DNA from: Emticicia sp. BO119
Lineage (GTDB): Bacteria > Bacteroidota > Bacteroidia > Cytophagales > Spirosomataceae
Reading direction: 5' to 3'
Assembly: GCF_013912375.1 (NCBI RefSeq)
Contig: NZ_JACETV010000003.1
Coordinates: 1-64,000 of the forward strand
DNA length: 64,000 nucleotides
Made by a program: the position numbers and the translations under genes. Below are positions 1 to 64,000 of this stretch, piece after piece (the first letter of the stretch is position 1; every line of letters starts with the position of its first letter). The notes under the pieces were generated by a model that saw only the letters and a program-made list of their open reading frames with translations, had not been told where the DNA came from and did no database searches.

Positions 1-163
1 TCAACTATGATTGTGGGAAGTAATAACTTTAATAGTTCTCCGTAACTCTCTTGCATCTGTTCAATTAGTAAAATGCAAAGGTCTAAATTATTTTATCACC
101 CCACAACTTTTAGGTTTGATCCGTAATTTTCTTGTTTTTAGCCAAGCTCATCATTCAAGTGGC

Positions 164-214
164 GTCAAAGTCCCCTTGCTTTGTGCTATGCCGACGCACA
201 TGGGAGACTTTGAC
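164..214. repeat. Long imperfect hairpin upstream of the tRNA-like array
   Basis: The arms GTCAAAGTCCCC and GGGAGACTTTGAC are complementary apart from one bulged base. A second inner pair (TTGTGC with GCACA) lies inside, giving a stem-loop of about 50 nt that ends 16 bases before the tRNA-like sequence. No T-tract follows, so it is not an obvious terminator. It may be a palindromic repeat unit or a structured leader. Bases 1-163 hold no convincing gene. Confidence 0.5.
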
Positions 215-230
215 GGGACAGAACCGCCCT

Positions 231-320
231 CGGGGTGTAGCGTAGCCCGGTATCGCGTCTGCTTTGGGAGCAAAAGGCCGTCAACGGTCCGCCGCCGCGG
301 TTCGAATCTGGCCACCCCGA
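231..320 (+). tRNA. tRNA-Pro(UGG)-like gene with disrupted T arm
   Basis: The acceptor strands pair perfectly over seven bases (CGGGGTG at 231-237 with CACCCCG at 313-319), followed by discriminator A320. The D-arm region matches bacterial tRNA-Pro, and the anticodon loop TTTGGGA gives anticodon UGG. CCA is not encoded. The T loop TTCGAAT is at 301-307. The expected 5' strand of the T stem, which should pair with CTGGC, is replaced by GC-rich sequence at about 281-300, which makes the molecule about 13-16 nt too long and leaves only three of five T-stem pairs. The anticodon stem also has one C-A mismatch. It could be a pseudogene, or a functional tRNA carrying an unusual insertion. Confidence 0.45.
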
Positions 321-328
321 CGTAAAAG

Positions 329-358
329 CCTTCTTGGAAGTGATTCTGAGAGGGTTTT
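329..358 (+). terminator. Intrinsic terminator of tRNA-like unit 1
   Basis: CCTTCT pairs with AGAGGG (one G-T wobble) and is followed by five T residues, just after the tRNA-like sequence. Confidence 0.6.
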
Positions 359-366
359 TGATTTAT

Positions 367-436
367 TATCGCGTCTGTTTTGCGAGCAGAAGGTCGTCAA
401 CGGTCCGCCGCCGCGGTTCGAATCTGGCCACCCCGA
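367..436 (+). pseudogene. tRNA-derived 3' half, copy 2
   Basis: This copy has the anticodon arm, T loop and 3' acceptor strand, but no 5' acceptor or complete D arm. The anticodon loop reads TTTGCGA instead of TTTGGGA, which would give UGC (Ala), and the anticodon stem is restored (TCTGT with GCAGA, one G-U). The GC-rich insert before TTCGAAT is the same as in copy 1. It cannot form a cloverleaf on its own. Confidence 0.65.
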
Positions 437-445
437 CATCAAAAA

Positions 446-478
446 GCCCTCTTGGAAGTGATTCTGAGAGGGTTTTTG
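446..478 (+). terminator. Intrinsic terminator of tRNA-like unit 2
   Basis: CCCTCT (447-452) pairs with AGAGGG (467-472), followed by TTTTT. Confidence 0.65.
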
Positions 479-484
479 GTTTAT

Positions 485-553
485 TATCGCGTCTGTTTTG
501 CGAGCAGAAGGTCGTCAGCGGTCGGCCGCCCCGTTCGAATCTGGCCACCCCGA
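485..553 (+). pseudogene. tRNA-derived 3' half, copy 3
   Basis: It has the same layout as copy 2 but a different insert before the T loop: GCGGTCGGCCGC, itself a small hairpin, followed by CCCG. The 5' acceptor strand is absent. Confidence 0.65.
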
Positions 554-557
554 CACA

Positions 558-592
558 AAGACCCTCTTAGAAGTAATTCTGAGAGGGTCTTT
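558..592 (+). terminator. Intrinsic terminator of tRNA-like unit 3
   Basis: AAAGACCCTCT pairs with AGAGGGTCTTT. The stem carries a compensated change relative to the other units (GACCC/GGGTC instead of AGCCC/GGG), so pairing has been kept. Confidence 0.65.
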
Positions 593-599
593 GATTTAT

Positions 600-682
600 T
601 ATCGCGTCTGTTTTGCGAGCAGAAGGTCGTCAGCGGTCGGCCGCAGAACGTCTGCCGCCCCGTTCGAATCTGGCCACCCCGA
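600..682 (+). pseudogene. tRNA-derived 3' half, copy 4, with enlarged T-arm insert
   Basis: It matches copy 3 except for about 14 extra bases within the insert (AGAACGTCTGCCGC). With them the insert can fold into a hairpin in which GGCCGCAGA pairs with TCTGCCGCC with one mismatch. The T loop and 3' acceptor strand are intact. Confidence 0.65.
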
Positions 683-685
683 CTA

Positions 686-719
686 AAAAGCCCTCTTGAA
701 GAAATTCGGGAGGGCTTTT
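686..719 (+). terminator. Intrinsic terminator of tRNA-like unit 4
   Basis: AAAAGCCCTC (686-695) pairs perfectly with GAGGGCTTTT (710-719). It closes the array and lies about 26 bases from the end of the convergent lipoprotein gene. Confidence 0.7.
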
Positions 720-745
720 GGCTTATTAATTATCAGTAATTTTTA

Positions 746-1102
746 TCATTTAGGTTTCGATTTTGCATATTCTCTGCCATCTGCTGAAAACCATTTCAAA
801 CTCCCCTCTTTATCAATAATCATATACTGGTCAGCTATAACCTCTTTGTACTTTAATCTTATTACATTATCTGTAGATTCCACCACCATTTCTTCGTTCA
901 GTACTGACTTATCATCAAAATTCTCATGGAGAAATACCTTCCCCTCTTTTTTATAAATCGTTACATCGACCACATTTTTATCAGGAGGCATCCATTGCCC
1001 GATAGCTGTACTATCAGCTACATGAACGGCCTGGGCTTTATCTTTTAATTTTCCGCAGGAGGTAAGGAATGCAGTAAAAATCAGCAGTAAATATCGGCTC
1101 AT
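746..1102 (-). CDS. Small lipoprotein of unknown function
   Basis: This is a 118-residue protein with an N-terminal hydrophobic signal ending in a lipobox (LTSC, Cys16), so it is predicted to be an exported lipoprotein. The mature part is short and has no family motif I recognise; its pattern of alternating charged and hydrophobic stretches suggests a small beta-rich domain. It is transcribed towards the tRNA-derived array and stands alone. Confidence 0.65.
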   Translation of the reverse strand: MSRYLLLIFTAFLTSCGKLKDKAQAVHVADSTAIGQWMPPDKNVVDVTIYKKEGKVFLHENFDDKSVLNEEMVVESTDNVIRLKYKEVIADQYMIIDKEGSLKWFSADGREYAKSKPK

Positions 1103-1186
1103 CAGGTTAGTTTTAAAATGAAATCAAAATTAGTGAAAAGGGTGGGGTTTGGTGTGGGTAGCGATGGGTTTTATTTGAAATATCTA

Positions 1187-1333
1187 TTAAACGCTAATTA
1201 ATTTCCCTTTCTTCTGCAATCTTTTTTTCTCCTTAGCTATAAATTCAGATATTTCTTTTTCTTCCTCTTTTGTTAATGGCTTTGAGCAAATTGAAATATC
1301 TATGTCTGGTTCTTTAAAAGTTGGTTTTTTCAT
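1187..1333 (-). CDS. Possible 48-residue charged protein
   Basis: A short frame starts at the ATG complementary to 1331-1333 and encodes a 48-residue protein rich in Lys and Glu, with a PLTKEEEKE segment and a helical basic C-terminus. An AGGA-type stretch lies upstream on the minus strand. It resembles small helical proteins sometimes seen as antitoxin-like partners, but no partner toxin gene is visible, so no function is proposed. Its size makes it uncertain. Confidence 0.4.
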   Translation of the reverse strand: MKKPTFKEPDIDISICSKPLTKEEEKEISEFIAKEKKRLQKKGKLISV

Positions 1334-1404
1334 TAACGTAATTCCTTTTCCTATTACCGAATATAAAAAACATCAAAAGGAAGCGATACTAACAACAATT
1401 ACCT

Positions 1405-1437
1405 ATAAAAAATCCCACCGCAAAAGCCAGTGGGATT
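1405..1437 (-). terminator. Intrinsic terminator, minus strand
   Basis: AATCCCAC (1411-1418) pairs with GTGGGATT (1430-1437). Read on the minus strand the stem is followed by a T-run, so it most likely ends the transcript of the kinase/regulator operon that stops at 1594. Confidence 0.65.
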
Positions 1438-1485
1438 GTACAGATAATAATAATTTTGGATAATTTATACTCTTAAAATTACTAT

Positions 1486-1542
1486 CATTCGGCTAAAGCC
1501 AGAAAGTTTTTTGTTTTTTAATCCACGACCTGAAGGTTGTGG
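1486..1542. repeat. GGCTAAAGCC-type intergenic palindrome
   Basis: A GGCTAAAGCC palindrome (1491-1500) is followed by a hairpin in which CCACGACCT pairs with AGGTTGTGG (1523-1542). The same GGCTAAAGCC core occurs again at 56982, suggesting a dispersed palindromic repeat family. Confidence 0.45.
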
Positions 1543-1593
1543 CAATTGAGCTAATTTAGTGTAAATGCGGGCAACAATATATATTTCAATTAT

Positions 1594-2277
1594 CTAACAA
1601 GTAAACCGAAACCCAATCCCATGCACATTTTCAATCTTGATTTTTGGGTCGTCGGAGAGCATTTTTCTTAGGCGGGTAATGAATACGTCGAGGCTTCGGC
1701 CCAAGAAATAATCGTCTCTGCCCCAGATGGCTGTCAGTATCTCTTCACGTTTGATTACCTGATGTTTCCTTTCACATAAGTACTTCAAAACCTCTGCTTC
1801 GCGGTGGGTTAGTTGCTCGGCTTTATCATCTGATTTCAGCGAAAGCTGGTTATAATTAAATTCGTAATCGCCTAATTTCCATTTGCCGTTGCCTTCGGTC
1901 ACTTCTTTATTTACGTCTTTCCGTTTCAGAAATACCTTGATGCGGAGGTTGAGTTCTTCGATGCTGAATGGCTTGGTTACGTAGTCATCGCCACCAACTT
2001 TCAGACCGGTGATACGGTCTTCCTGCATGCCTTTGGCTGTCAGGAAGATAATGGGTATCTGTTGATTCTGTTTTCTGATTTTTTCGGCTAACGAAAACCC
2101 ATCTAATTCGGGCAGCATGACATCTAACAGGCAAAGGTCATATTTTTCTTTGGTAAAGCTCTTCCAGGCTTCTTTTCCATCCTGAAAGTGTGTTACCTCA
2201 TAGCCTTCCAGTTCAAGATTATCTTTGGTTACATAGCTCAGGTTGGGGTCGTCTTCGACGTACAGTATTTTCGGCAT
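1594..2277 (-). CDS. OmpR-family response regulator (RprY-like)
   Basis: The protein has 227 residues. The receiver domain spans about 1-120, with acidic pocket E8/D9, phospho-acceptor D52, T80 and K102. A winged-helix DNA-binding domain covers about 130-227 (the LTHREAEVLKYL and GRSLDVFITRLRKML stretches are typical of OmpR/PhoB regulators). It would bind DNA once phosphorylated by the histidine kinase encoded 52 bases upstream on the same strand, and the two genes form one operon. The signal and target genes cannot be read from the sequence. Confidence 0.93.
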   Translation of the reverse strand: MPKILYVEDDPNLSYVTKDNLELEGYEVTHFQDGKEAWKSFTKEKYDLCLLDVMLPELDGFSLAEKIRKQNQQIPIIFLTAKGMQEDRITGLKVGGDDYVTKPFSIEELNLRIKVFLKRKDVNKEVTEGNGKWKLGDYEFNYNQLSLKSDDKAEQLTHREAEVLKYLCERKHQVIKREEILTAIWGRDDYFLGRSLDVFITRLRKMLSDDPKIKIENVHGIGFRFTC

Positions 2278-2329
2278 ATTTAGTTTATGGTAGTAGAAAC
2301 GAGGAACACCTATTAATCTAACCCGTTTC

Positions 2330-3580
2330 TTATTCTTGTTTTATGATAATCGTAAATGTACTCCCTTTGTCTGGTTCGCTATCCACTTTTATTTCCCATT
2401 TATGTGCTCTTACAATCTCTCTCACATAGCTTAGCCCCAAGCCAAAACCTTTTACATTATGGGTATTTCCGGTTGGTACTCTATAAAACTTGTTGAAAAT
2501 CTTACTCTGGTGTTCTTTGGCTATACCTACGCCATTGTCTTTTATGGAGAGCACTAATGAATCCTCAAAATTCTCGGTTCTGATGATGATGCATGGTTTT
2601 TTACCTGAGTACTTAATGGCATTTTCGAGGAGGTTCCGTATCAGGCTTATCAATTGTGTGCGGTCGGCGTAGATACTGGTGCGGGTGGCATTCAGTTCTA
2701 TACTCAGTGAGTCTTCGAGTTCTGCTTTTACGCCCTCTGTTACATCGTTAATGATACTGTGCAACTCCTGTAACTGAATATCGAGTTCCATTTTACCCCG
2801 CTCCATGCGAGCCGTATTCAACACAGATTCAACCTGATTTTTCAGCCGGTTGTTTTCTTGTCTGATGATATGTACATATTTTTTCAAACGCTCGGGTTGT
2901 TCCATTATTTTGGTCTGACTCAAAACATCTGTTGCCACTCTGATGGTTGAAATCGGTGTCTGAAACTCGTGCGTCATATTATTGATAAAATCACGTTGGA
3001 CTTCGCTGAGGCGTTTCTGTTTCAGAATCACAAACATTGAATACCCAAAAAAGGCTGTTACAACTAAAGTAATAAGTGACGAAATGACCCAGATATCCAG
3101 ACGGGCCGCCAGAAAGCTTGTTTTACTTGGGAATCGGACACCGAAATAATTGAGATATTTATCGGTTTTGGGCAAAGTCTTTTTCAAGGCCGAACTTTCA
3201 AAATCAGAATTGACATGCGCTCCGTCTACAATTTTGTCGGTATTACAATCGTAGATGCCATATTCAAAATCAGTCTGTAGATTTTGTTTTTTAAATTCTT
3301 CTTTGAGGTAATGCTCAAGCACGTCGGCATCAAGCGGGATTCTTAAATTGGCTACGTAGTAATCGGAAGAAAGCTGACTAACGGGGTTTTCGATACTTGA
3401 AAGCTTATAGAGAGAAGAGATTTTGTTCGCTACATTTCGTAAAGAGATCATGACAGTTTGCCGAAACTGTTGCTCTTTTAAATCGAAAGCACGCTTTACC
3501 CAATAGGCCTGTACTGCAATAATTCCCGTGATCGAAAGCGTGCCGAGTATAATCAGAAGTCGGATGGTATTTCTGTTCAA
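2330..3580 (-). CDS. Sensor histidine kinase (RprX-like)
   Basis: The protein has 416 residues. Transmembrane segments at about 5-25 and 162-186 enclose a periplasmic sensor region of roughly 135 residues. No HAMP domain is evident. The phospho-acceptor box is THEFQTP with His204; the usual Lys/Arg between F and T is Gln here. The ATPase domain has the N box NLLENAIKYS, DNGVGI (G1) and GFGLGLSYV (G2). It should autophosphorylate and pass phosphate to the response regulator encoded directly downstream. Confidence 0.93.
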   Translation of the reverse strand: MNRNTIRLLIILGTLSITGIIAVQAYWVKRAFDLKEQQFRQTVMISLRNVANKISSLYKLSSIENPVSQLSSDYYVANLRIPLDADVLEHYLKEEFKKQNLQTDFEYGIYDCNTDKIVDGAHVNSDFESSALKKTLPKTDKYLNYFGVRFPSKTSFLAARLDIWVISSLITLVVTAFFGYSMFVILKQKRLSEVQRDFINNMTHEFQTPISTIRVATDVLSQTKIMEQPERLKKYVHIIRQENNRLKNQVESVLNTARMERGKMELDIQLQELHSIINDVTEGVKAELEDSLSIELNATRTSIYADRTQLISLIRNLLENAIKYSGKKPCIIIRTENFEDSLVLSIKDNGVGIAKEHQSKIFNKFYRVPTGNTHNVKGFGLGLSYVREIVRAHKWEIKVDSEPDKGSTFTIIIKQE

Positions 3581-3796
3581 AACGGGATAGTTTTTTCGTA
3601 AAATTAGACAAAAGAAGATTTATTGACAAAATTTTAATAAGAAGTTTAGTGAGTGGTTATTAAAAAAGTTATGTAAAATCTAAATATTCTTTTAAAATCG
3701 TTGTCTGCCCTTTGAAAAAGCAAATTTTCTACCTTTATTTGCTTTGCTCAAAGAATCTTATTCTAAAAAAACTAAAGTTTCATTTCCCTAAGCACT

Positions 3797-5419
3797 ATGC
3801 AAAAATTACAAACCCTCGATTATGTAGTATTTCTCTTCTATTTTATTTTAGTGTCAGGTTACGGTTATTGGATTTATAAGAAAAAACAAGCCAAACAAAC
3901 TTCAACCAAAGACTTTTTTCTTGCAGAGGGCTCGCTTACCTGGTGGGCTATTGGTGCTTCGTTGATTGCCTCGAATATCTCGGCTGAGCAAATGATTGGT
4001 ATGTCGGGTAATGGTTTCTCGATGGGTTTAGCGATTTCTACCTACGAATGGATGGCAGCGGCTACGCTATTGGTAGTAGGTATTGTGTTTATGCCTATTT
4101 ATCTGAAAAACAAGATTTTTACGATGCCGCAATTTCTTAATCAGCGATACAACTCTACTGTAAGTCTGATTATGGCAATTTTCTGGCTGGCTTTGTATAT
4201 TTTAGTCAATCTTACTTCTATCCTGTATCTGGGCGCGCTGGCGGTATCAAGTATTTCGGGGATAGATTTCACTGCCTGTATGATAGGGCTGGCTATTTTT
4301 GCCATTATCATTACTGTGGGGGGTATGAAGGTTATCGGGTTTACTGATGTAATTCAGGTGTTTTTCCTGATTGTGGGAGGTCTGGCTACTACTTATCTGG
4401 CCGTTACGCTGGTATCGACAGAATACGACGGGCTTACGAGTTTAGCTAATGGTTTAAAGCTGATGTCGGAAAAATCGGAAGACCATTTCCATATGATTTT
4501 CCATAAAGGTGAGCCACATTATATGGCCTTACCGGGATTGACTGTATTGATTGGTGGTATGTGGATTGTGAATCTGAACTACTGGGGTTGTAATCAGTAT
4601 ATTACACAACGGGCTTTAGGTGCTGACCTGAAAACCGCGCGTGAGGGGATTTTATTTGCGGCGTTTCTGAAACTCTTAATGCCTGTGATTGTAACGCTTC
4701 CGGGTATAGCGGCTTATACTTTGTATCAGAAGGGATTGTTTCAACAAGAAATGCTTGGGGCTGATGGTACGTTGAATCAGGATAATGCGTATCCGGTTTT
4801 ATTGAACCTGTTGCCGATCGGTTTGAAAGGTTTATCTTTTGCTGCACTTACGGCGGCTGTTGTGGCTTCATTAGCCGGTAAAGCCAATAGTATCTCAACC
4901 ATCTTTACGCTTGATATTTTTAAAAATTATATCGGTAAAAACGCTACAGAAAAACATCTGGTCTGGATAGGCCGTGTAACCATTGTGGTATCGATGATTT
5001 TAGCTATTGTGATTTCTCCTTATATGGGTATTGATAAAAAAGGTGGTTTCCAGTTTATTCAGGAAATGACCGGTTTGTTATCTCCGGGTATTTTTGCTTC
5101 GTTTGTGATGGGTTTCTTCTGGAAACGTACCAACTCGGCAGGGGCTTTGTTTGCCATTGTGGGTGGATTTCTGATTGCGCTTTCGATGCATAATAACTGG
5201 CTACCATTTGCAGACTGGACGACTGTTCCGTTCCTTGACCGTATGGGCATTGTATTCTTGCTATGTGTAGCGGTAATGGTGGTTTTAGGTTTTGTATTGC
5301 CTGACGAAGGCAAAGGTCTGGAAATTGACGCAAGTATGTTTAAAGTAAAAGGCACATTTGCGGTTGGGGCATCTGTTGTAGTGTTGATTCTTGTTTTCTT
5401 GTACTGGTATTTCTGGTAA
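3797..5419 (+). CDS. Sodium/solute symporter (SSS family, SGLT-like)
   Basis: This is a 540-residue, highly hydrophobic protein with about 13-14 transmembrane segments. It has SSS-family sequence: FLAEGSLTWWAIGASLIASNISAEQ near the N-terminus, GGMKVIGFTDVIQ and a sodium-site-like LTAAVVASLAGKANS segment. The family takes up sugars, inositol or other solutes with Na+ across the inner membrane. The overall pattern resembles bacterial sodium/galactose transporters more than the proline or acetate types, but the substrate is inferred. The gene stands alone and is followed at once by a very strong hairpin terminator. Confidence 0.9.
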   Translation: MQKLQTLDYVVFLFYFILVSGYGYWIYKKKQAKQTSTKDFFLAEGSLTWWAIGASLIASNISAEQMIGMSGNGFSMGLAISTYEWMAAATLLVVGIVFMPIYLKNKIFTMPQFLNQRYNSTVSLIMAIFWLALYILVNLTSILYLGALAVSSISGIDFTACMIGLAIFAIIITVGGMKVIGFTDVIQVFFLIVGGLATTYLAVTLVSTEYDGLTSLANGLKLMSEKSEDHFHMIFHKGEPHYMALPGLTVLIGGMWIVNLNYWGCNQYITQRALGADLKTAREGILFAAFLKLLMPVIVTLPGIAAYTLYQKGLFQQEMLGADGTLNQDNAYPVLLNLLPIGLKGLSFAALTAAVVASLAGKANSISTIFTLDIFKNYIGKNATEKHLVWIGRVTIVVSMILAIVISPYMGIDKKGGFQFIQEMTGLLSPGIFASFVMGFFWKRTNSAGALFAIVGGFLIALSMHNNWLPFADWTTVPFLDRMGIVFLLCVAVMVVLGFVLPDEGKGLEIDASMFKVKGTFAVGASVVVLILVFLYWYFW

Positions 5420-5420
5420 G

Positions 5421-5487
5421 AGACATCTTTATAAAACCAGAAAGGCTTGGGGGCATCCCGAGCCTTTCTGGTTTTATAAAGATGTCT
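5421..5487. terminator. Very long bidirectional terminator palindrome
   Basis: Two perfectly complementary 27-base arms (5421-5447 and 5461-5487) extend by four more pairs, one of them T-G, towards a 5-base loop, giving a stem of about 31 bp. It starts one base after the symporter stop codon and lies between two convergent genes, so it can serve both strands. Confidence 0.75.
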
Positions 5488-5538
5488 ATTCATGTTTTAT
5501 TGCTTAAAACCTGATAAACCAGACTACTGAAGCTATTT

Positions 5539-6204
5539 TTATTTCAACAATTGAGGAAACATTGCCTGCGCTCTTTCGATACGAGGTATTGACACAGATG
5601 CCACATAAGGCTGGTCTGGATGGTGCTGATCGTAGTTCTGATGATAATCTTCGGCTTTATAGAATGCTTTAAAGGGTACAATCTGTACTGCAATTGGCTT
5701 TTTGTATTTGCCAGATGCTGCTAATTTATTTTTATAATTAACCGCTAATTGCTGTTCGCTGGCATTGGTATAAAAAATAACCGAACGATACGAATCTCCG
5801 TGGTCAGGGCCTTGTCCGTTTACCTGCGTGGGGTCTTGTGAAGCAAAATATACTTCTAATAGTGTTTCGTAGCTGATAATCTTGGGGTCATAATAAACTG
5901 CCACAGCTTCGGCATGACCAGTGGTTTCGGTGACTACATCGCGATAGGTTGGTTTTGCTGTGTGCCCCCCGCTATAGCCAGATTCGGCTTCCTTTACGCC
6001 TTTCAGACTATCAAAGATACCCTCAACCGCCCAGAAACAGCCGGAAGCAAAATAGGCGGTGTCTAATTTACCATAAGCGGTGTTATCAACTGCCGGCACT
6101 TTATACTTTTCTGTTGTAGCACTGTTTGTTTCTGTAGTAGAGCTACAGGAAAAAACGCTAACAAAAGCACTGACCGTAACAATGAGTGAAATAGCCTTAT
6201 TCAT
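5539..6204 (-). CDS. msrA: Peptide-methionine (S)-S-oxide reductase lipoprotein
   Basis: The protein has 221 residues. A signal sequence with lipobox (VFSC, Cys20) is followed by a full MsrA domain from about residue 48. The catalytic motif GCFW is at 55-58 with Cys56, and the family segments SGYSGG and GDSYRSVIFY are present. It reduces methionine-S-sulfoxide in oxidised proteins. The lipobox places it in the envelope, unlike cytoplasmic MsrA, where it would repair exported proteins. The gene is monocistronic and convergent with the symporter. Confidence 0.93.
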   Translation of the reverse strand: MNKAISLIVTVSAFVSVFSCSSTTETNSATTEKYKVPAVDNTAYGKLDTAYFASGCFWAVEGIFDSLKGVKEAESGYSGGHTAKPTYRDVVTETTGHAEAVAVYYDPKIISYETLLEVYFASQDPTQVNGQGPDHGDSYRSVIFYTNASEQQLAVNYKNKLAASGKYKKPIAVQIVPFKAFYKAEDYHQNYDQHHPDQPYVASVSIPRIERAQAMFPQLLK

Positions 6205-6307
6205 TTGTATTAATATTAAGATTGAATCATTTTCCTATTTATACAAACGTATTTCAGCTAATTTTGGTTTGATAAAGCCCCTTAGTTGCTCATTAAAAAC
6301 TTAATTT

Positions 6308-7087
6308 TTATACGCTAAAACCTAATTTGACTTTATAGCGCCAGCGGTCTTTGCCGATTTCGTTCTCCAGTTTGAGTACTTCCTGCGTTTTTTTACTTAT
6401 CCAGAATACCTCTTTCAAACCTCTTGATTCGTGTGTGAGCAACCAGCAATCTACTTTCTGGTTATCATAGCCCTCTAACTGCCCGGAACCTGATACAGTA
6501 TAGGCTTCGAAATTCGGAGCAATGTAGCCCGGGTCATAGAACGGAATCATGAAAGTAGTATTGAGTTTATAAGGCAATAAAGGAAACACTTCGAGGTCGA
6601 GGTGCCAGTTTAAGCTATACTGGGTCAAAGCCTTCTGAAATGCCTGATAGGGGCCTTTTCTGTTTCTGGCGGTATCGGCATCAGTCAGAGGCAAATCGTT
6701 GATTCTGGCAGTTTTATTCATAAAATCGTATTCGCCCGTGCCTCGTTGCTTCCACCAGCTTTGATGATAGAGTGGGGCAAAGGTCTTCTTATCACAAACC
6801 GACTTTACGGTATGTACAATACTGTCTCTATCTTCCCATTCCTGTTTTATTACGATGGCGTCTTTGCCATTATAGGTTTCAAACGAGATATTCCTTGTCC
6901 AGAATTGTGGTCTTGAACGTGGGGCAACTTTGCTCATTTTAAAATAGACCAGATAGCGGTTGTTGCCTTCTTTCAGGAACTTTGTGTTTACTTTAGTAGC
7001 ATCTACCCAAACGGTGTCTGTTGTTTGATTTGCCATGCTGGTAGAACAAAGAAAGAATAATAACAAAATGAGATAGTGCGGTTTCAT
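6308..7087 (-). CDS. Exported protein of unknown function (DUF3108-like)
   Basis: A 259-residue protein with a signal peptide ending near SMANQ. The mature part is predicted beta-rich, with aromatic strands. Its layout (an early strand pattern, then a late segment describing conversion of a surface, KKTQEVLKLENE) is reminiscent of DUF3108/LolA-like envelope proteins, but this is a loose resemblance. It probably acts in the periplasm or outer membrane. The neighbouring exported proteins are unrelated in sequence. Confidence 0.7.
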   Translation of the reverse strand: MKPHYLILLLFFLCSTSMANQTTDTVWVDATKVNTKFLKEGNNRYLVYFKMSKVAPRSRPQFWTRNISFETYNGKDAIVIKQEWEDRDSIVHTVKSVCDKKTFAPLYHQSWWKQRGTGEYDFMNKTARINDLPLTDADTARNRKGPYQAFQKALTQYSLNWHLDLEVFPLLPYKLNTTFMIPFYDPGYIAPNFEAYTVSGSGQLEGYDNQKVDCWLLTHESRGLKEVFWISKKTQEVLKLENEIGKDRWRYKVKLGFSV

Positions 7088-7140
7088 AAAATTGTATATA
7101 AAATTAATGGTTTAATTGATAAAAGTTCATAATCTATTTT

Positions 7141-7170
7141 TGAACCTGTTTAAACTTATTTCTTTTGCCT
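7141..7170. repeat. Orphan end of the 16.7-kb inverted-repeat element
   Basis: These thirty bases are identical to 16735-16764, the left end of the MITE-like element there, beginning TGAACCTGTTTAAACTT. No matching opposite end is seen nearby. The sequence overlaps the 3' end of the next gene and supplies its last codons and stop. Confidence 0.7.
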
Positions 7171-7944
7171 GAAATCAGGACTATTGAATTGTACCTTAAT
7201 AAAATCAAAAGTGTACAGTTGTTCGCTCTGGCTAATTACGATATGCATAGGTAATTGCAAGGTATCTACCTTCTTCCAATCAGAAAATGTGATAATGAGC
7301 AGTTCTTTTTCATTTTCAGGATTCTGCAAATGTATTTCGTTTAATAAACCCGAATGGTTATCGAAGAATAACAGGCAGAAATGATTCAGCTCATCTCTGG
7401 CAGCAATTCTATACATTTGCTGCTGGTTTACTTCTATCAGTTCCGGTTCAGAAAACTCATGAAAGCGTTGCTTTACATCCAGTATTAAATTGAAAAACTC
7501 ATGGCTTCTTATGGTATAAATAGCTTCCTTACTGAGTGTCTGGGTTGAATCCCGGCTCTGAAATCCTTGTGTTTTATGATATATTTTAGCTTCAAAAGCT
7601 TGCGGATTGTAGGTATAGGTCTGCTTGAAATAGGAATACCCCTCCGAATCAGTATGTATTTCAGTAGTATATTTTCCTTTTGGAGAAGTGCAATTGGCAA
7701 AAGCAATAATACTTTTCACTTTATCTCTATCTACCGTATTCGCAATTGCTTCTAATGAAGATTCAAGAATACTTTCTGTTGTGTTGCCATGTGTGCCGTC
7801 ATTATTTCCGGTAGCATGGCAACTGTACAACAGAGGAGCAAATAAGAAAAGTATTCTTATCCGGCTTGTAACAACTCTTCCATAATTACCGATCCAAAAC
7901 TTCCTTAAGAAATGTTTTGTATCATCTTCACTCTTTTGAAACAT
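7156..7944 (-). CDS. Putative lipoprotein of unknown function
   Basis: A 262-residue protein. The hydrophobic segment ends in a lipobox-like LLYSC (Cys at about 42) but is preceded by an unusually long, charged stretch of about 30 residues; I see no in-frame ATG, GTG or TTG closer to the lipobox. The mature part is beta-rich, in the style of LolA-like carrier domains, but no motif is decisive. The final residues (RQKK) and the stop codon lie in a repeat shared with 16735-16764, so the C-terminus may have been rewritten by an insertion. Confidence 0.6.
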   Translation of the reverse strand: MFQKSEDDTKHFLRKFWIGNYGRVVTSRIRILFLFAPLLYSCHATGNNDGTHGNTTESILESSLEAIANTVDRDKVKSIIAFANCTSPKGKYTTEIHTDSEGYSYFKQTYTYNPQAFEAKIYHKTQGFQSRDSTQTLSKEAIYTIRSHEFFNLILDVKQRFHEFSEPELIEVNQQQMYRIAARDELNHFCLLFFDNHSGLLNEIHLQNPENEKELLIITFSDWKKVDTLQLPMHIVISQSEQLYTFDFIKVQFNSPDFRQKK

Positions 7945-8047
7945 TTACTTTTATTTTAATAAGCGCATATAGTTCAAGCTATTATCAGGATTGTTGCTCT
8001 TACTACTCAAATAGGTTATCGGGATTCAATCGTCTATGCACTGTAAT

Positions 8048-9016
8048 TTATTTTTTCCATATCTCCATCACCTTGTCGAAACTTACCCAGTAAATATCTC
8101 CTGAGCCATTTTGTGGTGAGGTGTAGGTTCTTAATAAATCATCCATCTTAGCTGAAGCATTTGTATAGGCATTCGGGATACTGATTCTTTCGCTGGTGAA
8201 AAACATAATCTTTTTATCAGGGCTCACATAAGGGCAATAATCAATTCTGTTAGAATTAAGCATGCTTAAATTCCGGGCTGGCAGCCATTTACCGGTAGCA
8301 TCTTTTATGCTCATATAGAGGTCTCCCCTACCCTTATCGTCCTTGCGGCCATAAGAGGTAAAAATGATGTAATCTTCATCAGGTGACACAAATGCATTAA
8401 ACTCGTACATCTTTGAATTAACGGCTGTATCTAAAGGTACAGGTTGCGTATATTTCCCCTGCTCTAATTTTGCAACGAAAATATCTTCTTTGCCTATTGC
8501 GGTTTTGTAGGCAGCGGTATAGTAAAGGTTGCCGTTTCGGGCAATAGACGGATAAAACTCATCTTCATCTGAATTGACTGGTGCGCCTAAATTTTGTGGT
8601 TCGCCCCATTGCCCGTTTTCTCTGCTTACCACCCATATATCAAAATCCTTAGGGGTTGTGCCTTGTGTGGGTCGGTTTGAAGCAAAATAAAGTTTCTTTC
8701 CGTCGGCAGAGAAAGCAGGCTCCAAATCGCTGAATTTCCCGGCAAAAGGAGCAATTTCCGGTTTGCTCCAGCTATTATTTGCTTCTTTTTTGCAATACAC
8801 GATAGTCTGGAAAACTCCCTGTGGCGATTGTAGCGTATAGTAGATTTCGGTGCCGTCGGGAGAGACCGCAAAATCTCGTTCGCTGAATCCGGTGCTTACG
8901 GCGAACACTTCGGCCTGTGATGGGGGATTAGTCAGAGCAATTGTTTTTTGGGCGGTTAATGCCAAAGTTGATAATAATAGTACGAGTGTTGATAAAAGTT
9001 TTCTGTTCAGAGGCAT
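8048..9016 (-). CDS. Exported PD40/TolB-type beta-propeller protein
   Basis: The protein has 322 residues with a signal peptide (LALTAQ). PD40 repeats are visible: DFAVSPDGTEIYYT, EPAFSADGKKLYFASNR, FYPSIARNGNLYYTA, FNAFVSPDEDYIIFTS and YCPYVSPDKKIMFFTS. Together these indicate a beta-propeller of about five to six blades, which generally serves as a binding scaffold in the envelope. There is no C-terminal OmpA domain, unlike many Bacteroidota relatives. It is transcribed divergently from the LytS-type kinase gene. Confidence 0.85.
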   Translation of the reverse strand: MPLNRKLLSTLVLLLSTLALTAQKTIALTNPPSQAEVFAVSTGFSERDFAVSPDGTEIYYTLQSPQGVFQTIVYCKKEANNSWSKPEIAPFAGKFSDLEPAFSADGKKLYFASNRPTQGTTPKDFDIWVVSRENGQWGEPQNLGAPVNSDEDEFYPSIARNGNLYYTAAYKTAIGKEDIFVAKLEQGKYTQPVPLDTAVNSKMYEFNAFVSPDEDYIIFTSYGRKDDKGRGDLYMSIKDATGKWLPARNLSMLNSNRIDYCPYVSPDKKIMFFTSERISIPNAYTNASAKMDDLLRTYTSPQNGSGDIYWVSFDKVMEIWKK

Positions 9017-9251
9017 AGTTTTTGGTTTTGTCAGGTCGGGTATAAAAGTAAAGGCTTTGTTTTAAAAAATATATCGTTGATGACAGACAGCAACTATCAA
9101 CCAACAAAAAGCTGTGTTTATGATTATCTGGTTGATTTTACAACAGAAACTACGGCTGGTAAGCAGGAAATCGCTGTTGATAGCCATAAGCGTTTATATG
9201 ATAATATTTTCTTATAATTTTATGTTTTTAAAAGCTGAATCATTCCTATTA

Positions 9252-10310
9252 ATGCAAAGACGAATCGTTTATCATATAGCTTTCTGGATAGCTTATGTAT
9301 TATTTAAATCTTATCTCAATTTTGAGTCTTTACAGTATAGTATGCCTAAAGAAAATGTTTTCTATCTTTTCTTTCTGGCTGTTGGTATTCAGTCTTCTTA
9401 CCTGCCTATCAAGATACCTCTCGTTTATACGGTTTTTTATATTACGAGTCAGTTTCTTTCAAAAAACTGGGGAGTCATCAAGACAGTTTTTATTACTCTA
9501 TTGACATTTTTAGTATCTATAGTTGCTTTTTTAAAGGTATCAGGCTTGATACAGCAATATGTTCTGAAACGTTCGATGGAAAATGAGAATTATTTTACAT
9601 TGGCGAGTTTTCTCTATGCTTTTTTTCTATTGAGTTTTACGTGTGGTATTGCACTGGCATTGAAACTAATCAGGCAGAATATACAGGCAAGAGAAACGGC
9701 ACAGGAAATGGCACAAAAGAGATTAGAAACTGAACTGAAGTTTCTGAAAGCACAGACTAACCCGCATTTTTTATTTAATACGCTCAATAATATTTATGGC
9801 CTGGCCCGTAAAAAATCTGATGATACGGCAGAAGTAGTAATGAAGCTCTCGAAGTTATTGCGATTTATGCTCTATGAAACCAACAAGCCCTATATACCGA
9901 TTGAAGAAGAACTGAGGGTAATTCAGGATTATATAGAATTAGAGAGGATACGTTATAACCAAAGACTGAAAGTTGATTTTAATACTACGATTGACGATTT
10001 GCATGAGCCTATTGCCCCTTTGATTTTATTGCCTTTTGTAGAAAATGCTTTCAAGCATGGTGCCAGCGAAACTATTCATGAATCTTATATCAGTATCAGA
10101 TTACAATTACAAAAAAGTAATCTGTATTTTAGTGTAGAAAACTCGAGAACAGACGATAATCAATCGGAAATTACAGAAAAAATAGGGTTGAGCAATGTGC
10201 GGCGACAACTGGAGCTGATGTACCCGGGACATCAATTAAACATTGAGAACAAAAATACTGCTTTTAAAATTGTACTGGAACTAAACCTTAACAGCCATGC
10301 AAAAATTTAA
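9252..10310 (+). CDS. LytS/YehU-type sensor histidine kinase
   Basis: About 352 residues from the chosen start. The frame is open back to an ATG at 9114, but MQRRIVYHIAFWIAYVLF at 9252 is the usual N-terminus in this family. Several transmembrane segments come first, then a His_kinase domain with FLKAQTNPHFLFNTLNNIY (phospho-acceptor His in NPHFLFN) and an ATPase domain with LLPFVENAFKHG. It phosphorylates the LytTR regulator whose gene overlaps its 3' end by 14 bases, so translation is probably coupled. Confidence 0.88.
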   Translation: MQRRIVYHIAFWIAYVLFKSYLNFESLQYSMPKENVFYLFFLAVGIQSSYLPIKIPLVYTVFYITSQFLSKNWGVIKTVFITLLTFLVSIVAFLKVSGLIQQYVLKRSMENENYFTLASFLYAFFLLSFTCGIALALKLIRQNIQARETAQEMAQKRLETELKFLKAQTNPHFLFNTLNNIYGLARKKSDDTAEVVMKLSKLLRFMLYETNKPYIPIEEELRVIQDYIELERIRYNQRLKVDFNTTIDDLHEPIAPLILLPFVENAFKHGASETIHESYISIRLQLQKSNLYFSVENSRTDDNQSEITEKIGLSNVRRQLELMYPGHQLNIENKNTAFKIVLELNLNSHAKI

Positions 10311-10992
10311 CTGTATTATTGTAGAAGATGAGCCATTGGCTGCTGAAATTTTACAGGATTATGTGATGCAAGTGCCGTTTTTGCAGTTAAAGGGGGTTTG
10401 CACCAATGCGATTTTAGCTACCGAAGCCCTGAGAAATAATAGCATAGATCTGATTTTTTTAGACATTAACCTGCCTAAGCTCAAGGGGCTTGATTTTATC
10501 AGAACCCTGCACCATCCACCACGTATTATTCTTACTACTGCCTATCATGAATATGCTCTGCAAGGTTATGAACATAATGTATTAGATTACCTGCTCAAAC
10601 CCATTGAGTTCAGTCGTTTTCTGAAAGCGGTTAATAAACTGACCACCGTACCGGTAGTTGCGGCTCAGGTTCTGACAGAAGACAGAAAATACCATTTTTT
10701 TAATGTGAGTAAAAAAATGGTTAAAGTGTTTTTTGACGAGATTTTATACATTGAAAGCCAAAGAGAGTATGTAAAAATTGTTACCAAAGCACAGACAATA
10801 CTGACCAAACTACCTTTGGGTGAAATAGAAGAACTACTAAAAACTGAGAGTTTTCTGCGGGTGCATCGCTCTTTTATAATAGCCAAAGATAAGATTGATG
10901 CCTTTTCAGCCACAGATATAGATATCAATGGCAAACAGATTCCGATAGGCAGGGGCTACAAAGATGAGGTTTGGGTGGTTTTAGGTAATTAA
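10297..10992 (+). CDS. LytTR-family response regulator
   Basis: The protein has 231 residues. The receiver domain spans about 1-120 (VEDEP acidic pocket, phospho-acceptor Asp in LIFLDINLP, Lys in LLKPIEF). A LytTR DNA-binding domain fills the C-terminal half (ILYIESQREYVKIVT and SFLRVHRSFII are characteristic). It is the output partner of the kinase encoded immediately upstream; such pairs often act on a few local promoters. Confidence 0.92.
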   Translation: MQKFNCIIVEDEPLAAEILQDYVMQVPFLQLKGVCTNAILATEALRNNSIDLIFLDINLPKLKGLDFIRTLHHPPRIILTTAYHEYALQGYEHNVLDYLLKPIEFSRFLKAVNKLTTVPVVAAQVLTEDRKYHFFNVSKKMVKVFFDEILYIESQREYVKIVTKAQTILTKLPLGEIEELLKTESFLRVHRSFIIAKDKIDAFSATDIDINGKQIPIGRGYKDEVWVVLGN

Positions 10993-10996
10993 TCAA

Positions 10997-11016
10997 CGCT
11001 TTTTCCATAAAAAGCG
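10997..11016 (+). terminator. Terminator hairpin after the LytTR gene
   Basis: CGCTTTTT pairs perfectly with AAAAAGCG around a CCAT loop, four bases after the LytTR stop codon. The following ATATTTTTG gives a T-rich tail. Confidence 0.5.
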
Positions 11017-11017
11017 A

Positions 11018-11025
11018 TATTTTTG
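11018..11025 (+). promoter_or_regulatory. Bacteroidota -7 element (TATTTTTG) for the ppx gene
   Basis: TATTTTTG fits TAnnTTTG and lies 30 bases before the ATG of the Ppx/GppA gene. It overlaps the T-rich tail of the upstream hairpin. Confidence 0.45.
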
Positions 11026-11055
11026 CAAATCCACTAAATACTGATAACAGATTTA

Positions 11056-11943
11056 ATGAAAATTGCCGCTATCGATATAGGTTCAAATGCCGCCCGAATG
11101 CAGATTTCGTCGGTATTACATGACAAAAATAAAATCAGCTTTAAAAAAGTAGAATATGTGCGTTTTGCCCTTAGATTGGGTATGGACGTATTTAATACAG
11201 GAAAAATATCTTACGAGAGTGAAGCCCGAATCAAAAAACTACTAATGGCTTATCGCCTTCTGATGGAGCTTCATGAAGTAGATGCCTATATGATTTGTGC
11301 CACCTCGGCCATGAGGGAAGCTGAAAATGGCATTAATATCGTGGAGAGAGTCAGGAATGAGTTAGGCATGGAAATCCACCTGATAGAAGGAGAAAAGGAA
11401 GCCGAACTGATTAATGATGTGATTAAGGTGGTTTTGGAGAACGACAAAACCTATCTGCATATTGATGTAGGTGGTGGCAGTACCGAACTCAATATCTATA
11501 AAGGCAGAACCAAAATAGCTGCCAGGTCTTTCAAAATAGGTTCGGTAAGGCTGCTCGAGCACAAAGAAGCACCCGATGTATGGAACAAGATGAAAGCATG
11601 GATAGAAGATACAATACCGACTCATGAAAATGTTATTGCGGTGGGTACTGGAGGGAATATCTCAAAGTTGTTTAATATGATTGAACATAAAACACAGGGG
11701 AGAGCTACCTTAAGAGAATTACAGCAAAAACGGGATTATATCAATAAATTCAGTCTGGAAGACCGTATCAATCTGCTGCAACTGAATGCAGACCGTGCCG
11801 ATGTAATTGTGCCTGCTTCTGACATCTATATATCAGTAATGAAATGGGCCGATGCCCATGAAATTATTGTACCTGATTTAGGTTTGAAAGACGGGATTCT
11901 GCTATTGGTTTACGAGACTCTGATGGAAGAAGAACAACATTAA
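11056..11943 (+). CDS. Ppx/GppA phosphatase family protein
   Basis: The protein has 295 residues. The N-terminal AIDIGSNAARM and the later HIDVGGGSTEL and GTGGN motifs are the phosphate-binding loops of the actin-like ASKHA fold of exopolyphosphatase/pppGpp phosphatase. It is about the length of the short, single-module Ppx proteins and lacks the C-terminal HD-like extension of E. coli Ppx. It probably degrades polyphosphate from the end, or hydrolyses pppGpp, in the cytoplasm. The next gene starts 9 bases downstream and is likely co-transcribed. Confidence 0.88.
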   Translation: MKIAAIDIGSNAARMQISSVLHDKNKISFKKVEYVRFALRLGMDVFNTGKISYESEARIKKLLMAYRLLMELHEVDAYMICATSAMREAENGINIVERVRNELGMEIHLIEGEKEAELINDVIKVVLENDKTYLHIDVGGGSTELNIYKGRTKIAARSFKIGSVRLLEHKEAPDVWNKMKAWIEDTIPTHENVIAVGTGGNISKLFNMIEHKTQGRATLRELQQKRDYINKFSLEDRINLLQLNADRADVIVPASDIYISVMKWADAHEIIVPDLGLKDGILLLVYETLMEEEQH

Positions 11944-11952
11944 AACACTCTC

Positions 11953-12954
11953 ATGAAAAAAAGAATTTTCATTTACACACTCCTTATTGCTACGAGTCTT
12001 AGCCTGTTATTGATGCTTTCTTCGTGGGGTATGTGGGGGCATCAGCACATTAACAAATCAGCGATTTTTGCCTTACCCGAAGAACTACGAATTTTCTTTT
12101 ATAACCATCTGGACTTTGTGGTGGAGGAATCGAATGTGCCTGATTTAAGAAAATATACGCTGAGCGACAGGGCCGAAAATCCCCGCCACTATATTGATAT
12201 TGAAGATTTTGGCAGTATAGATAGTTTACCGCAAACAAGCAAACTGGCCTATGCCAAATATGATAGCAAGCTGTTGCAGTCGAACGGTATTCTGCCCTGG
12301 TATATTCAGGAAGTAATGGAGAAACTGACTAAATCGATGCAGGGTATGAGAAAAACAGAGGCTTTGTTTTTAGCTGCTGATTTAGGGCATTATCTGGCCG
12401 ATGCTCATATGCCCTTGCATACTTCGAGCAACCATAACGGACAGCTAACCAATCAGGCGGGTATTCATGCTTTCTGGGAGGCACAAATGCCCGAATTATA
12501 TGGCGAGGCTTATAATATCCATACAGGCCAAGCTCAATATATTGATGATATTACCAAAGAAACGTGGCGTATTATCAGGCATTCGCATGAATTAGCTGAT
12601 ACTTTACTGGCTAAAGAAAGAGAGTTGAGAAAGACGTTTCCGGCAGATAAAATCTTTCAGAAAGATGCTAATGGCAAAATAGCCAGAAACAAATTCAATC
12701 AGCCGGTTTATACCAGAGCGTATGCAGACCTGTATCATAAAGCTTTAAACGGCATGATTGAAGACCAGCTAAGGGGAGCGATTGCTGCCACAGCCAATTT
12801 CTGGTACACTGCCTGGGTAAATGCCGGAAAACCTGATTTAAAATCTTTAGACGACGCGGGGTTAACCAAAAGAAACAGGTCTAATTATAAAAAGGATATA
12901 AAAGCCTGGGAGAAAGGGAAACTGATGGTACTGAAGGTAGAGCCCGAGTTTTAA
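11953..12954 (+). CDS. Exported zinc-dependent phospholipase C / S1-P1 nuclease-like protein
   Basis: A 333-residue protein with an N-terminal signal or anchor (residues about 5-25). The mature N-terminus WGMWGHQHINKSAI has the Trp and His zinc ligands typical of phospholipase C/P1 nuclease folds. The helical core contains AADLGHYLADAHMPLH, the His/Asp cluster for the trinuclear zinc site. Relatives hydrolyse phosphodiesters in lipids or nucleic acids outside the cytoplasm. Which substrate applies here is not clear. It follows the ppx gene closely. Confidence 0.8.
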   Translation: MKKRIFIYTLLIATSLSLLLMLSSWGMWGHQHINKSAIFALPEELRIFFYNHLDFVVEESNVPDLRKYTLSDRAENPRHYIDIEDFGSIDSLPQTSKLAYAKYDSKLLQSNGILPWYIQEVMEKLTKSMQGMRKTEALFLAADLGHYLADAHMPLHTSSNHNGQLTNQAGIHAFWEAQMPELYGEAYNIHTGQAQYIDDITKETWRIIRHSHELADTLLAKERELRKTFPADKIFQKDANGKIARNKFNQPVYTRAYADLYHKALNGMIEDQLRGAIAATANFWYTAWVNAGKPDLKSLDDAGLTKRNRSNYKKDIKAWEKGKLMVLKVEPEF

Positions 12955-12975
12955 AAGAATGTAGTTCAATAAAAT

Positions 12976-13123
12976 AAATCCCGTAGGATGATATAACGGT
13001 AGAAATAAGAAAGAGATTGAGTCCCGTCGGGGACGGTATATTAAATCAATATATGGTCCCTGACGGGATTTTAAATTCACTTATAGAAATTTTTCTACCG
13101 ATATACTATCCCTACGGGATTTT
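12976..13123. repeat. Nested palindromic intergenic element
   Basis: The outer arms (AAATCCCGTAGG at 12976 and its complement CCTACGGGATTTT ending at 13123, continuing through ACGGTAGAAA/TTTCTACCG) enclose a second palindrome whose arms are TCCCGTCGGGGAC (from 13022) and GTCCCTGACGGGA (to 13068) with one mismatch. It has no coding potential and looks like a small mobile or REP-type palindrome. Confidence 0.6.
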
Positions 13124-13124
13124 A

Positions 13125-13233
13125 AGAAACTGTTTGAGTTAATCTTATTGAACTAAAAAAGTTGCTTTTTGACCAATACTGCGGTGAAAAAATCATCCTT
13201 TTTTATTTTCAAAATTTAACTCAAACAGTTTCT
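13125..13233. mobile_element. 109-bp MITE-like element with 18-bp perfect inverted ends
   Basis: The left end AGAAACTGTTTGAGTTAA (13125-13142) and right end (13216-13233) are perfect inverted copies separated by an AT-rich core without a gene. It abuts the palindrome that ends at 13123. No flanking target duplication was certain. Confidence 0.55.
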
Positions 13234-13261
13234 AAATAAATGTACCATCTATATAAAAGAA

Positions 13262-14191
13262 TTATTTACCAACTTCCACCCTCTCCTTGCGCTTCACCGT
13301 CTGGCTGGTGAAGGTACTTTCAAAGATTTTATCGGCGTTGCCGGTTTCAAAACCTTCGCGGCGGTGTTCTCTTTTAATTTCAGATGGTTTTAAATGCCTG
13401 AATTGCGGTAAAACCTTGCGTTCGGCAAATTCAACATAACTGCCCGAAATCGGGTGGGTTTCTCCCCCAGCAAAGGTAGCATCAATGATTTCTGCTACTG
13501 TTGAACTCTGCAATAACCCCCCATCCGGGCTAACCTTGATTTTTCCGCCTGCATCATTGAGTTTAATTCCTGTTTTTTCCAGAAAAGCATTAAATTCCTG
13601 AATGGTATTATACCCTTCTTTCAGATTATGCACACTTATGGTATAATGATTGAGGTAATAGCGGTTATAAATCACCCATGCGGCATATTCGCTTTCTTTC
13701 AACAAGGTCGAATAATCTTCCCATGTTGGTACACGCCACAAAGCTCTATGTAAAAACTCATCCACTGCTGCGCCATCATTCAGGTCCAGACTATCGGCAG
13801 GGTCAGTTTTTACTTCATCTGTATAGCTTGTGATAAGGGTCTGAATGTGCTGTGGTAAATCATTGACACGCAATTCGCTCACGAATATCCGGGGATATTC
13901 GGGCTTTGGTGGCGAAAACCAGTAAGCATCTAATTTCTTGCCCTCAAAATAAAAGTAATCACGTTTCTGATAGCCTAAATGAAGAAAAATCTTCTCGAAC
14001 GATTTAATCCCTAATTGCGGCACACCCATTGTACGAAAAGCTATGTGGTCATTTTCAATTTCGCTCGCATTGGTAATAATGCCTTCGGTAATCATGGCGT
14101 CTGATACTTTCTGAACATCAGGTACACGCTCACGGTATCGGCGCATTAAGCCATTTAATACGTATTCTAAAGTTGCTGTCTGAGTTTCCAT
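13262..14191 (-). CDS. DUF1338 2-oxoadipate dioxygenase/decarboxylase-like
   Basis: A 309-residue protein of the DUF1338 (HglS/YdcJ) family. The N-terminal NDHIAFRTMG segment and late GSYVEFAER segment carry the candidate metal-binding His and Glu. The family converts 2-oxoadipate to 2-hydroxyglutarate with a non-haem metal, a step of lysine breakdown. It lies 6 bases downstream of the saccharopine-dehydrogenase-like gene on the same strand, which supports a lysine-catabolic role; that role is inferred from family and context. Confidence 0.85.
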   Translation of the reverse strand: METQTATLEYVLNGLMRRYRERVPDVQKVSDAMITEGIITNASEIENDHIAFRTMGVPQLGIKSFEKIFLHLGYQKRDYFYFEGKKLDAYWFSPPKPEYPRIFVSELRVNDLPQHIQTLITSYTDEVKTDPADSLDLNDGAAVDEFLHRALWRVPTWEDYSTLLKESEYAAWVIYNRYYLNHYTISVHNLKEGYNTIQEFNAFLEKTGIKLNDAGGKIKVSPDGGLLQSSTVAEIIDATFAGGETHPISGSYVEFAERKVLPQFRHLKPSEIKREHRREGFETGNADKIFESTFTSQTVKRKERVEVGK

Positions 14192-14197
14192 CTATTA

Positions 14198-15259
14198 TTA
14201 TTCTTCTACTTTAAAAAATTGTCCGTTGGTGGTCTCCAGATAGGTATCTAACGGAATATCCTCCTGTTTAATAAATCCTTTCTGTGGTAGTTTACCATCG
14301 GCTACCATTTCTACTACTGCAGCTATTGAGGCTGCTGTTGTCCAGGAAATAGCCCGCCAGTGTTTGCCATCAATTTCTATCGGATGATAAGCCTCATAAA
14401 ATTCTTCACGAGCCAGTTCTTCACCTTTCCATCCCTCTACTACGGCATATACATATACCACGTCGTCCTGTACAGGTGGTTTGGCCTCTGTCAGAATCTG
14501 TTCTACCAGTTCGCGTTTATCTTTCAGAATCAATTCATATAGCAAAAACTTCATAAGCTTTGCGTGGCCAGGGTAACGGATGGTTTTATAATTGAGTGTA
14601 TCTACCTTGCCTTCGTAGGTCTCACACATGGTTCCTAACCCTCCTGAAGTACTGAATGCTTCAAACTCCTGTCCTTCAATCTGGATATGTTCGATACCAT
14701 CTAAAGACGGAACCATTTTTTTTGTGCCGTTATGAATCACCTCGGCATCATTGATATATTCGTTAATAACACCTGCCGGAGACCAGGTGAATGAATAGCC
14801 CATCAGGCCATTCGGATAACGGGGTAATGCCCCCACACGTAGTTCAATATCACGCAATCTGGTGAAGCGTTTGGCTAAATCTGCTCCAACAATACCAATT
14901 AAGCCCGGTGCGAGGCCACATTGCGGGGCCATGACAGATGTAGCTGTTTCAGCCATTTCTCTGATAGCCGTAGTGGTTGGTACGTCTTCTGTCAAATCAA
15001 AATAATGGATGCCGAATTTATGGGCTGTCTGGGCAATGGGCAGGTTCAGGTTATAGGGCATAGCCGATACTACTGCATCAAAACCCGGGATAGTTTTTTC
15101 TAAAAAGCCGATGTCGTTTACATCGCCTAAGACTACATCAAAGGGTAGTTCGGTATTGGGGTGGCGTTTGTCCATACCCATCACGGCAAAGCGTTTAGAG
15201 AGCAATACGCCCACCAACGAACCCACTTTGCCCATACCAATCACAAGTACGTTTTTCAT
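14198..15259 (-). CDS. Saccharopine dehydrogenase-like oxidoreductase
   Basis: A 353-residue protein starting at MKNVLVIGMGKVG. The frame stays open 54 bases upstream, but the NAD(P)-binding GMGKVGSLVG motif belongs at the N-terminus. It has a Rossmann domain, then the Sacchrp_dh C-terminal domain with GLAPGLIG and TLNYKTIRYPGH segments as in LYS9-type enzymes. It should interconvert saccharopine with glutamate and aminoadipate semialdehyde. With the DUF1338 gene it forms a two-gene operon consistent with lysine degradation through 2-oxoadipate. Confidence 0.88.
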   Translation of the reverse strand: MKNVLVIGMGKVGSLVGVLLSKRFAVMGMDKRHPNTELPFDVVLGDVNDIGFLEKTIPGFDAVVSAMPYNLNLPIAQTAHKFGIHYFDLTEDVPTTTAIREMAETATSVMAPQCGLAPGLIGIVGADLAKRFTRLRDIELRVGALPRYPNGLMGYSFTWSPAGVINEYINDAEVIHNGTKKMVPSLDGIEHIQIEGQEFEAFSTSGGLGTMCETYEGKVDTLNYKTIRYPGHAKLMKFLLYELILKDKRELVEQILTEAKPPVQDDVVYVYAVVEGWKGEELAREEFYEAYHPIEIDGKHWRAISWTTAASIAAVVEMVADGKLPQKGFIKQEDIPLDTYLETTNGQFFKVEE

Positions 15260-15603
15260 GTCTGGTTTGATAAGAAAGTTTATGATGAAACTAAATACCA
15301 CAAATAATAGCACTAAACTTAATTCAATAGCTATACCTATTACTAAACTGAACCAAATCGCATTAGTTCAATAGCAAGATAGAATACCTGAAAATAATTC
15401 AGTAAAAATTATTTGTCAATAAATGATAAAGATTGGTTATGACCCCAGATACATATCAGGAACAAATGAGCAGGCACTACGAAGATAAGCGAGGCGTGCT
15501 AAGTGATATTTAAGGTCTTTGAACAAGTGGAAGATTTATTTTTTCAACAAATGTAGGCAATTGAGAATAATTTGCAAGGGAATTTTATCAAACAATGTCT
15601 ACC
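15260..15603. promoter_or_regulatory. Intergenic region with repeated TTCAATAGC sites
   Basis: No gene is visible. TTCAATAGC occurs twice as a direct repeat (15323-15331 and 15367-15375, 44 bases apart), and the second copy overlaps a dyad TGAAC-N11-GTTCA (15349-15370). Both lie just upstream of the saccharopine-dehydrogenase-like gene, so regulator binding is plausible. The remainder, after the AraC-type gene, shows nothing distinctive. Confidence 0.3.
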
Positions 15604-16596
15604 TCATACGGTCATTGCCTCTTTATTATATCTATTTCTGTATTCTAAAGGTGACATACCGGTGATTTTTCTGAAAACTTCTCTGAATGCTTTAATATCA
15701 GAATATCCCACATCATACATTACTTCGTTAATGGTTTTACGGGTAGTTTCAAAGCTTTTTTTGGCCGCTTCAATTTTTACCCTTTGTGCATATTCAAGTG
15801 GAGTGTTTCCTGTTGCTTTTATAAATCTGCGGTCGAAGTTCCGCCTTCCAATGGCCAGTTTAGCCGATAAATCTTCAATAGAAATTTTTTCGTCTATTCT
15901 GCTTTCAATGTATTGCTGTGCTTTTTTTACATCTTCGTCTTCATGCAATTTCTGTCCGCTGAAAATACTGAATACCGACTGGTGTTGTCTGTCAATTTCA
16001 ATCTGAAAAACCTTGGCGCAATAAATGGCGGTTTCCCGGTTATAATACTTCTCAACCAGATAAATGAGCAGATTAAGAAAAGAATACGCCCCGCCGTTTG
16101 TATAAATACCGTTTTCATCGGTAATCAATTTATGGGTATGCAAATTTACATCCGGGAATAAGGATTTGAATGTATTTTCAGACGACCAGTGAGTAGAACA
16201 ATTTTTGCCATTGAGCAAGCCCGTTGCTGCCAGCATAAATGCGCCACTGCACATCGTAGCTATTTCTGCGCCTTGCTTGTATTGCTGGGTTATCCAGTCG
16301 GTCAAAAGCTTATTCCCTCCGAGGGCTTTCTGGTAATCTCTGGCTAAAGAGGGAATAATAATAAGATTAGTTTTTTTGAGATCGGCAATAGTGGTATGCG
16401 GACGAATGCTGAACAAACCATTATCAAACTCTGTATTTGCTGCAATACCTACAATCTGGGCTTTATATAAATCTTTATTTCCCATACTCTTCCAATGTTC
16501 TGCGGCCTGTAAAAGAATTTCATAAGAGCCCACAATACAGGCTACGCTACTTAAGTTTCCCTGACCGTCAGGAGCAATGATAGAGATATGTTTCAT
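15604..16596 (-). CDS. GlxA-type AraC-family transcriptional regulator
   Basis: The protein has 330 residues from MKHISIIAPDGQGNL. An N-terminal DJ-1/PfpI domain (about 1-190, with the ATMCSGAFMLAATGLL nucleophile-elbow-like turn) is followed by a C-terminal AraC domain with two helix-turn-helix motifs (SIEDLSAKLAIGRRNFDRRF and VMYDVGYSDIKAFREVFRK). Such proteins sense a small molecule or redox state through the first domain and activate transcription. Its target is unknown. A frame extension of 48 bases upstream is unlikely to be coding. Confidence 0.9.
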   Translation of the reverse strand: MKHISIIAPDGQGNLSSVACIVGSYEILLQAAEHWKSMGNKDLYKAQIVGIAANTEFDNGLFSIRPHTTIADLKKTNLIIIPSLARDYQKALGGNKLLTDWITQQYKQGAEIATMCSGAFMLAATGLLNGKNCSTHWSSENTFKSLFPDVNLHTHKLITDENGIYTNGGAYSFLNLLIYLVEKYYNRETAIYCAKVFQIEIDRQHQSVFSIFSGQKLHEDEDVKKAQQYIESRIDEKISIEDLSAKLAIGRRNFDRRFIKATGNTPLEYAQRVKIEAAKKSFETTRKTINEVMYDVGYSDIKAFREVFRKITGMSPLEYRNRYNKEAMTV

Positions 16597-16734
16597 GATA
16601 AATAATTTTTCACAAATATAGCGAAATGTAATTGTCTGAATCAACCCGTCAGAATGTCTATTTTACACCCTCTTAAAGTAAATTTCAGCTTCTAAATTTG
16701 TGCTATAAAAATTTATCCTGCGCAGAGCCGATAA

Positions 16735-16897
16735 TGAACCTGTTTAAACTTATTTCTTTTGCCTCCGAATGGCACTTTTTTAATCATATTTCACCGATTT
16801 ATTTTGTCCGTAGCTCTGCTACGCACTCAACAAATCCGCTCATCTGATTAAAAAATTGCACATTTCCGCCATAAAATAAAAAGTTTAAACAGGTTCA
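16735..16897. mobile_element. 163-bp MITE-like element with 17-bp perfect inverted ends
   Basis: The ends TGAACCTGTTTAAACTT (16735-16751) and AAGTTTAAACAGGTTCA (16881-16897) are exact inverted copies. The interior continues as an imperfect palindrome (TTTTTTAATCA with TGATTAAAAAA, GATTT with AAATC) down to a central CGTAGC-TCT-GCTACG hairpin. There is no gene inside. Its left 30 bases recur at 7141-7170. Confidence 0.75.
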
Positions 16898-16959
16898 ATA
16901 TTAAAAAGTTTCCTTAAAGCGCGAAGTTTTAAGCTCATCTGCCAGTAACCTTATCAAAC

Positions 16960-17703
16960 ATGAATACTTACGAACATTTCCTGAGCTTACATCATCGTCC
17001 TGAACCACTGGTTATAGCCAATGCCTGGAATGCTAAAAGTGCACAGATTATTGAAAAAAGCGGTTATGACGCTATTGCCACTTCAAGTGGGGCAATAGCC
17101 GATTCTCTGGGATACAAAGATGGTGAAGTGATACCATTTGCTGAATTGATTTATATTATAAAAAGAATAAAATCGTGCACAACACTACCGCTATCGGTGG
17201 ATATGGAAAGAGGGTATGCCAGTAATCCAGAAACGCTCACTGAAAATATCCAACAGCTTATTGATATTGGGGTGGCAGGTATAAATATAGAAGATGCCGA
17301 AGGAGAAGACGTATATCTAAGAAAATTGACAAGTATCAAAAATTATCTTGAAAAGACCAACCAGCAGCTTTTTATCAATGCCAGAACGGATGTTTTTTTA
17401 TTAAAACTCAACTCGCCTCTTGAAACAACCCTGAAAAGAGCAAAACTTTATGAAGAGGCTGGCGCGGACGGGTTGTTTGTTACGGCTGTAGGTGATGTTG
17501 AGCTAATCAAAGAAATTGCGGCCTCAACTACTCTTCCACTCAATGTAGTTGGTGTACCCAAACTCTCTTCTATCCGATTATTAGCCGAAAATGGCGTTAA
17601 GCGAATCAGTATGGCTGCTTTTCTCTACCGGGCTACTTATATACAGCTTGAAAAGATGGCTCAGGCAGTAATGGCAGAACAATCGTTTGTTCCACTACAT
17701 TAA
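16960..17703 (+). CDS. Isocitrate lyase/PEP mutase superfamily protein
   Basis: A 247-residue protein with the PEP-mutase-type TIM barrel: NAWNAKSA near the N-terminus, ATSSGAIADSLGYKDG, VDMERGYA (metal-binding Asp), INIEDAEGE and INARTDVFL. The family forms or cleaves C-C or C-P bonds of small oxo-acids. The Cys of the isocitrate lyase KKCGH loop is not present, so it is nearer to oxaloacetate/phosphonopyruvate-type or uncharacterised members. The substrate is not known. A SnoaL-like gene follows after 41 bases. Confidence 0.85.
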   Translation: MNTYEHFLSLHHRPEPLVIANAWNAKSAQIIEKSGYDAIATSSGAIADSLGYKDGEVIPFAELIYIIKRIKSCTTLPLSVDMERGYASNPETLTENIQQLIDIGVAGINIEDAEGEDVYLRKLTSIKNYLEKTNQQLFINARTDVFLLKLNSPLETTLKRAKLYEEAGADGLFVTAVGDVELIKEIAASTTLPLNVVGVPKLSSIRLLAENGVKRISMAAFLYRATYIQLEKMAQAVMAEQSFVPLH

Positions 17704-17744
17704 TCAGCTCATTAATTATACATTATCATAAATCCATATTTAAT

Positions 17745-18116
17745 ATGCAAAACAAAGAAATGACTACAATAGAAGTAGCAGCAAGATTTAATGCTTTAGC
17801 ACAACAAGAGAAATGGTTTGAGATACAGGACGAACTATTTGCCGAAAATGTAAAAAGTATTGAACCACCAGACTCGCCTTACCTCAAAGATGCTGAGGGA
17901 AAAGCTTTGGTGAGAGAAAAAGGAGAAAACTGGGTAAAAAGAATAACAGCCGCCTACAAGCTGGCGACTACCGAACCTGTGATAGCAGGCAACCATTTTG
18001 CGATAGGCAGAGAATTTGATATAGAAGTTAGTGAGTTAGGCCGAGTGCATATCAATGAGATAATATTATATGAGGTGAAGGAAGGGAAGATTGTATTGGA
18101 GCAGTTTTTTTATTGA
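17745..18116 (+). CDS. SnoaL-like (NTF2-fold) protein
   Basis: A 123-residue protein with the NTF2/SnoaL pattern: an N-terminal helix pair (VAARFNALAQQEKWFEIQDELFAENVKSIEP) and a C-terminal beta-sheet ending in ILYEVKEGKIVLEQFFY. An ATG five codons in (17760) is an alternative start. Members bind or isomerise small hydrophobic molecules, but no catalytic set is obvious here. It is probably co-transcribed with the preceding PEP-mutase-family gene. Confidence 0.75.
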   Translation: MQNKEMTTIEVAARFNALAQQEKWFEIQDELFAENVKSIEPPDSPYLKDAEGKALVREKGENWVKRITAAYKLATTEPVIAGNHFAIGREFDIEVSELGRVHINEIILYEVKEGKIVLEQFFY

Positions 18117-18141
18117 GACCAGCTACTCAGTTTTACTATTC

Positions 18142-18564
18142 TTAGCACTTTATTAAAAGATACACAAAGAAGCCAGACAGAATAATACTTATGAGAGTCA
18201 TGCTATAACCCGCCCATATAAGGGTTTTAGTTAGATTTTGAGTATGAGGAGCCAATTCAAGACCTAATTTTTCTTTAATTTTGAGAAGAGATTCTGTTAA
18301 TTCTCTTGACATTGGGATTGCTTGTATGAATCCTGTACCTGTAGCAAAGCATATAATAACTGGTAGAACGACACCAAATAATGACAATTTAAGCGTATGG
18401 TCTGATTTATGTTCTGCTTGCGACAACGTATATGAAATAATAGCTCCTGAAACAGTTGATGTTGCCACTAAAGTTTTAAGTACTATGTCCAGATAAAACT
18501 TATAAAGTTCTACAAGAATTTTATACTCATCCAAATCATAACTTGCGTTTTTCACTGTTTTCAT
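18142..18564 (-). CDS. Small membrane protein of unknown function
   Basis: A 140-residue protein with three likely transmembrane segments (about 28-48, 58-80 and 112-138) and a charged loop between the last two. No family motif is recognised. It is transcribed alone, convergent with the SnoaL-like gene. Confidence 0.6.
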   Translation of the reverse strand: MKTVKNASYDLDEYKILVELYKFYLDIVLKTLVATSTVSGAIISYTLSQAEHKSDHTLKLSLFGVVLPVIICFATGTGFIQAIPMSRELTESLLKIKEKLGLELAPHTQNLTKTLIWAGYSMTLISIILSGFFVYLLIKC

Positions 18565-18612
18565 AATTTACAACTTTGCAGTAGAATAGATTGAACATGA
18601 ATATACAAAAAG

Positions 18613-18636
18613 AACCATCCCCCAAAGAGGATGGCT
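18613..18636 (-). terminator. Terminator of the molybdenum oxidoreductase operon
   Basis: AACCATCC (18613-18620) pairs with GGATGGCT (18629-18636). On the minus strand the stem is followed by TTCTTTTTG, about 30 bases after the stop codon at 18667. Confidence 0.65.
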
Positions 18637-18666
18637 CATATATGGGTAAGGAATCGTAATGGGTCA

Positions 18667-20826
18667 TTATGAAATACCGTCCAATAGTTTTTCTTCCTGC
18701 TCAATAAACGGCTGGTTTTTCAGGCGCTTACCTGTGGCCTTGAAGATTGCATTAGCAATTGAGGCTCCGGTTGGTGGCAGGGCAGGCTCTCCCAACCCTG
18801 TCGGGTCGATGCCATTATCAACAAAGTGTACGTCAATGGCAGGAATCTCGTTCATCTTGATCAGACGGAAAGTATTGAAGTTACTCTGGTTGGGTTTACC
18901 TTCAGTAAAGGTCAGGTTGCCATACATGGCGTGTCCCATTCCGTCTACGATGCCCCCTACTACCTGGTTTCTGGCACCACTCTGGTTGATTACTACACCG
19001 CAGTCGACAGCCGCATAGATTTTCTGCAAGACAGGTTTGCCTTTTTTCATCACTACTTCTCCTACCTGCGCTACATAAGAAGCATGAGAGAAATAGACAC
19101 TAAAGCCAAGACTTACACCTTTGCGTTTTTTGTTCCAGCCTGATTTTTCGGCAGCTAATTCAATGACTGCCTTCATGCGGTCAATGTCATAACGAACAGG
19201 GCCTGTTGGCGATGTTTTGGCTTTGTCCAGCAATTCCAGTCTGAATTGCACAGCATCTTTACCTGCGGCATTGGCTACTTCGTCAATAAAAGACTGTTCG
19301 GCAAAGGCCAGGAAGTTGGTAATAGGTGCTCTCCAGGGGCCGGTAGTGATGGGTGATTTATGGTCAACTGAATCAATCAATAAATTAGGTACAGCACCAG
19401 ACGGGAAGTTATTCTCGCGGGTTGGGTTTCCGGCATTAATACCTACTCCACGAAGCGAGTAGCCAATCATATTCCCTTGTTTGTCTAACGCAGCACGGAA
19501 ACGATAACGCACTGCCGGACGATAGCTACCACCCGTCATATCATCTTCACGCGTCCAGATAACTTTTACAGGGGCTTTTACGAGGTTAGAGACCTCTACG
19601 GCTTCCAATACGTAGTCTGTACCCAAACGACGGCCAAAACCGCCACCCATACGGGTTAGCTCTACTGTTACTTTCTCAGGGGCAATATTGAGTAATTTTG
19701 CTGTCTGCCCTTGCGCATTGGCAGGTGTCTGTGTAGGGCCAACTAATTCTACGCCATCTTCTCTTACATGAGCAAAGAAGTTCATTGGTTCCATGGGGTT
19801 ATGCGGCAGGAATGGACACTGGTATTCTGATTCTACTATTTTTGCCGCATTCTTAAAAGCTTCTTCTACATTTCCTTCTTTTCTTCTGACATCTGCTTTC
19901 GGCGAATCAAGTAATTCTTTGAAGAGTTTGTTGTGGTCGTCGGTGCTTTCAAGGTTTCCATCTTTTTCCCATTCTATTTTCAAGGCATCTTTGGCCTTTT
20001 TCACTTCCCAGGTTGATTTACCAACTACTGCTACCTTGTTTTTGAAAGAGACTACATCAACAATACCCGGCATTGCTTTGGCGGCTGAGGCATCGAATGA
20101 TTTGAGTTTTAAACCAAAAGCTGGTGGGCGCTGAATCATCGAGAATAGCATACCCTCTCTGTAAAAGTCTATTCCGAAAAGCGGCTGACCAGTGATAATT
20201 GGTTTATTATCTACGTTTTTTACTGTCGAACCTATCAGTTTAAAATCTTTCAGGTCTTTTAGTTTTACATCTGTCGGCGGGGTAATCTGAGCCGCATCTG
20301 TGGCTAATTCGCCATAACTCAGTTTTTTGGCTGAGGTGGTGTGTATCACATAACCTTTTTCGGTTTTGCACTCAGTGGCAGATACATTCCACTTTCTGGC
20401 GGCGGCCTCTATTAACATCTGGCGGGCTGTAGCTCCGGCCTTGCGGAGTCTTTGCCAGGAGTGTGGAATAGACCCACTACCGCCAGCTACCTGACGCTCA
20501 AATTTCTTTGTATCTAAAGGCGCTTGTATCACTTTCACATTGGCCCAATCTACATCCAGTTCTTCGGCTACTATAATCGGAAAGGCTGTTTTGATGCCTT
20601 GTCCGATTTCCGGATTGGGTGAAAATATAGTTACGATTCCATCAGGATGTATCGATAAATAGGCATTCGGAGCAAAATCTGCGGCGGCAATAGCTGCTGC
20701 ATCTGTTGCGGCAATGTCTCCGGCAAATGCCTCTTTGCCGAACCAGTTAAAACTCAACATGAAACCACCACCTGCAAGCGCGGCCGATTTCAAAAAATTT
20801 CTACGGCTGTTGTTTGTCTTTTCCAT
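18667..20826 (-). CDS. Molybdopterin-binding oxidoreductase large subunit (IorB-like)
   Basis: A 719-residue protein with a twin-arginine signal (SRRNFLK at 7-13) followed by a hydrophobic AALAGGGFML stretch, so it is exported folded. The body is the xanthine dehydrogenase/aldehyde oxidase molybdenum-binding fold, split as in the isoquinoline 1-oxidoreductase beta-subunit group; motifs include GGGFGRRLGTDYVLEA, GGSGSIPHSW and a C-terminal GLGEPALPPTG with the presumed catalytic Glu. It hydroxylates N-heterocycles or oxidises aldehydes in the periplasm. Its gene begins 1 base after the stop of the [2Fe-2S] subunit gene. Confidence 0.88.
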   Translation of the reverse strand: MEKTNNSRRNFLKSAALAGGGFMLSFNWFGKEAFAGDIAATDAAAIAAADFAPNAYLSIHPDGIVTIFSPNPEIGQGIKTAFPIIVAEELDVDWANVKVIQAPLDTKKFERQVAGGSGSIPHSWQRLRKAGATARQMLIEAAARKWNVSATECKTEKGYVIHTTSAKKLSYGELATDAAQITPPTDVKLKDLKDFKLIGSTVKNVDNKPIITGQPLFGIDFYREGMLFSMIQRPPAFGLKLKSFDASAAKAMPGIVDVVSFKNKVAVVGKSTWEVKKAKDALKIEWEKDGNLESTDDHNKLFKELLDSPKADVRRKEGNVEEAFKNAAKIVESEYQCPFLPHNPMEPMNFFAHVREDGVELVGPTQTPANAQGQTAKLLNIAPEKVTVELTRMGGGFGRRLGTDYVLEAVEVSNLVKAPVKVIWTREDDMTGGSYRPAVRYRFRAALDKQGNMIGYSLRGVGINAGNPTRENNFPSGAVPNLLIDSVDHKSPITTGPWRAPITNFLAFAEQSFIDEVANAAGKDAVQFRLELLDKAKTSPTGPVRYDIDRMKAVIELAAEKSGWNKKRKGVSLGFSVYFSHASYVAQVGEVVMKKGKPVLQKIYAAVDCGVVINQSGARNQVVGGIVDGMGHAMYGNLTFTEGKPNQSNFNTFRLIKMNEIPAIDVHFVDNGIDPTGLGEPALPPTGASIANAIFKATGKRLKNQPFIEQEEKLLDGIS

Positions 20827-20827
20827 G

Positions 20828-21289
20828 TTATTTCATTTTGGTTGCTGCTAACTGAACGGCTTCTCTGATACGGTGGTAGGTACCACAGCGACATAAATTA
20901 TTTGACATCGCAGTTTCTATTTCTTCTGTAGTAGGTTTAGGATTGCTTTTCAGAAATGCGGCGGCGGTCATAATCTGCCCGGCCTGGCAATAGCCACATT
21001 GAGGAACATCCACCTCATGCCATGCCGTTTGTACGGGGTGGTCACCTTTTTCGGATAGCCCTTCAATAGTAGTTATTTTAGCTTCGCTTACCGATGATAC
21101 AGGCAAGATACAGGTGCGGGTTGCTTCGCCGTTGATATGTACTGTACAAGCCCCACACATAGCCATTCCACAGCCGTACTTTGTACCTAACAATCCTAAA
21201 TGGTCACGCAAAACCCATAGCAGCGGTGTGTCGGGGGCTACGTCTGTTTTATAGACTTTCCCGTTAATGTTAAGGTTGTAATTTGCCAT
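20828..21289 (-). CDS. [2Fe-2S] subunit of molybdenum oxidoreductase (IorA-like)
   Basis: The protein has 153 residues. The first plant-type [2Fe-2S] site is Cys40, Cys45, Cys48 and Cys60 (GCGMAMCGACTV). The second all-helical site is Cys98, Cys101, Cys133 and Cys135 (CGYCQAG and NLCRCGTY). It relays electrons from the molybdenum cofactor of the large subunit. It has no signal peptide and would be carried through the Tat system by its partner. No FAD subunit gene is nearby, as expected for this periplasmic type, where cytochromes usually accept the electrons. Confidence 0.92.
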   Translation of the reverse strand: MANYNLNINGKVYKTDVAPDTPLLWVLRDHLGLLGTKYGCGMAMCGACTVHINGEATRTCILPVSSVSEAKITTIEGLSEKGDHPVQTAWHEVDVPQCGYCQAGQIMTAAAFLKSNPKPTTEEIETAMSNNLCRCGTYHRIREAVQLAATKMK

Positions 21290-21378
21290 CGTAGTTTATT
21301 TTGTTGATAGTCAATAGATTAGTCAAAATTAAAGAAAATACTTAGACATTGGAAAGAATTTTGATACTAATTATTTTG

Positions 21379-21408
21379 TTGGGCAAAGAAAGTAGACAAA
21401 CTGCCCAA
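21379..21408. promoter_or_regulatory. Dyad TTGGGCA-N16-TGCCCAA
   Basis: This perfect 7-base dyad lies in the gap between the divergent oxidoreductase and MlaE genes. No T-tract follows it. It could be an operator. Confidence 0.3.
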
Positions 21409-21501
21409 ATGATTATACCACAGTTTGAGTATTTTTTTCCCCATACGTATATAAATTCTTTAAAAACGTAGATGGTTTATAAATTTAACGATATACTTTA
21501 A

Positions 21502-21509
21502 TAACTTTG
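21502..21509 (+). promoter_or_regulatory. -7 element (TAACTTTG) for the MlaE gene
   Basis: TAACTTTG matches TAnnTTTG 20 bases before the chosen ATG at 21529. A -33 TTG is not evident. Confidence 0.35.
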
Positions 21510-21528
21510 AGGCACCGGATCTCCACTA

Positions 21529-22326
21529 ATGCAAGAAAATATGGGTTCACATTCAAGAAAAAATTTATTCTCTGAAAAAATAGATGATTGGCTTATTGGG
21601 TTTAAAGATGGTGCCGACTTCCTGCTGTTGTTCTTCAAGGAAACTCTTAGTGGAAATTTTGAATTTAAAGAATTTGTCAATCAATGCTACCGTATCGGTA
21701 ACAGTTCACTGACACTTATATCGCTGACAGGTTTTGTAACAGGCTTTGTATTTACCAAACAATCAAGGCCGTCATTAGAAAGTTTTGGGGCAACATCCTG
21801 GCTTCCGTCATTAGTAACCATTGCCATTATCAGAGCTTTGGCTCCTTTGGTAACCTCTCTGATATGTGCAGGTAAGGTAGGGTCAAGTATCGGGGCAGAG
21901 TTAGGCTCTATGAAAGTAACCGAACAGGTAGATGCAATGGAGGTGTCGGCTGTTAACCCCATTAAGTTTTTAGTGGTAACACGGGTGCTGGCTACTACCA
22001 TCACTATTCCTATCCTATCGTTTTATTGTGCACTCATGGCCATGATAGGGGTGTTTCTGAACGTAACTACCAACGAAGACACAAGCCTGCCGGCTTTTCT
22101 TGAGCAGGCATTTAACAGCATTATTTTTCTGGATATGTGGACGGCCGTTATCAAAGCTGTGGCCTATGGTTTCACTATTGGTATTGTGGGCTGTTATAAG
22201 GGATACAATGCGAGCAATGGTACGTTAGGTGTAGGTAAAGCCGCCAACTCGTCGGTTGTATTGTCTATGTTTTTAATATTTATTGAAGAAGTATTTATAG
22301 TACAAGTAACTAACTGGTTTAGATGA
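21529..22326 (+). CDS. MlaE-family lipid ABC transporter permease
   Basis: A 265-residue protein. A short charged N-terminus is followed by the MlaE permease domain with about five transmembrane segments. The family signature is visible in RALAPLVTSLICAGKVGSSIGAELGSMKVTEQVDAMEV. It forms the inner-membrane channel for phospholipid transport between the inner and outer membranes, with the ATPase and MCE protein encoded downstream. The gene is separated from the ATPase gene by about 230 bases that contain a palindromic repeat. Confidence 0.92.
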   Translation: MQENMGSHSRKNLFSEKIDDWLIGFKDGADFLLLFFKETLSGNFEFKEFVNQCYRIGNSSLTLISLTGFVTGFVFTKQSRPSLESFGATSWLPSLVTIAIIRALAPLVTSLICAGKVGSSIGAELGSMKVTEQVDAMEVSAVNPIKFLVVTRVLATTITIPILSFYCALMAMIGVFLNVTTNEDTSLPAFLEQAFNSIIFLDMWTAVIKAVAYGFTIGIVGCYKGYNASNGTLGVGKAANSSVVLSMFLIFIEEVFIVQVTNWFR

Positions 22327-22344
22327 TAAAATTTAGTGATTGCG

Positions 22345-22540
22345 TGAATTAGTGATTGAGTGATTAATTGAGAATTAGCCATTAATTAATCTTGAACTTT
22401 GATTTACCTGATTTATTGATTTTTATGATAAGATTTACAATCAATAATCAACAATAGTATAATCAATTTATAAATCAGCGCAATCAGGTTAATCAGCTAA
22501 ATCACAGTTTAAGACATAATCACTCAATCGCTAAATCACT
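22345..22540. repeat. Palindromic element between mlaE and mlaF homologues
   Basis: The left end TGAATTAGTGATTGAGTGAT (from 22345) and right end TAATCACTCAATCGCTAAATCA (to 22539) are near-perfect inverted copies. An inner AT-rich palindrome includes TTTACCTGATT and AATCAGGTTAATC. The same GATTGAGTGA ends occur at 53711-53824. No gene lies inside. It probably inserted into the operon. Confidence 0.6.
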
Positions 22541-22553
22541 CAATAAACAACCC

Positions 22554-23309
22554 ATGAACAAGGTAATAGAAATAGAACATCTTTATAAGTCATTTGGCGA
22601 CAGGAAGGTTTTAATAGATGCTGATCTGGAAGTCTATGAAGGTGAAAACATGGTGGTTCTGGGGAGGTCAGGAACCGGGAAATCGGTTCTGATAAAAATC
22701 ATTGCAGGGCTTCTGACTGCCGATAAAGGGAGTGTAAAAGTATTGGGGCAAGAGGTGACACAACTCCAGAAAAAAGAACTCAATGAATTGCGTCTGAAAA
22801 TAGGTTTTTCGTTTCAGAATAGTGCGCTTTATGATAGTATGACTGTAAGAGAGAATCTGGAGTTTCCGCTGGTAAGGAATGTTCGGAATATGAGCAGGGG
22901 GGAAATCAATAAAGCGGTGCATAAGGTATTGGACTCGGTAAGTCTGCTAAAATCTATTAACCAGATGCCGGCAGAATTATCGGGCGGACAGAAAAAACGT
23001 ATCGGGATTGCCCGTACACTGATTATGAATCCGAAGATTATGCTATATGACGAACCGACTGCCGGCCTTGACCCGATTACCTGTATTGAGATTAATCAGT
23101 TAATTAATGAGGTAAAAGAAAATTATAATACGAGTTCGATTATCATCACCCATGACCTGACCTGTGCCAAAGAAACAGGCGATCGTGTAGCGGTGTTATA
23201 TGAAGGCAACTTTAAGTTTCAGGGGACATTTGACGAGGTGTTCAAGAATCCTGATCCGAGAATCAAGAATTTTTACGATTACAATTTTATAGAAAATCAA
23301 AAGAAATAG
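22554..23309 (+). CDS. MlaF-family lipid ABC transporter ATPase
   Basis: A 251-residue protein with Walker A GRSGTGKS at 37-44, signature LSGGQ at 142-146, Walker B IMLYDEPTAGLDP and switch His in IIITHD. It powers lipid transport by the MlaE permease. The MCE-protein gene starts 4 bases downstream. The C-terminus (about 20 residues past the ATPase fold) is short and basic. Confidence 0.93.
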   Translation: MNKVIEIEHLYKSFGDRKVLIDADLEVYEGENMVVLGRSGTGKSVLIKIIAGLLTADKGSVKVLGQEVTQLQKKELNELRLKIGFSFQNSALYDSMTVRENLEFPLVRNVRNMSRGEINKAVHKVLDSVSLLKSINQMPAELSGGQKKRIGIARTLIMNPKIMLYDEPTAGLDPITCIEINQLINEVKENYNTSSIIITHDLTCAKETGDRVAVLYEGNFKFQGTFDEVFKNPDPRIKNFYDYNFIENQKK

Positions 23310-23313
23310 GTAT

Positions 23314-24357
23314 ATGGCGACCCCAGAATCTTCATCGAGAATAGCGGCCAAGGTTGGTTTATTTATTTTAATAGGTGTTATTATTTTAGCCGCCGGTATC
23401 CTTACGCTCGGCACCATGCGTAAATCGTTCATTAAACGCATAGATGCTACGGCTACATTTAATAGTGTTAACGGCCTTACCAAGGGTAACAATGTGTGGT
23501 ATGCCGGAGTAAAAGTAGGTACAGTTCAGGAAATATCATTTACGCCAGACGCTAAGGTAAAAGTACTGTTTAGTATCGAAGACAAATCTCAGCCTTTTAT
23601 CAAACAGGATGCTACTGTAAGAGTAAGCTCTGACGGCCTGATTGGAAACCCCATCATCCTGATTTCCGGTGGTTCGCCTGATGTCAAGATGATAGAGGCA
23701 GGTCATACTTTTAAGGCAGAAGCAGATGTTACGCAACAGGAGATGCTCTCAACCTTGCAGGCAAACAACAAGAATATTCTGGATATTACCAACGACCTGA
23801 AAGGGTTAACGGCTGATATCAGGGCAGGACAAGGTTCATTAGGTAAACTGATGAAAGATGAGGCGCTTTATGCCAGTATCTCTAAAAGTATGTCGACTGT
23901 TGAATCTGCTACGAGAGATTTGAAGAGAGGAGCTACTGCCTTAGCCACTCTGACAGATAAATTAAATGCAGAAGGCAATTTTATTAACTCCCTTGCTACT
24001 GATAAAGAGATTTATCCTTCTATTAAAAATACAGTTGCCTCATTACAGAGTACTTCGCAGACTTTGAAAGAGACGACGACTTCTGCCCAGAAAACCGTTG
24101 GCAATTTAGAGCAGACTACCAACGCTTTACTGAATAATCCTAATAATACGATTGGCGTACTGCTGCACGACCCGAAGGCTGCCAACAATATCAGAGAAAC
24201 AATCAGTAATCTCGAAAGCAGTACCGAAAAGCTGGATGAGAATCTGGAAGCCCTGAAACACAATTTCCTGTTCAGAAGATATTTCAGAAATAAGGCCAAA
24301 GAAGAAGAAAAGAAAAAAGAAGAACAGCAGAAGATACAAACGGCGAATCCAAAGTGA
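23314..24357 (+). CDS. MlaD-family MCE-domain protein
   Basis: A 347-residue protein with one transmembrane helix at about 13-33. A single MCE domain (about 40-140; LTKGNNVWYAGVKVGTV and ISSDGLIG-like turns) is followed by a long helical region with coiled-coil character and an extremely basic/acidic tail near KAKEEEKKKEEQQK. It is the periplasmic lipid-binding ring of the Mla-type transporter. The long helix could span part of the periplasm. Confidence 0.9.
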   Translation: MATPESSSRIAAKVGLFILIGVIILAAGILTLGTMRKSFIKRIDATATFNSVNGLTKGNNVWYAGVKVGTVQEISFTPDAKVKVLFSIEDKSQPFIKQDATVRVSSDGLIGNPIILISGGSPDVKMIEAGHTFKAEADVTQQEMLSTLQANNKNILDITNDLKGLTADIRAGQGSLGKLMKDEALYASISKSMSTVESATRDLKRGATALATLTDKLNAEGNFINSLATDKEIYPSIKNTVASLQSTSQTLKETTTSAQKTVGNLEQTTNALLNNPNNTIGVLLHDPKAANNIRETISNLESSTEKLDENLEALKHNFLFRRYFRNKAKEEEKKKEEQQKIQTANPK

Positions 24358-24385
24358 TAGCATTGTAGTATCATATCATATATGT

Positions 24386-24420
24386 AAAAATAGAACCTCT
24401 GATAGGGTTCTATTTTTTTT
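24386..24420 (+). terminator. Terminator of the Mla operon
   Basis: AATAGAACC pairs with GGGTTCTATT around a short loop, followed by eight T residues. Confidence 0.8.
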
Positions 24421-24632
24421 GCGCTATACTATTAATATACTTATTCCAGAACCACAAAATCTTAACCGTAGAATAACTTTTGCTTAGAAAATCGGTATAT
24501 ATGCTCACCGATTTTCGTTAATTCATTTATCTAATTATTAGTGCATTTTAAAATATACATTAACAATTAATTTCCATTAACTTCTATCCGAATATGGTCA
24601 AAATCGGCTAAAAAGTTAAAATTTCTTATCTA

Positions 24633-26183
24633 ATGAAAAATCTCGTTTTATTTATAAATCTGATTATTTTATTATCAATGTTGTTGGTTAGTTGTAATAG
24701 GAATGAATTTATAGTAACACCTCTCATCATAAACAAATATTCCATTATTAGTGGAGATACAGTAAAAACTGTGATTAACAAAGATTACAAAAAGACTAAA
24801 GGTATAGATCTCAATGGAGCCAATTATCTTGTAGTTGGTGATACAATTATTACCTATAAGGAGCCACTCCTTCCGGCCCTACCTTCAGTTGCCCCTGATT
24901 TAAATAACCTGAAAAACAATGATGATTCTGAATTGAAGGGTAAACCTTTAAGATATGTGGCAATTGGCGGAAGCCTGACTGCAGGGGTAAGAGACGGCGG
25001 CTATTTTAACGAAGGTATTATTACTTCTTATCCCAACCTTATTGCAAGACAGATGCGTTTAGCAAAATTTGAACAACCATTATTTGAAAAAGAAAATTAT
25101 AATGGGTATGGTCGAAAGGCCATAAAAGTATTTAATCCAACAGGAGGCCCAGTACCTAAATTTAACGAAGCTCATAATAATAGTGCAATCGTTTATGCAG
25201 ATGAAAAAACAGTAACTTTAAAAGTATATCAGGAAAAAGAAGCTTTAGATAATTTTGCATTACCCAATTTTAGCGTCAGTGCTTTATTCCCTTGGCGTGG
25301 TACGAATGAATATGAACAAATTGGGCTTGGTGCAGTGAATAATGCTTTTTTTAGCCGTATTGCACCCAAAACAGAAGTTAATTCAAAATTAATTGATAAA
25401 ATTTTCAGTAAGAAATTTGATTTTATCTCTATTGAGTTTGGTTATACGGAAGTTTTAAACTCTTTTTTACCAGGATACAAAAAAGAGTTTTTTAGCTCTG
25501 CTATTCCAGATAAAGAAACGATTTTCAGTAATGAACCTTCTACAGAGCTTAATATGTCGCTTTCTCCTGAACTGATTTTGATGCGAAAACTTCGAGAAAA
25601 TAAAGGAACAAAAGCAGTACTATTAAATATTCCTGACTTTTTATCATTACCGTACTTTAAGTTTGTTCAAAATGAAATGGCTCAAAAAATAGTAGGTAAT
25701 AGTGCTATTAAATATGAGAGTTATTTTGGTGATGGTATAAGTTATTTTGAAACACAGAAAGATTTGTTACTTCCTACATCATCAATTGATTCTTTGTTAA
25801 GTAATAAAATCCAGTTTGAGTTTAAAAAAGGCATTTATAATAATAAACCAGTAAGTTTTTGGGATATTTTGCATGATGCCATTAGATGCAAAGAAATTAC
25901 TAATCGATATAATGAAGAAATTTTAAGTATGAGTGAGAAGTTTGGATTTCCAATTGTAGATATTAGAAACTTATATGAGAAAATAGTAAAAGGTCAGTTT
26001 GTAACTGATGACGGAATAAGAGTAGATGCCAGCTATTCCACTGATAACTTTTTTTCTTCTGATGGAATTAATCCCTCAGCTTTTGGGCAGGCTATTATTG
26101 CAAATGAGGTAATTAAAGTTTTAAATCGAAACTATAAAACAACTATATCACTGATTTCGACTAAAGAATATTTGGTTCGTTAA
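24633..26183 (+). CDS. SGNH/GDSL-like lipoprotein, probably degenerate
   Basis: A 516-residue lipoprotein (LLVSC lipobox, Cys21). Block I of the SGNH family is recognisable as AIGGSLTAG with Ser114. The block III position, where relatives have a GNND-like motif, reads FGYTEVL, and the terminal DGVH-like block reads DGINPS (Asn480 in place of the catalytic His). The fold is therefore probably kept while the oxyanion Asn and catalytic His are lost. It is visibly more AT-rich than its neighbours. It could be a carbohydrate-binding or structural derivative. Confidence 0.75.
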   Translation: MKNLVLFINLIILLSMLLVSCNRNEFIVTPLIINKYSIISGDTVKTVINKDYKKTKGIDLNGANYLVVGDTIITYKEPLLPALPSVAPDLNNLKNNDDSELKGKPLRYVAIGGSLTAGVRDGGYFNEGIITSYPNLIARQMRLAKFEQPLFEKENYNGYGRKAIKVFNPTGGPVPKFNEAHNNSAIVYADEKTVTLKVYQEKEALDNFALPNFSVSALFPWRGTNEYEQIGLGAVNNAFFSRIAPKTEVNSKLIDKIFSKKFDFISIEFGYTEVLNSFLPGYKKEFFSSAIPDKETIFSNEPSTELNMSLSPELILMRKLRENKGTKAVLLNIPDFLSLPYFKFVQNEMAQKIVGNSAIKYESYFGDGISYFETQKDLLLPTSSIDSLLSNKIQFEFKKGIYNNKPVSFWDILHDAIRCKEITNRYNEEILSMSEKFGFPIVDIRNLYEKIVKGQFVTDDGIRVDASYSTDNFFSSDGINPSAFGQAIIANEVIKVLNRNYKTTISLISTKEYLVR

Positions 26184-26201
26184 TATTTTTCTGGATATTT
26201 T

Positions 26202-26243
26202 TTAGGTTAGACTTCTTAAACTTTATGTTTTAAGTAGCCTAAC
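26202..26243. terminator. Hairpin between convergent genes
   Basis: A stem of about 17 bp (26205-26221 with 26227-26243, two mismatches) lies between the SGNH and AspS stops. T-tracts are weak, so this is a tentative bidirectional terminator. Confidence 0.4.
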
Positions 26244-26265
26244 CCATTATTTATATTCTAATTTT

Positions 26266-28017
26266 TTACAACACCGTCTTAATCTTCAATTCATCCATTT
26301 GTTTCTGGTCGATGGTTGATGGTGAATCAATCATCATATCACGCCCTGAATTGTTTTTCGGGAAAGCAATGAAGTCACGGATGGAATCTGCTCCACCAAA
26401 GATTGAACACAGGCGGTCGAAACCAAAGGCGATACCTGCGTGCGGAGGTGCGCCAAATTCAAAGGCATCCATCAGGAAGCCGAATTGTTTTTTGGCCTCT
26501 TCTTCGGTGAACCCCAGGATACCAAACATTTTTTGTTGCAATGGTCTCTGGAATATACGCACTGAGCCTCCTCCTACTTCTGTTCCGTTAATGACCATAT
26601 CATAGGCATTGGCTCTAATACTGCCTAAATCTTCTGTCTCTAATAACGGAATGTCCTCTGGTTTAGGACTTGTGAACGGGTGGTGCATAGCAAACCAGCG
26701 GTTTTCTTCTTCGCCATATTCTAACAAAGGGAAGTCTAAAACCCACAAAGCTTTAAATTCATCAGGTTTGCGTAAGCCCAGACGGCTACCCATTTCCAGA
26801 CGTAATTCGTTCAGTTGTTTGCGTGTTTTGTTGGCTTCTCCGGCAAGAATCAATATCAGGTCGCCTGCTTTCGCCTCAAATTTCTCGGCAATTTGTTTCA
26901 AAGCTGCTTCATCAAAGAATTTATCGAACGATGATTTTAAAGTACCGTCAGCATTAAAACGGATATAGGCCAATCCTCTTGCACCAACTTGCGGGCGTTT
27001 CACCCATTCCGTTATTTCGTCAATCTGTTTACGGGTATATTCTGCACAACCCGAAGCATTGATACCAACAACCAGTTCAGCCGAATCGAATACCACAAAA
27101 TCTTTTCCTTTCACTACGTCGTTCAGTTCCACAAACTCCATTCCGAAACGTGTATCAGGCTTATCTGAACCATATAAACGCATGGCATCGGCATAAGTCA
27201 TACGAGGTACTTCCGGCATATCAATGTTTTTCACGGTCTTAAACAAATGACGAATCAAGCCTTCAAACATTTGCAGAATGTCCTCCTGTTTCACAAAAGA
27301 CATCTCGCAGTCTATCTGGGTAAATTCCGGTTGGCGGTCAGCACGTAAGTCTTCATCACGGAAACATTTGACAATCTGATAATAACGGTCAAAACCCGAT
27401 ACCATCAATAATTGCTTAAAGGTCTGAGGCGATTGTGGTAAAGCATAAAACTCTCCCGGATTCATGCGGCTTGGTACGACAAAATCTCTGGCACCTTCTG
27501 GAGTAGATTTAATCAATACCGGAGTTTCTACCTCAATAAAATCCTGTCCGTCCAGATAATTACGGGTTTGTTGTGCCATTTTGTGGCGCAATTGCAGGTT
27601 CTGACGCACCGCATTGCGGCGTAAATCGAGGTAACGGTATTTCATTCGGATATCGTCGCCACCGTCGGTTTCGTCCTGAATCAGGAACGGAGGTAATTTG
27701 GCAGGGTTCAATATCTCTAAAGCCGTAACCTTAATTTCAATATCGCCTGTAGGAATTTTATCATTTTTTGATACCCGCTCAACTACCTCACCCGAAGCCT
27801 GAATCACAAATTCACGGCTTAATGTACGAGCCAGGGTTATCACGTCAGTATCGCTGCTATTTTCATTTAATATTAATTGAGTAATACCGTAGCGGTCACG
27901 AAGGTCAATATAAATAATACCGCCTTTATCACGAACAACTTGTACCCACCCGCATAAGGTAACTGTCTGATTTACATCTGCGATACGCAATTGTCCGCAG
28001 GTATGAGTTCTTAACAT
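26266..28017 (-). CDS. aspS: Aspartate--tRNA ligase
   Basis: A 583-residue class II aminoacyl-tRNA synthetase of bacterial AspRS type. It has an N-terminal OB fold ([21 protein letters not shown]), motif 2 ([18 protein letters not shown]), a GAD insert and motif 3 (GIAFGFDRL). It charges tRNA-Asp in the cytoplasm. The length fits the bacterial family. It is monocistronic here. Confidence 0.97.
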
Positions 28018-28051
28018 TACGTCTAAAGAATTATGTTGAGCAATTTTTTTG

Positions 28052-28059
28052 CAAAAGTA
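28052..28059 (-). promoter_or_regulatory. -7 element (TACTTTTG) for aspS
   Basis: On the minus strand TACTTTTG matches TAnnTTTG about 35 bases upstream of the start codon. Confidence 0.4.
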
Positions 28060-28239
28060 AGCATTTTAAAGCAAAGGTCTTAGGAGGTCTCTAAAAATTA
28101 TGGCTTTTATTCAATTACCAAATATCAGCCGGATTCTACCAACTACTCATGCAGGTTACCAAATACTCATTTATGCTTTTATTGGATTTTACTATTCATT
28201 TATTTCAGGTTCTCAAATTCTCTAAAACAGATTATTGCC

Positions 28240-28869
28240 ATGAAAAAAATCTTTACCTTTTTTGTTACTTGCCTGATAGCAAGCAGTTATGTCATTGCCC
28301 AGCACTCGGAAGCACTCCCCGGAACCCTCAAGGCAACTACGCTGAGCGGGGTAGGTAAAAGGCCAGTTTATTCGGACCCTGACGGGGTATTAATTAATCA
28401 GTCGTCGGGCGATGAATTATATATTTCTATTCCGGCAGCTGATTTTGGCAGTACAACTGACCAGGGGCCAATCAATTTTAATTTTGGTGAAGTAGCCGGA
28501 AACGGAGGCACGAATATGCGGCTTATAGCCCCTGCCGGATACCTGCCTTACAGAGTAAAAATCAACAAAATGCGGGTTTGCTTTAAGGATAATATTATTT
28601 CTAATCTGGAGGTAAGTTTATTTGAAGTGTACCCCGACCCCAGCCTTACGGCACTTACCACCACAACTTTAGCCACTGCAGTTTCGGCGGGTGCAGACCC
28701 GAAATATCGTTGTATAGATAAAGAAGTAGAGAAAGTTTTTGACTACGCAAAATTCAGTTATTATTTGCAGGCAAGACCTGTTCCGAATCAGACAGATAAC
28801 GGTATCTGGTCAAGTAAAATTGAAGATATGTCTTTGGTACACGTAATACTATTTTATGCTTACTTATAA
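28240..28869 (+). CDS. Exported protein of unknown function
   Basis: A 209-residue protein with a clear signal peptide (MKKIFTFFVTCLIASSYVIAQ). The mature part is small, Gly- and Thr-containing and probably beta-structured; I recognise no domain. It is flanked by aspS and a small minus-strand gene and appears to stand alone. Confidence 0.65.
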   Translation: MKKIFTFFVTCLIASSYVIAQHSEALPGTLKATTLSGVGKRPVYSDPDGVLINQSSGDELYISIPAADFGSTTDQGPINFNFGEVAGNGGTNMRLIAPAGYLPYRVKINKMRVCFKDNIISNLEVSLFEVYPDPSLTALTTTTLATAVSAGADPKYRCIDKEVEKVFDYAKFSYYLQARPVPNQTDNGIWSSKIEDMSLVHVILFYAYL

Positions 28870-29067
28870 AGACAGTATTACAGAAAAACTTTAAAATCGG
28901 AAGAAAATCCGCATGAATTTATGTAGTTGGCCAACACATGAGGCAGATTTTTTGCCTATTAAAAATATAATTGTTAAATTTCCCCTTTAGTCACAGCAAA
29001 ACATTTTGGAATAGGGCTGCTCTTTGGGCGGCTTTTATTTTTTGCGTAATTTTATAAGACGGAATAT

Positions 29068-29313
29068 TCAGGCGGAGAAAATAGTCTGGCTTTGCTCAGT
29101 AATTCTTTTATTCTGGTGGTTAATGTAGTTATTAACAATTATGCAGGCTTCAAAATATTCCTTGGTTTCGTAGAAGTGCAGTAATTCGGTTAATTCTTCC
29201 ATATCCAGACGACGGACAAATTTACCTAAATCGTCTAAGGAAAGGCTCAATAGTAATTTTTGGGAAGGCAATGTAAGCACATTACCTCCATGTAGTTGGG
29301 ATGGGTTTGGCAT
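29068..29313 (-). CDS. Small protein of unknown function
   Basis: An 81-residue protein, helical in appearance, with a central acidic segment (MEELTELLHFYETKEYFEACIIVNNYI). There is no signal or membrane segment. No family is recognised. It is convergent with the preceding exported-protein gene and about 100 bases from the LysR gene. Confidence 0.5.
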   Translation of the reverse strand: MPNPSQLHGGNVLTLPSQKLLLSLSLDDLGKFVRRLDMEELTELLHFYETKEYFEACIIVNNYINHQNKRITEQSQTIFSA

Positions 29314-29411
29314 TTATCTGGGATTCTTTTAGTATATTCGTAACTCTGGCTATATCGTAAATGTTCAACAAAAATAAATAATATTTTTATTTTCCCTAAA
29401 CAAACTTTATT

Positions 29412-30302
29412 TTAAGGCTTCTTCTGGTCAGTTATCTGGTTCACAATATCAAAAAAGCGGCTCAATTCTTTTTCTCGCCCTCGCAGCCATACCATACGCA
29501 TTTCCGATTTGGCACTTATATTTTTTAGTTCAATATGCCGTACATTCATGTTTTGTCCACTCAATGCTGATTTTGGCTCTATTGATACGCCTACTCCGGC
29601 TTCAACTAAACGGAGTACTGTATTCGTATTTCCTGATTGATAGGCTACTTTCGGGATGAACCCGTAGTTCTGGCATAATGCCTCTATACTTTCTACATAG
29701 CCCGAACTTTCACTGCGTGAGGGCAAGATAAAATTTTCATCGGCTAATTGCGCCAGTGAATGAAAATTTTCGGTAGTCAGCCAATGTTTTTGCGGCAATA
29801 GTATCACAAAGTTTTCGGTGTAAAGTGTACGGGCGTTTATCTCCTTGGGTACAATTATATTCGGCCCGAAACCTACATCAATCGTTCTGTTCAACAGGGC
29901 ATTGATTTCATATACATTCGTCGATTCTATCAGCACCGTTTCCATCGAAGGTATTTCTTGCTGAATTTTGGCTAAGATAGCCGGCAGTAAAAACTGCATA
30001 GACGAACTCGAATGAGCAATACGAATTTCTCCGCCTTCTCCCCTGTGTATCCGGGCTGTTTGCTGGCATACTCTTTCAAAATTTTCTAAAATCCGTTTGG
30101 CTTCATCTCTGAAGTAGATACCTGCCTCAGTGAGTTCTACTTTTCTTTTATGTCGGTTGAATAACTTCACCTCTAATTCTTGCTCCAGTTGCATGATCTG
30201 GCGACTTAGCGCAGGTTGGGCAATGTAAATATCTTCTGCTGTTTTGCGATAATTCAGCCTTTCAGTCAGTTTCAAAAAATTCTCCAGAGTTCTTAAATCC
30301 AT
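29412..30302 (-). CDS. LysR-family transcriptional regulator
   Basis: A 296-residue protein with an N-terminal winged helix (LRTLENFLKLTERLNYRKTAEDIYIAQPALSRQIMQLE) and a C-terminal substrate-binding domain. It is divergent from the GNAT/decarboxylase genes with a 121-base shared promoter region, the usual arrangement for a LysR protein and its target operon. The inducer is unknown. Confidence 0.93.
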   Translation of the reverse strand: MDLRTLENFLKLTERLNYRKTAEDIYIAQPALSRQIMQLEQELEVKLFNRHKRKVELTEAGIYFRDEAKRILENFERVCQQTARIHRGEGGEIRIAHSSSSMQFLLPAILAKIQQEIPSMETVLIESTNVYEINALLNRTIDVGFGPNIIVPKEINARTLYTENFVILLPQKHWLTTENFHSLAQLADENFILPSRSESSGYVESIEALCQNYGFIPKVAYQSGNTNTVLRLVEAGVGVSIEPKSALSGQNMNVRHIELKNISAKSEMRMVWLRGREKELSRFFDIVNQITDQKKP

Positions 30303-30423
30303 ATACTATAGCAATAAAAATAATGTTCATAATTGATACCAGAATTGCATCAATTAATCAAAATTAAGTATTTTTTGTTATCATAAATAATTCCGTGTTT
30401 TGTATTTCTAATCTTTATTAATT

Positions 30424-30909
30424 ATGTATAAGCCATTATCTACCATTTATGGGGTATCTTTAGCAGACAACATCCGGTTAGTACGAGCTGAATCAGAACA
30501 CGTTGGATTAGTAGCCGAGGTATTTGATGCGTACCGCCAGTATTACGGACAAGTATCAGACATGGCAGGCGCAAAGCGATTTCTGGCAGAGCGGATAGCT
30601 AATCAGGAATCTGTTATCTTCTTAGCTTTAGCAGATAATCAACCATTAGGATTCACGCAATTATATCCGATGTTTTCGTCGGTTTCCATGCGTCGTTCAT
30701 GGACATTGAATGATTTATTTGTGCAAGAAACGCTCAGAAGCAAAGGTATTGGCAAGGCTCTTTTAGCTACTGCCCAGCAGTTTATAAGTGCACAAGGCCA
30801 CAAAGGTTTATTATTAGAAACAACGCCTGATAATACTAAAGCGCAGCGCTTGTATGAGGGCTTGGGCTGGGTGCGTGAGCAGAACTATTATTATTTCTGG
30901 CAGGCTTAG
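30424..30909 (+). CDS. GNAT-family N-acetyltransferase
   Basis: A 161-residue protein with the GNAT acetyl-CoA motif (VQETLRSKGIGKALL) and the C-terminal ETTPDNTKAQRLYEGLGWV strand-helix pair. It would acetylate an amine. It begins the operon with a PLP decarboxylase (19-base gap), so the amine made by the decarboxylase is a plausible substrate; that is inference. Confidence 0.88.
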   Translation: MYKPLSTIYGVSLADNIRLVRAESEHVGLVAEVFDAYRQYYGQVSDMAGAKRFLAERIANQESVIFLALADNQPLGFTQLYPMFSSVSMRRSWTLNDLFVQETLRSKGIGKALLATAQQFISAQGHKGLLLETTPDNTKAQRLYEGLGWVREQNYYYFWQA

Positions 30910-30928
30910 TAAAACAAATTATTAGCTT

Positions 30929-32353
30929 ATGATGGAATCTCCCCTACAAAAAGCCTTTTCTCCAGACCTCTTCCGACAACAAGCGCATAGTCTGGTTGAC
31001 GTACTGGCCGATTATCTTGAACAGTCGCAAAGCGGCTCTATGGAGACGGTTATCCCCTACAAAGACCCTGAAGAAAGTCTGGCTTTCTGGCAGGAAGATT
31101 ACGAGCAAGGACAAGGCAATGTGGCTGATTTTTTCAGTAAAACTATCCAACAATCCAATCATTTGCATCACCCGCGCTATATGGGGCATCAGGTTACCCC
31201 ACCTGTGCCTATCTCGGCTTTGGCAGGTCTGCTTAGCAGTATGCTTAATAATGGGATGGCTGTGTATGAAATGGGGCTGGTTTCTAATCCTTTAGAACGC
31301 ATTCTTTCAGAACTATTGGCTAAAAAGATTGGTTTTGATGCCCATGCCAGCGGATTGCTTACATCTGGCGGCACATTAGCTAATCTGACAGCACTATTAG
31401 CCGCAAGAGCCGCTAAAACTGATGTATGGGAAGAGGGGAATACTGAAAAACTTGCGGTAATGGTCTCGGAAGAAGCGCATTATTGCATCGACCGTGCCGC
31501 ACGCATCATGGGTATGGGTAGTGAGGGTATTATCAAAGTACCAACTAATGAGCGTTTACAAATCAGAACTGATTTATTGGAGCAATATTATCAGGAAGCC
31601 ATAAACCAGGGCTTGCGTGTGATAGCCATTATAGGCAGTGCCTGCTCTACCTCGACCGGAAGCTATGATGATCTGGAAGCTATTGCCGCCTTTGCCCAAA
31701 AGCATGACCTATGGTTTCATGCTGATGGTGCTCATGGCGGGGCAGTGGTATTTTCTGAGAGATATAAACATCTGGTAAAGGGTATTGATCAGGCTGATTC
31801 GGTAGTTATAGACTGGCATAAAATGCTGATGGCCCCAGCTTTGATTACTGCTGTGATATTCAAGCGGAATGATGATGCCTTCAAGACTTTTCAGCAGAAA
31901 GCGCAGTATTTATGGGCCAATCAGCATTCGAAAGACTGGTTCAATTCAGGCAAACGTACTTTTGAATGTACCAAGCTGATGATGAGCGTAAAGGTATATG
32001 CGATACTGAAAGCGCATGGCGAGCAGATTTTTACAGACAATGTAGAGTACCTGTATGATTTAGGGAAGCAATTTGCCACACTTATTAAAGCCCGGCCAAA
32101 CTTTGAACTTGCCTTAGAGCCGGAAAGTAATATTGTTTGTTTCCGCCTGAAAAATGAGGCTGGTTCATTGAACGAATTAAATGCCAGTATCAGAAAAAGA
32201 CTTTTAGAAGAAGGTAAATTTTATATTGTACAAACGACTTTAGGTGACAAGCTTTATCTGCGGACAGCTTTGATGAATCCGCTTACTACTGAAACTGACC
32301 TTATGGCTTTACTTGATGAGGTGGAACGGTTGGGTATGGTGGTTGCTTCCTAA
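30929..32353 (+). CDS. Group II PLP-dependent decarboxylase
   Basis: The protein has 474 residues. The domain pattern of glutamate/aromatic amino acid decarboxylases is clear: HPRYMGHQ near the N-terminus, SGGTLANLTAL, HADGAHGG (Asp binding the PLP ring nitrogen) and VIDWHKMLMAP, where Lys298 should bind PLP. It decarboxylates an amino acid; diaminobutyrate- or aromatic-type substrates are both possible. It is co-transcribed with the GNAT gene and faces a LysR regulator. Confidence 0.88.
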   Translation: MMESPLQKAFSPDLFRQQAHSLVDVLADYLEQSQSGSMETVIPYKDPEESLAFWQEDYEQGQGNVADFFSKTIQQSNHLHHPRYMGHQVTPPVPISALAGLLSSMLNNGMAVYEMGLVSNPLERILSELLAKKIGFDAHASGLLTSGGTLANLTALLAARAAKTDVWEEGNTEKLAVMVSEEAHYCIDRAARIMGMGSEGIIKVPTNERLQIRTDLLEQYYQEAINQGLRVIAIIGSACSTSTGSYDDLEAIAAFAQKHDLWFHADGAHGGAVVFSERYKHLVKGIDQADSVVIDWHKMLMAPALITAVIFKRNDDAFKTFQQKAQYLWANQHSKDWFNSGKRTFECTKLMMSVKVYAILKAHGEQIFTDNVEYLYDLGKQFATLIKARPNFELALEPESNIVCFRLKNEAGSLNELNASIRKRLLEEGKFYIVQTTLGDKLYLRTALMNPLTTETDLMALLDEVERLGMVVAS

Positions 32354-32398
32354 ATTCTTCAAAAATCGTTATCTTCGCCCCTTTTAAAGTTAGAAGGG

Positions 32399-33127
32399 GT
32401 GCCAAAATCTTATTTCCAGTTCAAGCAATTCATTATCTATCAGGATAAATGTGCCATGAAAGTATGCACCGATGCCTGTATCTTAGGGGCGTATGCAGAG
32501 GTGGCAGAAGTGAACAAAATTCTGGATATAGGCACCGGAACAGGGTTATTATCGTTGATGCTGGCACAGAGAAGCAAGGCTACTATCGATGCTGTTGAAA
32601 TAGATAATGATGCTCACACGCAGGCAAAAGTCAATATTACTGAAAGTCCGTTTGCTGATAGCATCAGGCTTTATCACCAGTCTATACAGGATTTTAGTCA
32701 ACAACGGTCGGGTTCAGAAGATAAAGGCTATGATTTAATTATTTCCAATCCACCGTTCTACCAGAATTCTCTGCAATCTCCCGACCATCAAACCAATAAA
32801 GCCTTACACGCCGCAACTTTAACTTTTGATGAATTGCTTGATGCCGTTATGAGCCTTTTAAGCCCTGATGGTCAATTTATAGTATTACTTCCACCTTTTG
32901 AAGCCCAACAACTGGCAACAGTAGCTCAGAAAAAAGGTTTATATTTGTGCGCAAAACTGCTGATAAGGCACAATCCTCAGAAATCTGTGTTCAGACATAT
33001 TCTCAGTTTCAGCAAAATGCCTGTCTCAGCATACACCGAAGATATATTAGTGATTCATGAGAAAAATACCAGTGGGTATTCTGATAAATTCCGGCTACTG
33101 TTGAGCGATTATTACACGATTTTTTAG
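32399..33127 (+). CDS. trmN6: tRNA1(Val) adenine-37 N6-methyltransferase
   Basis: A 242-residue protein. The start is GTG: an ATG 19 codons later would remove the conserved FQFKQFIIYQDKCAMKVCTDACILGA N-terminus. It has a SAM-binding Rossmann domain (LDIGTGTGLLSL) and the catalytic NPPF motif (IISNPPFYQNS) of adenine N6-methyltransferases. It modifies A37 of tRNA-Val. It lies in a co-directional run with short gaps on both sides. Confidence 0.88.
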   Translation: MPKSYFQFKQFIIYQDKCAMKVCTDACILGAYAEVAEVNKILDIGTGTGLLSLMLAQRSKATIDAVEIDNDAHTQAKVNITESPFADSIRLYHQSIQDFSQQRSGSEDKGYDLIISNPPFYQNSLQSPDHQTNKALHAATLTFDELLDAVMSLLSPDGQFIVLLPPFEAQQLATVAQKKGLYLCAKLLIRHNPQKSVFRHILSFSKMPVSAYTEDILVIHEKNTSGYSDKFRLLLSDYYTIF

Positions 33128-33140
33128 AACTTTGCTCCTA

Positions 33141-34106
33141 ATGAACCAAGCACTTCAAATATCGGTCGTTATACCTTTATATAACGAAGCAGAATCTTTA
33201 CCTGAACTACACGACTGGATTGTGAGGGTAATGCAGGAAAATAACTTTACATACGAAATTCTTTTTGTCGATGATGGCAGTAATGATGGTTCGTGGGAGG
33301 TCATTCAGCAGATTGCCCGGCAGAATCCGAAAGTCAAAGGCTTTAAATTTGTGCGTAATTATGGAAAAACTGCTGCCCTGCAAACAGCCTTTACGCATGC
33401 CGAGGGCAAAGTAGTGATTACGATGGATGCTGATTTGCAGGACAGCCCGGATGAGATTCCGGAGTTATACCGTATGATTACCGAAGAGAAGTATGACCTG
33501 GTATCGGGCTGGAAAAAGAAACGATATGACCCTATTACCAAGACCATTCCAACCAAGCTGTTCAATGCGGTTTCCCGCTGGGTATCTGGCGTGTATTTAC
33601 ATGACTTTAATTGCGGGCTGAAAGCTTATCAGTCAAGAGTAATCAAGAATATCACGATTTATGGCGAAATGCACCGGAATATTCCGATTATAGCCAAATG
33701 GAACGGTTTCAAGAAAATCGGCGAAAAAGTAGTTCAGCACCGCCCCCGTAAATATGGCAGTACCAAATTTGGTCTGGAGCGTTTTATTTACGGTTTTCTT
33801 GACTTACTGACGGTTGCCTTTGTGAATAAATTTGGCCGCCGGCCCATGCACTTTTTTGGTACTATGGGAGTGCTTTCGTTTGTCATAGGAAGTTTAATGG
33901 CTTTGTATCTGCTTTTTGAAAAACTATATAATATCAGCCAGGGGTTACGCTACCGTAATGTGACCGATAACCCGTTTTTCTTTTTAGCTTTGATAGCTAT
34001 TATTATTGGCTCTCAATTATTTTTAGCAGGCTTTATCGGTGAGCTTTTTGTAAAACAGACTTTCAAAAAAGACGAATATTTAATTGAAGAAAAAACAGGA
34101 GAATAA
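33141..34106 (+). CDS. Family 2 glycosyltransferase (DPM/DPG-like)
   Basis: A 321-residue protein starting at MNQALQISVVIPLYNEAESLPEL. The GT-A catalytic domain has DDGSNDGS and MDADLQDSP (metal-binding DxD region) and a later KYGSTKFGLERF. Two transmembrane segments occupy about 232-302. It probably transfers a sugar to polyprenyl phosphate at the inner membrane. It sits between trmN6 and an M28 peptidase gene with gaps of 13 and 22 bases. Confidence 0.88.
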   Translation: MNQALQISVVIPLYNEAESLPELHDWIVRVMQENNFTYEILFVDDGSNDGSWEVIQQIARQNPKVKGFKFVRNYGKTAALQTAFTHAEGKVVITMDADLQDSPDEIPELYRMITEEKYDLVSGWKKKRYDPITKTIPTKLFNAVSRWVSGVYLHDFNCGLKAYQSRVIKNITIYGEMHRNIPIIAKWNGFKKIGEKVVQHRPRKYGSTKFGLERFIYGFLDLLTVAFVNKFGRRPMHFFGTMGVLSFVIGSLMALYLLFEKLYNISQGLRYRNVTDNPFFFLALIAIIIGSQLFLAGFIGELFVKQTFKKDEYLIEEKTGE

Positions 34107-34128
34107 TTACCAAACCAACAAACTATCT

Positions 34129-35427
34129 ATGAGAATCATCAGACTAACCCTTATCCTCTTTCTTATCACGTATGTTTCGCAGGCACAGAAGGTAAACAAA
34201 TTAATTAAAGAAAATGAAGTGAAGCGTATCATCAGCACGTTGGCGGCCGACGATATGCTGGGCCGAAACTCGATGCAGCCACAGCAGATTGAAAAAGCCA
34301 CCGCTTTTATTGCCGATGAATTCAGGAAAATTGGTTTGCAGCCATTAAAAGGTGCAAATGGATTCAGACAGGAGTTTCCTATTACGAAGATAGATGGGTT
34401 TTTAAGTGCTGAGGTAATGATTAACGGACAGGTGATTCCGAAAGATAAATATCTGCTGATGTCTGATAACGAAGAAATCAACTGGACATCTAATATTCCG
34501 GTGGTAATTGTCGGAGCAGGAGATACTTTTACTCCGAACCAGTATATGAGCGACTCAACCAGCAAAATAATTGTGGTTGATGCAGCACATGAGTCCAAAT
34601 TAGCAGGTTTGAAACGTTTTATGGGCCGTGCAAGGTTGTTGTCAAAGCCTTATCCGAAAATTGCAGGGAATATTCTGTTTGTATCGGGCATCAGTTCGGT
34701 AGACAATTATTCTGTGAAAATCAAACAACGCAAAGAAGCCTTTATGATGACTAACGTGGTGGGGGTGCTTCCGGGTAAAAGCAAACCTGACGAAATGGTT
34801 GTTTTTTCAGGCCATTACGACCACCTGGGTATTCAGAAAGCTGTTGAGGGAGATTCTATCGCTAATGGTGCTGATGATGATGCATCGGGTACAACAGCGG
34901 TTATTGCTTTGGCCAACTATTTTAAAAAGCTGAAAAACAACGAAAGGACGATTGTTTTTGCTGCTTTTACAGCAGAAGAAATCGGTGGATTCGGCTCAAA
35001 GTATTTCTCTCAGCAATTAGATGCCGATCAAGTAGTAGCCATGTTTAATATAGAAATGATAGGTAAGGCATCTAAATGGGGGATGAATTCAGCCTTCATT
35101 ACCGGCTTTGAACGGTCGGATTTCGGGACAATCTTACAGAAAAATCTGAAAGGCACAGCATTTACGTTTAATCCTGACCCGTATCCGCAACAAAACCTGT
35201 TTTATCGTTCGGATAATGCTACTTTAGCTCGTCTGGGCGTTCCGGCACATACTATATCTACCGATCAGATTGATTCAGATAAATTGTATCATAGTGTAAA
35301 CGACGAAGTAGAATCGTTGGATATTCAGAATATTGTTGCTACTATCCGTGCTATTGCCTTAAGCTCTCAGACTATAGTTGCCGGGAAAGATACGCCTACA
35401 CGGATTGATAAGAGTACAGTGAAGTAA
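34129..35427 (+). CDS. M28-family metallopeptidase, exported
   Basis: A 432-residue protein; the start MRIIRLTLILFLITYVSQAQ gives a proper signal peptide, while the frame upstream overlaps nothing functional. A protease-associated-like insert is followed by the di-zinc peptidase domain with HYDHLG (His ligand), NGADDDASGT (bridging Asp), AEEIGGFGS (catalytic Glu pair) and IEMIG. It should cleave amino-terminal residues of peptides in the periplasm. Confidence 0.9.
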   Translation: MRIIRLTLILFLITYVSQAQKVNKLIKENEVKRIISTLAADDMLGRNSMQPQQIEKATAFIADEFRKIGLQPLKGANGFRQEFPITKIDGFLSAEVMINGQVIPKDKYLLMSDNEEINWTSNIPVVIVGAGDTFTPNQYMSDSTSKIIVVDAAHESKLAGLKRFMGRARLLSKPYPKIAGNILFVSGISSVDNYSVKIKQRKEAFMMTNVVGVLPGKSKPDEMVVFSGHYDHLGIQKAVEGDSIANGADDDASGTTAVIALANYFKKLKNNERTIVFAAFTAEEIGGFGSKYFSQQLDADQVVAMFNIEMIGKASKWGMNSAFITGFERSDFGTILQKNLKGTAFTFNPDPYPQQNLFYRSDNATLARLGVPAHTISTDQIDSDKLYHSVNDEVESLDIQNIVATIRAIALSSQTIVAGKDTPTRIDKSTVK

Positions 35428-35445
35428 TAAAGAATTCTAAAATTT

Positions 35446-35483
35446 GTAGAGACGCAGCGGTTTGCCGCCCAATGCGTCTCTAC
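35446..35483. repeat. AGAGACG-type palindrome, copy 1
   Basis: GTAGAGACGCA (35446-35456) is the inverse of TGCGTCTCTAC (35473-35483). A degenerate copy with the same AGAGACG/GTCTCT core occurs after ffh. It can also act as a terminator hairpin after the M28 gene. Confidence 0.6.
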
Positions 35484-35602
35484 GAAAATAGCAGATTAAA
35501 CCAACATCCCCGCAACACAATAATTAAGCAAATCTTTCGTATGATAGGTATCATTGGCATAGGATATATGCACCAAAAATGAGATTTTAACGTTATTAGC
35601 TT

Positions 35603-35633
35603 TTGCATCAAAACGCAAAAATGCTTACGTTTG
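35603..35633 (+). promoter_or_regulatory. Bacteroidota promoter for the PBP1A gene
   Basis: A -33 TTG (35603-35605) and a -7 TACGTTTG (35626-35633) are separated by 20 bases, matching the Bacteroidota sigma factor consensus. The start codon is 29 bases downstream. Confidence 0.6.
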
Positions 35634-35662
35634 CTTTTATATAACACCCTTTCCTCACCAAA

Positions 35663-37993
35663 ATGAAGTTTAAATTCCCGGAATTAGAAGCAGGTAGATA
35701 TAAGAAAATCATTTCAAGAATCTGGAAGTTTGCCGGATTTACCGCTATTGCAGCCATTGTATATCTGATAGCCGTAAGTTTTAATTTATTCTGGCTGTTT
35801 GGAAAAATGCCAAGCCCCGAAGAAATTGAAAATCCGAAAAGTGATGTAGCTTCTGAGATTATCTCTGCCGACGGAAAAGTAATCGGCAAATTTCTTTACG
35901 AAAACCGTAGTCCTATCGAGTTCAGCGAACTCTCTCCTAATATTATTAATGCTTTAGTAGCTACCGAAGATGTTCGTTTTACGGTACATTCAGGTATTGA
36001 CGCCCGTAGTACATTGCGTGTGGTGACCGGTCTGTTTTCGGGTCAGAGAAAAGGCGGTGGTAGTACTATCTCACAGCAGTTGGCAAAAAACCTTTTCAAA
36101 CTCCGTGAAATCGACTATTACAAAGGCCCGTTGTATGCAGTGCCGGGTATCAGACAGATAATTATCAAAACCAAAGAATGGATTACAGCCATTAAACTGG
36201 AGCGCAGATATACCAAGCAGGAGATAATGGAAAAATACCTGAACACCATCGAATTCAGTAGTGGTGCTTTCGGTATCCGTTCGGCCACCAAGACTTATTT
36301 CAAAAAAGAACCAAGTGAAGTGACACTGGAAGAAGCAGCCGTATTGGTGGGTATGATTCAGAACCCTTCACGCTTTAATCCGAAGTTTCACCCGCAGGCT
36401 TCAAAAGCCCGTCGTAATATTGTTTTCGATCAAATGGTGAAATATGATAAGTTGTCGCCTAACAGAGCAGAGTTATTAAAACAAGTACCTATTACATTGA
36501 AGTATCAGCCTGAAAGCCATAATACAGGCCCGGCACCATATTTCAGGGAGTTTCTGAAAGGCTGGCTGAAAGAGGAAATTGCCAAAGAAGGCTATGATCC
36601 TGACGATATTTATACCAAAGGTTTCAAGATTTATACAACCATAGACTCGCGGATGCAAGTATATGCCGAAGAAGCAATGCGGGAGAACATGAAACAACAG
36701 CAAAAGATTTTTTATGAACACTGGAAGGGCCGGAACCCCTGGACTTTAGAAAAAGCGGGTACTTCGGGCAAATATGTTGAAATTCCGAATTTCATTGAGA
36801 ACATTGCTAAAACCACACCCCGTTTCCGTGAGCTAAAAGAAGAATATAATGGTGATCTGGATAAGGTCTGGAAAGAAATGAATCGTCCGAACAAAATGCG
36901 TGTGTTCTCCTGGAACGGCGAAAGAGATACTGTTATGTCGTCGATGGACTCAATCCGATATTATAAACACTATCTGCACTCAAGTTTTCTGGCGATGGAT
37001 CCCCGTAACGGGCAGATTAAAGCCTGGGTTGGTGGAATTAATTATAAATACTTCAAATATGACCACGTAAAACAGGGAAAAAGACAACCAGGCTCAACAT
37101 TCAAGCCATTTGTGTATGTTACGGCCATTGACAACGGTTTCTCTACCTGCGAACACGTAGTTGACCAGCCAATTACTATTCAGGTACCTGGTGGTAGCTG
37201 GACACCTAAAAACTCTGATGGGGTATATAGCTACAGGTCGCTCACGCTCCGGCAGGCATTAGGACAATCAATCAATACTGTTAGTGCTTACCTGATTAAT
37301 CAGTTCAAGGCCGGCAATGTAATAAACTATGCTCATAAGCTGGGTATTAAAAGTAAATTAGATGAAGTACCTGCGCTTTGCCTGGGTATCAGTAATGTTT
37401 CTTTGTATGAAATGATGGCAGGCTATTGTGTGTTTGCCAATTCGGGAAAATATACAGAACCCCTATTTGTAACGCGAATTGAAGACAAGCATGGAGAGCT
37501 GGTTAAAGAATTTTATTCTGATAGTAAAGAGGTAATCAGCCAGGAAACAGCCTATAAGATGATACACCTGATGCGTGGTGCTACCCAGCCGGGTGGAACG
37601 GCATTCGGGGGGTTATCAAGATACGGGGTTTTAGATGGTAATGAAGTAGCCGCTAAAACGGGTACGACCTCCAATTATTCTGATGGCTGGTTTATGGGCA
37701 TCACCCCTTCTTTAGTTGCTGGTGGGTGGACTGGTGGAGACGACCCGACGATTCACTTCAGGACTATTGCTCTGGGGCAAGGCGCACGGGTATCGTTGCC
37801 CACCTGGGGAATGTTCTTTCAGAAAGTATATGGAGATAAAACCCTTGAATACAAAAAGGGCTCATTCCTGAAGCCCTCTACTGTTTCAATATCAGGAGAT
37901 TGCGTATTTGCGGCCGGAGAAGGGTATCATATTGATTCAACTCAAAAGTACACTCCGCCAACTGCAAAACCCGCAGACGATGACCAATTATAG
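35663..37993 (+). CDS. Bifunctional class A penicillin-binding protein
   Basis: A 776-residue protein (PBP1A type). A transmembrane anchor at about 22-45 is followed by a GT51 glycosyltransferase (catalytic Glu102 in ATEDVRF, then GGGSTISQQLAKNLF and KYLNTIEF). The transpeptidase domain has SxxK at Ser478-Lys481 (GSTFKPF), SIN at 536-538 and KTGT at 665-668. It polymerises and cross-links peptidoglycan in the periplasm. The first GT motif reads EDVRFTVHSGID rather than the common EDxxFxxHxG spelling but keeps the Glu and His. Confidence 0.94.
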   Translation: MKFKFPELEAGRYKKIISRIWKFAGFTAIAAIVYLIAVSFNLFWLFGKMPSPEEIENPKSDVASEIISADGKVIGKFLYENRSPIEFSELSPNIINALVATEDVRFTVHSGIDARSTLRVVTGLFSGQRKGGGSTISQQLAKNLFKLREIDYYKGPLYAVPGIRQIIIKTKEWITAIKLERRYTKQEIMEKYLNTIEFSSGAFGIRSATKTYFKKEPSEVTLEEAAVLVGMIQNPSRFNPKFHPQASKARRNIVFDQMVKYDKLSPNRAELLKQVPITLKYQPESHNTGPAPYFREFLKGWLKEEIAKEGYDPDDIYTKGFKIYTTIDSRMQVYAEEAMRENMKQQQKIFYEHWKGRNPWTLEKAGTSGKYVEIPNFIENIAKTTPRFRELKEEYNGDLDKVWKEMNRPNKMRVFSWNGERDTVMSSMDSIRYYKHYLHSSFLAMDPRNGQIKAWVGGINYKYFKYDHVKQGKRQPGSTFKPFVYVTAIDNGFSTCEHVVDQPITIQVPGGSWTPKNSDGVYSYRSLTLRQALGQSINTVSAYLINQFKAGNVINYAHKLGIKSKLDEVPALCLGISNVSLYEMMAGYCVFANSGKYTEPLFVTRIEDKHGELVKEFYSDSKEVISQETAYKMIHLMRGATQPGGTAFGGLSRYGVLDGNEVAAKTGTTSNYSDGWFMGITPSLVAGGWTGGDDPTIHFRTIALGQGARVSLPTWGMFFQKVYGDKTLEYKKGSFLKPSTVSISGDCVFAAGEGYHIDSTQKYTPPTAKPADDDQL

Positions 37994-37999
37994 GTGAGT

Positions 38000-38194
38000 T
38001 TATGCTGCCATTGGCGCAAAATCCATATCTGGTACTGCTTCTACTTCGGTAGATTCAAGAACCATATAAGCAGTCTTCGGCTGTTTTCTTCTGGTGGCGA
38101 ATTCATTCCAGTTTGAAATGACTACGCTGATTCCGCAGACTAAACTCAGTATTACATACGGAATTTGGATTAGTATTACAAAGAAGTGTGACAT
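38000..38194 (-). CDS. Small membrane protein
   Basis: A 64-residue protein with one hydrophobic helix (about 3-26), then a basic stretch and an acidic tail. It ends 6 bases from the convergent PBP1A stop codon. No family is recognised; the clear helix/charge pattern and clean frame favour a real small gene. Confidence 0.45.
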   Translation of the reverse strand: MSHFFVILIQIPYVILSLVCGISVVISNWNEFATRRKQPKTAYMVLESTEVEAVPDMDFAPMAA

Positions 38195-38240
38195 ACAAAT
38201 ATTAGTTTCATGGTATGTCCAGAATATCTAAAATCTTATG

Positions 38241-38300
38241 CCATAGCTTATGGATATGTATCGGCCAAAAGATGAGGAAAATAATCCTCATCTTTTTGTT
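38241..38300 (+). terminator. Hairpin plus strong terminator in the pre-SusC gap
   Basis: A small hairpin CCATA-GCT-TATGG (38241-38253) precedes a terminator: AAAAGATGAGGA (38267-38278) pairs with TCCTCATCTTTTT, followed by GTTTTTTTT. The PBP1A transcript may end here, or these are the end of a small RNA. Confidence 0.6.
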
Positions 38301-38572
38301 TTTTTTGTTGATTGCTCTCTGGAATCTACTTCTATTTTCCTCTTTTTTTTCTCTAACGCTGGAGATTTCAACTACGCACAGCCACAGGCTTGATACAATA
38401 ACATGAATTATTTAATAAAATATTTGCTATCTACTAAGTTTCCAAATCGGTGGCTGAGCCAAGCTGAAACCACACGATTAAAGAAAATGCCAGACTTCAA
38501 TCAATATCAATCTTGTACTTTTCTTTAACAATTGCTTAATAACCCCTTAACATTATAAGAATACAAAAAACC

Positions 38573-38580
38573 TACTTTTG
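38573..38580 (+). promoter_or_regulatory. -7 element (TACTTTTG) for susC/susD
   Basis: It matches TAnnTTTG. A -33 TTG is not clear. Confidence 0.35.
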
Positions 38581-38700
38581 CGCTTGAAAATTAATAAAAT
38601 CAAGGTCTTACAAAGTCACGTGCAAGGAATTTCATCAACCGATAGTGCCAATCTTCCAATTGTCCAATATTTCCATTTTTTGACCCAATTTTTCAAAAAA

Positions 38701-38736
38701 TTTAAAACGTTTGCAGAACGATTTAAAACGTTTGCA
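38701..38736 (+). promoter_or_regulatory. Tandem LacI-type operators
   Basis: TTTAAAACGTTTGCA occurs exactly twice (38701-38715 and 38722-38736). Its reverse, TGCAAACGTTTTAAA, fits the LacI/GalR operator type with a central AACGTT. The sites are 21 bases apart, two helical turns, so both face the same side of the DNA. No LacI-type gene is in the window. Confidence 0.6.
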
Positions 38737-38984
38737 TAAAAAAACGTAAGAATAATAATATTTTTTATTGTTAAAATGCAACAGATTTCAAGAAATTAGA
38801 AAATAACACCGGTAATCTGAAGATTCATAACTACCTGACAGAAAGCATTGTTTTCATAGCAGATGATAATACTCTGGAGGTTGTAAATATTGCCTTTATT
38901 TCTATGCACTATTATTTATCAAAATACCTCACCCTTTGTAAGTACCCAGTTCAAACATCAAATTGTTTAATTAACCATCTTATC

Positions 38985-41900
38985 ATGATGAAACACCTTG
39001 CTACCTCTCCCCCACGGTTAAAATTCCTATTGGGGGTAATTATGTTTGCTTTTGTGTGTATGCCACAGGTATATGCGCAAAAAGCAATATTCGCCAGTGT
39101 GAAAGACTCACGTAGCACCAGCAACGTTGATAGTAAAATCGTAGAACTCACCGTGAAAGGTCGTGTAACAGATGCCGGAACAGGCGAAGCCTTAGTTGGT
39201 TGTAGTGTGGTTCTGAAAGGCACACAAAAAGGAACAACGACTGATGCAACCGGAAACTATTCAATATCAGTAGCTGACGAAAAATCGGTATTGGTATTTG
39301 GTTTTATCGGCTATACCAAACAGGAAATTACTGTTGGCAATAACACCACACTGGATGTACAGTTGAAGTCTGAGGCGTCTGATCTGGCGCAGGTTGTGGT
39401 AATCGGTTATGGTAGTGCTACCAAAAAAGATATGACAGGTGCTGTAAAATCTCTGAAAAGCACTGAGTTTAATAAAGGTATCATAAACTCACCAGAACAG
39501 TTATTACAAGGTAAAGTTGCCGGTGTGAATGTTGTGTCGGCAAGTGGTGAGCCAGGTGCTTCACAAAGTATCACCATCAGAGGCCCCGGTGGATTACGTA
39601 CCGGAAGTACGCCTTTGTTTATCTTAGACGGTATGGCTCTGGATAATTCAGGCACAGGGGCTGCAATTAACCCGCTGACATTCCTGAACCCGCAGGATAT
39701 TGAATCAATAGACGTTTTAAAAGATGCCTCTGCAACGGCTATCTATGGTTCTCGTGGTGCCAATGGTGTAATTCTGATTACTACCAAAAAAGGCAAAGCA
39801 GGTTTCTCTACCATAACCTATTCAGGAAGTGTGGGTATATCGAAAATGGCAAGAGCTTTACCAGTGTTTACAGCGGATGAATTCAGAACTCAGGTAAAAG
39901 CGGTAGGTGGTACTTTAGACGATTTAGGTGGTAATACTGACTGGCAAAAAGAAGTAACACAAACAGCTATTACGCAAAACCATAATATTTCGTTGGGTGG
40001 TGGTGCTGACAAGCTCACTTACTACGGCTCATTTGGTATCCAGAACCAGGAGGGTATCCTTAAAAACAGTAACCTGAACCGCTATACAGGTCGTATTAAT
40101 ATTTCACAAAAATTCCTGGATGACCGCCTGACTGTTGATGTAAACCTGAATGCAACCTATACTACCAATTCAAGACCTCCGACCGAGAGCCTGATTGGTG
40201 GAGCTATTTCAGCCAACCCAACGTATCCGGCCTATGATAACGCCACAGGTAAACCTAAGAATTACCCAAGCTTTACAAATCCGCTTATCACACTTAGATT
40301 ACAAAAAGATGCTTCTACTGTTAATCGTGTGATAGGTAATATCTCTCCGTCGTTCAAAATCACAAAAGATTTAGTATATAAACTGAATTTTGGTATTGAT
40401 AACTCGACCGGGGTACGTGATATTCAGTCGTTAGCCAATTTAGAACCACAACAAGATGGCAGATTGGAAACTTATAATACCTGGAACAGAAATAAACTGA
40501 TAGAAAACTATCTGACTTATACGCTGAACACTGGTGCTCATAACATGACTGCACTGGCAGGGCACTCATACCAGAAAATATTTGTACAAGGTCGCAATAC
40601 AAGCATCAATAAATTTCCGATTACCGACATCGAGCCTATCTATAACCCAGGCTTAGGTCAGGAACTGACACTTGCCAATAATAAGCCTGGCGGATATGCT
40701 CTGGTGAATGAGTTGCAATCGTTCTTTGGCCGTGTAAACTATCAGTACAAAGATAAATACTTAGCCACTGCTACTGTTCGTGCTGATGGTTCGTCTAAAT
40801 TCGGCGCTAACAACAAATACGGTGTATTCCCGTCGTTCTCGTTAGGCTGGAGAATCTCGGAAGAAGCGTTTATGAAAAATGCCGGCTTTACAGACCTGAA
40901 ACTGAGAGCAGGTTGGGGGCAAACCGGTAACCAGGAGATTCCTGCCAAAATTACTCAGGCCTTGTTTACTTCACAGGTATCGTCATCAACGAGTTATCCT
41001 TTATATCCGACAGGGGCTTTTCCGGCCGGTACATCTTATACTCGTTTAGCTAACCCTAATATTCAGTGGGAGGTATCAACCCAGACTAACATAGGTTTAG
41101 ACTTTGGTTTGTTACGTGGAGCTTTAACGGGTGCCGTTGATTATTTCCATAAAGTATCAAACAACATTCTGTTAGAGGTTATCCCGGCTGACCCAGTGCA
41201 ACCAGCAGGTACTTTCTGGACTAACGTGAAAGACATGACCATTACTAACAAGGGTCTTGAAATAGAGCTGAACTATCGCTACACAGCAGGAAACGGACTA
41301 CGATTTGATATTGGCGGTAATATGACCTTCATCAATAATATCGTTAAAAACTCGCCTTATACTGTTATTCCATCGGGTAATGCTACGGGTGCAGGTTTAA
41401 CATCGGCCACCATTAACGGCTATGTGAGCGGGCAGCCTATCGGTACTTTCTTCCTGAAAGAATTTACAGGATTCGATGACAAGGGGCTGAGCACTTACAG
41501 AGATGTAAATGGCGACGGTGTAGTAGGTGATAACGACCGGATTGCAGCAGGTAGTGCCTTACCAACCAAGCAATACAATATCAATGGTAATATTGCTTTC
41601 AAAGGTTTTGATTTAGCAGTTAATTTCAATGGGGTATCAGGTAACAAAATCTATGATAATACAGCCAATGCCAATTTCTATAAGCTGAGATTATCAAAGA
41701 GCCTGAATACGACTCCTGAAGCTATTGCGAATCCGAATGAGTCAATCAACAACTCAGCTCCGGTTTCTACGAGATTCCTGAAAGATGGGGCCTTTTTCAG
41801 ATTGAATAACCTGTCTTTGGGCTATAATGTAAACACCAAAGCTATTGGCCTTGGCAAGTGGGTACAAGGTTTAAGATTATCAGTAACCGGACAAAACCTG

Positions 41901-42041
41901 TTTGTAATTACAAAATATGATGGTTTTGACCCTGAGGTAAACATTGACAGAACTATTGGTGGTATTACTTCTTATGGTATCGATTATTTAAGTTATCCTA
42001 AGGCTCGTTCGGTGGTATTTGGACTGAACGTTTCATTATAA
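38985..42041 (+). CDS. SusC/RagA-type TonB-dependent outer-membrane transporter
   Basis: A 1018-residue protein; ATG codons at 38985 and 38988 start a normal signal peptide ending VYAQ, whereas the frame upstream does not look coding. A carboxypeptidase-regulatory-like domain (about 50-130) is followed by the plug (VVVIGYGSATKKDMTGAV, then the long SusC insert) and a beta-barrel. It is the outer-membrane channel for a glycan or other large nutrient, working with the SusD lipoprotein encoded 13 bases downstream and with TonB. No glycoside hydrolase gene is nearby, so the substrate is unknown. Confidence 0.94.
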   Translation: MMKHLATSPPRLKFLLGVIMFAFVCMPQVYAQKAIFASVKDSRSTSNVDSKIVELTVKGRVTDAGTGEALVGCSVVLKGTQKGTTTDATGNYSISVADEKSVLVFGFIGYTKQEITVGNNTTLDVQLKSEASDLAQVVVIGYGSATKKDMTGAVKSLKSTEFNKGIINSPEQLLQGKVAGVNVVSASGEPGASQSITIRGPGGLRTGSTPLFILDGMALDNSGTGAAINPLTFLNPQDIESIDVLKDASATAIYGSRGANGVILITTKKGKAGFSTITYSGSVGISKMARALPVFTADEFRTQVKAVGGTLDDLGGNTDWQKEVTQTAITQNHNISLGGGADKLTYYGSFGIQNQEGILKNSNLNRYTGRINISQKFLDDRLTVDVNLNATYTTNSRPPTESLIGGAISANPTYPAYDNATGKPKNYPSFTNPLITLRLQKDASTVNRVIGNISPSFKITKDLVYKLNFGIDNSTGVRDIQSLANLEPQQDGRLETYNTWNRNKLIENYLTYTLNTGAHNMTALAGHSYQKIFVQGRNTSINKFPITDIEPIYNPGLGQELTLANNKPGGYALVNELQSFFGRVNYQYKDKYLATATVRADGSSKFGANNKYGVFPSFSLGWRISEEAFMKNAGFTDLKLRAGWGQTGNQEIPAKITQALFTSQVSSSTSYPLYPTGAFPAGTSYTRLANPNIQWEVSTQTNIGLDFGLLRGALTGAVDYFHKVSNNILLEVIPADPVQPAGTFWTNVKDMTITNKGLEIELNYRYTAGNGLRFDIGGNMTFINNIVKNSPYTVIPSGNATGAGLTSATINGYVSGQPIGTFFLKEFTGFDDKGLSTYRDVNGDGVVGDNDRIAAGSALPTKQYNINGNIAFKGFDLAVNFNGVSGNKIYDNTANANFYKLRLSKSLNTTPEAIANPNESINNSAPVSTRFLKDGAFFRLNNLSLGYNVNTKAIGLGKWVQGLRLSVTGQNLFVITKYDGFDPEVNIDRTIGGITSYGIDYLSYPKARSVVFGLNVSL

Positions 42042-42054
42042 AATTTTAGAACTC

Positions 42055-43740
42055 ATGAAAAAGAAAATATATACAACATTAACGCTTGCCGGCCTGTTTG
42101 CCCTTGGTAGTTGTACAGACCTGAATGAAGTAATTCTTGATGAAACATTCGGCTCAAACCTGACTGATAAACAAGCCGTTGAGGGAATTATTGCGCCGGT
42201 ATATGCCCGCCTTCCCGATATCTTTTTGCACACAAACTATTTTGCCTTACAGGAAATATCGTCTGATGAGGCCATCCTGCCTTACCGTGGTGGTACTGAC
42301 TGGGGTGATAACGGTATTTATCTGGCCATGCACACCCATACGCATGGCGCCAATGACCCGAATATCCGTAATACCTGGAACCTGCTTTTGCAAGGTATGT
42401 CAAGATCTATTACGGCTATTAATACTTTGCCAACTATGAATGATCCGACTGCTAAAACATTTTTAGCAGAAGCAAGAGGTATGAGAGCCTACTACTCAAT
42501 GCTTACGCTGGATTTGTTCGGTCTGGTTTTCGTTAAAAATGATGTGGGCGAAACCTCAAAAATTATCAGAGGCGAAGAAGCATTTGAGTATATCAAAAGT
42601 GAATTGCTGGCTGTTGAACCAAACCTTGAAACGAGTGTAGGCCCGGGCAGACTAACCAAAGGGGCTGTCTGGGGCTTACTGGCCCGATTGTATCTGAATG
42701 CGGCTGTATATCGTGACAGATATGCTACGCAGTTCAATTTCAAGCCAGAAGACATGGACAAAGTAGTTGAATACTGCGATAAAATCATTTCGTCGGGTCA
42801 GTATCAGTTATCAAAAGATTATTTCTCTATCTTCAACGATGATAATCATGATAACAAAGAGTTGATTTTTGCCGTAGACCAGAGAGCGGAGCTGAACGGA
42901 CACAACCGTATGGCTTACTTCTCTATCTCAGGCGACCAGTTCCCGCTTTATAATTTCCCGGCGGCTAATGGTACTGATGGCCCTTCTATCACTTCTGACT
43001 ATTACCGCACCTGGGTAAATGCTTATGGCAACCAGGATCCGAAAGTTGACCCTCGTTTCTATAAACAGAACATCTCTATTTATACTAATCCTGCTGACTC
43101 TTGCGTGGCCGGAGAAAGTTTTAACATTGACCGTGGTATTTTGCGTGGACAACAATATGGTCTGATAAGAAAAAATGGTGTTTTTGTGAAATGCGCTAAT
43201 GGTAATTTTAAAGTTGGCAAACTGGTTTATGATACCCGTAACAAACCAAACCTGAACGTAGATTTTACTGAGAAAGTTGACTTTACAGTAGAAGGAAGTA
43301 ACTACAATACCGGTTATCGTGTTGAAAAATATCAGTTCAGCAAGAAATCATCGAGTGGTAGAAATTTCGGTGACGCAGATATTGTGATTTTGCGTCTGGC
43401 TGATGTTTACCTGATGCGTGCAGAAGCTAAATTGCGTAAAAGCAACGATGCCGCCAGCGCCCTGGCTGATGTAAATACCGTTAGAGCCGCAAGAAATATT
43501 ACTACGCCACCGCCGGCATTGGCAAGTATGTCATTAGACTTATTGTTCCGTGAGCGTGGTTTTGAATTGTACTGGGAGATGGTTCGTCGTTCAGATATGA
43601 TTCGTTTCGGAAAATATGAAGGAACATGGACAGAAAAGACCAATAATGATGTGAAGAAAAGAATCTTCCCGATTCCGCAGACAGCTATTGATGGGGCCTC
43701 TAATATCCCGGGTTATCTGAAACAGAACGACGGATATTAA
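42055..43740 (+). CDS. SusD/RagB-type outer-membrane lipoprotein
   Basis: A 561-residue protein with lipobox LFALGSC (Cys at 20), a SusD-like N-terminal domain and a RagB/SusD C-terminal domain. The typical end LLFRERGFELYWEMVRRSDMIRFGKY and final IFPIPQ are present. It caps the SusC barrel at the cell surface and binds the substrate. Together with SusC it forms the operon. Confidence 0.94.
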   Translation: MKKKIYTTLTLAGLFALGSCTDLNEVILDETFGSNLTDKQAVEGIIAPVYARLPDIFLHTNYFALQEISSDEAILPYRGGTDWGDNGIYLAMHTHTHGANDPNIRNTWNLLLQGMSRSITAINTLPTMNDPTAKTFLAEARGMRAYYSMLTLDLFGLVFVKNDVGETSKIIRGEEAFEYIKSELLAVEPNLETSVGPGRLTKGAVWGLLARLYLNAAVYRDRYATQFNFKPEDMDKVVEYCDKIISSGQYQLSKDYFSIFNDDNHDNKELIFAVDQRAELNGHNRMAYFSISGDQFPLYNFPAANGTDGPSITSDYYRTWVNAYGNQDPKVDPRFYKQNISIYTNPADSCVAGESFNIDRGILRGQQYGLIRKNGVFVKCANGNFKVGKLVYDTRNKPNLNVDFTEKVDFTVEGSNYNTGYRVEKYQFSKKSSSGRNFGDADIVILRLADVYLMRAEAKLRKSNDAASALADVNTVRAARNITTPPPALASMSLDLLFRERGFELYWEMVRRSDMIRFGKYEGTWTEKTNNDVKKRIFPIPQTAIDGASNIPGYLKQNDGY

Positions 43741-43765
43741 TCGCTTACTTACCTATTCTTTATGC

Positions 43766-43794
43766 AGCCCTGTTTCTGTTATGGAAACAGGGCT
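43766..43794 (+). terminator. Terminator of the susCD operon
   Basis: AGCCCTGTTTC (43766-43776) pairs perfectly with GAAACAGGGCT (43784-43794), followed by TTTTT. Confidence 0.85.
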
Positions 43795-43818
43795 TTTTTA
43801 TGCATATGCGTTTCATCA

Positions 43819-44172
43819 TTACTGCACCACAAAGTTATTTCTGTCTTTCAGGTAAAAACCTATCCAGGCGAGGGCTATCAGTGCAAAAGCAACTGGCGAA
43901 GCACCCCCTGCCACTTCAACCGCTGCGGCACCGCCCAGATATGACAGAATAAAATAGAAGCCTACTTTATAGGTTCTGGGTATCCAAAGAAGCGCAACAA
44001 ACAGGATTTCGGCTATCCCGAAAATTTTAATGTATGAACCGTAGCCTGCCTTGGTAAGTCCGGTTACTACCTGTTCTCCTCCGGTGATTTTCATTACTCC
44101 ACTCATAACCAGCATGAATGATAAAATAGCCATTAAGATAGTGGCCAGAATTTTCTGTGTTTTACTCGACAT
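43819..44172 (-). CDS. DoxX-family membrane protein
   Basis: A 117-residue protein with four transmembrane segments, with the DoxX-like VMSGVMKITGG and FGIAEILFVALLWIPRTYKVGFYFILSYLGGAAAVEV pattern. Such proteins are small inner-membrane components of redox or thiol pathways, often under HxlR-type regulators. It is divergent from an HxlR gene, which may control it. Confidence 0.85.
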   Translation of the reverse strand: MSSKTQKILATILMAILSFMLVMSGVMKITGGEQVVTGLTKAGYGSYIKIFGIAEILFVALLWIPRTYKVGFYFILSYLGGAAAVEVAGGASPVAFALIALAWIGFYLKDRNNFVVQ

Positions 44173-44364
44173 GATTTTATATGTTTTAAGTATTTATAAA
44201 TAAAGTCTATGGTAATACAATAATCAGAAAGAATAAGTTTACACTCGGAAGTTAATTTCCTTTTGAAAGTAGTTTCCTTTAAGAAACTATCTATTTGAGC
44301 AGTAGATTTAAAATAATTTGTTAAGGTAATACGGTGAATGAAACCGGATATATTTTAAATAGTG

Positions 44365-44372
44365 TATCTTTG
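44365..44372 (+). promoter_or_regulatory. -7 element (TATCTTTG) for the HxlR gene
   Basis: It matches TAnnTTTG about 75 bases before the ATG. Confidence 0.35.
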
Positions 44373-44447
44373 TTATCCTTTCTACCGTATTGCGAAACTT
44401 ATAAGACTACAGATTGCACGGAACGTTTGGTATGACTTTTAAAAATT

Positions 44448-44822
44448 ATGACAAAAAAAGTTGCTGAAAATATAGATACATCTGAGCATAATTCTGCTCA
44501 ATGCAACCAGCATATGATGGCTGTGCAGGATGCGATGGATATATTGAACGGGAAGTGGAAAATTATGATTATAGGCTCGCTGAGCTTTGGGAAAAAGCGT
44601 TTCATGGAATTGATTCGTGAGGTAAATGGCATAGGCGCAAAAATGCTTTCAAAAGAACTGAAAGACCTGGAAGATAACGACTTAGTAAAACGCACAGTCT
44701 ACGACACCAAACCCGTAACAGTAGAATATGAGCTGACAGAATACGGTCATACATTAACCGAAGTAATAGGCTCTATTGCCAAATGGGGTGCCGAGCACCG
44801 GAAACGGATTTTCGGGAAGTGA
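44448..44822 (+). CDS. HxlR-family transcriptional regulator
   Basis: A 124-residue winged-helix protein with the HxlR pattern DILNGKWKIMIIGSL, FMELIREVNGIGAKMLSKELKDLEDNDLVKR and the beta-wing. A Cys at position 19 lies just before the domain, where family members that sense oxidants or electrophiles carry one. It probably controls the divergent DoxX gene. Confidence 0.9.
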   Translation: MTKKVAENIDTSEHNSAQCNQHMMAVQDAMDILNGKWKIMIIGSLSFGKKRFMELIREVNGIGAKMLSKELKDLEDNDLVKRTVYDTKPVTVEYELTEYGHTLTEVIGSIAKWGAEHRKRIFGK

Positions 44823-44882
44823 GATTTTCTACTCAATTTTGTGGCTATCTCTGAAAAAGGTACTTATTGAACTCTTCTGCTA

Positions 44883-44920
44883 TTGTCCGTTTCTGGACTT
44901 AAGTTTGTCCATTTCTGGAC
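44883..44920 (+). promoter_or_regulatory. Two direct copies of the dyad TTGTCC-N6-GGAC
   Basis: TTGTCCGTTTCTGGAC (44883-44898) and TTGTCCATTTCTGGAC (44905-44920) differ at one base and are 22 bases apart, about two helical turns. Each is a GTCC/GGAC dyad. They lie 64-101 bases before a sigma-54-like promoter, as enhancer sites would. Confidence 0.6.
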
Positions 44921-44983
44921 GGGGTATCGCTTAATAAATCATAAAAACGGCACTTTAAAGCCCAATAAAGCCAGATTTTAAGT

Positions 44984-45000
44984 TTGGCAAAGTATTTGTT
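44984..45000 (+). promoter_or_regulatory. Sigma-54-like promoter before the PadR gene
   Basis: TTTGGCAAAGTATTTGTT has GG and GT separated by 10 bases, close to the -24/-12 consensus TGGCAC-N5-TTGCA, with GT in place of the -12 GC. It is 41 bases before the PadR ATG. Confidence 0.4.
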
Positions 45001-45040
45001 CGACAAAATCTATACTAATCATATAAAAGTTAATTTTAGT

Positions 45041-45379
45041 ATGAAACGAGCATTTTTAGGGGAGCTGGAGGAAGTTGTCTTACTGACGGTAGCCGCTCTA
45101 CAGGAGTCCGCCTACTGCGCTTCGGTTACTCAGGCTCTCGACGAGCAAATGGGCCGCAGTATCAGTTTTCCTACTGTACATACTACCCTTCAGCGTTTAG
45201 AAGAAAAAGGCTTTGTCTCTTCTCGGATGGGTGGGGCGACCGCCGAACGAGGAGGTCGTCAGAAAAGACTGTTCACTGTCACGGCGGCTGGTCAGCGGGC
45301 ATTAATGGAGTGTCGTTCCGTTCGTACCCAATTGTGGGATAAAATTCCAATCTCAATTACACAGCTATGGGAAGCCTAA
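45041..45379 (+). CDS. PadR-family transcriptional regulator
   Basis: A 112-residue winged-helix protein starting at MKRAFLGELEEVVLLTVAAL; a TTG 57 bases upstream is an unlikely alternative. The helix-turn-helix continues through SFPTVHTTLQRLEEKGFVSSRMG. Its gene overlaps the permease gene by 13 bases, so the two are translated together. It probably controls the permease operon. Confidence 0.88.
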   Translation: MKRAFLGELEEVVLLTVAALQESAYCASVTQALDEQMGRSISFPTVHTTLQRLEEKGFVSSRMGGATAERGGRQKRLFTVTAAGQRALMECRSVRTQLWDKIPISITQLWEA

Positions 45380-48126
45380 ATCACGACGACAAGCATTTTC
45401 CTGAACCACCGGATTGCCGGCCGCCCCGATGGGCTATCTGGCTACTGAATCACTTCTCCCCTGCCGGAATGGAAGATGAACTGCAAGGCGATTTGCAGGA
45501 GATGTACACCTATTGGCTGAAAACCGTCGGAATATCAAAAGCCCGTTGGCGATATATATCAGCAGTGCTACGGCTGATTCGCCCTTTTACCTGGTCCAGA
45601 ACCAACTGGAATAATAATTATACCCAACCTGAAACATTTGTATTTCAACCCGCTATGCTACCAAACTATCTCAAAATTGCCTCGCGCAAACTGGCGCGCA
45701 ACAAGATTTATTCTTTCATCAACGTACTGGGTTTAACGTTGGGTATTTGTACCTGCCTGGTCATTTATCTGATTACCCAGTATGAGTTCAGTTTTGATAA
45801 TTTCCACGAAGACCGCGACCGCATCTATTGTGTGGATGCAATGGTATTTGGCGGTCGCTGGAATTGTGTACCCGGACCTATGCCAGCCGCCATGCGCCAG
45901 GAAATGAGCGGAATCCAGACTGTTGCTGCCTACCAGACCTACAGCGCCAGCACAACGATACCTGGAGACAAGAATGAGCAACCGACCCGCTTCGAAGACG
46001 ATGGTAGTGTTGCTATTGTAGAGCCACAATATTTTGACATCTTTCGCTATCAGTGGCTAAGCGGAAATGCCGCAACCTCACTCTCGACGCCTAATTCAGT
46101 GGTACTTACTGCCGAAAAGGCCAGAAAATACTTTGGTGATACTGAACCGGATAAAATTATCGGCCGCACTATTTTTTATCAGGATTCACTGATGGTCAGG
46201 GTAACAGGGGTAGTTGCTGACTGGACTGGCAACAGCGATTACAATTTTAGCCAATGGATTTCTTATGCTACTATCCCCACGAGTTTTCTTAAACGTGATA
46301 TAACGCTGGATAGCTGGGATAATTTGAATCGTTCAAGCCAGGTCATGATTAAGCTGGCAAAGGATGTAAATCCTTCACAGATTGATGCGCAGTTTATATC
46401 GTTCGGCAAAAGGCATTATGGCGAAAAAAAGGGATTTGCCGCCCAGCTGAAACCTCTCCCGGGTGCTCATTTTCATCCCGAATATGGCAGTATGAGCAGA
46501 AAGGCCAGTTTGCCAGTTTTATACACATTAATAGCCGTAGCAGGCTTTATTCTGGTTCTTGCCATAGTCAATTTTGTCAACTTGTCAACTGCGCAGTCTA
46601 TGCAAAGGGCCAGAGAAATCGGCGTCCGGAAAGTATTGGGCGGTGGCAGGCCGGGTATAGCTATGCAGTTTTTTACCGAAACCCTATTATTAACAATAGC
46701 TGCAACGAGTCTTGCAGTACTTATGGTAAAGCCTGTAATGGCCCTATTTGCCGATTTGATGCCAAAGGGCGTCCATTTTCAGATAGATACTACTACCCTC
46801 CTGTTTTTGTTATTGGTAATTGCAGTTACCACCTTCCTTGCAGGGTTTTATCCGGCAAGGGTACTGGGGAGTTATCAGCCAACCGTAACCCTGAAAGGAA
46901 TTACGGCAACACCGGGCAGTGGAAAAGGAACACTTCGCAGAGGGCTTATCGTATTCCAGTTTATCATATCGCTGATGTTTATCATCGCGTCTTTTGTTAT
47001 TGGGTCGCAATTGCGGTATGTGTTGCATGCCGACCTTGGTTTCAAGACTGATGCTGTCATTACGCTTGGCAGCTCCCGCAACACAAGTTCAGGAAGTTCG
47101 GCCATCGGCTCTGACAAAAATATGAGAAAACAACAGGCTATTCTGGAGACAGGCAAGATAGCAGTATTGGCCGGAAAGATACAACAACTGGTTGGTGTGG
47201 AGCAGGTAATCAGACAGTGGAAGTCGCCGATGGATAAGTTGCACAGCGGATTTGGTGGTGGCGGACTGAAAAACAGCACTGAGAAGCCCATTGATATATC
47301 TTTTCACTTCGGCAATGAAGATTACATTTCTTTTTATGGAATAAAGGTAATCGCCGGGCGAAATTTGCTACCGGAGGAAAGTGGCAGAGAAGTGCTGATT
47401 AGTGAGACTTGTGCGCGTGCGCTGGGTTTTGCAGATGTAAGTAAGGCTATCGGTCGGGAGTTGGTCGCCAGCCCTGTTGACACTTATCCTATTGCCGGAG
47501 TGGTAGCCGATTTTTACGAAAATTCTTTTCATGAGGCAAGCTGGCCGATTGTTATCAGACACGACCCCGCAAGGGAGACAACCATTGCAGTCAAAATCGC
47601 TTCAAAAGGCATGGCTGCAGGTGAGTTACAGACCCTCATCGACAAAATAGAGAAGGAATGGAAGGCGGTCTTCCCCGAGAAAACGTTTGCTTATTCTTTT
47701 CTGGACGACAGCATTGCCAATATGTATGCAGACGATCTTCGGACTGAACGATTGACCAATATGGCCATGGGCATCACCGTTTTTATCTCTTGTTTAGGGT
47801 TACTTGGGTTAGCCATTTTTTCAACGGAAAGAAGAGCCAGAGAGATAGGCATCCGAAAGGTATTGGGAGCTACCGTATCGGGTATAATGGTAATGCTTTG
47901 CAAAGAGATTGTCTTATTAATTCTGATTGCCTTGCTGATTGCCAGCCCACTGGCCTGGTACTTTATGCACGACTGGCTACAAGGCTTTGCCTACCGCACA
48001 GCCCTTAGTGTATGGATATTTATTATTGCAGGGGCGGTTACTATTAGTTTAGCACTGCTTACCGTAGGTTTTCAGGCCATGAGAGCAGCAATGGCGAATC
48101 CGGTTAAATCTTTGCGTAGTGAATAG
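45367..48126 (+). CDS. FtsX/MacB-type ABC transporter permease with prefix domain
   Basis: A 919-residue protein. An N-terminal 'permease prefix' domain (about 1-90: GMEDELQGDLQEMYTYWL) is followed by two FtsX-type halves, each made of an extracytoplasmic MacB-core domain and three-helix permease bundle (NLSTAQSMQRAREIGVRKVLGG and LAIFSTERRAREIGIRKVLGA). Members export peptides, lipids or toxins or act as signalling permeases. Prefix-domain permeases typically occur with PadR regulators, as here. No ATPase is encoded nearby. Confidence 0.9.
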   Translation: MGSLNHDDKHFPEPPDCRPPRWAIWLLNHFSPAGMEDELQGDLQEMYTYWLKTVGISKARWRYISAVLRLIRPFTWSRTNWNNNYTQPETFVFQPAMLPNYLKIASRKLARNKIYSFINVLGLTLGICTCLVIYLITQYEFSFDNFHEDRDRIYCVDAMVFGGRWNCVPGPMPAAMRQEMSGIQTVAAYQTYSASTTIPGDKNEQPTRFEDDGSVAIVEPQYFDIFRYQWLSGNAATSLSTPNSVVLTAEKARKYFGDTEPDKIIGRTIFYQDSLMVRVTGVVADWTGNSDYNFSQWISYATIPTSFLKRDITLDSWDNLNRSSQVMIKLAKDVNPSQIDAQFISFGKRHYGEKKGFAAQLKPLPGAHFHPEYGSMSRKASLPVLYTLIAVAGFILVLAIVNFVNLSTAQSMQRAREIGVRKVLGGGRPGIAMQFFTETLLLTIAATSLAVLMVKPVMALFADLMPKGVHFQIDTTTLLFLLLVIAVTTFLAGFYPARVLGSYQPTVTLKGITATPGSGKGTLRRGLIVFQFIISLMFIIASFVIGSQLRYVLHADLGFKTDAVITLGSSRNTSSGSSAIGSDKNMRKQQAILETGKIAVLAGKIQQLVGVEQVIRQWKSPMDKLHSGFGGGGLKNSTEKPIDISFHFGNEDYISFYGIKVIAGRNLLPEESGREVLISETCARALGFADVSKAIGRELVASPVDTYPIAGVVADFYENSFHEASWPIVIRHDPARETTIAVKIASKGMAAGELQTLIDKIEKEWKAVFPEKTFAYSFLDDSIANMYADDLRTERLTNMAMGITVFISCLGLLGLAIFSTERRAREIGIRKVLGATVSGIMVMLCKEIVLLILIALLIASPLAWYFMHDWLQGFAYRTALSVWIFIIAGAVTISLALLTVGFQAMRAAMANPVKSLRSE

Positions 48127-48293
48127 CAAATTCATTAAATATTGAGTTGTTACTCCGCAACAGGATGCGCCGAGAATATGCAGTTTCATAAAATGTGTTT
48201 GTACTCAGGCACAAATATACATCGTATGGATTAATCATAGAGATTTTGAACCAAACCATTAAAAAAACTATTACGCTTTTAATGCTAAAATCT

Positions 48294-48301
48294 TAACTTT
48301 G
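48294..48301 (+). promoter_or_regulatory. -7 element (TAACTTTG) for ffh
   Basis: It matches TAnnTTTG about 70 bases before the ATG of ffh. Confidence 0.4.
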
Positions 48302-48369
48302 CAAATTATACGCATTCTGTTCTTTTGTTTCGACTATAAACAAAGGAATACTTATTAACAATCTGAACG

Positions 48370-49686
48370 ATGTTTGAAAATTTAAGTGATAAACTCAATA
48401 AAGCCGTTAAAACCCTAAAGGGTCAAGGTAGAATTTCTGATATTAATATTGCTGCTACGATAAAAGAAGTGCGCCGCGCCTTAATGGATGCCGACGTAAA
48501 CTATAAAGTTGCGAAAGATGTAACCGACCGGGTAAGAGAGAAAGCTATTGACCGCAAGGTAATGATTGCTGTAGAGCCGGGTCAGTTGTTCGTTAAAATT
48601 ATTCAGGAAGAGCTAACCGAGTTGATGGGTGGACAAGCCCAGAGTGTAAACCTGAAAGGCTCACCTGCCATTGTTCTGATTGCAGGTTTACAAGGTTCTG
48701 GTAAAACTACTTTTTCAGGGAAATTTGCCAATTACCTGAAAAAACAGGGTCGTCAGATATTATTAGTAGCTTGTGATATTTACCGCCCTGCGGCGATTAC
48801 CCAGCTACAGGTATTAGGTGAGCAGATTGGTGTTGATGTATATGCCGAACCTGAAAGCAAAAATGCTGTTGAAATTGCTAAAAATGCCGTAGCATACGGA
48901 AAAAGCAATGGGAAAAATATAATAATCATAGATACAGCCGGACGTCTGGCGGTTGACGAAGTGATGATGCAAGAGGTGGAGAATATCAAGAAAGCAATTA
49001 CACCGAGCGAAATCTTGTTTGTGGTTGACTCCATGACAGGTCAGGATGCGGTAAATACCGCCAAGACTTTTAATGAGCGATTAGACTTTGACGGAGTTGT
49101 ATTAACCAAACTCGATGGCGATGCCCGTGGTGGTGCGGCACTTTCTATCAAGTCGGTTGTGAATAAGCCTATCAAGTTTATTTCGACAGGTGAGAAAATG
49201 GAGGCACTTGATGTGTTTTACCCTGATCGGATGGCGAGCCGTATCTTAGGTATGGGCGACGTGATCTCATTAGTTGAGCGTGCACAACAAGCCTTTGATG
49301 AAGATGAAGCCAAACGTCTGAACAAGAAAATGCGTGAGAATAAGTTCGATCTGAACGACTTCCTGACGCAATTGGAGCAAATCAAGAAAATGGGTAATAT
49401 CAAAGACCTGATGGGGATGATTCCGGGGGTTGGCTCACAGATTAAAGACCTGGACATCAGCAACGACTCTTTTAAACCAATAGAAGCCATTATCCGCTCA
49501 ATGACACCCAAAGAGCGTGAAAAACCGGATATTATTGATGGTAGCCGTAAGAAAAGAATTGCTACAGGTAGTGGAACCCAGATTTTGCAGGTAAATAACT
49601 TACTGAAACAATTTGACCAGATGCGCTCAATGATGAAGAAAGTGAACCAGATGCAGACGGGTGGTAAATTGAAGAGTTTTAAATGA
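48370..49686 (+). CDS. ffh: Signal recognition particle protein Ffh
   Basis: A 438-residue protein with the SRP54 N-domain, GTPase G-domain (GLQGSGKT at 106-113, DTAGRLAVD, TKLDGDARGGAAL) and a Met-rich M-domain (RSMMKKVNQMQTGGKLKSF at the end). It binds the 4.5S RNA and signal sequences at the ribosome and hands the complex to FtsY. The length and motifs are standard. Confidence 0.97.
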   Translation: MFENLSDKLNKAVKTLKGQGRISDINIAATIKEVRRALMDADVNYKVAKDVTDRVREKAIDRKVMIAVEPGQLFVKIIQEELTELMGGQAQSVNLKGSPAIVLIAGLQGSGKTTFSGKFANYLKKQGRQILLVACDIYRPAAITQLQVLGEQIGVDVYAEPESKNAVEIAKNAVAYGKSNGKNIIIIDTAGRLAVDEVMMQEVENIKKAITPSEILFVVDSMTGQDAVNTAKTFNERLDFDGVVLTKLDGDARGGAALSIKSVVNKPIKFISTGEKMEALDVFYPDRMASRILGMGDVISLVERAQQAFDEDEAKRLNKKMRENKFDLNDFLTQLEQIKKMGNIKDLMGMIPGVGSQIKDLDISNDSFKPIEAIIRSMTPKEREKPDIIDGSRKKRIATGSGTQILQVNNLLKQFDQMRSMMKKVNQMQTGGKLKSFK

Positions 49687-49692
49687 TAGAAA

Positions 49693-49735
49693 TTATTCTA
49701 ATCTGGCAGAGACGTATTGCCATATGTCTCTGCGA
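49693..49735. repeat. AGAGACG-type palindrome, copy 2 (degenerate)
   Basis: GCAGAGACGTAT pairs with ATATGTCTCTGC imperfectly around TTGCC. It has the same AGAGAC/GTCTCT core as the palindrome at 35446. Confidence 0.45.
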
Positions 49736-49762
49736 ACACAAAAAAATGAATCTCTATTTATG

Positions 49763-49808
49763 AGCATAAAAAAATACCCCGCCGATTGGCGGGGTATTTT
49801 TTTATGCT
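49763..49808. terminator. Perfect 21-bp bidirectional terminator
   Basis: The arms 49763-49783 and 49788-49808 are exact complements around a GATT loop. The stem has a GC core (TACCCCGCC) and A/T-rich flanks that form a T-tract on both strands, between convergent ffh and the OmpA-family gene. Confidence 0.9.
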
Positions 49809-49821
49809 GGAATTATGATAC

Positions 49822-51093
49822 TTATTTTGTTACAATTTTAATATCGGCCTTATCGCCACCACCCTGAATACCGATAGCATCAATACGGGTATCTGTTATG
49901 CCTGCTACCAGAAGTCTTTTCTTGATGGCAAAGGCTCTTTTGGTTGCCATAGCTTTATTATCAATACCTACTGCATCGGTCGAATGCCCTTGTATTCTGA
50001 CCTGCATTTTAGGGTATTTCTTCAACAAATCGGCTAATTCATTAATTGCGCCTGTTGATTTATCATCTAATGCCTGCGAACCTTTTACGAAAGAGACATC
50101 TTTCATTGTAAATATCTGACCAACAGGTTTAGTGTTATCGATCAGATAAGGCTCTACTTCCTTTGTCAAAGCCCCGCCACCAGTGGTAACATTGCTAATA
50201 GCCGGGGTTGCTTTTGCGCTGTCAATCGCAACTGAATCAACAGCTGTGGCTGTTCCGTCTGTTAAGGTTGAATCTCCCAATACCGTTGTTTCTTCCTGAC
50301 TTGCACCAGCTTGTGATGGTTTATAGTAATTTTCATAATAATAATACCCACCAGCTGCGGCTGCTATTACGACAAGGAAAATTAACAACCATTTTACCGG
50401 AAATGCCGAGTTTGCACTTGACTCTTCTTCTTCCTCGGGTTCAGCTACATACTGCGGTGTATTTACGGCAGTTGAGGTCTTTGGTTTTACCGAAGCAGAT
50501 TTTGGTGCGATAACACGCTTGGTTGAGGTAAATTTAGGAGAAAGGAGTTCCTGCAAACCTAATTGAGGAATCATTTTTTCGACTAATTCTTCCGGCGTTC
50601 TTTTAAACAATGGCTCGTGATGGTCGGCTAAGTAGGTAGTCAGGGCATCAACGTCCATTTTATTATTACTGATTTCTCTGCTTACGGCATCAATCAGAAT
50701 CGGAGTTGCCAGGCTTGAATACATTGTTGATGAATTCTTCTTGATTCCGGCATAGGTTCCTATCATACTGATAAGCGGGCTCTTGTAAGCCGGAAATATC
50801 TGACTTACCAACCCATCGCCTGTCTTTAAAATTGCATCCAGTTTATCTTTTTTATTCAGATAAGACATTACATCCCCTATCAAATCTCCTCCCTGGTTAC
50901 CTTTCTGTACCTGATTGTAAAGCATATTTACGCTCATGGTGCTTCCGGTTCTTCGTACTAACCCTGCAATCAAAGTGCAGAAAATCCCGTCTATTGCTTT
51001 CTTAGTTTTCGTAGGCTCTTCGTCGGTCAACTTGGCAATTTTTGATACAACTTCATCAGTCATTGCCTCGTTCAACGTATCAAATAAGTTCAT
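49822..51093 (-). CDS. DUF937-OmpA fusion protein
   Basis: A 423-residue protein. A DUF937 domain spans about 1-190, followed by an acidic linker, one transmembrane helix (233-250), a Thr/Ser-rich spacer and a C-terminal OmpA-type peptidoglycan-binding domain (about 320-423; QVRIQGHSTD and NKAMATKRAFAIKKRL). The N-terminal domain should be cytoplasmic and the OmpA domain periplasmic. It probably anchors a cytoplasmic function to the cell wall. DUF937 has no established biochemical role. Confidence 0.88.
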   Translation of the reverse strand: MNLFDTLNEAMTDEVVSKIAKLTDEEPTKTKKAIDGIFCTLIAGLVRRTGSTMSVNMLYNQVQKGNQGGDLIGDVMSYLNKKDKLDAILKTGDGLVSQIFPAYKSPLISMIGTYAGIKKNSSTMYSSLATPILIDAVSREISNNKMDVDALTTYLADHHEPLFKRTPEELVEKMIPQLGLQELLSPKFTSTKRVIAPKSASVKPKTSTAVNTPQYVAEPEEEEESSANSAFPVKWLLIFLVVIAAAAGGYYYYENYYKPSQAGASQEETTVLGDSTLTDGTATAVDSVAIDSAKATPAISNVTTGGGALTKEVEPYLIDNTKPVGQIFTMKDVSFVKGSQALDDKSTGAINELADLLKKYPKMQVRIQGHSTDAVGIDNKAMATKRAFAIKKRLLVAGITDTRIDAIGIQGGGDKADIKIVTK

Positions 51094-51211
51094 AATGTTT
51101 AATTTTTAAGTCATTCACAATTAATTCCAACAATTTTCTTAATTTGGTTGCAAAACAACACAAAAATAAGGATTATTGGTAAATTTTTTGCCTTTTTCTC
51201 TAACTTAAATT

Positions 51212-52939
51212 ATGACCTCTGAAAATACAACAAAATTACGCAGCCAGGATTGGTTCGGAAAAGATGGAAAAGATGGTTTCATCTACAGAAGCTGGATAAA
51301 GAATCAGGGCTATCCTGCACATCAGTTTAAAGGAAAACCAGTAATAGGAATATGCAACACATGGTCGGAAGTGACCCCTTGCAACGGGCATTTCCGCGAG
51401 TTAGCTCAGTCAGTAAAAAATGGTGTTTATGAAGCCGGTGGCTTTCCTCTCGAATTCCCTGTAATGTCGTTAGGCGAAACACTTATCCGACCTACAGCAA
51501 TGCTTTACAGAAACTTAGCTGCCATGACAGTAGAAGAGAGTATAAGGGGGAATCCTTTCGATGCCATTGTATTGCTGACAGGCTGCGATAAAACCACGCC
51601 ATCACTGGTAATGGGTGCAGCAAGTGTAGATTTACCAACTATTGTAGTACCGGGCGGACCCATGTTGAGTGGTCGTTTTCAGGGTAAAGCCATTGGCTCA
51701 GGTACTGATGTTTGGCGTTTTGCTGATGATGTAAAAACAGGTAAAATGACACTCGAGGAGTTTGAAGACGCCGAAGCCTGTATGAGCAGAAGTATAGGGC
51801 ACTGTTCTACTATGGGTACAGCCTCAACAATGGCTGTAATGGTAGAAGCCCTGGGGCTAACACTACCAGGAGCCTCAGCAATCCCGGCAGCCGACTCACG
51901 CAAAAAGGTATTAGCGCATATGTCGGGCATGAGAATTGTGGAAATGGTCAAAGAAAATATGCTTTTATCATCGGTTCTGACACGCGAGGCTTTTGAAAAT
52001 GCCATCATGATGAATGCCGCTGTGGGTGGCTCAACAAATCTGGTACTACATTTGCTTGCTATTGCTGGTAGAATAGGTGTTGAGGTAGATCTGGAAGATT
52101 TCGATAAAATTGGCAGTAAAATGCCTTTCCTGCTGAACCTGATGCCATCGGGCAAATATCTGATGGAGGATTTTTATTATGCAGGCGGGCTTCCGGCAGT
52201 TATTAAAGAAATGGCTGGTTTTTTGAACAAAACGGCTATTACGGTAAACGGTAAAAGTCTGGTTGATAACTCAAAAGGTGCCAAGATATGGAATGATGAG
52301 GTAATAGCTACTGCTGAGAATCCTATATTACGCGAGGGTGGCATAGCTGTTGTAAAAGGCAATCTTTGCGAAAACGGAGCTGTGATTAAACCTTCTGCCG
52401 CTTCGGCACATCTGATGCAGCATACAGGCAAGGCAGTAGTTTTTGAAACGATTGAAGACTACCACGCCCGAATTGACGACCCTGAATTAGAGGTAGATGA
52501 AACCTGTGTATTGGTTTTGAAAAACGTAGGACCGAAAGGATACCCGGGTATGCCCGAAGTAGGTAATATGCAATTACCGAAGAAGATATTAGAGAAAGGT
52601 GTTACTGACATGGTACGCATATCAGATGCACGCATGAGCGGCACAGCCTATGGTACAGTTTTTCTTCATGCTTCACCTGAATCGGCGGTTGGGGGTAACC
52701 TTGGACTGGTTCAGAACGGAGATCTGATAGAAGTAGATGTACCTAACCGTAAAATACATTTGCATGTATCAGACGAAGAACTGGCTGAGAGACGTAAAAA
52801 CTGGAAACCTCTTGATCTGGGATATAACCGTGGCTATGTGCAGTTGTATATTAATACGGTTACTCAGGCGGACAAAGGAGCTGATTTAGATTTTCTGGCC
52901 GGGAAATCGGGCCATGATGTCCAGAGAGAATCACATTAG
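51212..52939 (+). CDS. IlvD/Edd-family sugar-acid dehydratase
   Basis: A 575-residue protein. Three Cys at 57 (TPCNGH), 125 (TGCDKTTP) and 198 (GHCSTMG) are placed as in the [2Fe-2S] sugar-acid dehydratases of the L-arabinonate/xylonate type. The presence of NTWSEVTPCNGHFRELA rather than typical IlvD sequence also favours a sugar acid over dihydroxy-isovalerate. It removes water to form a 2-keto-3-deoxy sugar acid. It stands alone, so the exact substrate is open. Confidence 0.85.
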   Translation: MTSENTTKLRSQDWFGKDGKDGFIYRSWIKNQGYPAHQFKGKPVIGICNTWSEVTPCNGHFRELAQSVKNGVYEAGGFPLEFPVMSLGETLIRPTAMLYRNLAAMTVEESIRGNPFDAIVLLTGCDKTTPSLVMGAASVDLPTIVVPGGPMLSGRFQGKAIGSGTDVWRFADDVKTGKMTLEEFEDAEACMSRSIGHCSTMGTASTMAVMVEALGLTLPGASAIPAADSRKKVLAHMSGMRIVEMVKENMLLSSVLTREAFENAIMMNAAVGGSTNLVLHLLAIAGRIGVEVDLEDFDKIGSKMPFLLNLMPSGKYLMEDFYYAGGLPAVIKEMAGFLNKTAITVNGKSLVDNSKGAKIWNDEVIATAENPILREGGIAVVKGNLCENGAVIKPSAASAHLMQHTGKAVVFETIEDYHARIDDPELEVDETCVLVLKNVGPKGYPGMPEVGNMQLPKKILEKGVTDMVRISDARMSGTAYGTVFLHASPESAVGGNLGLVQNGDLIEVDVPNRKIHLHVSDEELAERRKNWKPLDLGYNRGYVQLYINTVTQADKGADLDFLAGKSGHDVQRESH

Positions 52940-52957
52940 TCGAACCTAAATTTATAA

Positions 52958-52985
52958 AGAGCCTATATGCAACCATGTAGGCTCT
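52958..52985. terminator. Hairpin after the dehydratase gene
   Basis: AGAGCCTATATG pairs with CATGTAGGCTCT (one T-G) around CAAC, 18 bases after the stop. There is no strong T-tract. Confidence 0.4.
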
Positions 52986-52998
52986 ACCTAAGCATGCA

Positions 52999-53712
52999 AT
53001 GAACACAAGATACATAACTGCTACTTTACTTTTATTGATTTCAGAATTTTTTCTGATTGAACTCCCAGAAAAAGAGAGTGTTTTCTGGATTGCTATTGCA
53101 AGAATTATTGCAGCTATTGTATTGACAGTCTGGTATTATCAACATCGCAAACCATTATCTACCTTAATTGACAAACTTTTTATTCTGACCCTTATCATTC
53201 CTGTTCTTATTTCTTTATGTGTAATATTCTTTCCGCCACTCATAAGAGATTTTAATCTGATTGCCCATGCGTGTATTGTCTGTCTCTGGGCGGTTATTTT
53301 CAGGCTGATGGGGTCAAAGATACGAATAGAGGGGTCTTCTTATAAATTATTGAAGATTGTTCCTATTTATGCGTTGGTGCCTATTTTGTTTTATATTTTC
53401 TCTTTACATGCTTTAGTGCCATATCTTGATAAAATTCTACTGATTATCTATACTTTTATTTATCTCTACGCCAATACATTAGCCTCATTTTTACCTATCA
53501 ATGAAACCGATAAGTTCTGGATCCGGTGGGGTGTTATATTGATGGCTTTTGCTAATTATCTTGTTTTCTACAGCATTTTTGTTGAACAGCTTCCCTGGTT
53601 GGGTTTTATACCCAGAACCGTAGTAGTTGTAGCCAGATGTATCCTGATTTTAGGCATGGTTGACTACTTTACGGCCAAAAAATCTGCTTCTGTACAAGGG
53701 GCAGTTATGTGA
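52999..53712 (+). CDS. Polytopic membrane protein of unknown function
   Basis: A 237-residue protein with about seven transmembrane segments, rich in Leu, Ile and Phe, resembling YhhN-type membrane proteins in its hydrophobic pattern, though no motif fixes this. The stop codon TGA lies in the first bases of a palindromic repeat. It probably is transcribed on its own. Confidence 0.65.
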   Translation: MNTRYITATLLLLISEFFLIELPEKESVFWIAIARIIAAIVLTVWYYQHRKPLSTLIDKLFILTLIIPVLISLCVIFFPPLIRDFNLIAHACIVCLWAVIFRLMGSKIRIEGSSYKLLKIVPIYALVPILFYIFSLHALVPYLDKILLIIYTFIYLYANTLASFLPINETDKFWIRWGVILMAFANYLVFYSIFVEQLPWLGFIPRTVVVVARCILILGMVDYFTAKKSASVQGAVM

Positions 53713-53824
53713 TTGAGTGAATGAGTGGTTGATCTAACCTTGAATATTGAATTAGCGGATTTTACATAATTATTCGTTAATTCACCATTCTCTAATTCGC
53801 AATTAATCACTCATTCACTCAATT
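53711..53824. repeat. GATTGAGTGA-ended palindromic element
   Basis: GATTGAGTGAATGAGTGGTT (from 53711) and AATCACTCATTCACTCAATT (to 53824) are near-perfect inverted ends around an AT-rich core. They share the GATTGAGTGA type of end with the element at 22345-22540, indicating a dispersed family. Confidence 0.6.
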
Positions 53825-53825
53825 C

Positions 53826-55226
53826 TTACGTATGTATTGGTCTGTTATCTGTTGCCGCTAAAGCTGCTTCTTTCACAGCTTCCATATAGGTAGGATGTGC
53901 ATGAGAGGTGCGGGCAATATCTTCTGCACTGGCTCTGAACTCCATTGCCATTACGGCTTCGGCAATCATATCTGCGGCCCTTGCTCCTATGATATGCACA
54001 CCTAATACTTCGTCAGTTTCTTTGTTGGCCAAAATCTTTACCAAACCATCGGTATCTCCACTGGCGGTAGCACGGCCAAGTGCTTTAAACGGAAACTGCC
54101 CTGATTTGTAGCTAATACCTTTGGCTTTCAGTTCTTCTTCCGTTTGTCCGACAGATGCCACCTCTGGCCATGTATAAACTACGCCCGGAATCAAATTATA
54201 ATTAATATGTGGTTTCTGCCCGTTCATGGTTTCGGCTACCAGCACGCCTTCCTCTTCAGCTTTATGTGCCAGCATGGCTCCACGTATTACGTCACCAATG
54301 GCATAGATACCTTTTATGTTTGTTTCAAGCGTATGTTCGTCAACTACAACTTTGCCCCTATCTGTAGCTACGCCTACGGCTTCGAGGTTTAATCCATCAA
54401 CATACGCTCTTCTACCAATACAAACCAAACAGTAATCACCTTTAATCTCTACAGGTTTTCCGTCTGCACCATCGGCAGATACCAACACTTCTTCACCCAG
54501 ATTCTCAATTCTGGTTACTTTGGTATTAAAGTAAAAATCAGTACCTAATTTTTTCACTGCCTTCTGCAATTCTTTCCCCATTGTTTTATCCATTGTCGGA
54601 ATCATTGAATCGGCAAACTCCACAAAAGTTACTTTTGCACCTAACCGGGCATATACCGAGCCTAATTCTGCGCCTATCACTCCTGCTCCTATCACTATGA
54701 GGTGTTTAGGGATTTCTGTCAGGCTTAAGGCTTCTGTACTGGTAATAATTCTTTTTTTATCATAATTCATAAAAGGCAGAATCGTTGGTTTCGAGCCTGT
54801 GGCAATAATTACTTTTCCGGTAGTTATCTGCTCTTCTGAATTATCTGCTTTTTTTATTTTAATGGTATTTTTATCGACAAACGACCCAAAACCGTTATAA
54901 ACTGTAATTTTGTTTTTCTTCATCAGGAAATTAATCCCACCATTCATTTTTTCTACGACACCTTTTTTACGAGCCATCATCTGTTCTATATTTACTTTGG
55001 GAGCAGGTATATCAATGCCGTGTTCGGCAAAGTGGTGAGCCGCATTGTAAAAATGCTCCGACGAATCGAGCAATGCCTTCGAAGGAATACAGCCTACGTT
55101 CAGACAAGTGCCTCCTAAAACATTGTATTTTTCAATAATGGCGGTTTTCATACCTAACTGGGCAGCTCTGATAGCTGCCACGTATCCTCCAGGGCCTGAG
55201 CCTATCACCGTAACATCGTATTGCAT
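53826..55226 (-). CDS. lpdA: Dihydrolipoyl dehydrogenase
   Basis: A 466-residue protein starting at MQYDVTVIGSGPGG (a TTG 27 bases upstream is unlikely). It has the FAD motif GSGPGGYVAA, redox-active pair GGTCLNVGC, NAD-binding GAGVIGAELGSVYARLG and the C-terminal dimer interface with HAHPTYMEA (catalytic His). It re-oxidises lipoamide in 2-oxo-acid dehydrogenase or glycine cleavage complexes. It is 35 bases downstream of a membrane-protein gene on the same strand. Confidence 0.95.
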   Translation of the reverse strand: MQYDVTVIGSGPGGYVAAIRAAQLGMKTAIIEKYNVLGGTCLNVGCIPSKALLDSSEHFYNAAHHFAEHGIDIPAPKVNIEQMMARKKGVVEKMNGGINFLMKKNKITVYNGFGSFVDKNTIKIKKADNSEEQITTGKVIIATGSKPTILPFMNYDKKRIITSTEALSLTEIPKHLIVIGAGVIGAELGSVYARLGAKVTFVEFADSMIPTMDKTMGKELQKAVKKLGTDFYFNTKVTRIENLGEEVLVSADGADGKPVEIKGDYCLVCIGRRAYVDGLNLEAVGVATDRGKVVVDEHTLETNIKGIYAIGDVIRGAMLAHKAEEEGVLVAETMNGQKPHINYNLIPGVVYTWPEVASVGQTEEELKAKGISYKSGQFPFKALGRATASGDTDGLVKILANKETDEVLGVHIIGARAADMIAEAVMAMEFRASAEDIARTSHAHPTYMEAVKEAALAATDNRPIHT

Positions 55227-55261
55227 GAGATTAGATTTATATTCTTTGGTCAAATGTATGC

Positions 55262-56947
55262 TTAATAATTATCAACTCTGATGATCTGCTCTGAAATTTT
55301 CCACTCAGCTTGCTGATTTCCATCAATAAATACCATTCCCACATGATACTCTCCGGCCGGAATCGCATTTTTGAAATACTCGTACTTCACACCGAATCCT
55401 GTTTTGTCATAAAACAAACTTCTATGTTTAATGAGACCTCTGATACCGTTAAAGGTTGGGGTAGCTCCAAAAAAATACATCTGATTCGTAGAATCGCTGA
55501 GAATAAAACCATAGCGTTCTTTATATTTCCTGTCGGTATCTTTCGGATTCTCTGGATTATACTGTATTAATGTAGCAAAATGTTCAGCAGATTTTTCTAA
55601 AACAAAGTTAGTTTTTTCACATTTACTTCTGTCAAAAACCTGATTGCCCAAAGGTGTTTCAGGCAAAATATACCACCCTTTGCTGATAAATCGGCGGGTT
55701 TGGTTGTTATGTCTTTCGTAAAAAGCCTGTCCTTCCTGTGCTGTAAGAAATGACCAGTACTGATGATTTTGAAAATTAACAACATCAGCCTCAAAAGTTG
55801 ATTTAATGAGCTGAAAGCTAATCAGATTTTTTTCTGCCGATTTATACCAGATACCTACACTATAGAAAACAAATACACTCAAAGTAGCCAGCCGGAAGTA
55901 TTGATTTATTTTAAACTGCACCAGAAACAGGTATATAGTGGCAATAAAAAGAATTGAATAGTTTTTATACCAGTCAGGAATTTCTACTTTATGAATGGCA
56001 CGCACCACGGCGGTCATCATGGCTGTAGCTGCTAAAAACAGAAATACCCCCAGACAAAACAACAGGACGTTGTTCTGGACAGGTTTGAATCTGTTTTGTA
56101 TCAGTTTAAAGAAAAAATAGCCAAAGTAGGCCACTATTCCGATGACGGCAATAATGCCAAAAACAACCGATATGGAATTAATCTCAGTCAGGAAAGCCGC
56201 CCCTAAAAAGCGGAAGGCATATAGAAAAGTATTACCATTGAGTTTAGCTTCTTCCGAGTTCATGTGGAAACCACTAAAATAGATAGCCAGACTCAGGGCA
56301 TAAACAATAGATGTATAAATAACCTGACGGAATCTTTGCCGGAGCAATAGCAGGATGATAGCCACTAAGAAAACCACAATGCCATTACCATTAGAAAAGG
56401 TAGCAAAAAAACCTGCGATCCATATCAGATAAGTATGTTTTGGAGAAGCAAAACAAGCCAGATATAAAGTAAGCACAGCCAGAAAAATAATGCTCATATT
56501 GGGCACTCCATAACTGACAATACTATTATGCATGAACTGGTACTGAAACAGTAAAAAAGGGATTGGCAGGAAATATACCCATGTGAGTGTTGTGCGCCTG
56601 AAAGCCAAAGCATATACCGTAAAAATGCCGAAAAGACTTATATTACCGATCAGTATCAGGTCTTTGAAATTCAGATTGCCCTCTAACTGAAACAAACCCA
56701 GCAATACGGCTCTGAAATAAATAAATCGGTGCTGATTATGCTGCATCAACAGCATTCTGATTTTATCTATAAGCGTGTCTTTCTGAAAATAGTGTTCGAG
56801 GTAATCGAATCCCCAGAAAAAATCATCGTAGAAAGGTACGTTGGAAGAAAAATGAAGTATGATGTAACAATAAAAAATGATTGGAAGGATTCCAATAAGA
56901 ATAACGGAATTTTTAAATCGGGAAAGGAAAGTGAGAAACCGGGTCAT
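55262..56947 (-). CDS. Large polytopic membrane protein of unknown function
   Basis: A 561-residue protein with about ten transmembrane segments in the first 370 residues and a soluble, beta-rich tail of about 190 residues. The N-terminal loop (FYDDFFWGFDYLEHYF) after the first helix carries acidic residues where GT-C glycosyltransferases keep a catalytic Asp, so a membrane glycosyltransferase is plausible; this is inference. It is upstream of lpdA and may be co-transcribed, without an obvious functional link. Confidence 0.65.
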   Translation of the reverse strand: MTRFLTFLSRFKNSVILIGILPIIFYCYIILHFSSNVPFYDDFFWGFDYLEHYFQKDTLIDKIRMLLMQHNQHRFIYFRAVLLGLFQLEGNLNFKDLILIGNISLFGIFTVYALAFRRTTLTWVYFLPIPFLLFQYQFMHNSIVSYGVPNMSIIFLAVLTLYLACFASPKHTYLIWIAGFFATFSNGNGIVVFLVAIILLLLRQRFRQVIYTSIVYALSLAIYFSGFHMNSEEAKLNGNTFLYAFRFLGAAFLTEINSISVVFGIIAVIGIVAYFGYFFFKLIQNRFKPVQNNVLLFCLGVFLFLAATAMMTAVVRAIHKVEIPDWYKNYSILFIATIYLFLVQFKINQYFRLATLSVFVFYSVGIWYKSAEKNLISFQLIKSTFEADVVNFQNHQYWSFLTAQEGQAFYERHNNQTRRFISKGWYILPETPLGNQVFDRSKCEKTNFVLEKSAEHFATLIQYNPENPKDTDRKYKERYGFILSDSTNQMYFFGATPTFNGIRGLIKHRSLFYDKTGFGVKYEYFKNAIPAGEYHVGMVFIDGNQQAEWKISEQIIRVDNY

Positions 56948-56981
56948 ACAAAATCTTTGGCTATAAACAACGATAATATTT

Positions 56982-57101
56982 GGCTAAAGCCGATATAGAT
57001 TATTATTGCTTTTTACCCCCATTTAAAAATGGGCGGATGCCGCGCGGGCTATTGATTCAATTGTCTGTACGCTAAAATTGAAACACGTAATCGGCTTTAG
57101 C
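56982..57101. repeat. GGCTAAAGCC-type inverted-repeat element
   Basis: GCTAAAGCCGAT (56983-56994) and ATCGGCTTTAGC (57090-57101) are exact inverted copies. An inner hairpin CCCATTT/AAATGGG lies at 57018-57033. The GGCTAAAGCC core is shared with 1491-1500. Confidence 0.55.
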
Positions 57102-57177
57102 AGACGCCACGCGACCAAAACTTAAGCCAGACATCGTTTCATTTGTGAAAATAAATTTAAGACAAATCCACAGATAA

Positions 57178-57221
57178 AATCCAGTAAATAAAAATCAGTA
57201 CTGACTTTTATTCACTGGATT
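57178..57221 (-). terminator. Terminator hairpin of the sigma-54 regulator gene
   Basis: A 22-bp stem without loop base pairing lost: two A-C mismatches on the plus strand become G-U pairs in minus-strand RNA, so the structure is formed by the transcript of the regulator gene that stops at 57240. Confidence 0.65.
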
Positions 57222-57239
57222 CACAATATTCATCGCGTA

Positions 57240-58403
57240 TTAAAATCCTATTCCTGCATATAGTTTTACGTCATCAAGGGTAATAGTGGGGCCACACATA
57301 ATTACCAGACGCTCAACTACGTTGCGTAACTCACGCACGTTGCCTGTCCAGGGCAAACTTTTCATATACTCCATGGCATCAGGTTCAAATTCTTTTACGG
57401 CATCGCCATATTCGTCGGCAACATCATGCAAAAACTTATCAGCCAGAAGGGGAATATCAGTTTTACGGTCGGTCAGGGCTGGTACGTGAATCGGAATTAC
57501 GTTCAGGCGGTGGTATAAGTCTTCACGGAAGTTTCCTTCTGCAATTTCTTTTTTCAGGTCTTTGTTTGTAGCGGCAATGACACGCACATTTACTTTTATC
57601 TCTTTGTCTCCACCTACCCGTGTAATCTTGCTTTCCTGCAAGGCTCTCAGCACTTTGGCTTGTGCCGAAAGGCTCATATCGCCAATTTCATCAAGAAAAA
57701 GCGTACCGCCATCTGCCTGTTCAAATTTACCGATTCTCTGTTTGATTGCTGAAGTAAAAGCACCTTTTTCATGTCCGAAAAGCTCACTTTCAATCAATTC
57801 TGACGGGATTGCCGCACAGTTTACTTCTACAGATGGTTGGTTACAACGGTTACTTTTTTCATGAATCTGCTTGGCAACCATTTCTTTTCCGGAGCCATTT
57901 GGCCCTGTAATGAGCACACGGGCTTCGGTAGGTGCAACACGGTCAATGGTATCCTTTACTTTTTTGATCAGGTCTGACTCCCCGACAATCTCATTGATTT
58001 TATAGATTCTGCGTTTCAGTGTCTTGATTACCTCCACGTCTTTGCTCTTTTCTATGGCATTGCGTACCGTTACAAGCAGGCGGTTTAAATCAGGTGGTTT
58101 GGTGATGAAGTCGAAAGCACCACGTTTAGTGGCTTCAACGGCATTTTCGACGTTCCCGAAAGCAGAAATCATGACAAACTGGGTCATTACACCTTCTTCT
58201 TTTGCTTTCAGTAACATTTCCAATCCATCTAACTTGGGCATTTTTATATCGCACAAAGCTACATCATAATGGGTTTTCAGCACCATTTCTAATCCTTCTT
58301 CGCCATCTTTCGCCTCATCTACTTCATATTCTTCATATTCCAAGATGTCTCTTAAAGCATCCCGAATACTCTTTTCATCATCAACAATTAATAATTTAGC
58401 CAT
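57240..58403 (-). CDS. Sigma-54-dependent response regulator without DNA-binding domain
   Basis: The protein has 387 residues. The receiver domain spans about 1-120 (D52 in CDIKMP, K in ITKPPDL). An AAA+ sigma-54 activator domain follows with Walker A GPNGSGKE, the sigma-54 loop as GAFTSA instead of GAFTGA, Walker B GGTLFLDEIGDM and RLNVIPIHVP. The protein ends at LDDVKLYAGIGF, right after the AAA+ lid, so the Fis-type helix-turn-helix that normally follows is missing. It may act from solution on sigma-54 without binding DNA. No kinase gene is adjacent. Confidence 0.9.
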   Translation of the reverse strand: MAKLLIVDDEKSIRDALRDILEYEEYEVDEAKDGEEGLEMVLKTHYDVALCDIKMPKLDGLEMLLKAKEEGVMTQFVMISAFGNVENAVEATKRGAFDFITKPPDLNRLLVTVRNAIEKSKDVEVIKTLKRRIYKINEIVGESDLIKKVKDTIDRVAPTEARVLITGPNGSGKEMVAKQIHEKSNRCNQPSVEVNCAAIPSELIESELFGHEKGAFTSAIKQRIGKFEQADGGTLFLDEIGDMSLSAQAKVLRALQESKITRVGGDKEIKVNVRVIAATNKDLKKEIAEGNFREDLYHRLNVIPIHVPALTDRKTDIPLLADKFLHDVADEYGDAVKEFEPDAMEYMKSLPWTGNVRELRNVVERLVIMCGPTITLDDVKLYAGIGF

Positions 58404-58864
58404 TTGGGTTTATTAAGGAGAGTGTAAAATTACGCAAATAAGGTATATCGATTTGTATGACGCAAAATAATGAAAAAATAATAGAAATCTTTAGTAAATT
58501 CTTTTAAAAATAGATTTTAACCGACGAAATTGTTTAAGATTTTATTAAATGATGTCACTTTTTCATAAACTACACCGCTAATCCGGTTATCTTTAGGTTG
58601 AAAGAAATATGCAGGATTCTAAACAGGTTATACCGCATATATAAAAACAGCAGCCGATAAAGCATTGTAGTGCCTGAAATAGCCGGTCTCAAAAAAAGTA
58701 TCATGTAATTTAAGAATTATTCGGAAATCTGATAAACGGAATTACGATTCATTTCAATCCTGATACAATTCAAGTACAATTTCTTATCGTTCGCCTGAAA
58801 AAAATTTACAGGCTAAACTCTAAATGATAATTTTGAATCATCAATCAAAACAAATAAATATTCT
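58404..58864. other. Divergent intergenic region
   Basis: No gene is visible. It holds a small GCCTG/CAGGC hairpin (58792-58812) and the promoter element for the GRAS gene. The rest is AT-rich without clear features. Confidence 0.45.
58828..58835 (+). promoter_or_regulatory. -7 element (TAATTTTG) for the GRAS gene
   Basis: It matches TAnnTTTG, 30 bases before the ATG. Confidence 0.4.
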
Positions 58865-59950
58865 ATGAAAACTGCCTTAGCAAGCACTCAAGTGATTCTG
58901 AAAGACCTGGCAAGCCGGATGCCTGACTCATTAACTGAAGTGGATAAAGCCTTACTGAATGATATTTACCATGAATCGTTAGAAGATTTAGATGAGCCGG
59001 AAGCTATGTTTACCTATACTCTGGCCAAAGCTATGCGGAAACATCTGACAGATGGGCAGTTGCAGGAACATATTTATTTACAACGTTTTGAGATTCCACA
59101 GATTCGCCTGTTTGAATTACTCATTCAGCAATTCCCACTGGCAAACCTTAGTCAGCATTGTACCAATACATTGTTGATTGATGTCCTGATAAACCATCCA
59201 AATCCGGTTTTGATGGATATTGGTATCGGAACGGGTTTTCAGGTAAGCAATATTATTGAAGGGCTTTCAAAAAAAGCTGACAACCAGATAAAATGTCTGA
59301 CTATTATCGGAATTGAGCCTTTTGCTGATGCGTTAAGAATGACCGAAGAGAATATCAAACGTGCCAGCCAGAATGCACCTTTTGAGATCAGATTGATTAT
59401 AAAAGAGGCATTTATTGAGCAAATGACACAAGAAGAGTTATCCCGGATGCTTCCGGCCGAATACGATGGCTTATATATAAATGCCTCTTTTGCCTTGCAC
59501 CATATCAGGTTGATCTCTCAAAGAAAAGCGGTGTTTGAGGTATTGAAAAATCTGAATGCAAATGCTTTTGTATTGAGTGAACCAAACTCTGACCACTTTG
59601 AGCCCTCTTATGAGAAGCGTTTTCAGAATTGTAAATATCATTATGGTTTACTGTTTCAGATTATAGATACGTTGCCGATTACAGCTACGGAAAAGGCTGC
59701 ATTGAAATTGTTTTTCAGCCGTGAAATTGATGACGTGCTCGGCAACACCGAGGAAGTGCGTGTTGAGAAACATTTTGCTACCGAACAATGGGTTGAGTTA
59801 CTGAAGGAAACGGGCTTTACACTTCAGAAACGCCAGGCTTCGTTTGAGTACCTTGAACTAAACGGAGCATATATAAAAACCGGTTTACCCGACAGATATG
59901 CCACCGATTTTAAAGGAGAAGAAATCACGAGTCTTTTCTGGGCGATTTAA
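58865..59950 (+). CDS. Bacterial GRAS-family methyltransferase-like protein
   Basis: A 361-residue protein. A helical cap (about 1-110) precedes a Rossmann methyltransferase core. The SAM-binding loop DIGIGTGFQ is at 118-126, NASFALHHI at 206-214 and SEPNSDH at 238-244. The later segments FSREIDDVLG (284-293) and EKHFATEQW (301-309) and the terminal LFWAI resemble the PFYRE and SAW motifs of plant GRAS proteins. Bacterial GRAS proteins have been proposed to methylate small molecules. It precedes an aminotransferase gene by 42 bases, so the pair may modify the same metabolite. Confidence 0.8.
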   Translation: MKTALASTQVILKDLASRMPDSLTEVDKALLNDIYHESLEDLDEPEAMFTYTLAKAMRKHLTDGQLQEHIYLQRFEIPQIRLFELLIQQFPLANLSQHCTNTLLIDVLINHPNPVLMDIGIGTGFQVSNIIEGLSKKADNQIKCLTIIGIEPFADALRMTEENIKRASQNAPFEIRLIIKEAFIEQMTQEELSRMLPAEYDGLYINASFALHHIRLISQRKAVFEVLKNLNANAFVLSEPNSDHFEPSYEKRFQNCKYHYGLLFQIIDTLPITATEKAALKLFFSREIDDVLGNTEEVRVEKHFATEQWVELLKETGFTLQKRQASFEYLELNGAYIKTGLPDRYATDFKGEEITSLFWAI

Positions 59951-59992
59951 TACCAACCAACAATCTATTGAAACTTTTCTAAAATTATAACC

Positions 59993-61144
59993 ATGAATTC
60001 GACAGAACAATTAATAGCATCTACAAACAAAGTACCCGATTACTCACAAATAGAACAAATGCTGTGCGCAGAATCAGGCTCTCATGACATCATGAGATTA
60101 CATTGTAACGAAACTGCTTTTGATATTCCACAAAACCTGAAACAACAGTTGGTCAACAAGATGGCTGAGGCGGCCTGGAATCGTTATCCTGATTTTCATC
60201 AGACACAATTACATACGTTAATAGCTAAAGAGGCAGGTTTATCGCCCGAAAATATCGTATTGGGTAATGGCTCGTCTCAATTGATTCAACAGATAATTAA
60301 TTGTTGTTCAAAATTTCTTTCAGAAGCCATTATTGAGAATCCAACGTTTACGCTCTATCATCAGATTTGCCAGAATGAGCGAATGCCTTACAGACAGTGG
60401 GATATATGGGAAGGCGGGTTCTTTAATCTGAATGCTTTCCCAAAGATCGCAGAACCCTCGCTGATTATTCTGACATCTCCTAATAATCCGACAGGAGCCA
60501 GTTTGCCTCTGACAACCCTGAAAAACCTGTTAGGCCAATATGCCAACTGTATTTTTGTTGTTGATGAGGCTTATGGAGAATTTGGCGGAGAATCTGCCTT
60601 AACTTTGGTGAATGAATATGCTAATCTGGTAGTTCTGAAAACCTTCTCGAAAGGCTACGGCTTACCAGCTATCCGCTTTGGCTATGCTGCCGGAAGTGCA
60701 TCGTTAATCAGCCTGATAAAAAAATACACGATTCCATTCACCATCAATGTTTTTACGGAAGTGGTCGTAACTGAAGCATTGAATAATCCGGTATTTATCA
60801 AAGCTTTAAAGGTAAATCAGGAGAGAGTCAAAAATCTTCGGGACTTTGTTTTGTATTTACTGAATGAAATGGCCGACGAAACTTCTTTCAAAGCATTGCC
60901 TTCTGCTTCAAACTTCATTTTATTATATTTTCAAGATACCCGTTTATTGGAGCAAGTCAAAAGCGTATTGACTGCAAGAAATATCCTGGTAAGTTACCCG
61001 CTTGCCCAATGCCTCCGCCTGACGATTGGTACTGAAGTAGAAATGAATACTGTTCTAAGGTTGATTAAATCGGCGTTGAACCAATATAACTCTTCTATTA
61101 AAGAGTTGCTGGCAATGTCATCCGAACATGAAGTAATATCATAA
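59993..61144 (+). CDS. Class I/II aminotransferase (HisC-like)
   Basis: A 383-residue fold-type I PLP enzyme. It has SPNNPTGASLP, VVDEAYGEF and FSKGYGLPAIRFGY, whose Lys should bind PLP; the family usually has SKAFGLAG there. N-terminal LHCNETAFDIP matches the substrate-binding region of histidinol-phosphate-type aminotransferases. With no other histidine genes nearby and a GRAS gene upstream, a specialised amine/keto-acid substrate is more likely than histidinol phosphate. Confidence 0.85.
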   Translation: MNSTEQLIASTNKVPDYSQIEQMLCAESGSHDIMRLHCNETAFDIPQNLKQQLVNKMAEAAWNRYPDFHQTQLHTLIAKEAGLSPENIVLGNGSSQLIQQIINCCSKFLSEAIIENPTFTLYHQICQNERMPYRQWDIWEGGFFNLNAFPKIAEPSLIILTSPNNPTGASLPLTTLKNLLGQYANCIFVVDEAYGEFGGESALTLVNEYANLVVLKTFSKGYGLPAIRFGYAAGSASLISLIKKYTIPFTINVFTEVVVTEALNNPVFIKALKVNQERVKNLRDFVLYLLNEMADETSFKALPSASNFILLYFQDTRLLEQVKSVLTARNILVSYPLAQCLRLTIGTEVEMNTVLRLIKSALNQYNSSIKELLAMSSEHEVIS

Positions 61145-61156
61145 AACCTTTATTAT

Positions 61157-61164
61157 TACCTTTG
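61157..61164 (+). promoter_or_regulatory. -7 element (TACCTTTG) for the crtD-like gene
   Basis: It matches TAnnTTTG, about 110 bases before the ATG at 61273, suggesting that this gene has its own promoter rather than being read only from the aminotransferase operon. Confidence 0.45.
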
Positions 61165-61272
61165 CGCTCTCTTAGAAAATTTTATCCGATAAGGTTTGCT
61201 TATTCTTAACGAACAAAAGTTAATCCTGTTTGTTAATAAGAAGCAAACTATATTGATTATTAAACTGACTCT

Positions 61273-62757
61273 ATGAAAGCAGGGATTATTGGTGCAGGTA
61301 TTGGTGGCATTGCTACGGCGATTCGTTTACGCACCAAAGGTTATGAAGTAGAAGTATTTGAAGCCAATAGTTATGCAGGGGGCAAACTCAGTAGTTTTGA
61401 GCAAGGCAGCTATCGTTTTGATGCAGGGCCTTCGCTGTTTACCATGCCACAATTCGTAGAAGAATTATTCGAAATATCAGGCAAAAAAGTCAGTGACTAT
61501 TTTGAATATATCAGATTGCCAGAGGTATGCCGCTACTTCTGGGAAGATGGCACCCGCTTAAATGTGTCTTCTGATTCGAAGGAATTTGCCCTGGAAGCTG
61601 AAAAACAATTAGGTGAACCTGCCGATAAAATAATAAAAATGCTGCAAGACAGTGCTTTCAAATATGAAATACTGAGTGGATTATTTCTGGAAGATTCTTT
61701 GCATAAACTTTCTACCTGGACATCAGCTAAGGCATTTAAAGGCTATCTGAACCTGCATAAATTAGGTATTTTTAATACCATGAATGCCGCCAATGAGCAG
61801 TTTTTTTCTACACCCAAAGCCATACAATTATTCAATCGTTATGCCACGTACAATGGGTCTGACCCTTATCAGACACCTGCCACAATGAATATCATTCCGC
61901 ATCTGGAATATAATATCGGTGCATTTTTTCCGAAAAATGGCATGTATGGCATCACCGAAAGTCTGGTGGCTTTGGCTAAAGATTTAGGCGTGAAATTTCA
62001 TTTCAATACCCGGGTGAAAGAGATAGTAGTAGAAAATAAAAAAGTGAAAGGGCTAAAAATTGAAGATGCAAACGATAATAAAACCGAAGATTTTCGGGAG
62101 TTTGATACAGTAGTAAGTAATATGGATATTACCCCTACATACCGCAAACTCTTACCCTACGCCAAACACCCTGAAAAACTATTGAACCAACCTAAAAGTG
62201 GCTCAGGGTTGATTTTTTATTGGGGAATCAAAAAGGAATTTCCGGAATTGGGTTTACACAATATCTTCTTTTCAGATAACTATAATACTGAATTTGAGCA
62301 TCAGTTTCAGAAGAAAACCATTTACCACGACCCAACGATTTATCTGAATATCACGTCCAAATACAAAAAAGGCGATGCCCCGACAGGTTGTGAAAACTGG
62401 TTTATCTTACTAAACGCCCCCGCCAATGAGGGACAAGACTGGGATAAAATCATTGCAGAAGCCCGACAAAATGTAATAGAAAAACTCAGCAGAAACCTCA
62501 AAATAGATATTGCCCCATTAATAGAATCAGAAAGCATTCTTGACCCCAGAAGTATTGAGATGAAAACCTCTTCGGTACAAGGTGCTTTGTATGGCAATAG
62601 CTCTAATAATAGGTTTGCGGCATTTTTGCGCCATGCTAATTTCTCTTCTCGTATCAAGAATTTGTATTTTGTGGGAGGAAGTGTGCATCCGGGTGGAGGG
62701 ATACCTCTGGCGCTTTCTTCGGCTAAGATTGTTGGGGGGATGGTTGGAGTGGGGTAA
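61273..62757 (+). CDS. crtD: Phytoene-desaturase-family FAD oxidoreductase, probably CrtD
   Basis: A 494-residue protein with an N-terminal FAD motif GAGIGGIATAIRL (7-19), GGKLSSFEQGSYRFDAGPS and the C-terminal carotenoid desaturase motif VGGSVHPGGGIPLALSSAKI. It belongs to the CrtI/CrtD/CrtN group. The details fit the 1-hydroxycarotenoid 3,4-desaturases of Bacteroidota, which work late in monocyclic carotenoid synthesis, but CrtI-type activity is not excluded. No other carotenoid gene is in the window. Confidence 0.75.
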   Translation: MKAGIIGAGIGGIATAIRLRTKGYEVEVFEANSYAGGKLSSFEQGSYRFDAGPSLFTMPQFVEELFEISGKKVSDYFEYIRLPEVCRYFWEDGTRLNVSSDSKEFALEAEKQLGEPADKIIKMLQDSAFKYEILSGLFLEDSLHKLSTWTSAKAFKGYLNLHKLGIFNTMNAANEQFFSTPKAIQLFNRYATYNGSDPYQTPATMNIIPHLEYNIGAFFPKNGMYGITESLVALAKDLGVKFHFNTRVKEIVVENKKVKGLKIEDANDNKTEDFREFDTVVSNMDITPTYRKLLPYAKHPEKLLNQPKSGSGLIFYWGIKKEFPELGLHNIFFSDNYNTEFEHQFQKKTIYHDPTIYLNITSKYKKGDAPTGCENWFILLNAPANEGQDWDKIIAEARQNVIEKLSRNLKIDIAPLIESESILDPRSIEMKTSSVQGALYGNSSNNRFAAFLRHANFSSRIKNLYFVGGSVHPGGGIPLALSSAKIVGGMVGVG

Positions 62758-62772
62758 AAAAATCAATACTTC

Positions 62773-63153
62773 TCATATTTTCTTAAAAAATATTCCTACT
62801 GATAAAATGGCTGCCACATTAAATACAAATAGTAGTAAAAGCATGAGTTTTACTCCAAAACTACTCATTTCTATCATGTTTCCCATGTTATACGCATATA
62901 TCACTATCATTACAGATAAATTCACTTCTATTATTTTATAGGACAGATTTACTTTTTTGAAAATCAAAAAAGACATGCAAAAAAGAATGATTTCAAGGAT
63001 TGTAGTAACAAAAAATAAGATTATTAGAGCAAGTGCAAACATTCCGACTGTTTGAGAACCTCCTTCGGCTGGTATAAAGAAACAAAAAAACAGCCCGACA
63101 ACTCGGATAATAGTTTCTACCGCTACTATCTTAAAAAGTGCTGACCAGTTCAT
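62773..63153 (-). CDS. Small membrane protein of unknown function
   Basis: A 126-residue protein with four likely transmembrane segments and few charged residues. No family is recognised. It ends 15 bases from the convergent crtD-like gene and lies 39 bases downstream of the hydrolase gene, so it may share that transcript. Confidence 0.6.
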   Translation of the reverse strand: MNWSALFKIVAVETIIRVVGLFFCFFIPAEGGSQTVGMFALALIILFFVTTILEIILFCMSFLIFKKVNLSYKIIEVNLSVMIVIYAYNMGNMIEMSSFGVKLMLLLLFVFNVAAILSVGIFFKKI

Positions 63154-63192
63154 TTACAGTATTTCTTACTAATAGTTTTTAATCACAGGAAG

Positions 63193-63957
63193 TTACCCAA
63201 TAAACCCAACCACCATCTCCACAAACACATCAGGCTTATCAGCCTGAATCCAGTGGCCTGCGCCTTCAATGGTTTCTACTGTAGCATTCGGGAATATTTT
63301 TTTAATGGCAGGAATGTCTTCATCATAAATATAGCCTGACTCGCTTCCTCTGATAAACAAAACTGGCTCCATGACTTCGTGGGTATCGGTAAAATCACCG
63401 CCTATCTGATAGATTTCTCGACTTAGAACCGGAAGATTCAAACGCCAGTCGAATTTACCTAACTCGTTGCGGTAGAGGTTTTTTAAGAGGAACTGACGTT
63501 CGCCTACACTTGTTACATAGCGGTCTAATTGCAGTTCAGCTTCTTTTCTATTGGTGAGTTTATCTAAATCTATGGAGTTTAGCCCCTGAATGATATGTCC
63601 GTGGTGCGAAGGATAATATTTAGGGGCAATGTCCACAATAATCAACTTACTGAACTTCCCTTCATATTTCATGGCAAAGTGCATCACGGTCTTCCCTCCC
63701 ATCGAATGCCCAATAATAATCGGTTTATCTAATTGGTGTTCATCGATAAATTCGTTCAGATCATCGGCCATCAGTTCATAACTGAACTCTTCACTGCGTG
63801 GCGACTGTCCATGATTACGGGCATCTAATGCATAAACAGCAAAGCCTTTGTCGGCAATCATTTTACTAATTGTAAACCAGTTGTCGGAAGAGCCAAAAAC
63901 GCCATGAAGAATTAATACAGGCTGACCTTCGCCTGTTTTTCTGTAAAAAAGTTTCAT
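63193..63957 (-). CDS. Alpha/beta hydrolase (YbfF-like esterase)
   Basis: A 254-residue alpha/beta hydrolase. The oxyanion HGVFGSSDNW stretch is at about 18-27. GHSMGGKT supplies the nucleophile Ser, GSESGYI the acid region and GAGHWIQADKP the catalytic His. It is close to the short cytoplasmic YbfF-type esterases; the substrate is unknown. The start codon lies about 40 bases from the window edge, so upstream context is missing. Confidence 0.88.
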   Translation of the reverse strand: MKLFYRKTGEGQPVLILHGVFGSSDNWFTISKMIADKGFAVYALDARNHGQSPRSEEFSYELMADDLNEFIDEHQLDKPIIIGHSMGGKTVMHFAMKYEGKFSKLIIVDIAPKYYPSHHGHIIQGLNSIDLDKLTNRKEAELQLDRYVTSVGERQFLLKNLYRNELGKFDWRLNLPVLSREIYQIGGDFTDTHEVMEPVLFIRGSESGYIYDEDIPAIKKIFPNATVETIEGAGHWIQADKPDVFVEMVVGFIG

Positions 63958-64000
63958 CTGTTGGTTATAGTTAAGCTATATTTTGGCAAAGATATGAGAT

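Follow-up and report, generated by a model that had tools for sequence, protein, structure and literature searches.

A palindrome of about 16 nucleotides is found inserted into tRNA genes at one position, between bases 52 and 53 of the T-stem. This site-specific micro-palindrome is the main finding of our analysis and is worth specialist attention. It interrupts each of four tRNA-Pro copies that lie in tandem close to the start of the window, by which we mean the whole stretch of DNA analysed: the first 64 kb of contig C22 in an Emticicia genome of 6.57 Mb and 28 contigs (G000). By one response-regulator protein, the closest named relatives of this genome are Emticicia, at 98%, 95% and 86% identity. 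The array itself is most likely ordinary, dead DNA. In our reading, a duplicate of tRNA-Pro(UGG) with a mobile palindrome in its T-stem was amplified in tandem, without a promoter and, judging from sequence comparison, we would give this reading a probability of about 0.72. A function for the array appears unlikely.

Bacterial genomes commonly contain very short palindromic repeats, but clean before-and-after sites for them are hard to obtain. Here a tRNA gene provides empty and filled orthologous sites at one-base resolution. In genus g9, the gene for tRNA-Pro(CGG) is 75 nt long in three genomes (G018, G098 and G108) and 16 nt longer in two others (G086 and G071). The G086 gene consists of the empty gene plus 16 bases placed between GTCGTGG and GTTCGAATC, and nothing is duplicated or missing; in G071 the gene carries further changes beyond the insert. 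The DNA flanking the Pro(CGG) loci is collinear, no second Pro(CGG)-like gene was found in the five g9 genomes, and an intact tRNA-Pro(UGG) is kept in both G086 and G071. This is a precise 16-nt insertion at 52|53.

Did the insertion happen once or twice? A tree of the five loci sets each filled gene next to an empty one, G086 beside G018 and G071 beside G098, with support of 1.0. Taken as it stands, the five-locus tree would imply either that the same base was hit twice or that a single insertion was precisely lost again in some genomes. The case for two events depends on the tree because plain identity between the two filled loci (78.4% over 1268 nt) is no lower than that between filled G086 and empty G018 (78.0% over 2853 nt).

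The element is composed of a CGG[T/G] tag and a 4-bp hairpin, whose loop is CGNN in most copies. Written as 17-mers that include G53, the copies read N-CGG-[T/G], then the 4-bp stem and 4-nt loop, and amount to 17 distinct sequences. Their stems are paired in 97.1% of 68 cells, 7 of which are changed on both sides; none of 500 shuffles reaches either value. Two other measures of covariation do not rise above shuffles: double-change pairs number one (reached by 499 of 500) and further pair types number five (reached by 136 of 500). The double changes are confined to one stem pair, and two subfamilies, CCGC/GCGG and CGGC/GCCG, explain most of the stem variation. Insert length is mostly 15-16 nt, with one insert of 30 nt (L040).

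We also examined 49 contexts gathered with patterns that contain the insert and GTTCRA, a set that for this reason gives no measure of how often other sites are used. All four insert-stem pairs are present in 46 of them, and 35 pass a T-stem test that asks for at least 3 of the 4 pairs, although four Arg-UCU contexts fail it solely through a 15-nt insert and the pass of L187 is probably chance. Some rows of the insert-position table were set aside as artefacts: tRNA-Ser at 28 nt (L156, L157), L033 at 6 nt, three L188 rows that are off by one base, a double of L158 and one L040 row that belongs to another tRNA.

How widely is the element dispersed? The core CGGTCSGCCGC has 80 sites in 11 genus genomes, whereas the reversed pattern has 6; G006 is without the core. 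Of the 14 core sites in G000, six fall within tRNA copies, namely the four window units, a copy on contig C1 and a tRNA-Lys that belongs to a tRNA cluster. A less biased set of 55 distinct contexts came from a pattern without GTTCRA (loci L031-L041 and L056-L125, the first group of which had been chosen for tRNA context or array resemblance; two of the 20 core sites of G008, on C26 and C35, are left out). Thirteen of these contexts are in tRNA T-arms, all at one site and in one orientation, and 42 have no T-arm motif. The thirteen are not thirteen events, for five are the Pro copies of G000 and several are copies of one another. A longer pattern with at most 2 mismatches matches 93 of 150 genomes of the family, in part outside tRNAs. 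At the level of the order, with at most 1 mismatch, 34 of 390 genomes match, and outside the window's family only G051, G315 and G326 do; the one context viewed in each is not a tRNA. The patterns of both scans were derived from the insert, and the counts therefore miss some of the more divergent inserts.

Nine isoacceptors carry the insert at 52|53: Val(UAC), Arg(UCU), Arg(CCU), Arg(ACG), Lys(UUU), Thr(GGU), Pro(UGG), Pro(GGG) and Pro(CGG). For eight of them the insert-bearing copies lie behind or beside an intact tRNA; for Pro(CGG) it is the full-length gene itself that is interrupted. Some copies stand singly (for example Thr in L172, Pro and Arg in L045). Those of Val, Arg(UCU), Arg(CCU) and Lys occur in tandem, and arrays with a terminator in every unit comprise two Val copies in L160, three Lys in L158, three Arg in L156, several Arg(CCU) in L161 and two Arg in L157.

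Copies outside tRNA genes have flanks of another kind. Direct repeats of at least 5 nt flank 10 of 57 such copies, and the mean repeat length is reached by none of 500 shuffled pairings, an excess to be read with the fact that many of these flanks are themselves repetitive; the tRNA sites differ in this respect. Inverted repeats in the same flanks show no excess (mean reached by 100 of 500 shuffles), and no empty site for one non-tRNA copy (L097) was found in the genus. Some non-tRNA copies, at about 1500 on the minus strand of L195 and at about 1500 in L177 and L178, lie directly before GTTCAA or GTTCGT, as the copies in tRNAs do, which may hint at the target sequence. Among viral contigs, 12 stretches matched the pattern and ARAGORN found a tRNA in none; five of the contexts resembled GC-rich coding DNA, and we take these matches as chance. 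The plasmid collection holds matches of about 50 nt to tRNA-Pro in two Persicobacter records.

In the window, a preliminary description had recognised a tandem array of four units with a period of about 117 bp, and independent measures agree with it. TRF reports a tandem repeat at 251-644 (period 118, 92% matches, score 641), and the direct repeats D1-D3 have spacings of 115-118 and 129. The units, all on the plus strand, adjoin one another every 115-130 bp without other DNA between them. Unit 1 (223-321) is a promoterless, full-length tRNA-Pro(UGG) copy at 231-321 together with 8 nt upstream that it has in common with the intact gene. It was first described as tRNA-Pro-like, and ARAGORN (tRNA-Pro(UGG) at 231-321) and Rfam agree, but the 16-nt T-stem insert ACGGTCCGCCGCCGCG at 284-299 means that it is not a normal tRNA. 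Its RF00005 score is 37.3 bits, while 41 of the 46 genome matches listed score at least 50 bits, and its anticodon stem has a C-A mismatch.

The other three copies, at 367-437 (unit 2), 485-554 (unit 3) and 600-683 (unit 4), were said to have lost the 5' acceptor strand, to read UGC in the anticodon loop and to be incapable of acting as normal tRNAs. All of this stands: they begin with the bases TATCGCG of the D-loop, their anticodon loop is UGC, and each has a T-stem insert besides the missing 5' half. The unit 2 insert (400-415) is 16 nt and identical to that of unit 1; unit 3 carries the 15-nt GCGGTCGGCCGCCCC at 518-532, its hairpin partly decayed; unit 4 carries 29 nt at 633-661, of which a longer version, 30 nt, is found in a tRNA-Arg copy of G008 (L040). 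All four inserts are GC-rich and, by comparison with the intact gene, lie at 52|53.

Every unit ends in a terminator hairpin, as the preliminary description had it: 323-360 (fold z -5.5), 442-477 (-6.0), 556-593 (-7.9) and 686-719 (-6.0). A pattern scan for intrinsic terminators, with a G+C hairpin and a T run, lists those of units 1-3; the fourth, inverted repeat I5, is absent from its list, and all four fold strongly. The stems of units 3 and 4 differ by paired A-T/G-C exchanges, read by eye. These compensated changes are real, but they had been taken to suggest that the hairpins are maintained, and that part does not follow from them. Both terminator types are also present on C1, the unit 3 type behind the intact gene and the unit 4 type behind a truncated copy. 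Because of this, the exchange need not date from the array and would give no sign of array maintenance. The unit 3 terminator differs from its counterpart behind the intact gene by one base, GGGTC in place of GGGTT, a G-U to G-C difference. An asymmetry is seen around the inserts. When 22 nt on each side are compared with the parent, every one of the four units has two changes on the left and none on the right, a pattern that simple decay would not predict; this is a very small sample, in which the two changes are common to units 2-4.

The intact gene is a 75-nt tRNA-Pro(UGG) at G000:C1:588-662, adjoining tRNA-Ser. Both genes have a full Bacteroidota-type promoter, TTTG-N-TANNTTTG, and the same holds in G001. 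The array resembles a functional tRNA-Pro(UGG) in neither of two respects: the T-arm is interrupted at 52|53 in all four units, and a consensus scan of the plus strand of window 1-760, array included, finds no TTTG-N-TANNTTTG promoter. The single -7-like box in that interval, at 111, falls within the end of an insertion sequence (IS). A sigma-70 pattern found 4 matches where 3.9 were expected by chance, and the Bacteroidota pattern was used instead.

Could the copies nevertheless be kept as RNAs, as regulators or as decoys for enzymes that cut or modify tRNAs, the hairpin in the T-stem acting as an additional functional arm? The insert hairpin is well paired across copies, and one insertion site recurs in nine kinds of tRNA. 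A -7-like box lies upstream of three full-length insert-bearing tRNAs, Pro(CGG) in G086 and G071 and Pro(GGG) in G008 (loci L217, L218 and L110), and on the evidence of this box some such genes are candidates that may be transcribed. In G000, the insert-bearing tRNA-Lys belongs to a cluster (L032) that adjoins a TROVE/Ro60 protein gene (PF05731, E 2.9e-27). The window array, however, is promoterless, and no unit RNA folds better than its shuffles (z -0.46, +0.70, +0.85 and -0.50 for units 1-4). Unit 1 is predicted to form no cloverleaf, whereas the intact gene is predicted to form one. The anticodon stem of unit 1 and the insert hairpin of unit 3 are damaged, and no comparable array appears among the matches listed for ten genus relatives. 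The preliminary proposal of a regulatory RNA thus finds neither a Bacteroidota-type promoter in or just before the array nor a distinctive fold, and we consider retention as RNA quite unlikely. The array is most likely dead because it has no Bacteroidota-type promoter, folds much as shuffled sequence does and has no like in the listed genus relatives.

The window begins at a contig end, within the 5' part of an ISL3-type insertion sequence that lies antisense at 1-146 (minus strand; its end at about 146 is placed by eye). Positions 1-122 are 84% identical to an IS that adjoins a tRNA-Pro attachment-site-like copy in G008 (L041). On C1 the order is tRNA-Pro(UGG), then the truncated insert-bearing copy, then the C-terminal part of an ISL3 transposase at the contig end (Pfam DDE_Tnp_ISL3, E 2.5e-22). 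In G001, tRNA-Ser and tRNA-Pro share a single stretch with one eroded remnant that bears the insert and with a homologue of the ORF that flanks our array at 746-1102 on the minus strand. This ORF is without a Pfam match and is 79% identical over 409 nt to L033; its homologue lies 3' of the tRNA-Ser/tRNA-Pro pair in G001, which ties the array to that locus. Synteny of the window and C1 with G001 holds on both sides. Because of this synteny and the IS parts at both contig ends, we place the array, most likely, originally downstream of the intact tRNA-Pro(UGG), split off from it by the ISL3-type IS, with the two contigs as a candidate join. A join of C1 and C22 through one IS fits in orientation; the bases that flank the two IS ends, read by eye, show no matching duplication, and we do not claim the join. 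An inverted repeat, CGTCAAAGTCCCC / GGAGACTTTGACG, lies at 163-215 between the IS end and the array.

The position at a contig edge inside an IS also admits the reading that the array is a mis-assembled contig end. The four units, however, differ from each other in sequence, a truncated insert-bearing copy is present on C1 and a remnant in G001, and like arrays are found inside long contigs elsewhere (for example L160, L156 and L161). An assembly artefact is therefore highly improbable. The preliminary description had named a normal tRNA-Pro(UGG) elsewhere, no transcripts from the array and randomly decayed units in relatives as the marks of a dead duplication, and this case is borne out in part. 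The normal gene is present, with its promoter, on C1; among the matches listed for the ten genus relatives, an insert-bearing copy of this tRNA stands at the locus in G001 alone, as one eroded remnant. Insert-bearing Pro-type copies occur at other loci as well, as a Pro-like gene in a tRNA cluster of G008 and as Pro(GGG)-type genes in G001 and G008.

It had also been proposed that the copies are stacked attachment-site remnants, each 3' copy left by an integrase-borne island at tRNA-Pro. Like such remnants, the array copies keep the tRNA 3' end, and tRNA-Pro does serve as an integration site in relatives. In G003, an integrase (PF00589, E 1.7e-6) adjoins the intact gene, with a 3' fragment 43 kb off; in G029, another (PF00589, E 2.4e-16) adjoins a 3' half that has been displaced to a distance of 14 kb from the intact gene. 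Yet the two attachment-site-like copies that have a whole T-arm, in G008:C38 and G029, are both free of the insert. (The G003 piece starts at the T-arm and so falls outside this comparison; the 3' half in G008:C38 is of the same form.) The copies with a hairpin in G029 are found past its displaced 3' half. In the array, no tRNA 3' end borders an element with an integrase: there is no element DNA between the units, and Pfam gives no integrase domain for nine of the ORFs in the window's first 11 kb, among them a two-component pair, a symporter and a PMSR-type reductase. We regard the attachment-site origin as unlikely. Integrating elements leave partial tRNA genes that can mislead tRNA finders, according to van der Gulik et al. 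2023 (PMC9897764). Compared with the fragments described there, the Emticicia copies are tandem, bear terminators and a T-stem hairpin, and have no island between them. Beyond the integrase island of G029 (L038:1700-2250), tRNA-Pro 3' copies carry a different T-stem hairpin, CAGG-ATCG-CCTG.

How might a dead tandem amplification have come about? The parent gene and its promoter are retained on C1, with the copies probably downstream and parted from it by the ISL3-type IS. A REP-like micro-element of about 16 nt enters tRNA genes at 52|53, in one orientation and without target duplication. The insert would persist in tRNAs that the cell can spare, either duplicates or isoacceptors that are redundant; redundancy would come from a second copy or, for Pro(CGG) and Pro(GGG), from the presence of Pro(UGG). 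Slippage at short common bases would then amplify the 3' part and the terminator as one unit. The Pro units join at TATC, which is found in the D-loop and behind the last terminator. Each copy would have its terminator because the 3' part and the terminator were multiplied together. The array resembles tandem tRNA gene duplication in that its copies lie head to tail behind a parent gene. Unlike plain tandem duplicates, units 2-4 are 5'-truncated, and all four units are promoterless with an interrupted T-stem.

A broader proposal, to which we would give somewhat less than even odds, is that the 16-bp element is still mobile. It would recognise the T-arm, insert repeatedly at 52|53, in one orientation and with no target duplication, in different tRNAs of one bacterial family, silence redundant tRNA genes and seed arrays of 3' halves. 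Few mobile elements are known to be as short as 16 bp. If it still moves, a putative enzyme acting in trans would be required, perhaps one that acts on single-stranded hairpins. Y1 transposases were considered as the mobiliser. A Y1_Tnp match is found in 130 of 150 family genomes, but element numbers do not track Y1 numbers: G108 and G164 have 26 and 14 element hits and no Y1 match, and G006 has nine Y1 matches and no element hit. These numbers do not support the candidate. A Y1-type transposase match at G001:C23:461919-462450 lies about 0.2 kb from an element copy.

The element is like REPs and REPINs in several ways. It is a dispersed palindrome, short and rich in GC, and its hairpin is accompanied by a conserved tag; both its dispersal (80 against 6 sites) and the upkeep of its hairpin fit the general description of a REP. 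As in REPINs, some relatives have it in inverted pairs, the two members separated by about 50-110 bp, for example G086:C22:35442(+)/35537(-) and G108:C2:4289026(+)/4289095(-). The tag-plus-hairpin form and the inverted pairs in g9 would, by analogy, make a REP-like Y1/HUH route attractive. In L153 (G108) the element lies on both arms of long hairpins, as in REPINs. It nevertheless stands apart from the GTAG and CGTC super-families as judged by published description, without family consensus figures. In the available part of that description (PMC3733652), GTAG stems are mostly 6-9 bp, unlike the 4-bp GC-rich stem and CGG[T/G] tag seen here, and CGTC repeats have AT residues at the first two stem positions; that part makes no mention of insertion into tRNA T-stems.

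Within the literature searched, which covered few subscription papers, we found no such T-stem insertion and no arrays of insert-bearing tRNA copies. Among known systems, the very small mobile elements of cyanobacteria called small dispersed repeats (Elhai et al. 2008) come close: they are reportedly about 21-27 bp long and enter genes for structured RNAs and also intergenic DNA. They are from another phylum and have another sequence than the Emticicia element.

Sites resolved to one base, together with one position shared by nine kinds of tRNA, make target choice, the chemistry of insertion and the cost of losing a redundant tRNA open to experiment. The insert is also a matter for annotation: ARAGORN calls several interrupted copies tRNA genes, and Rfam calls the copy at 231. 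The tRNA-Arg copies at L161:1050-1900 and the tRNA-Lys copies at L158:1900-2000 have extra hairpins of other sequence in the D-arm, anticodon loop or stem. The cluster L032 (G000:C25:184000-192000) has 11 predicted tRNA genes, some of them odd, with the insert in some members. A cluster in G008 (L118; G008:C5:33000-41000) has 15 predicted tRNA genes, some likewise odd, and the same T-stem hairpin is present in some of its members.
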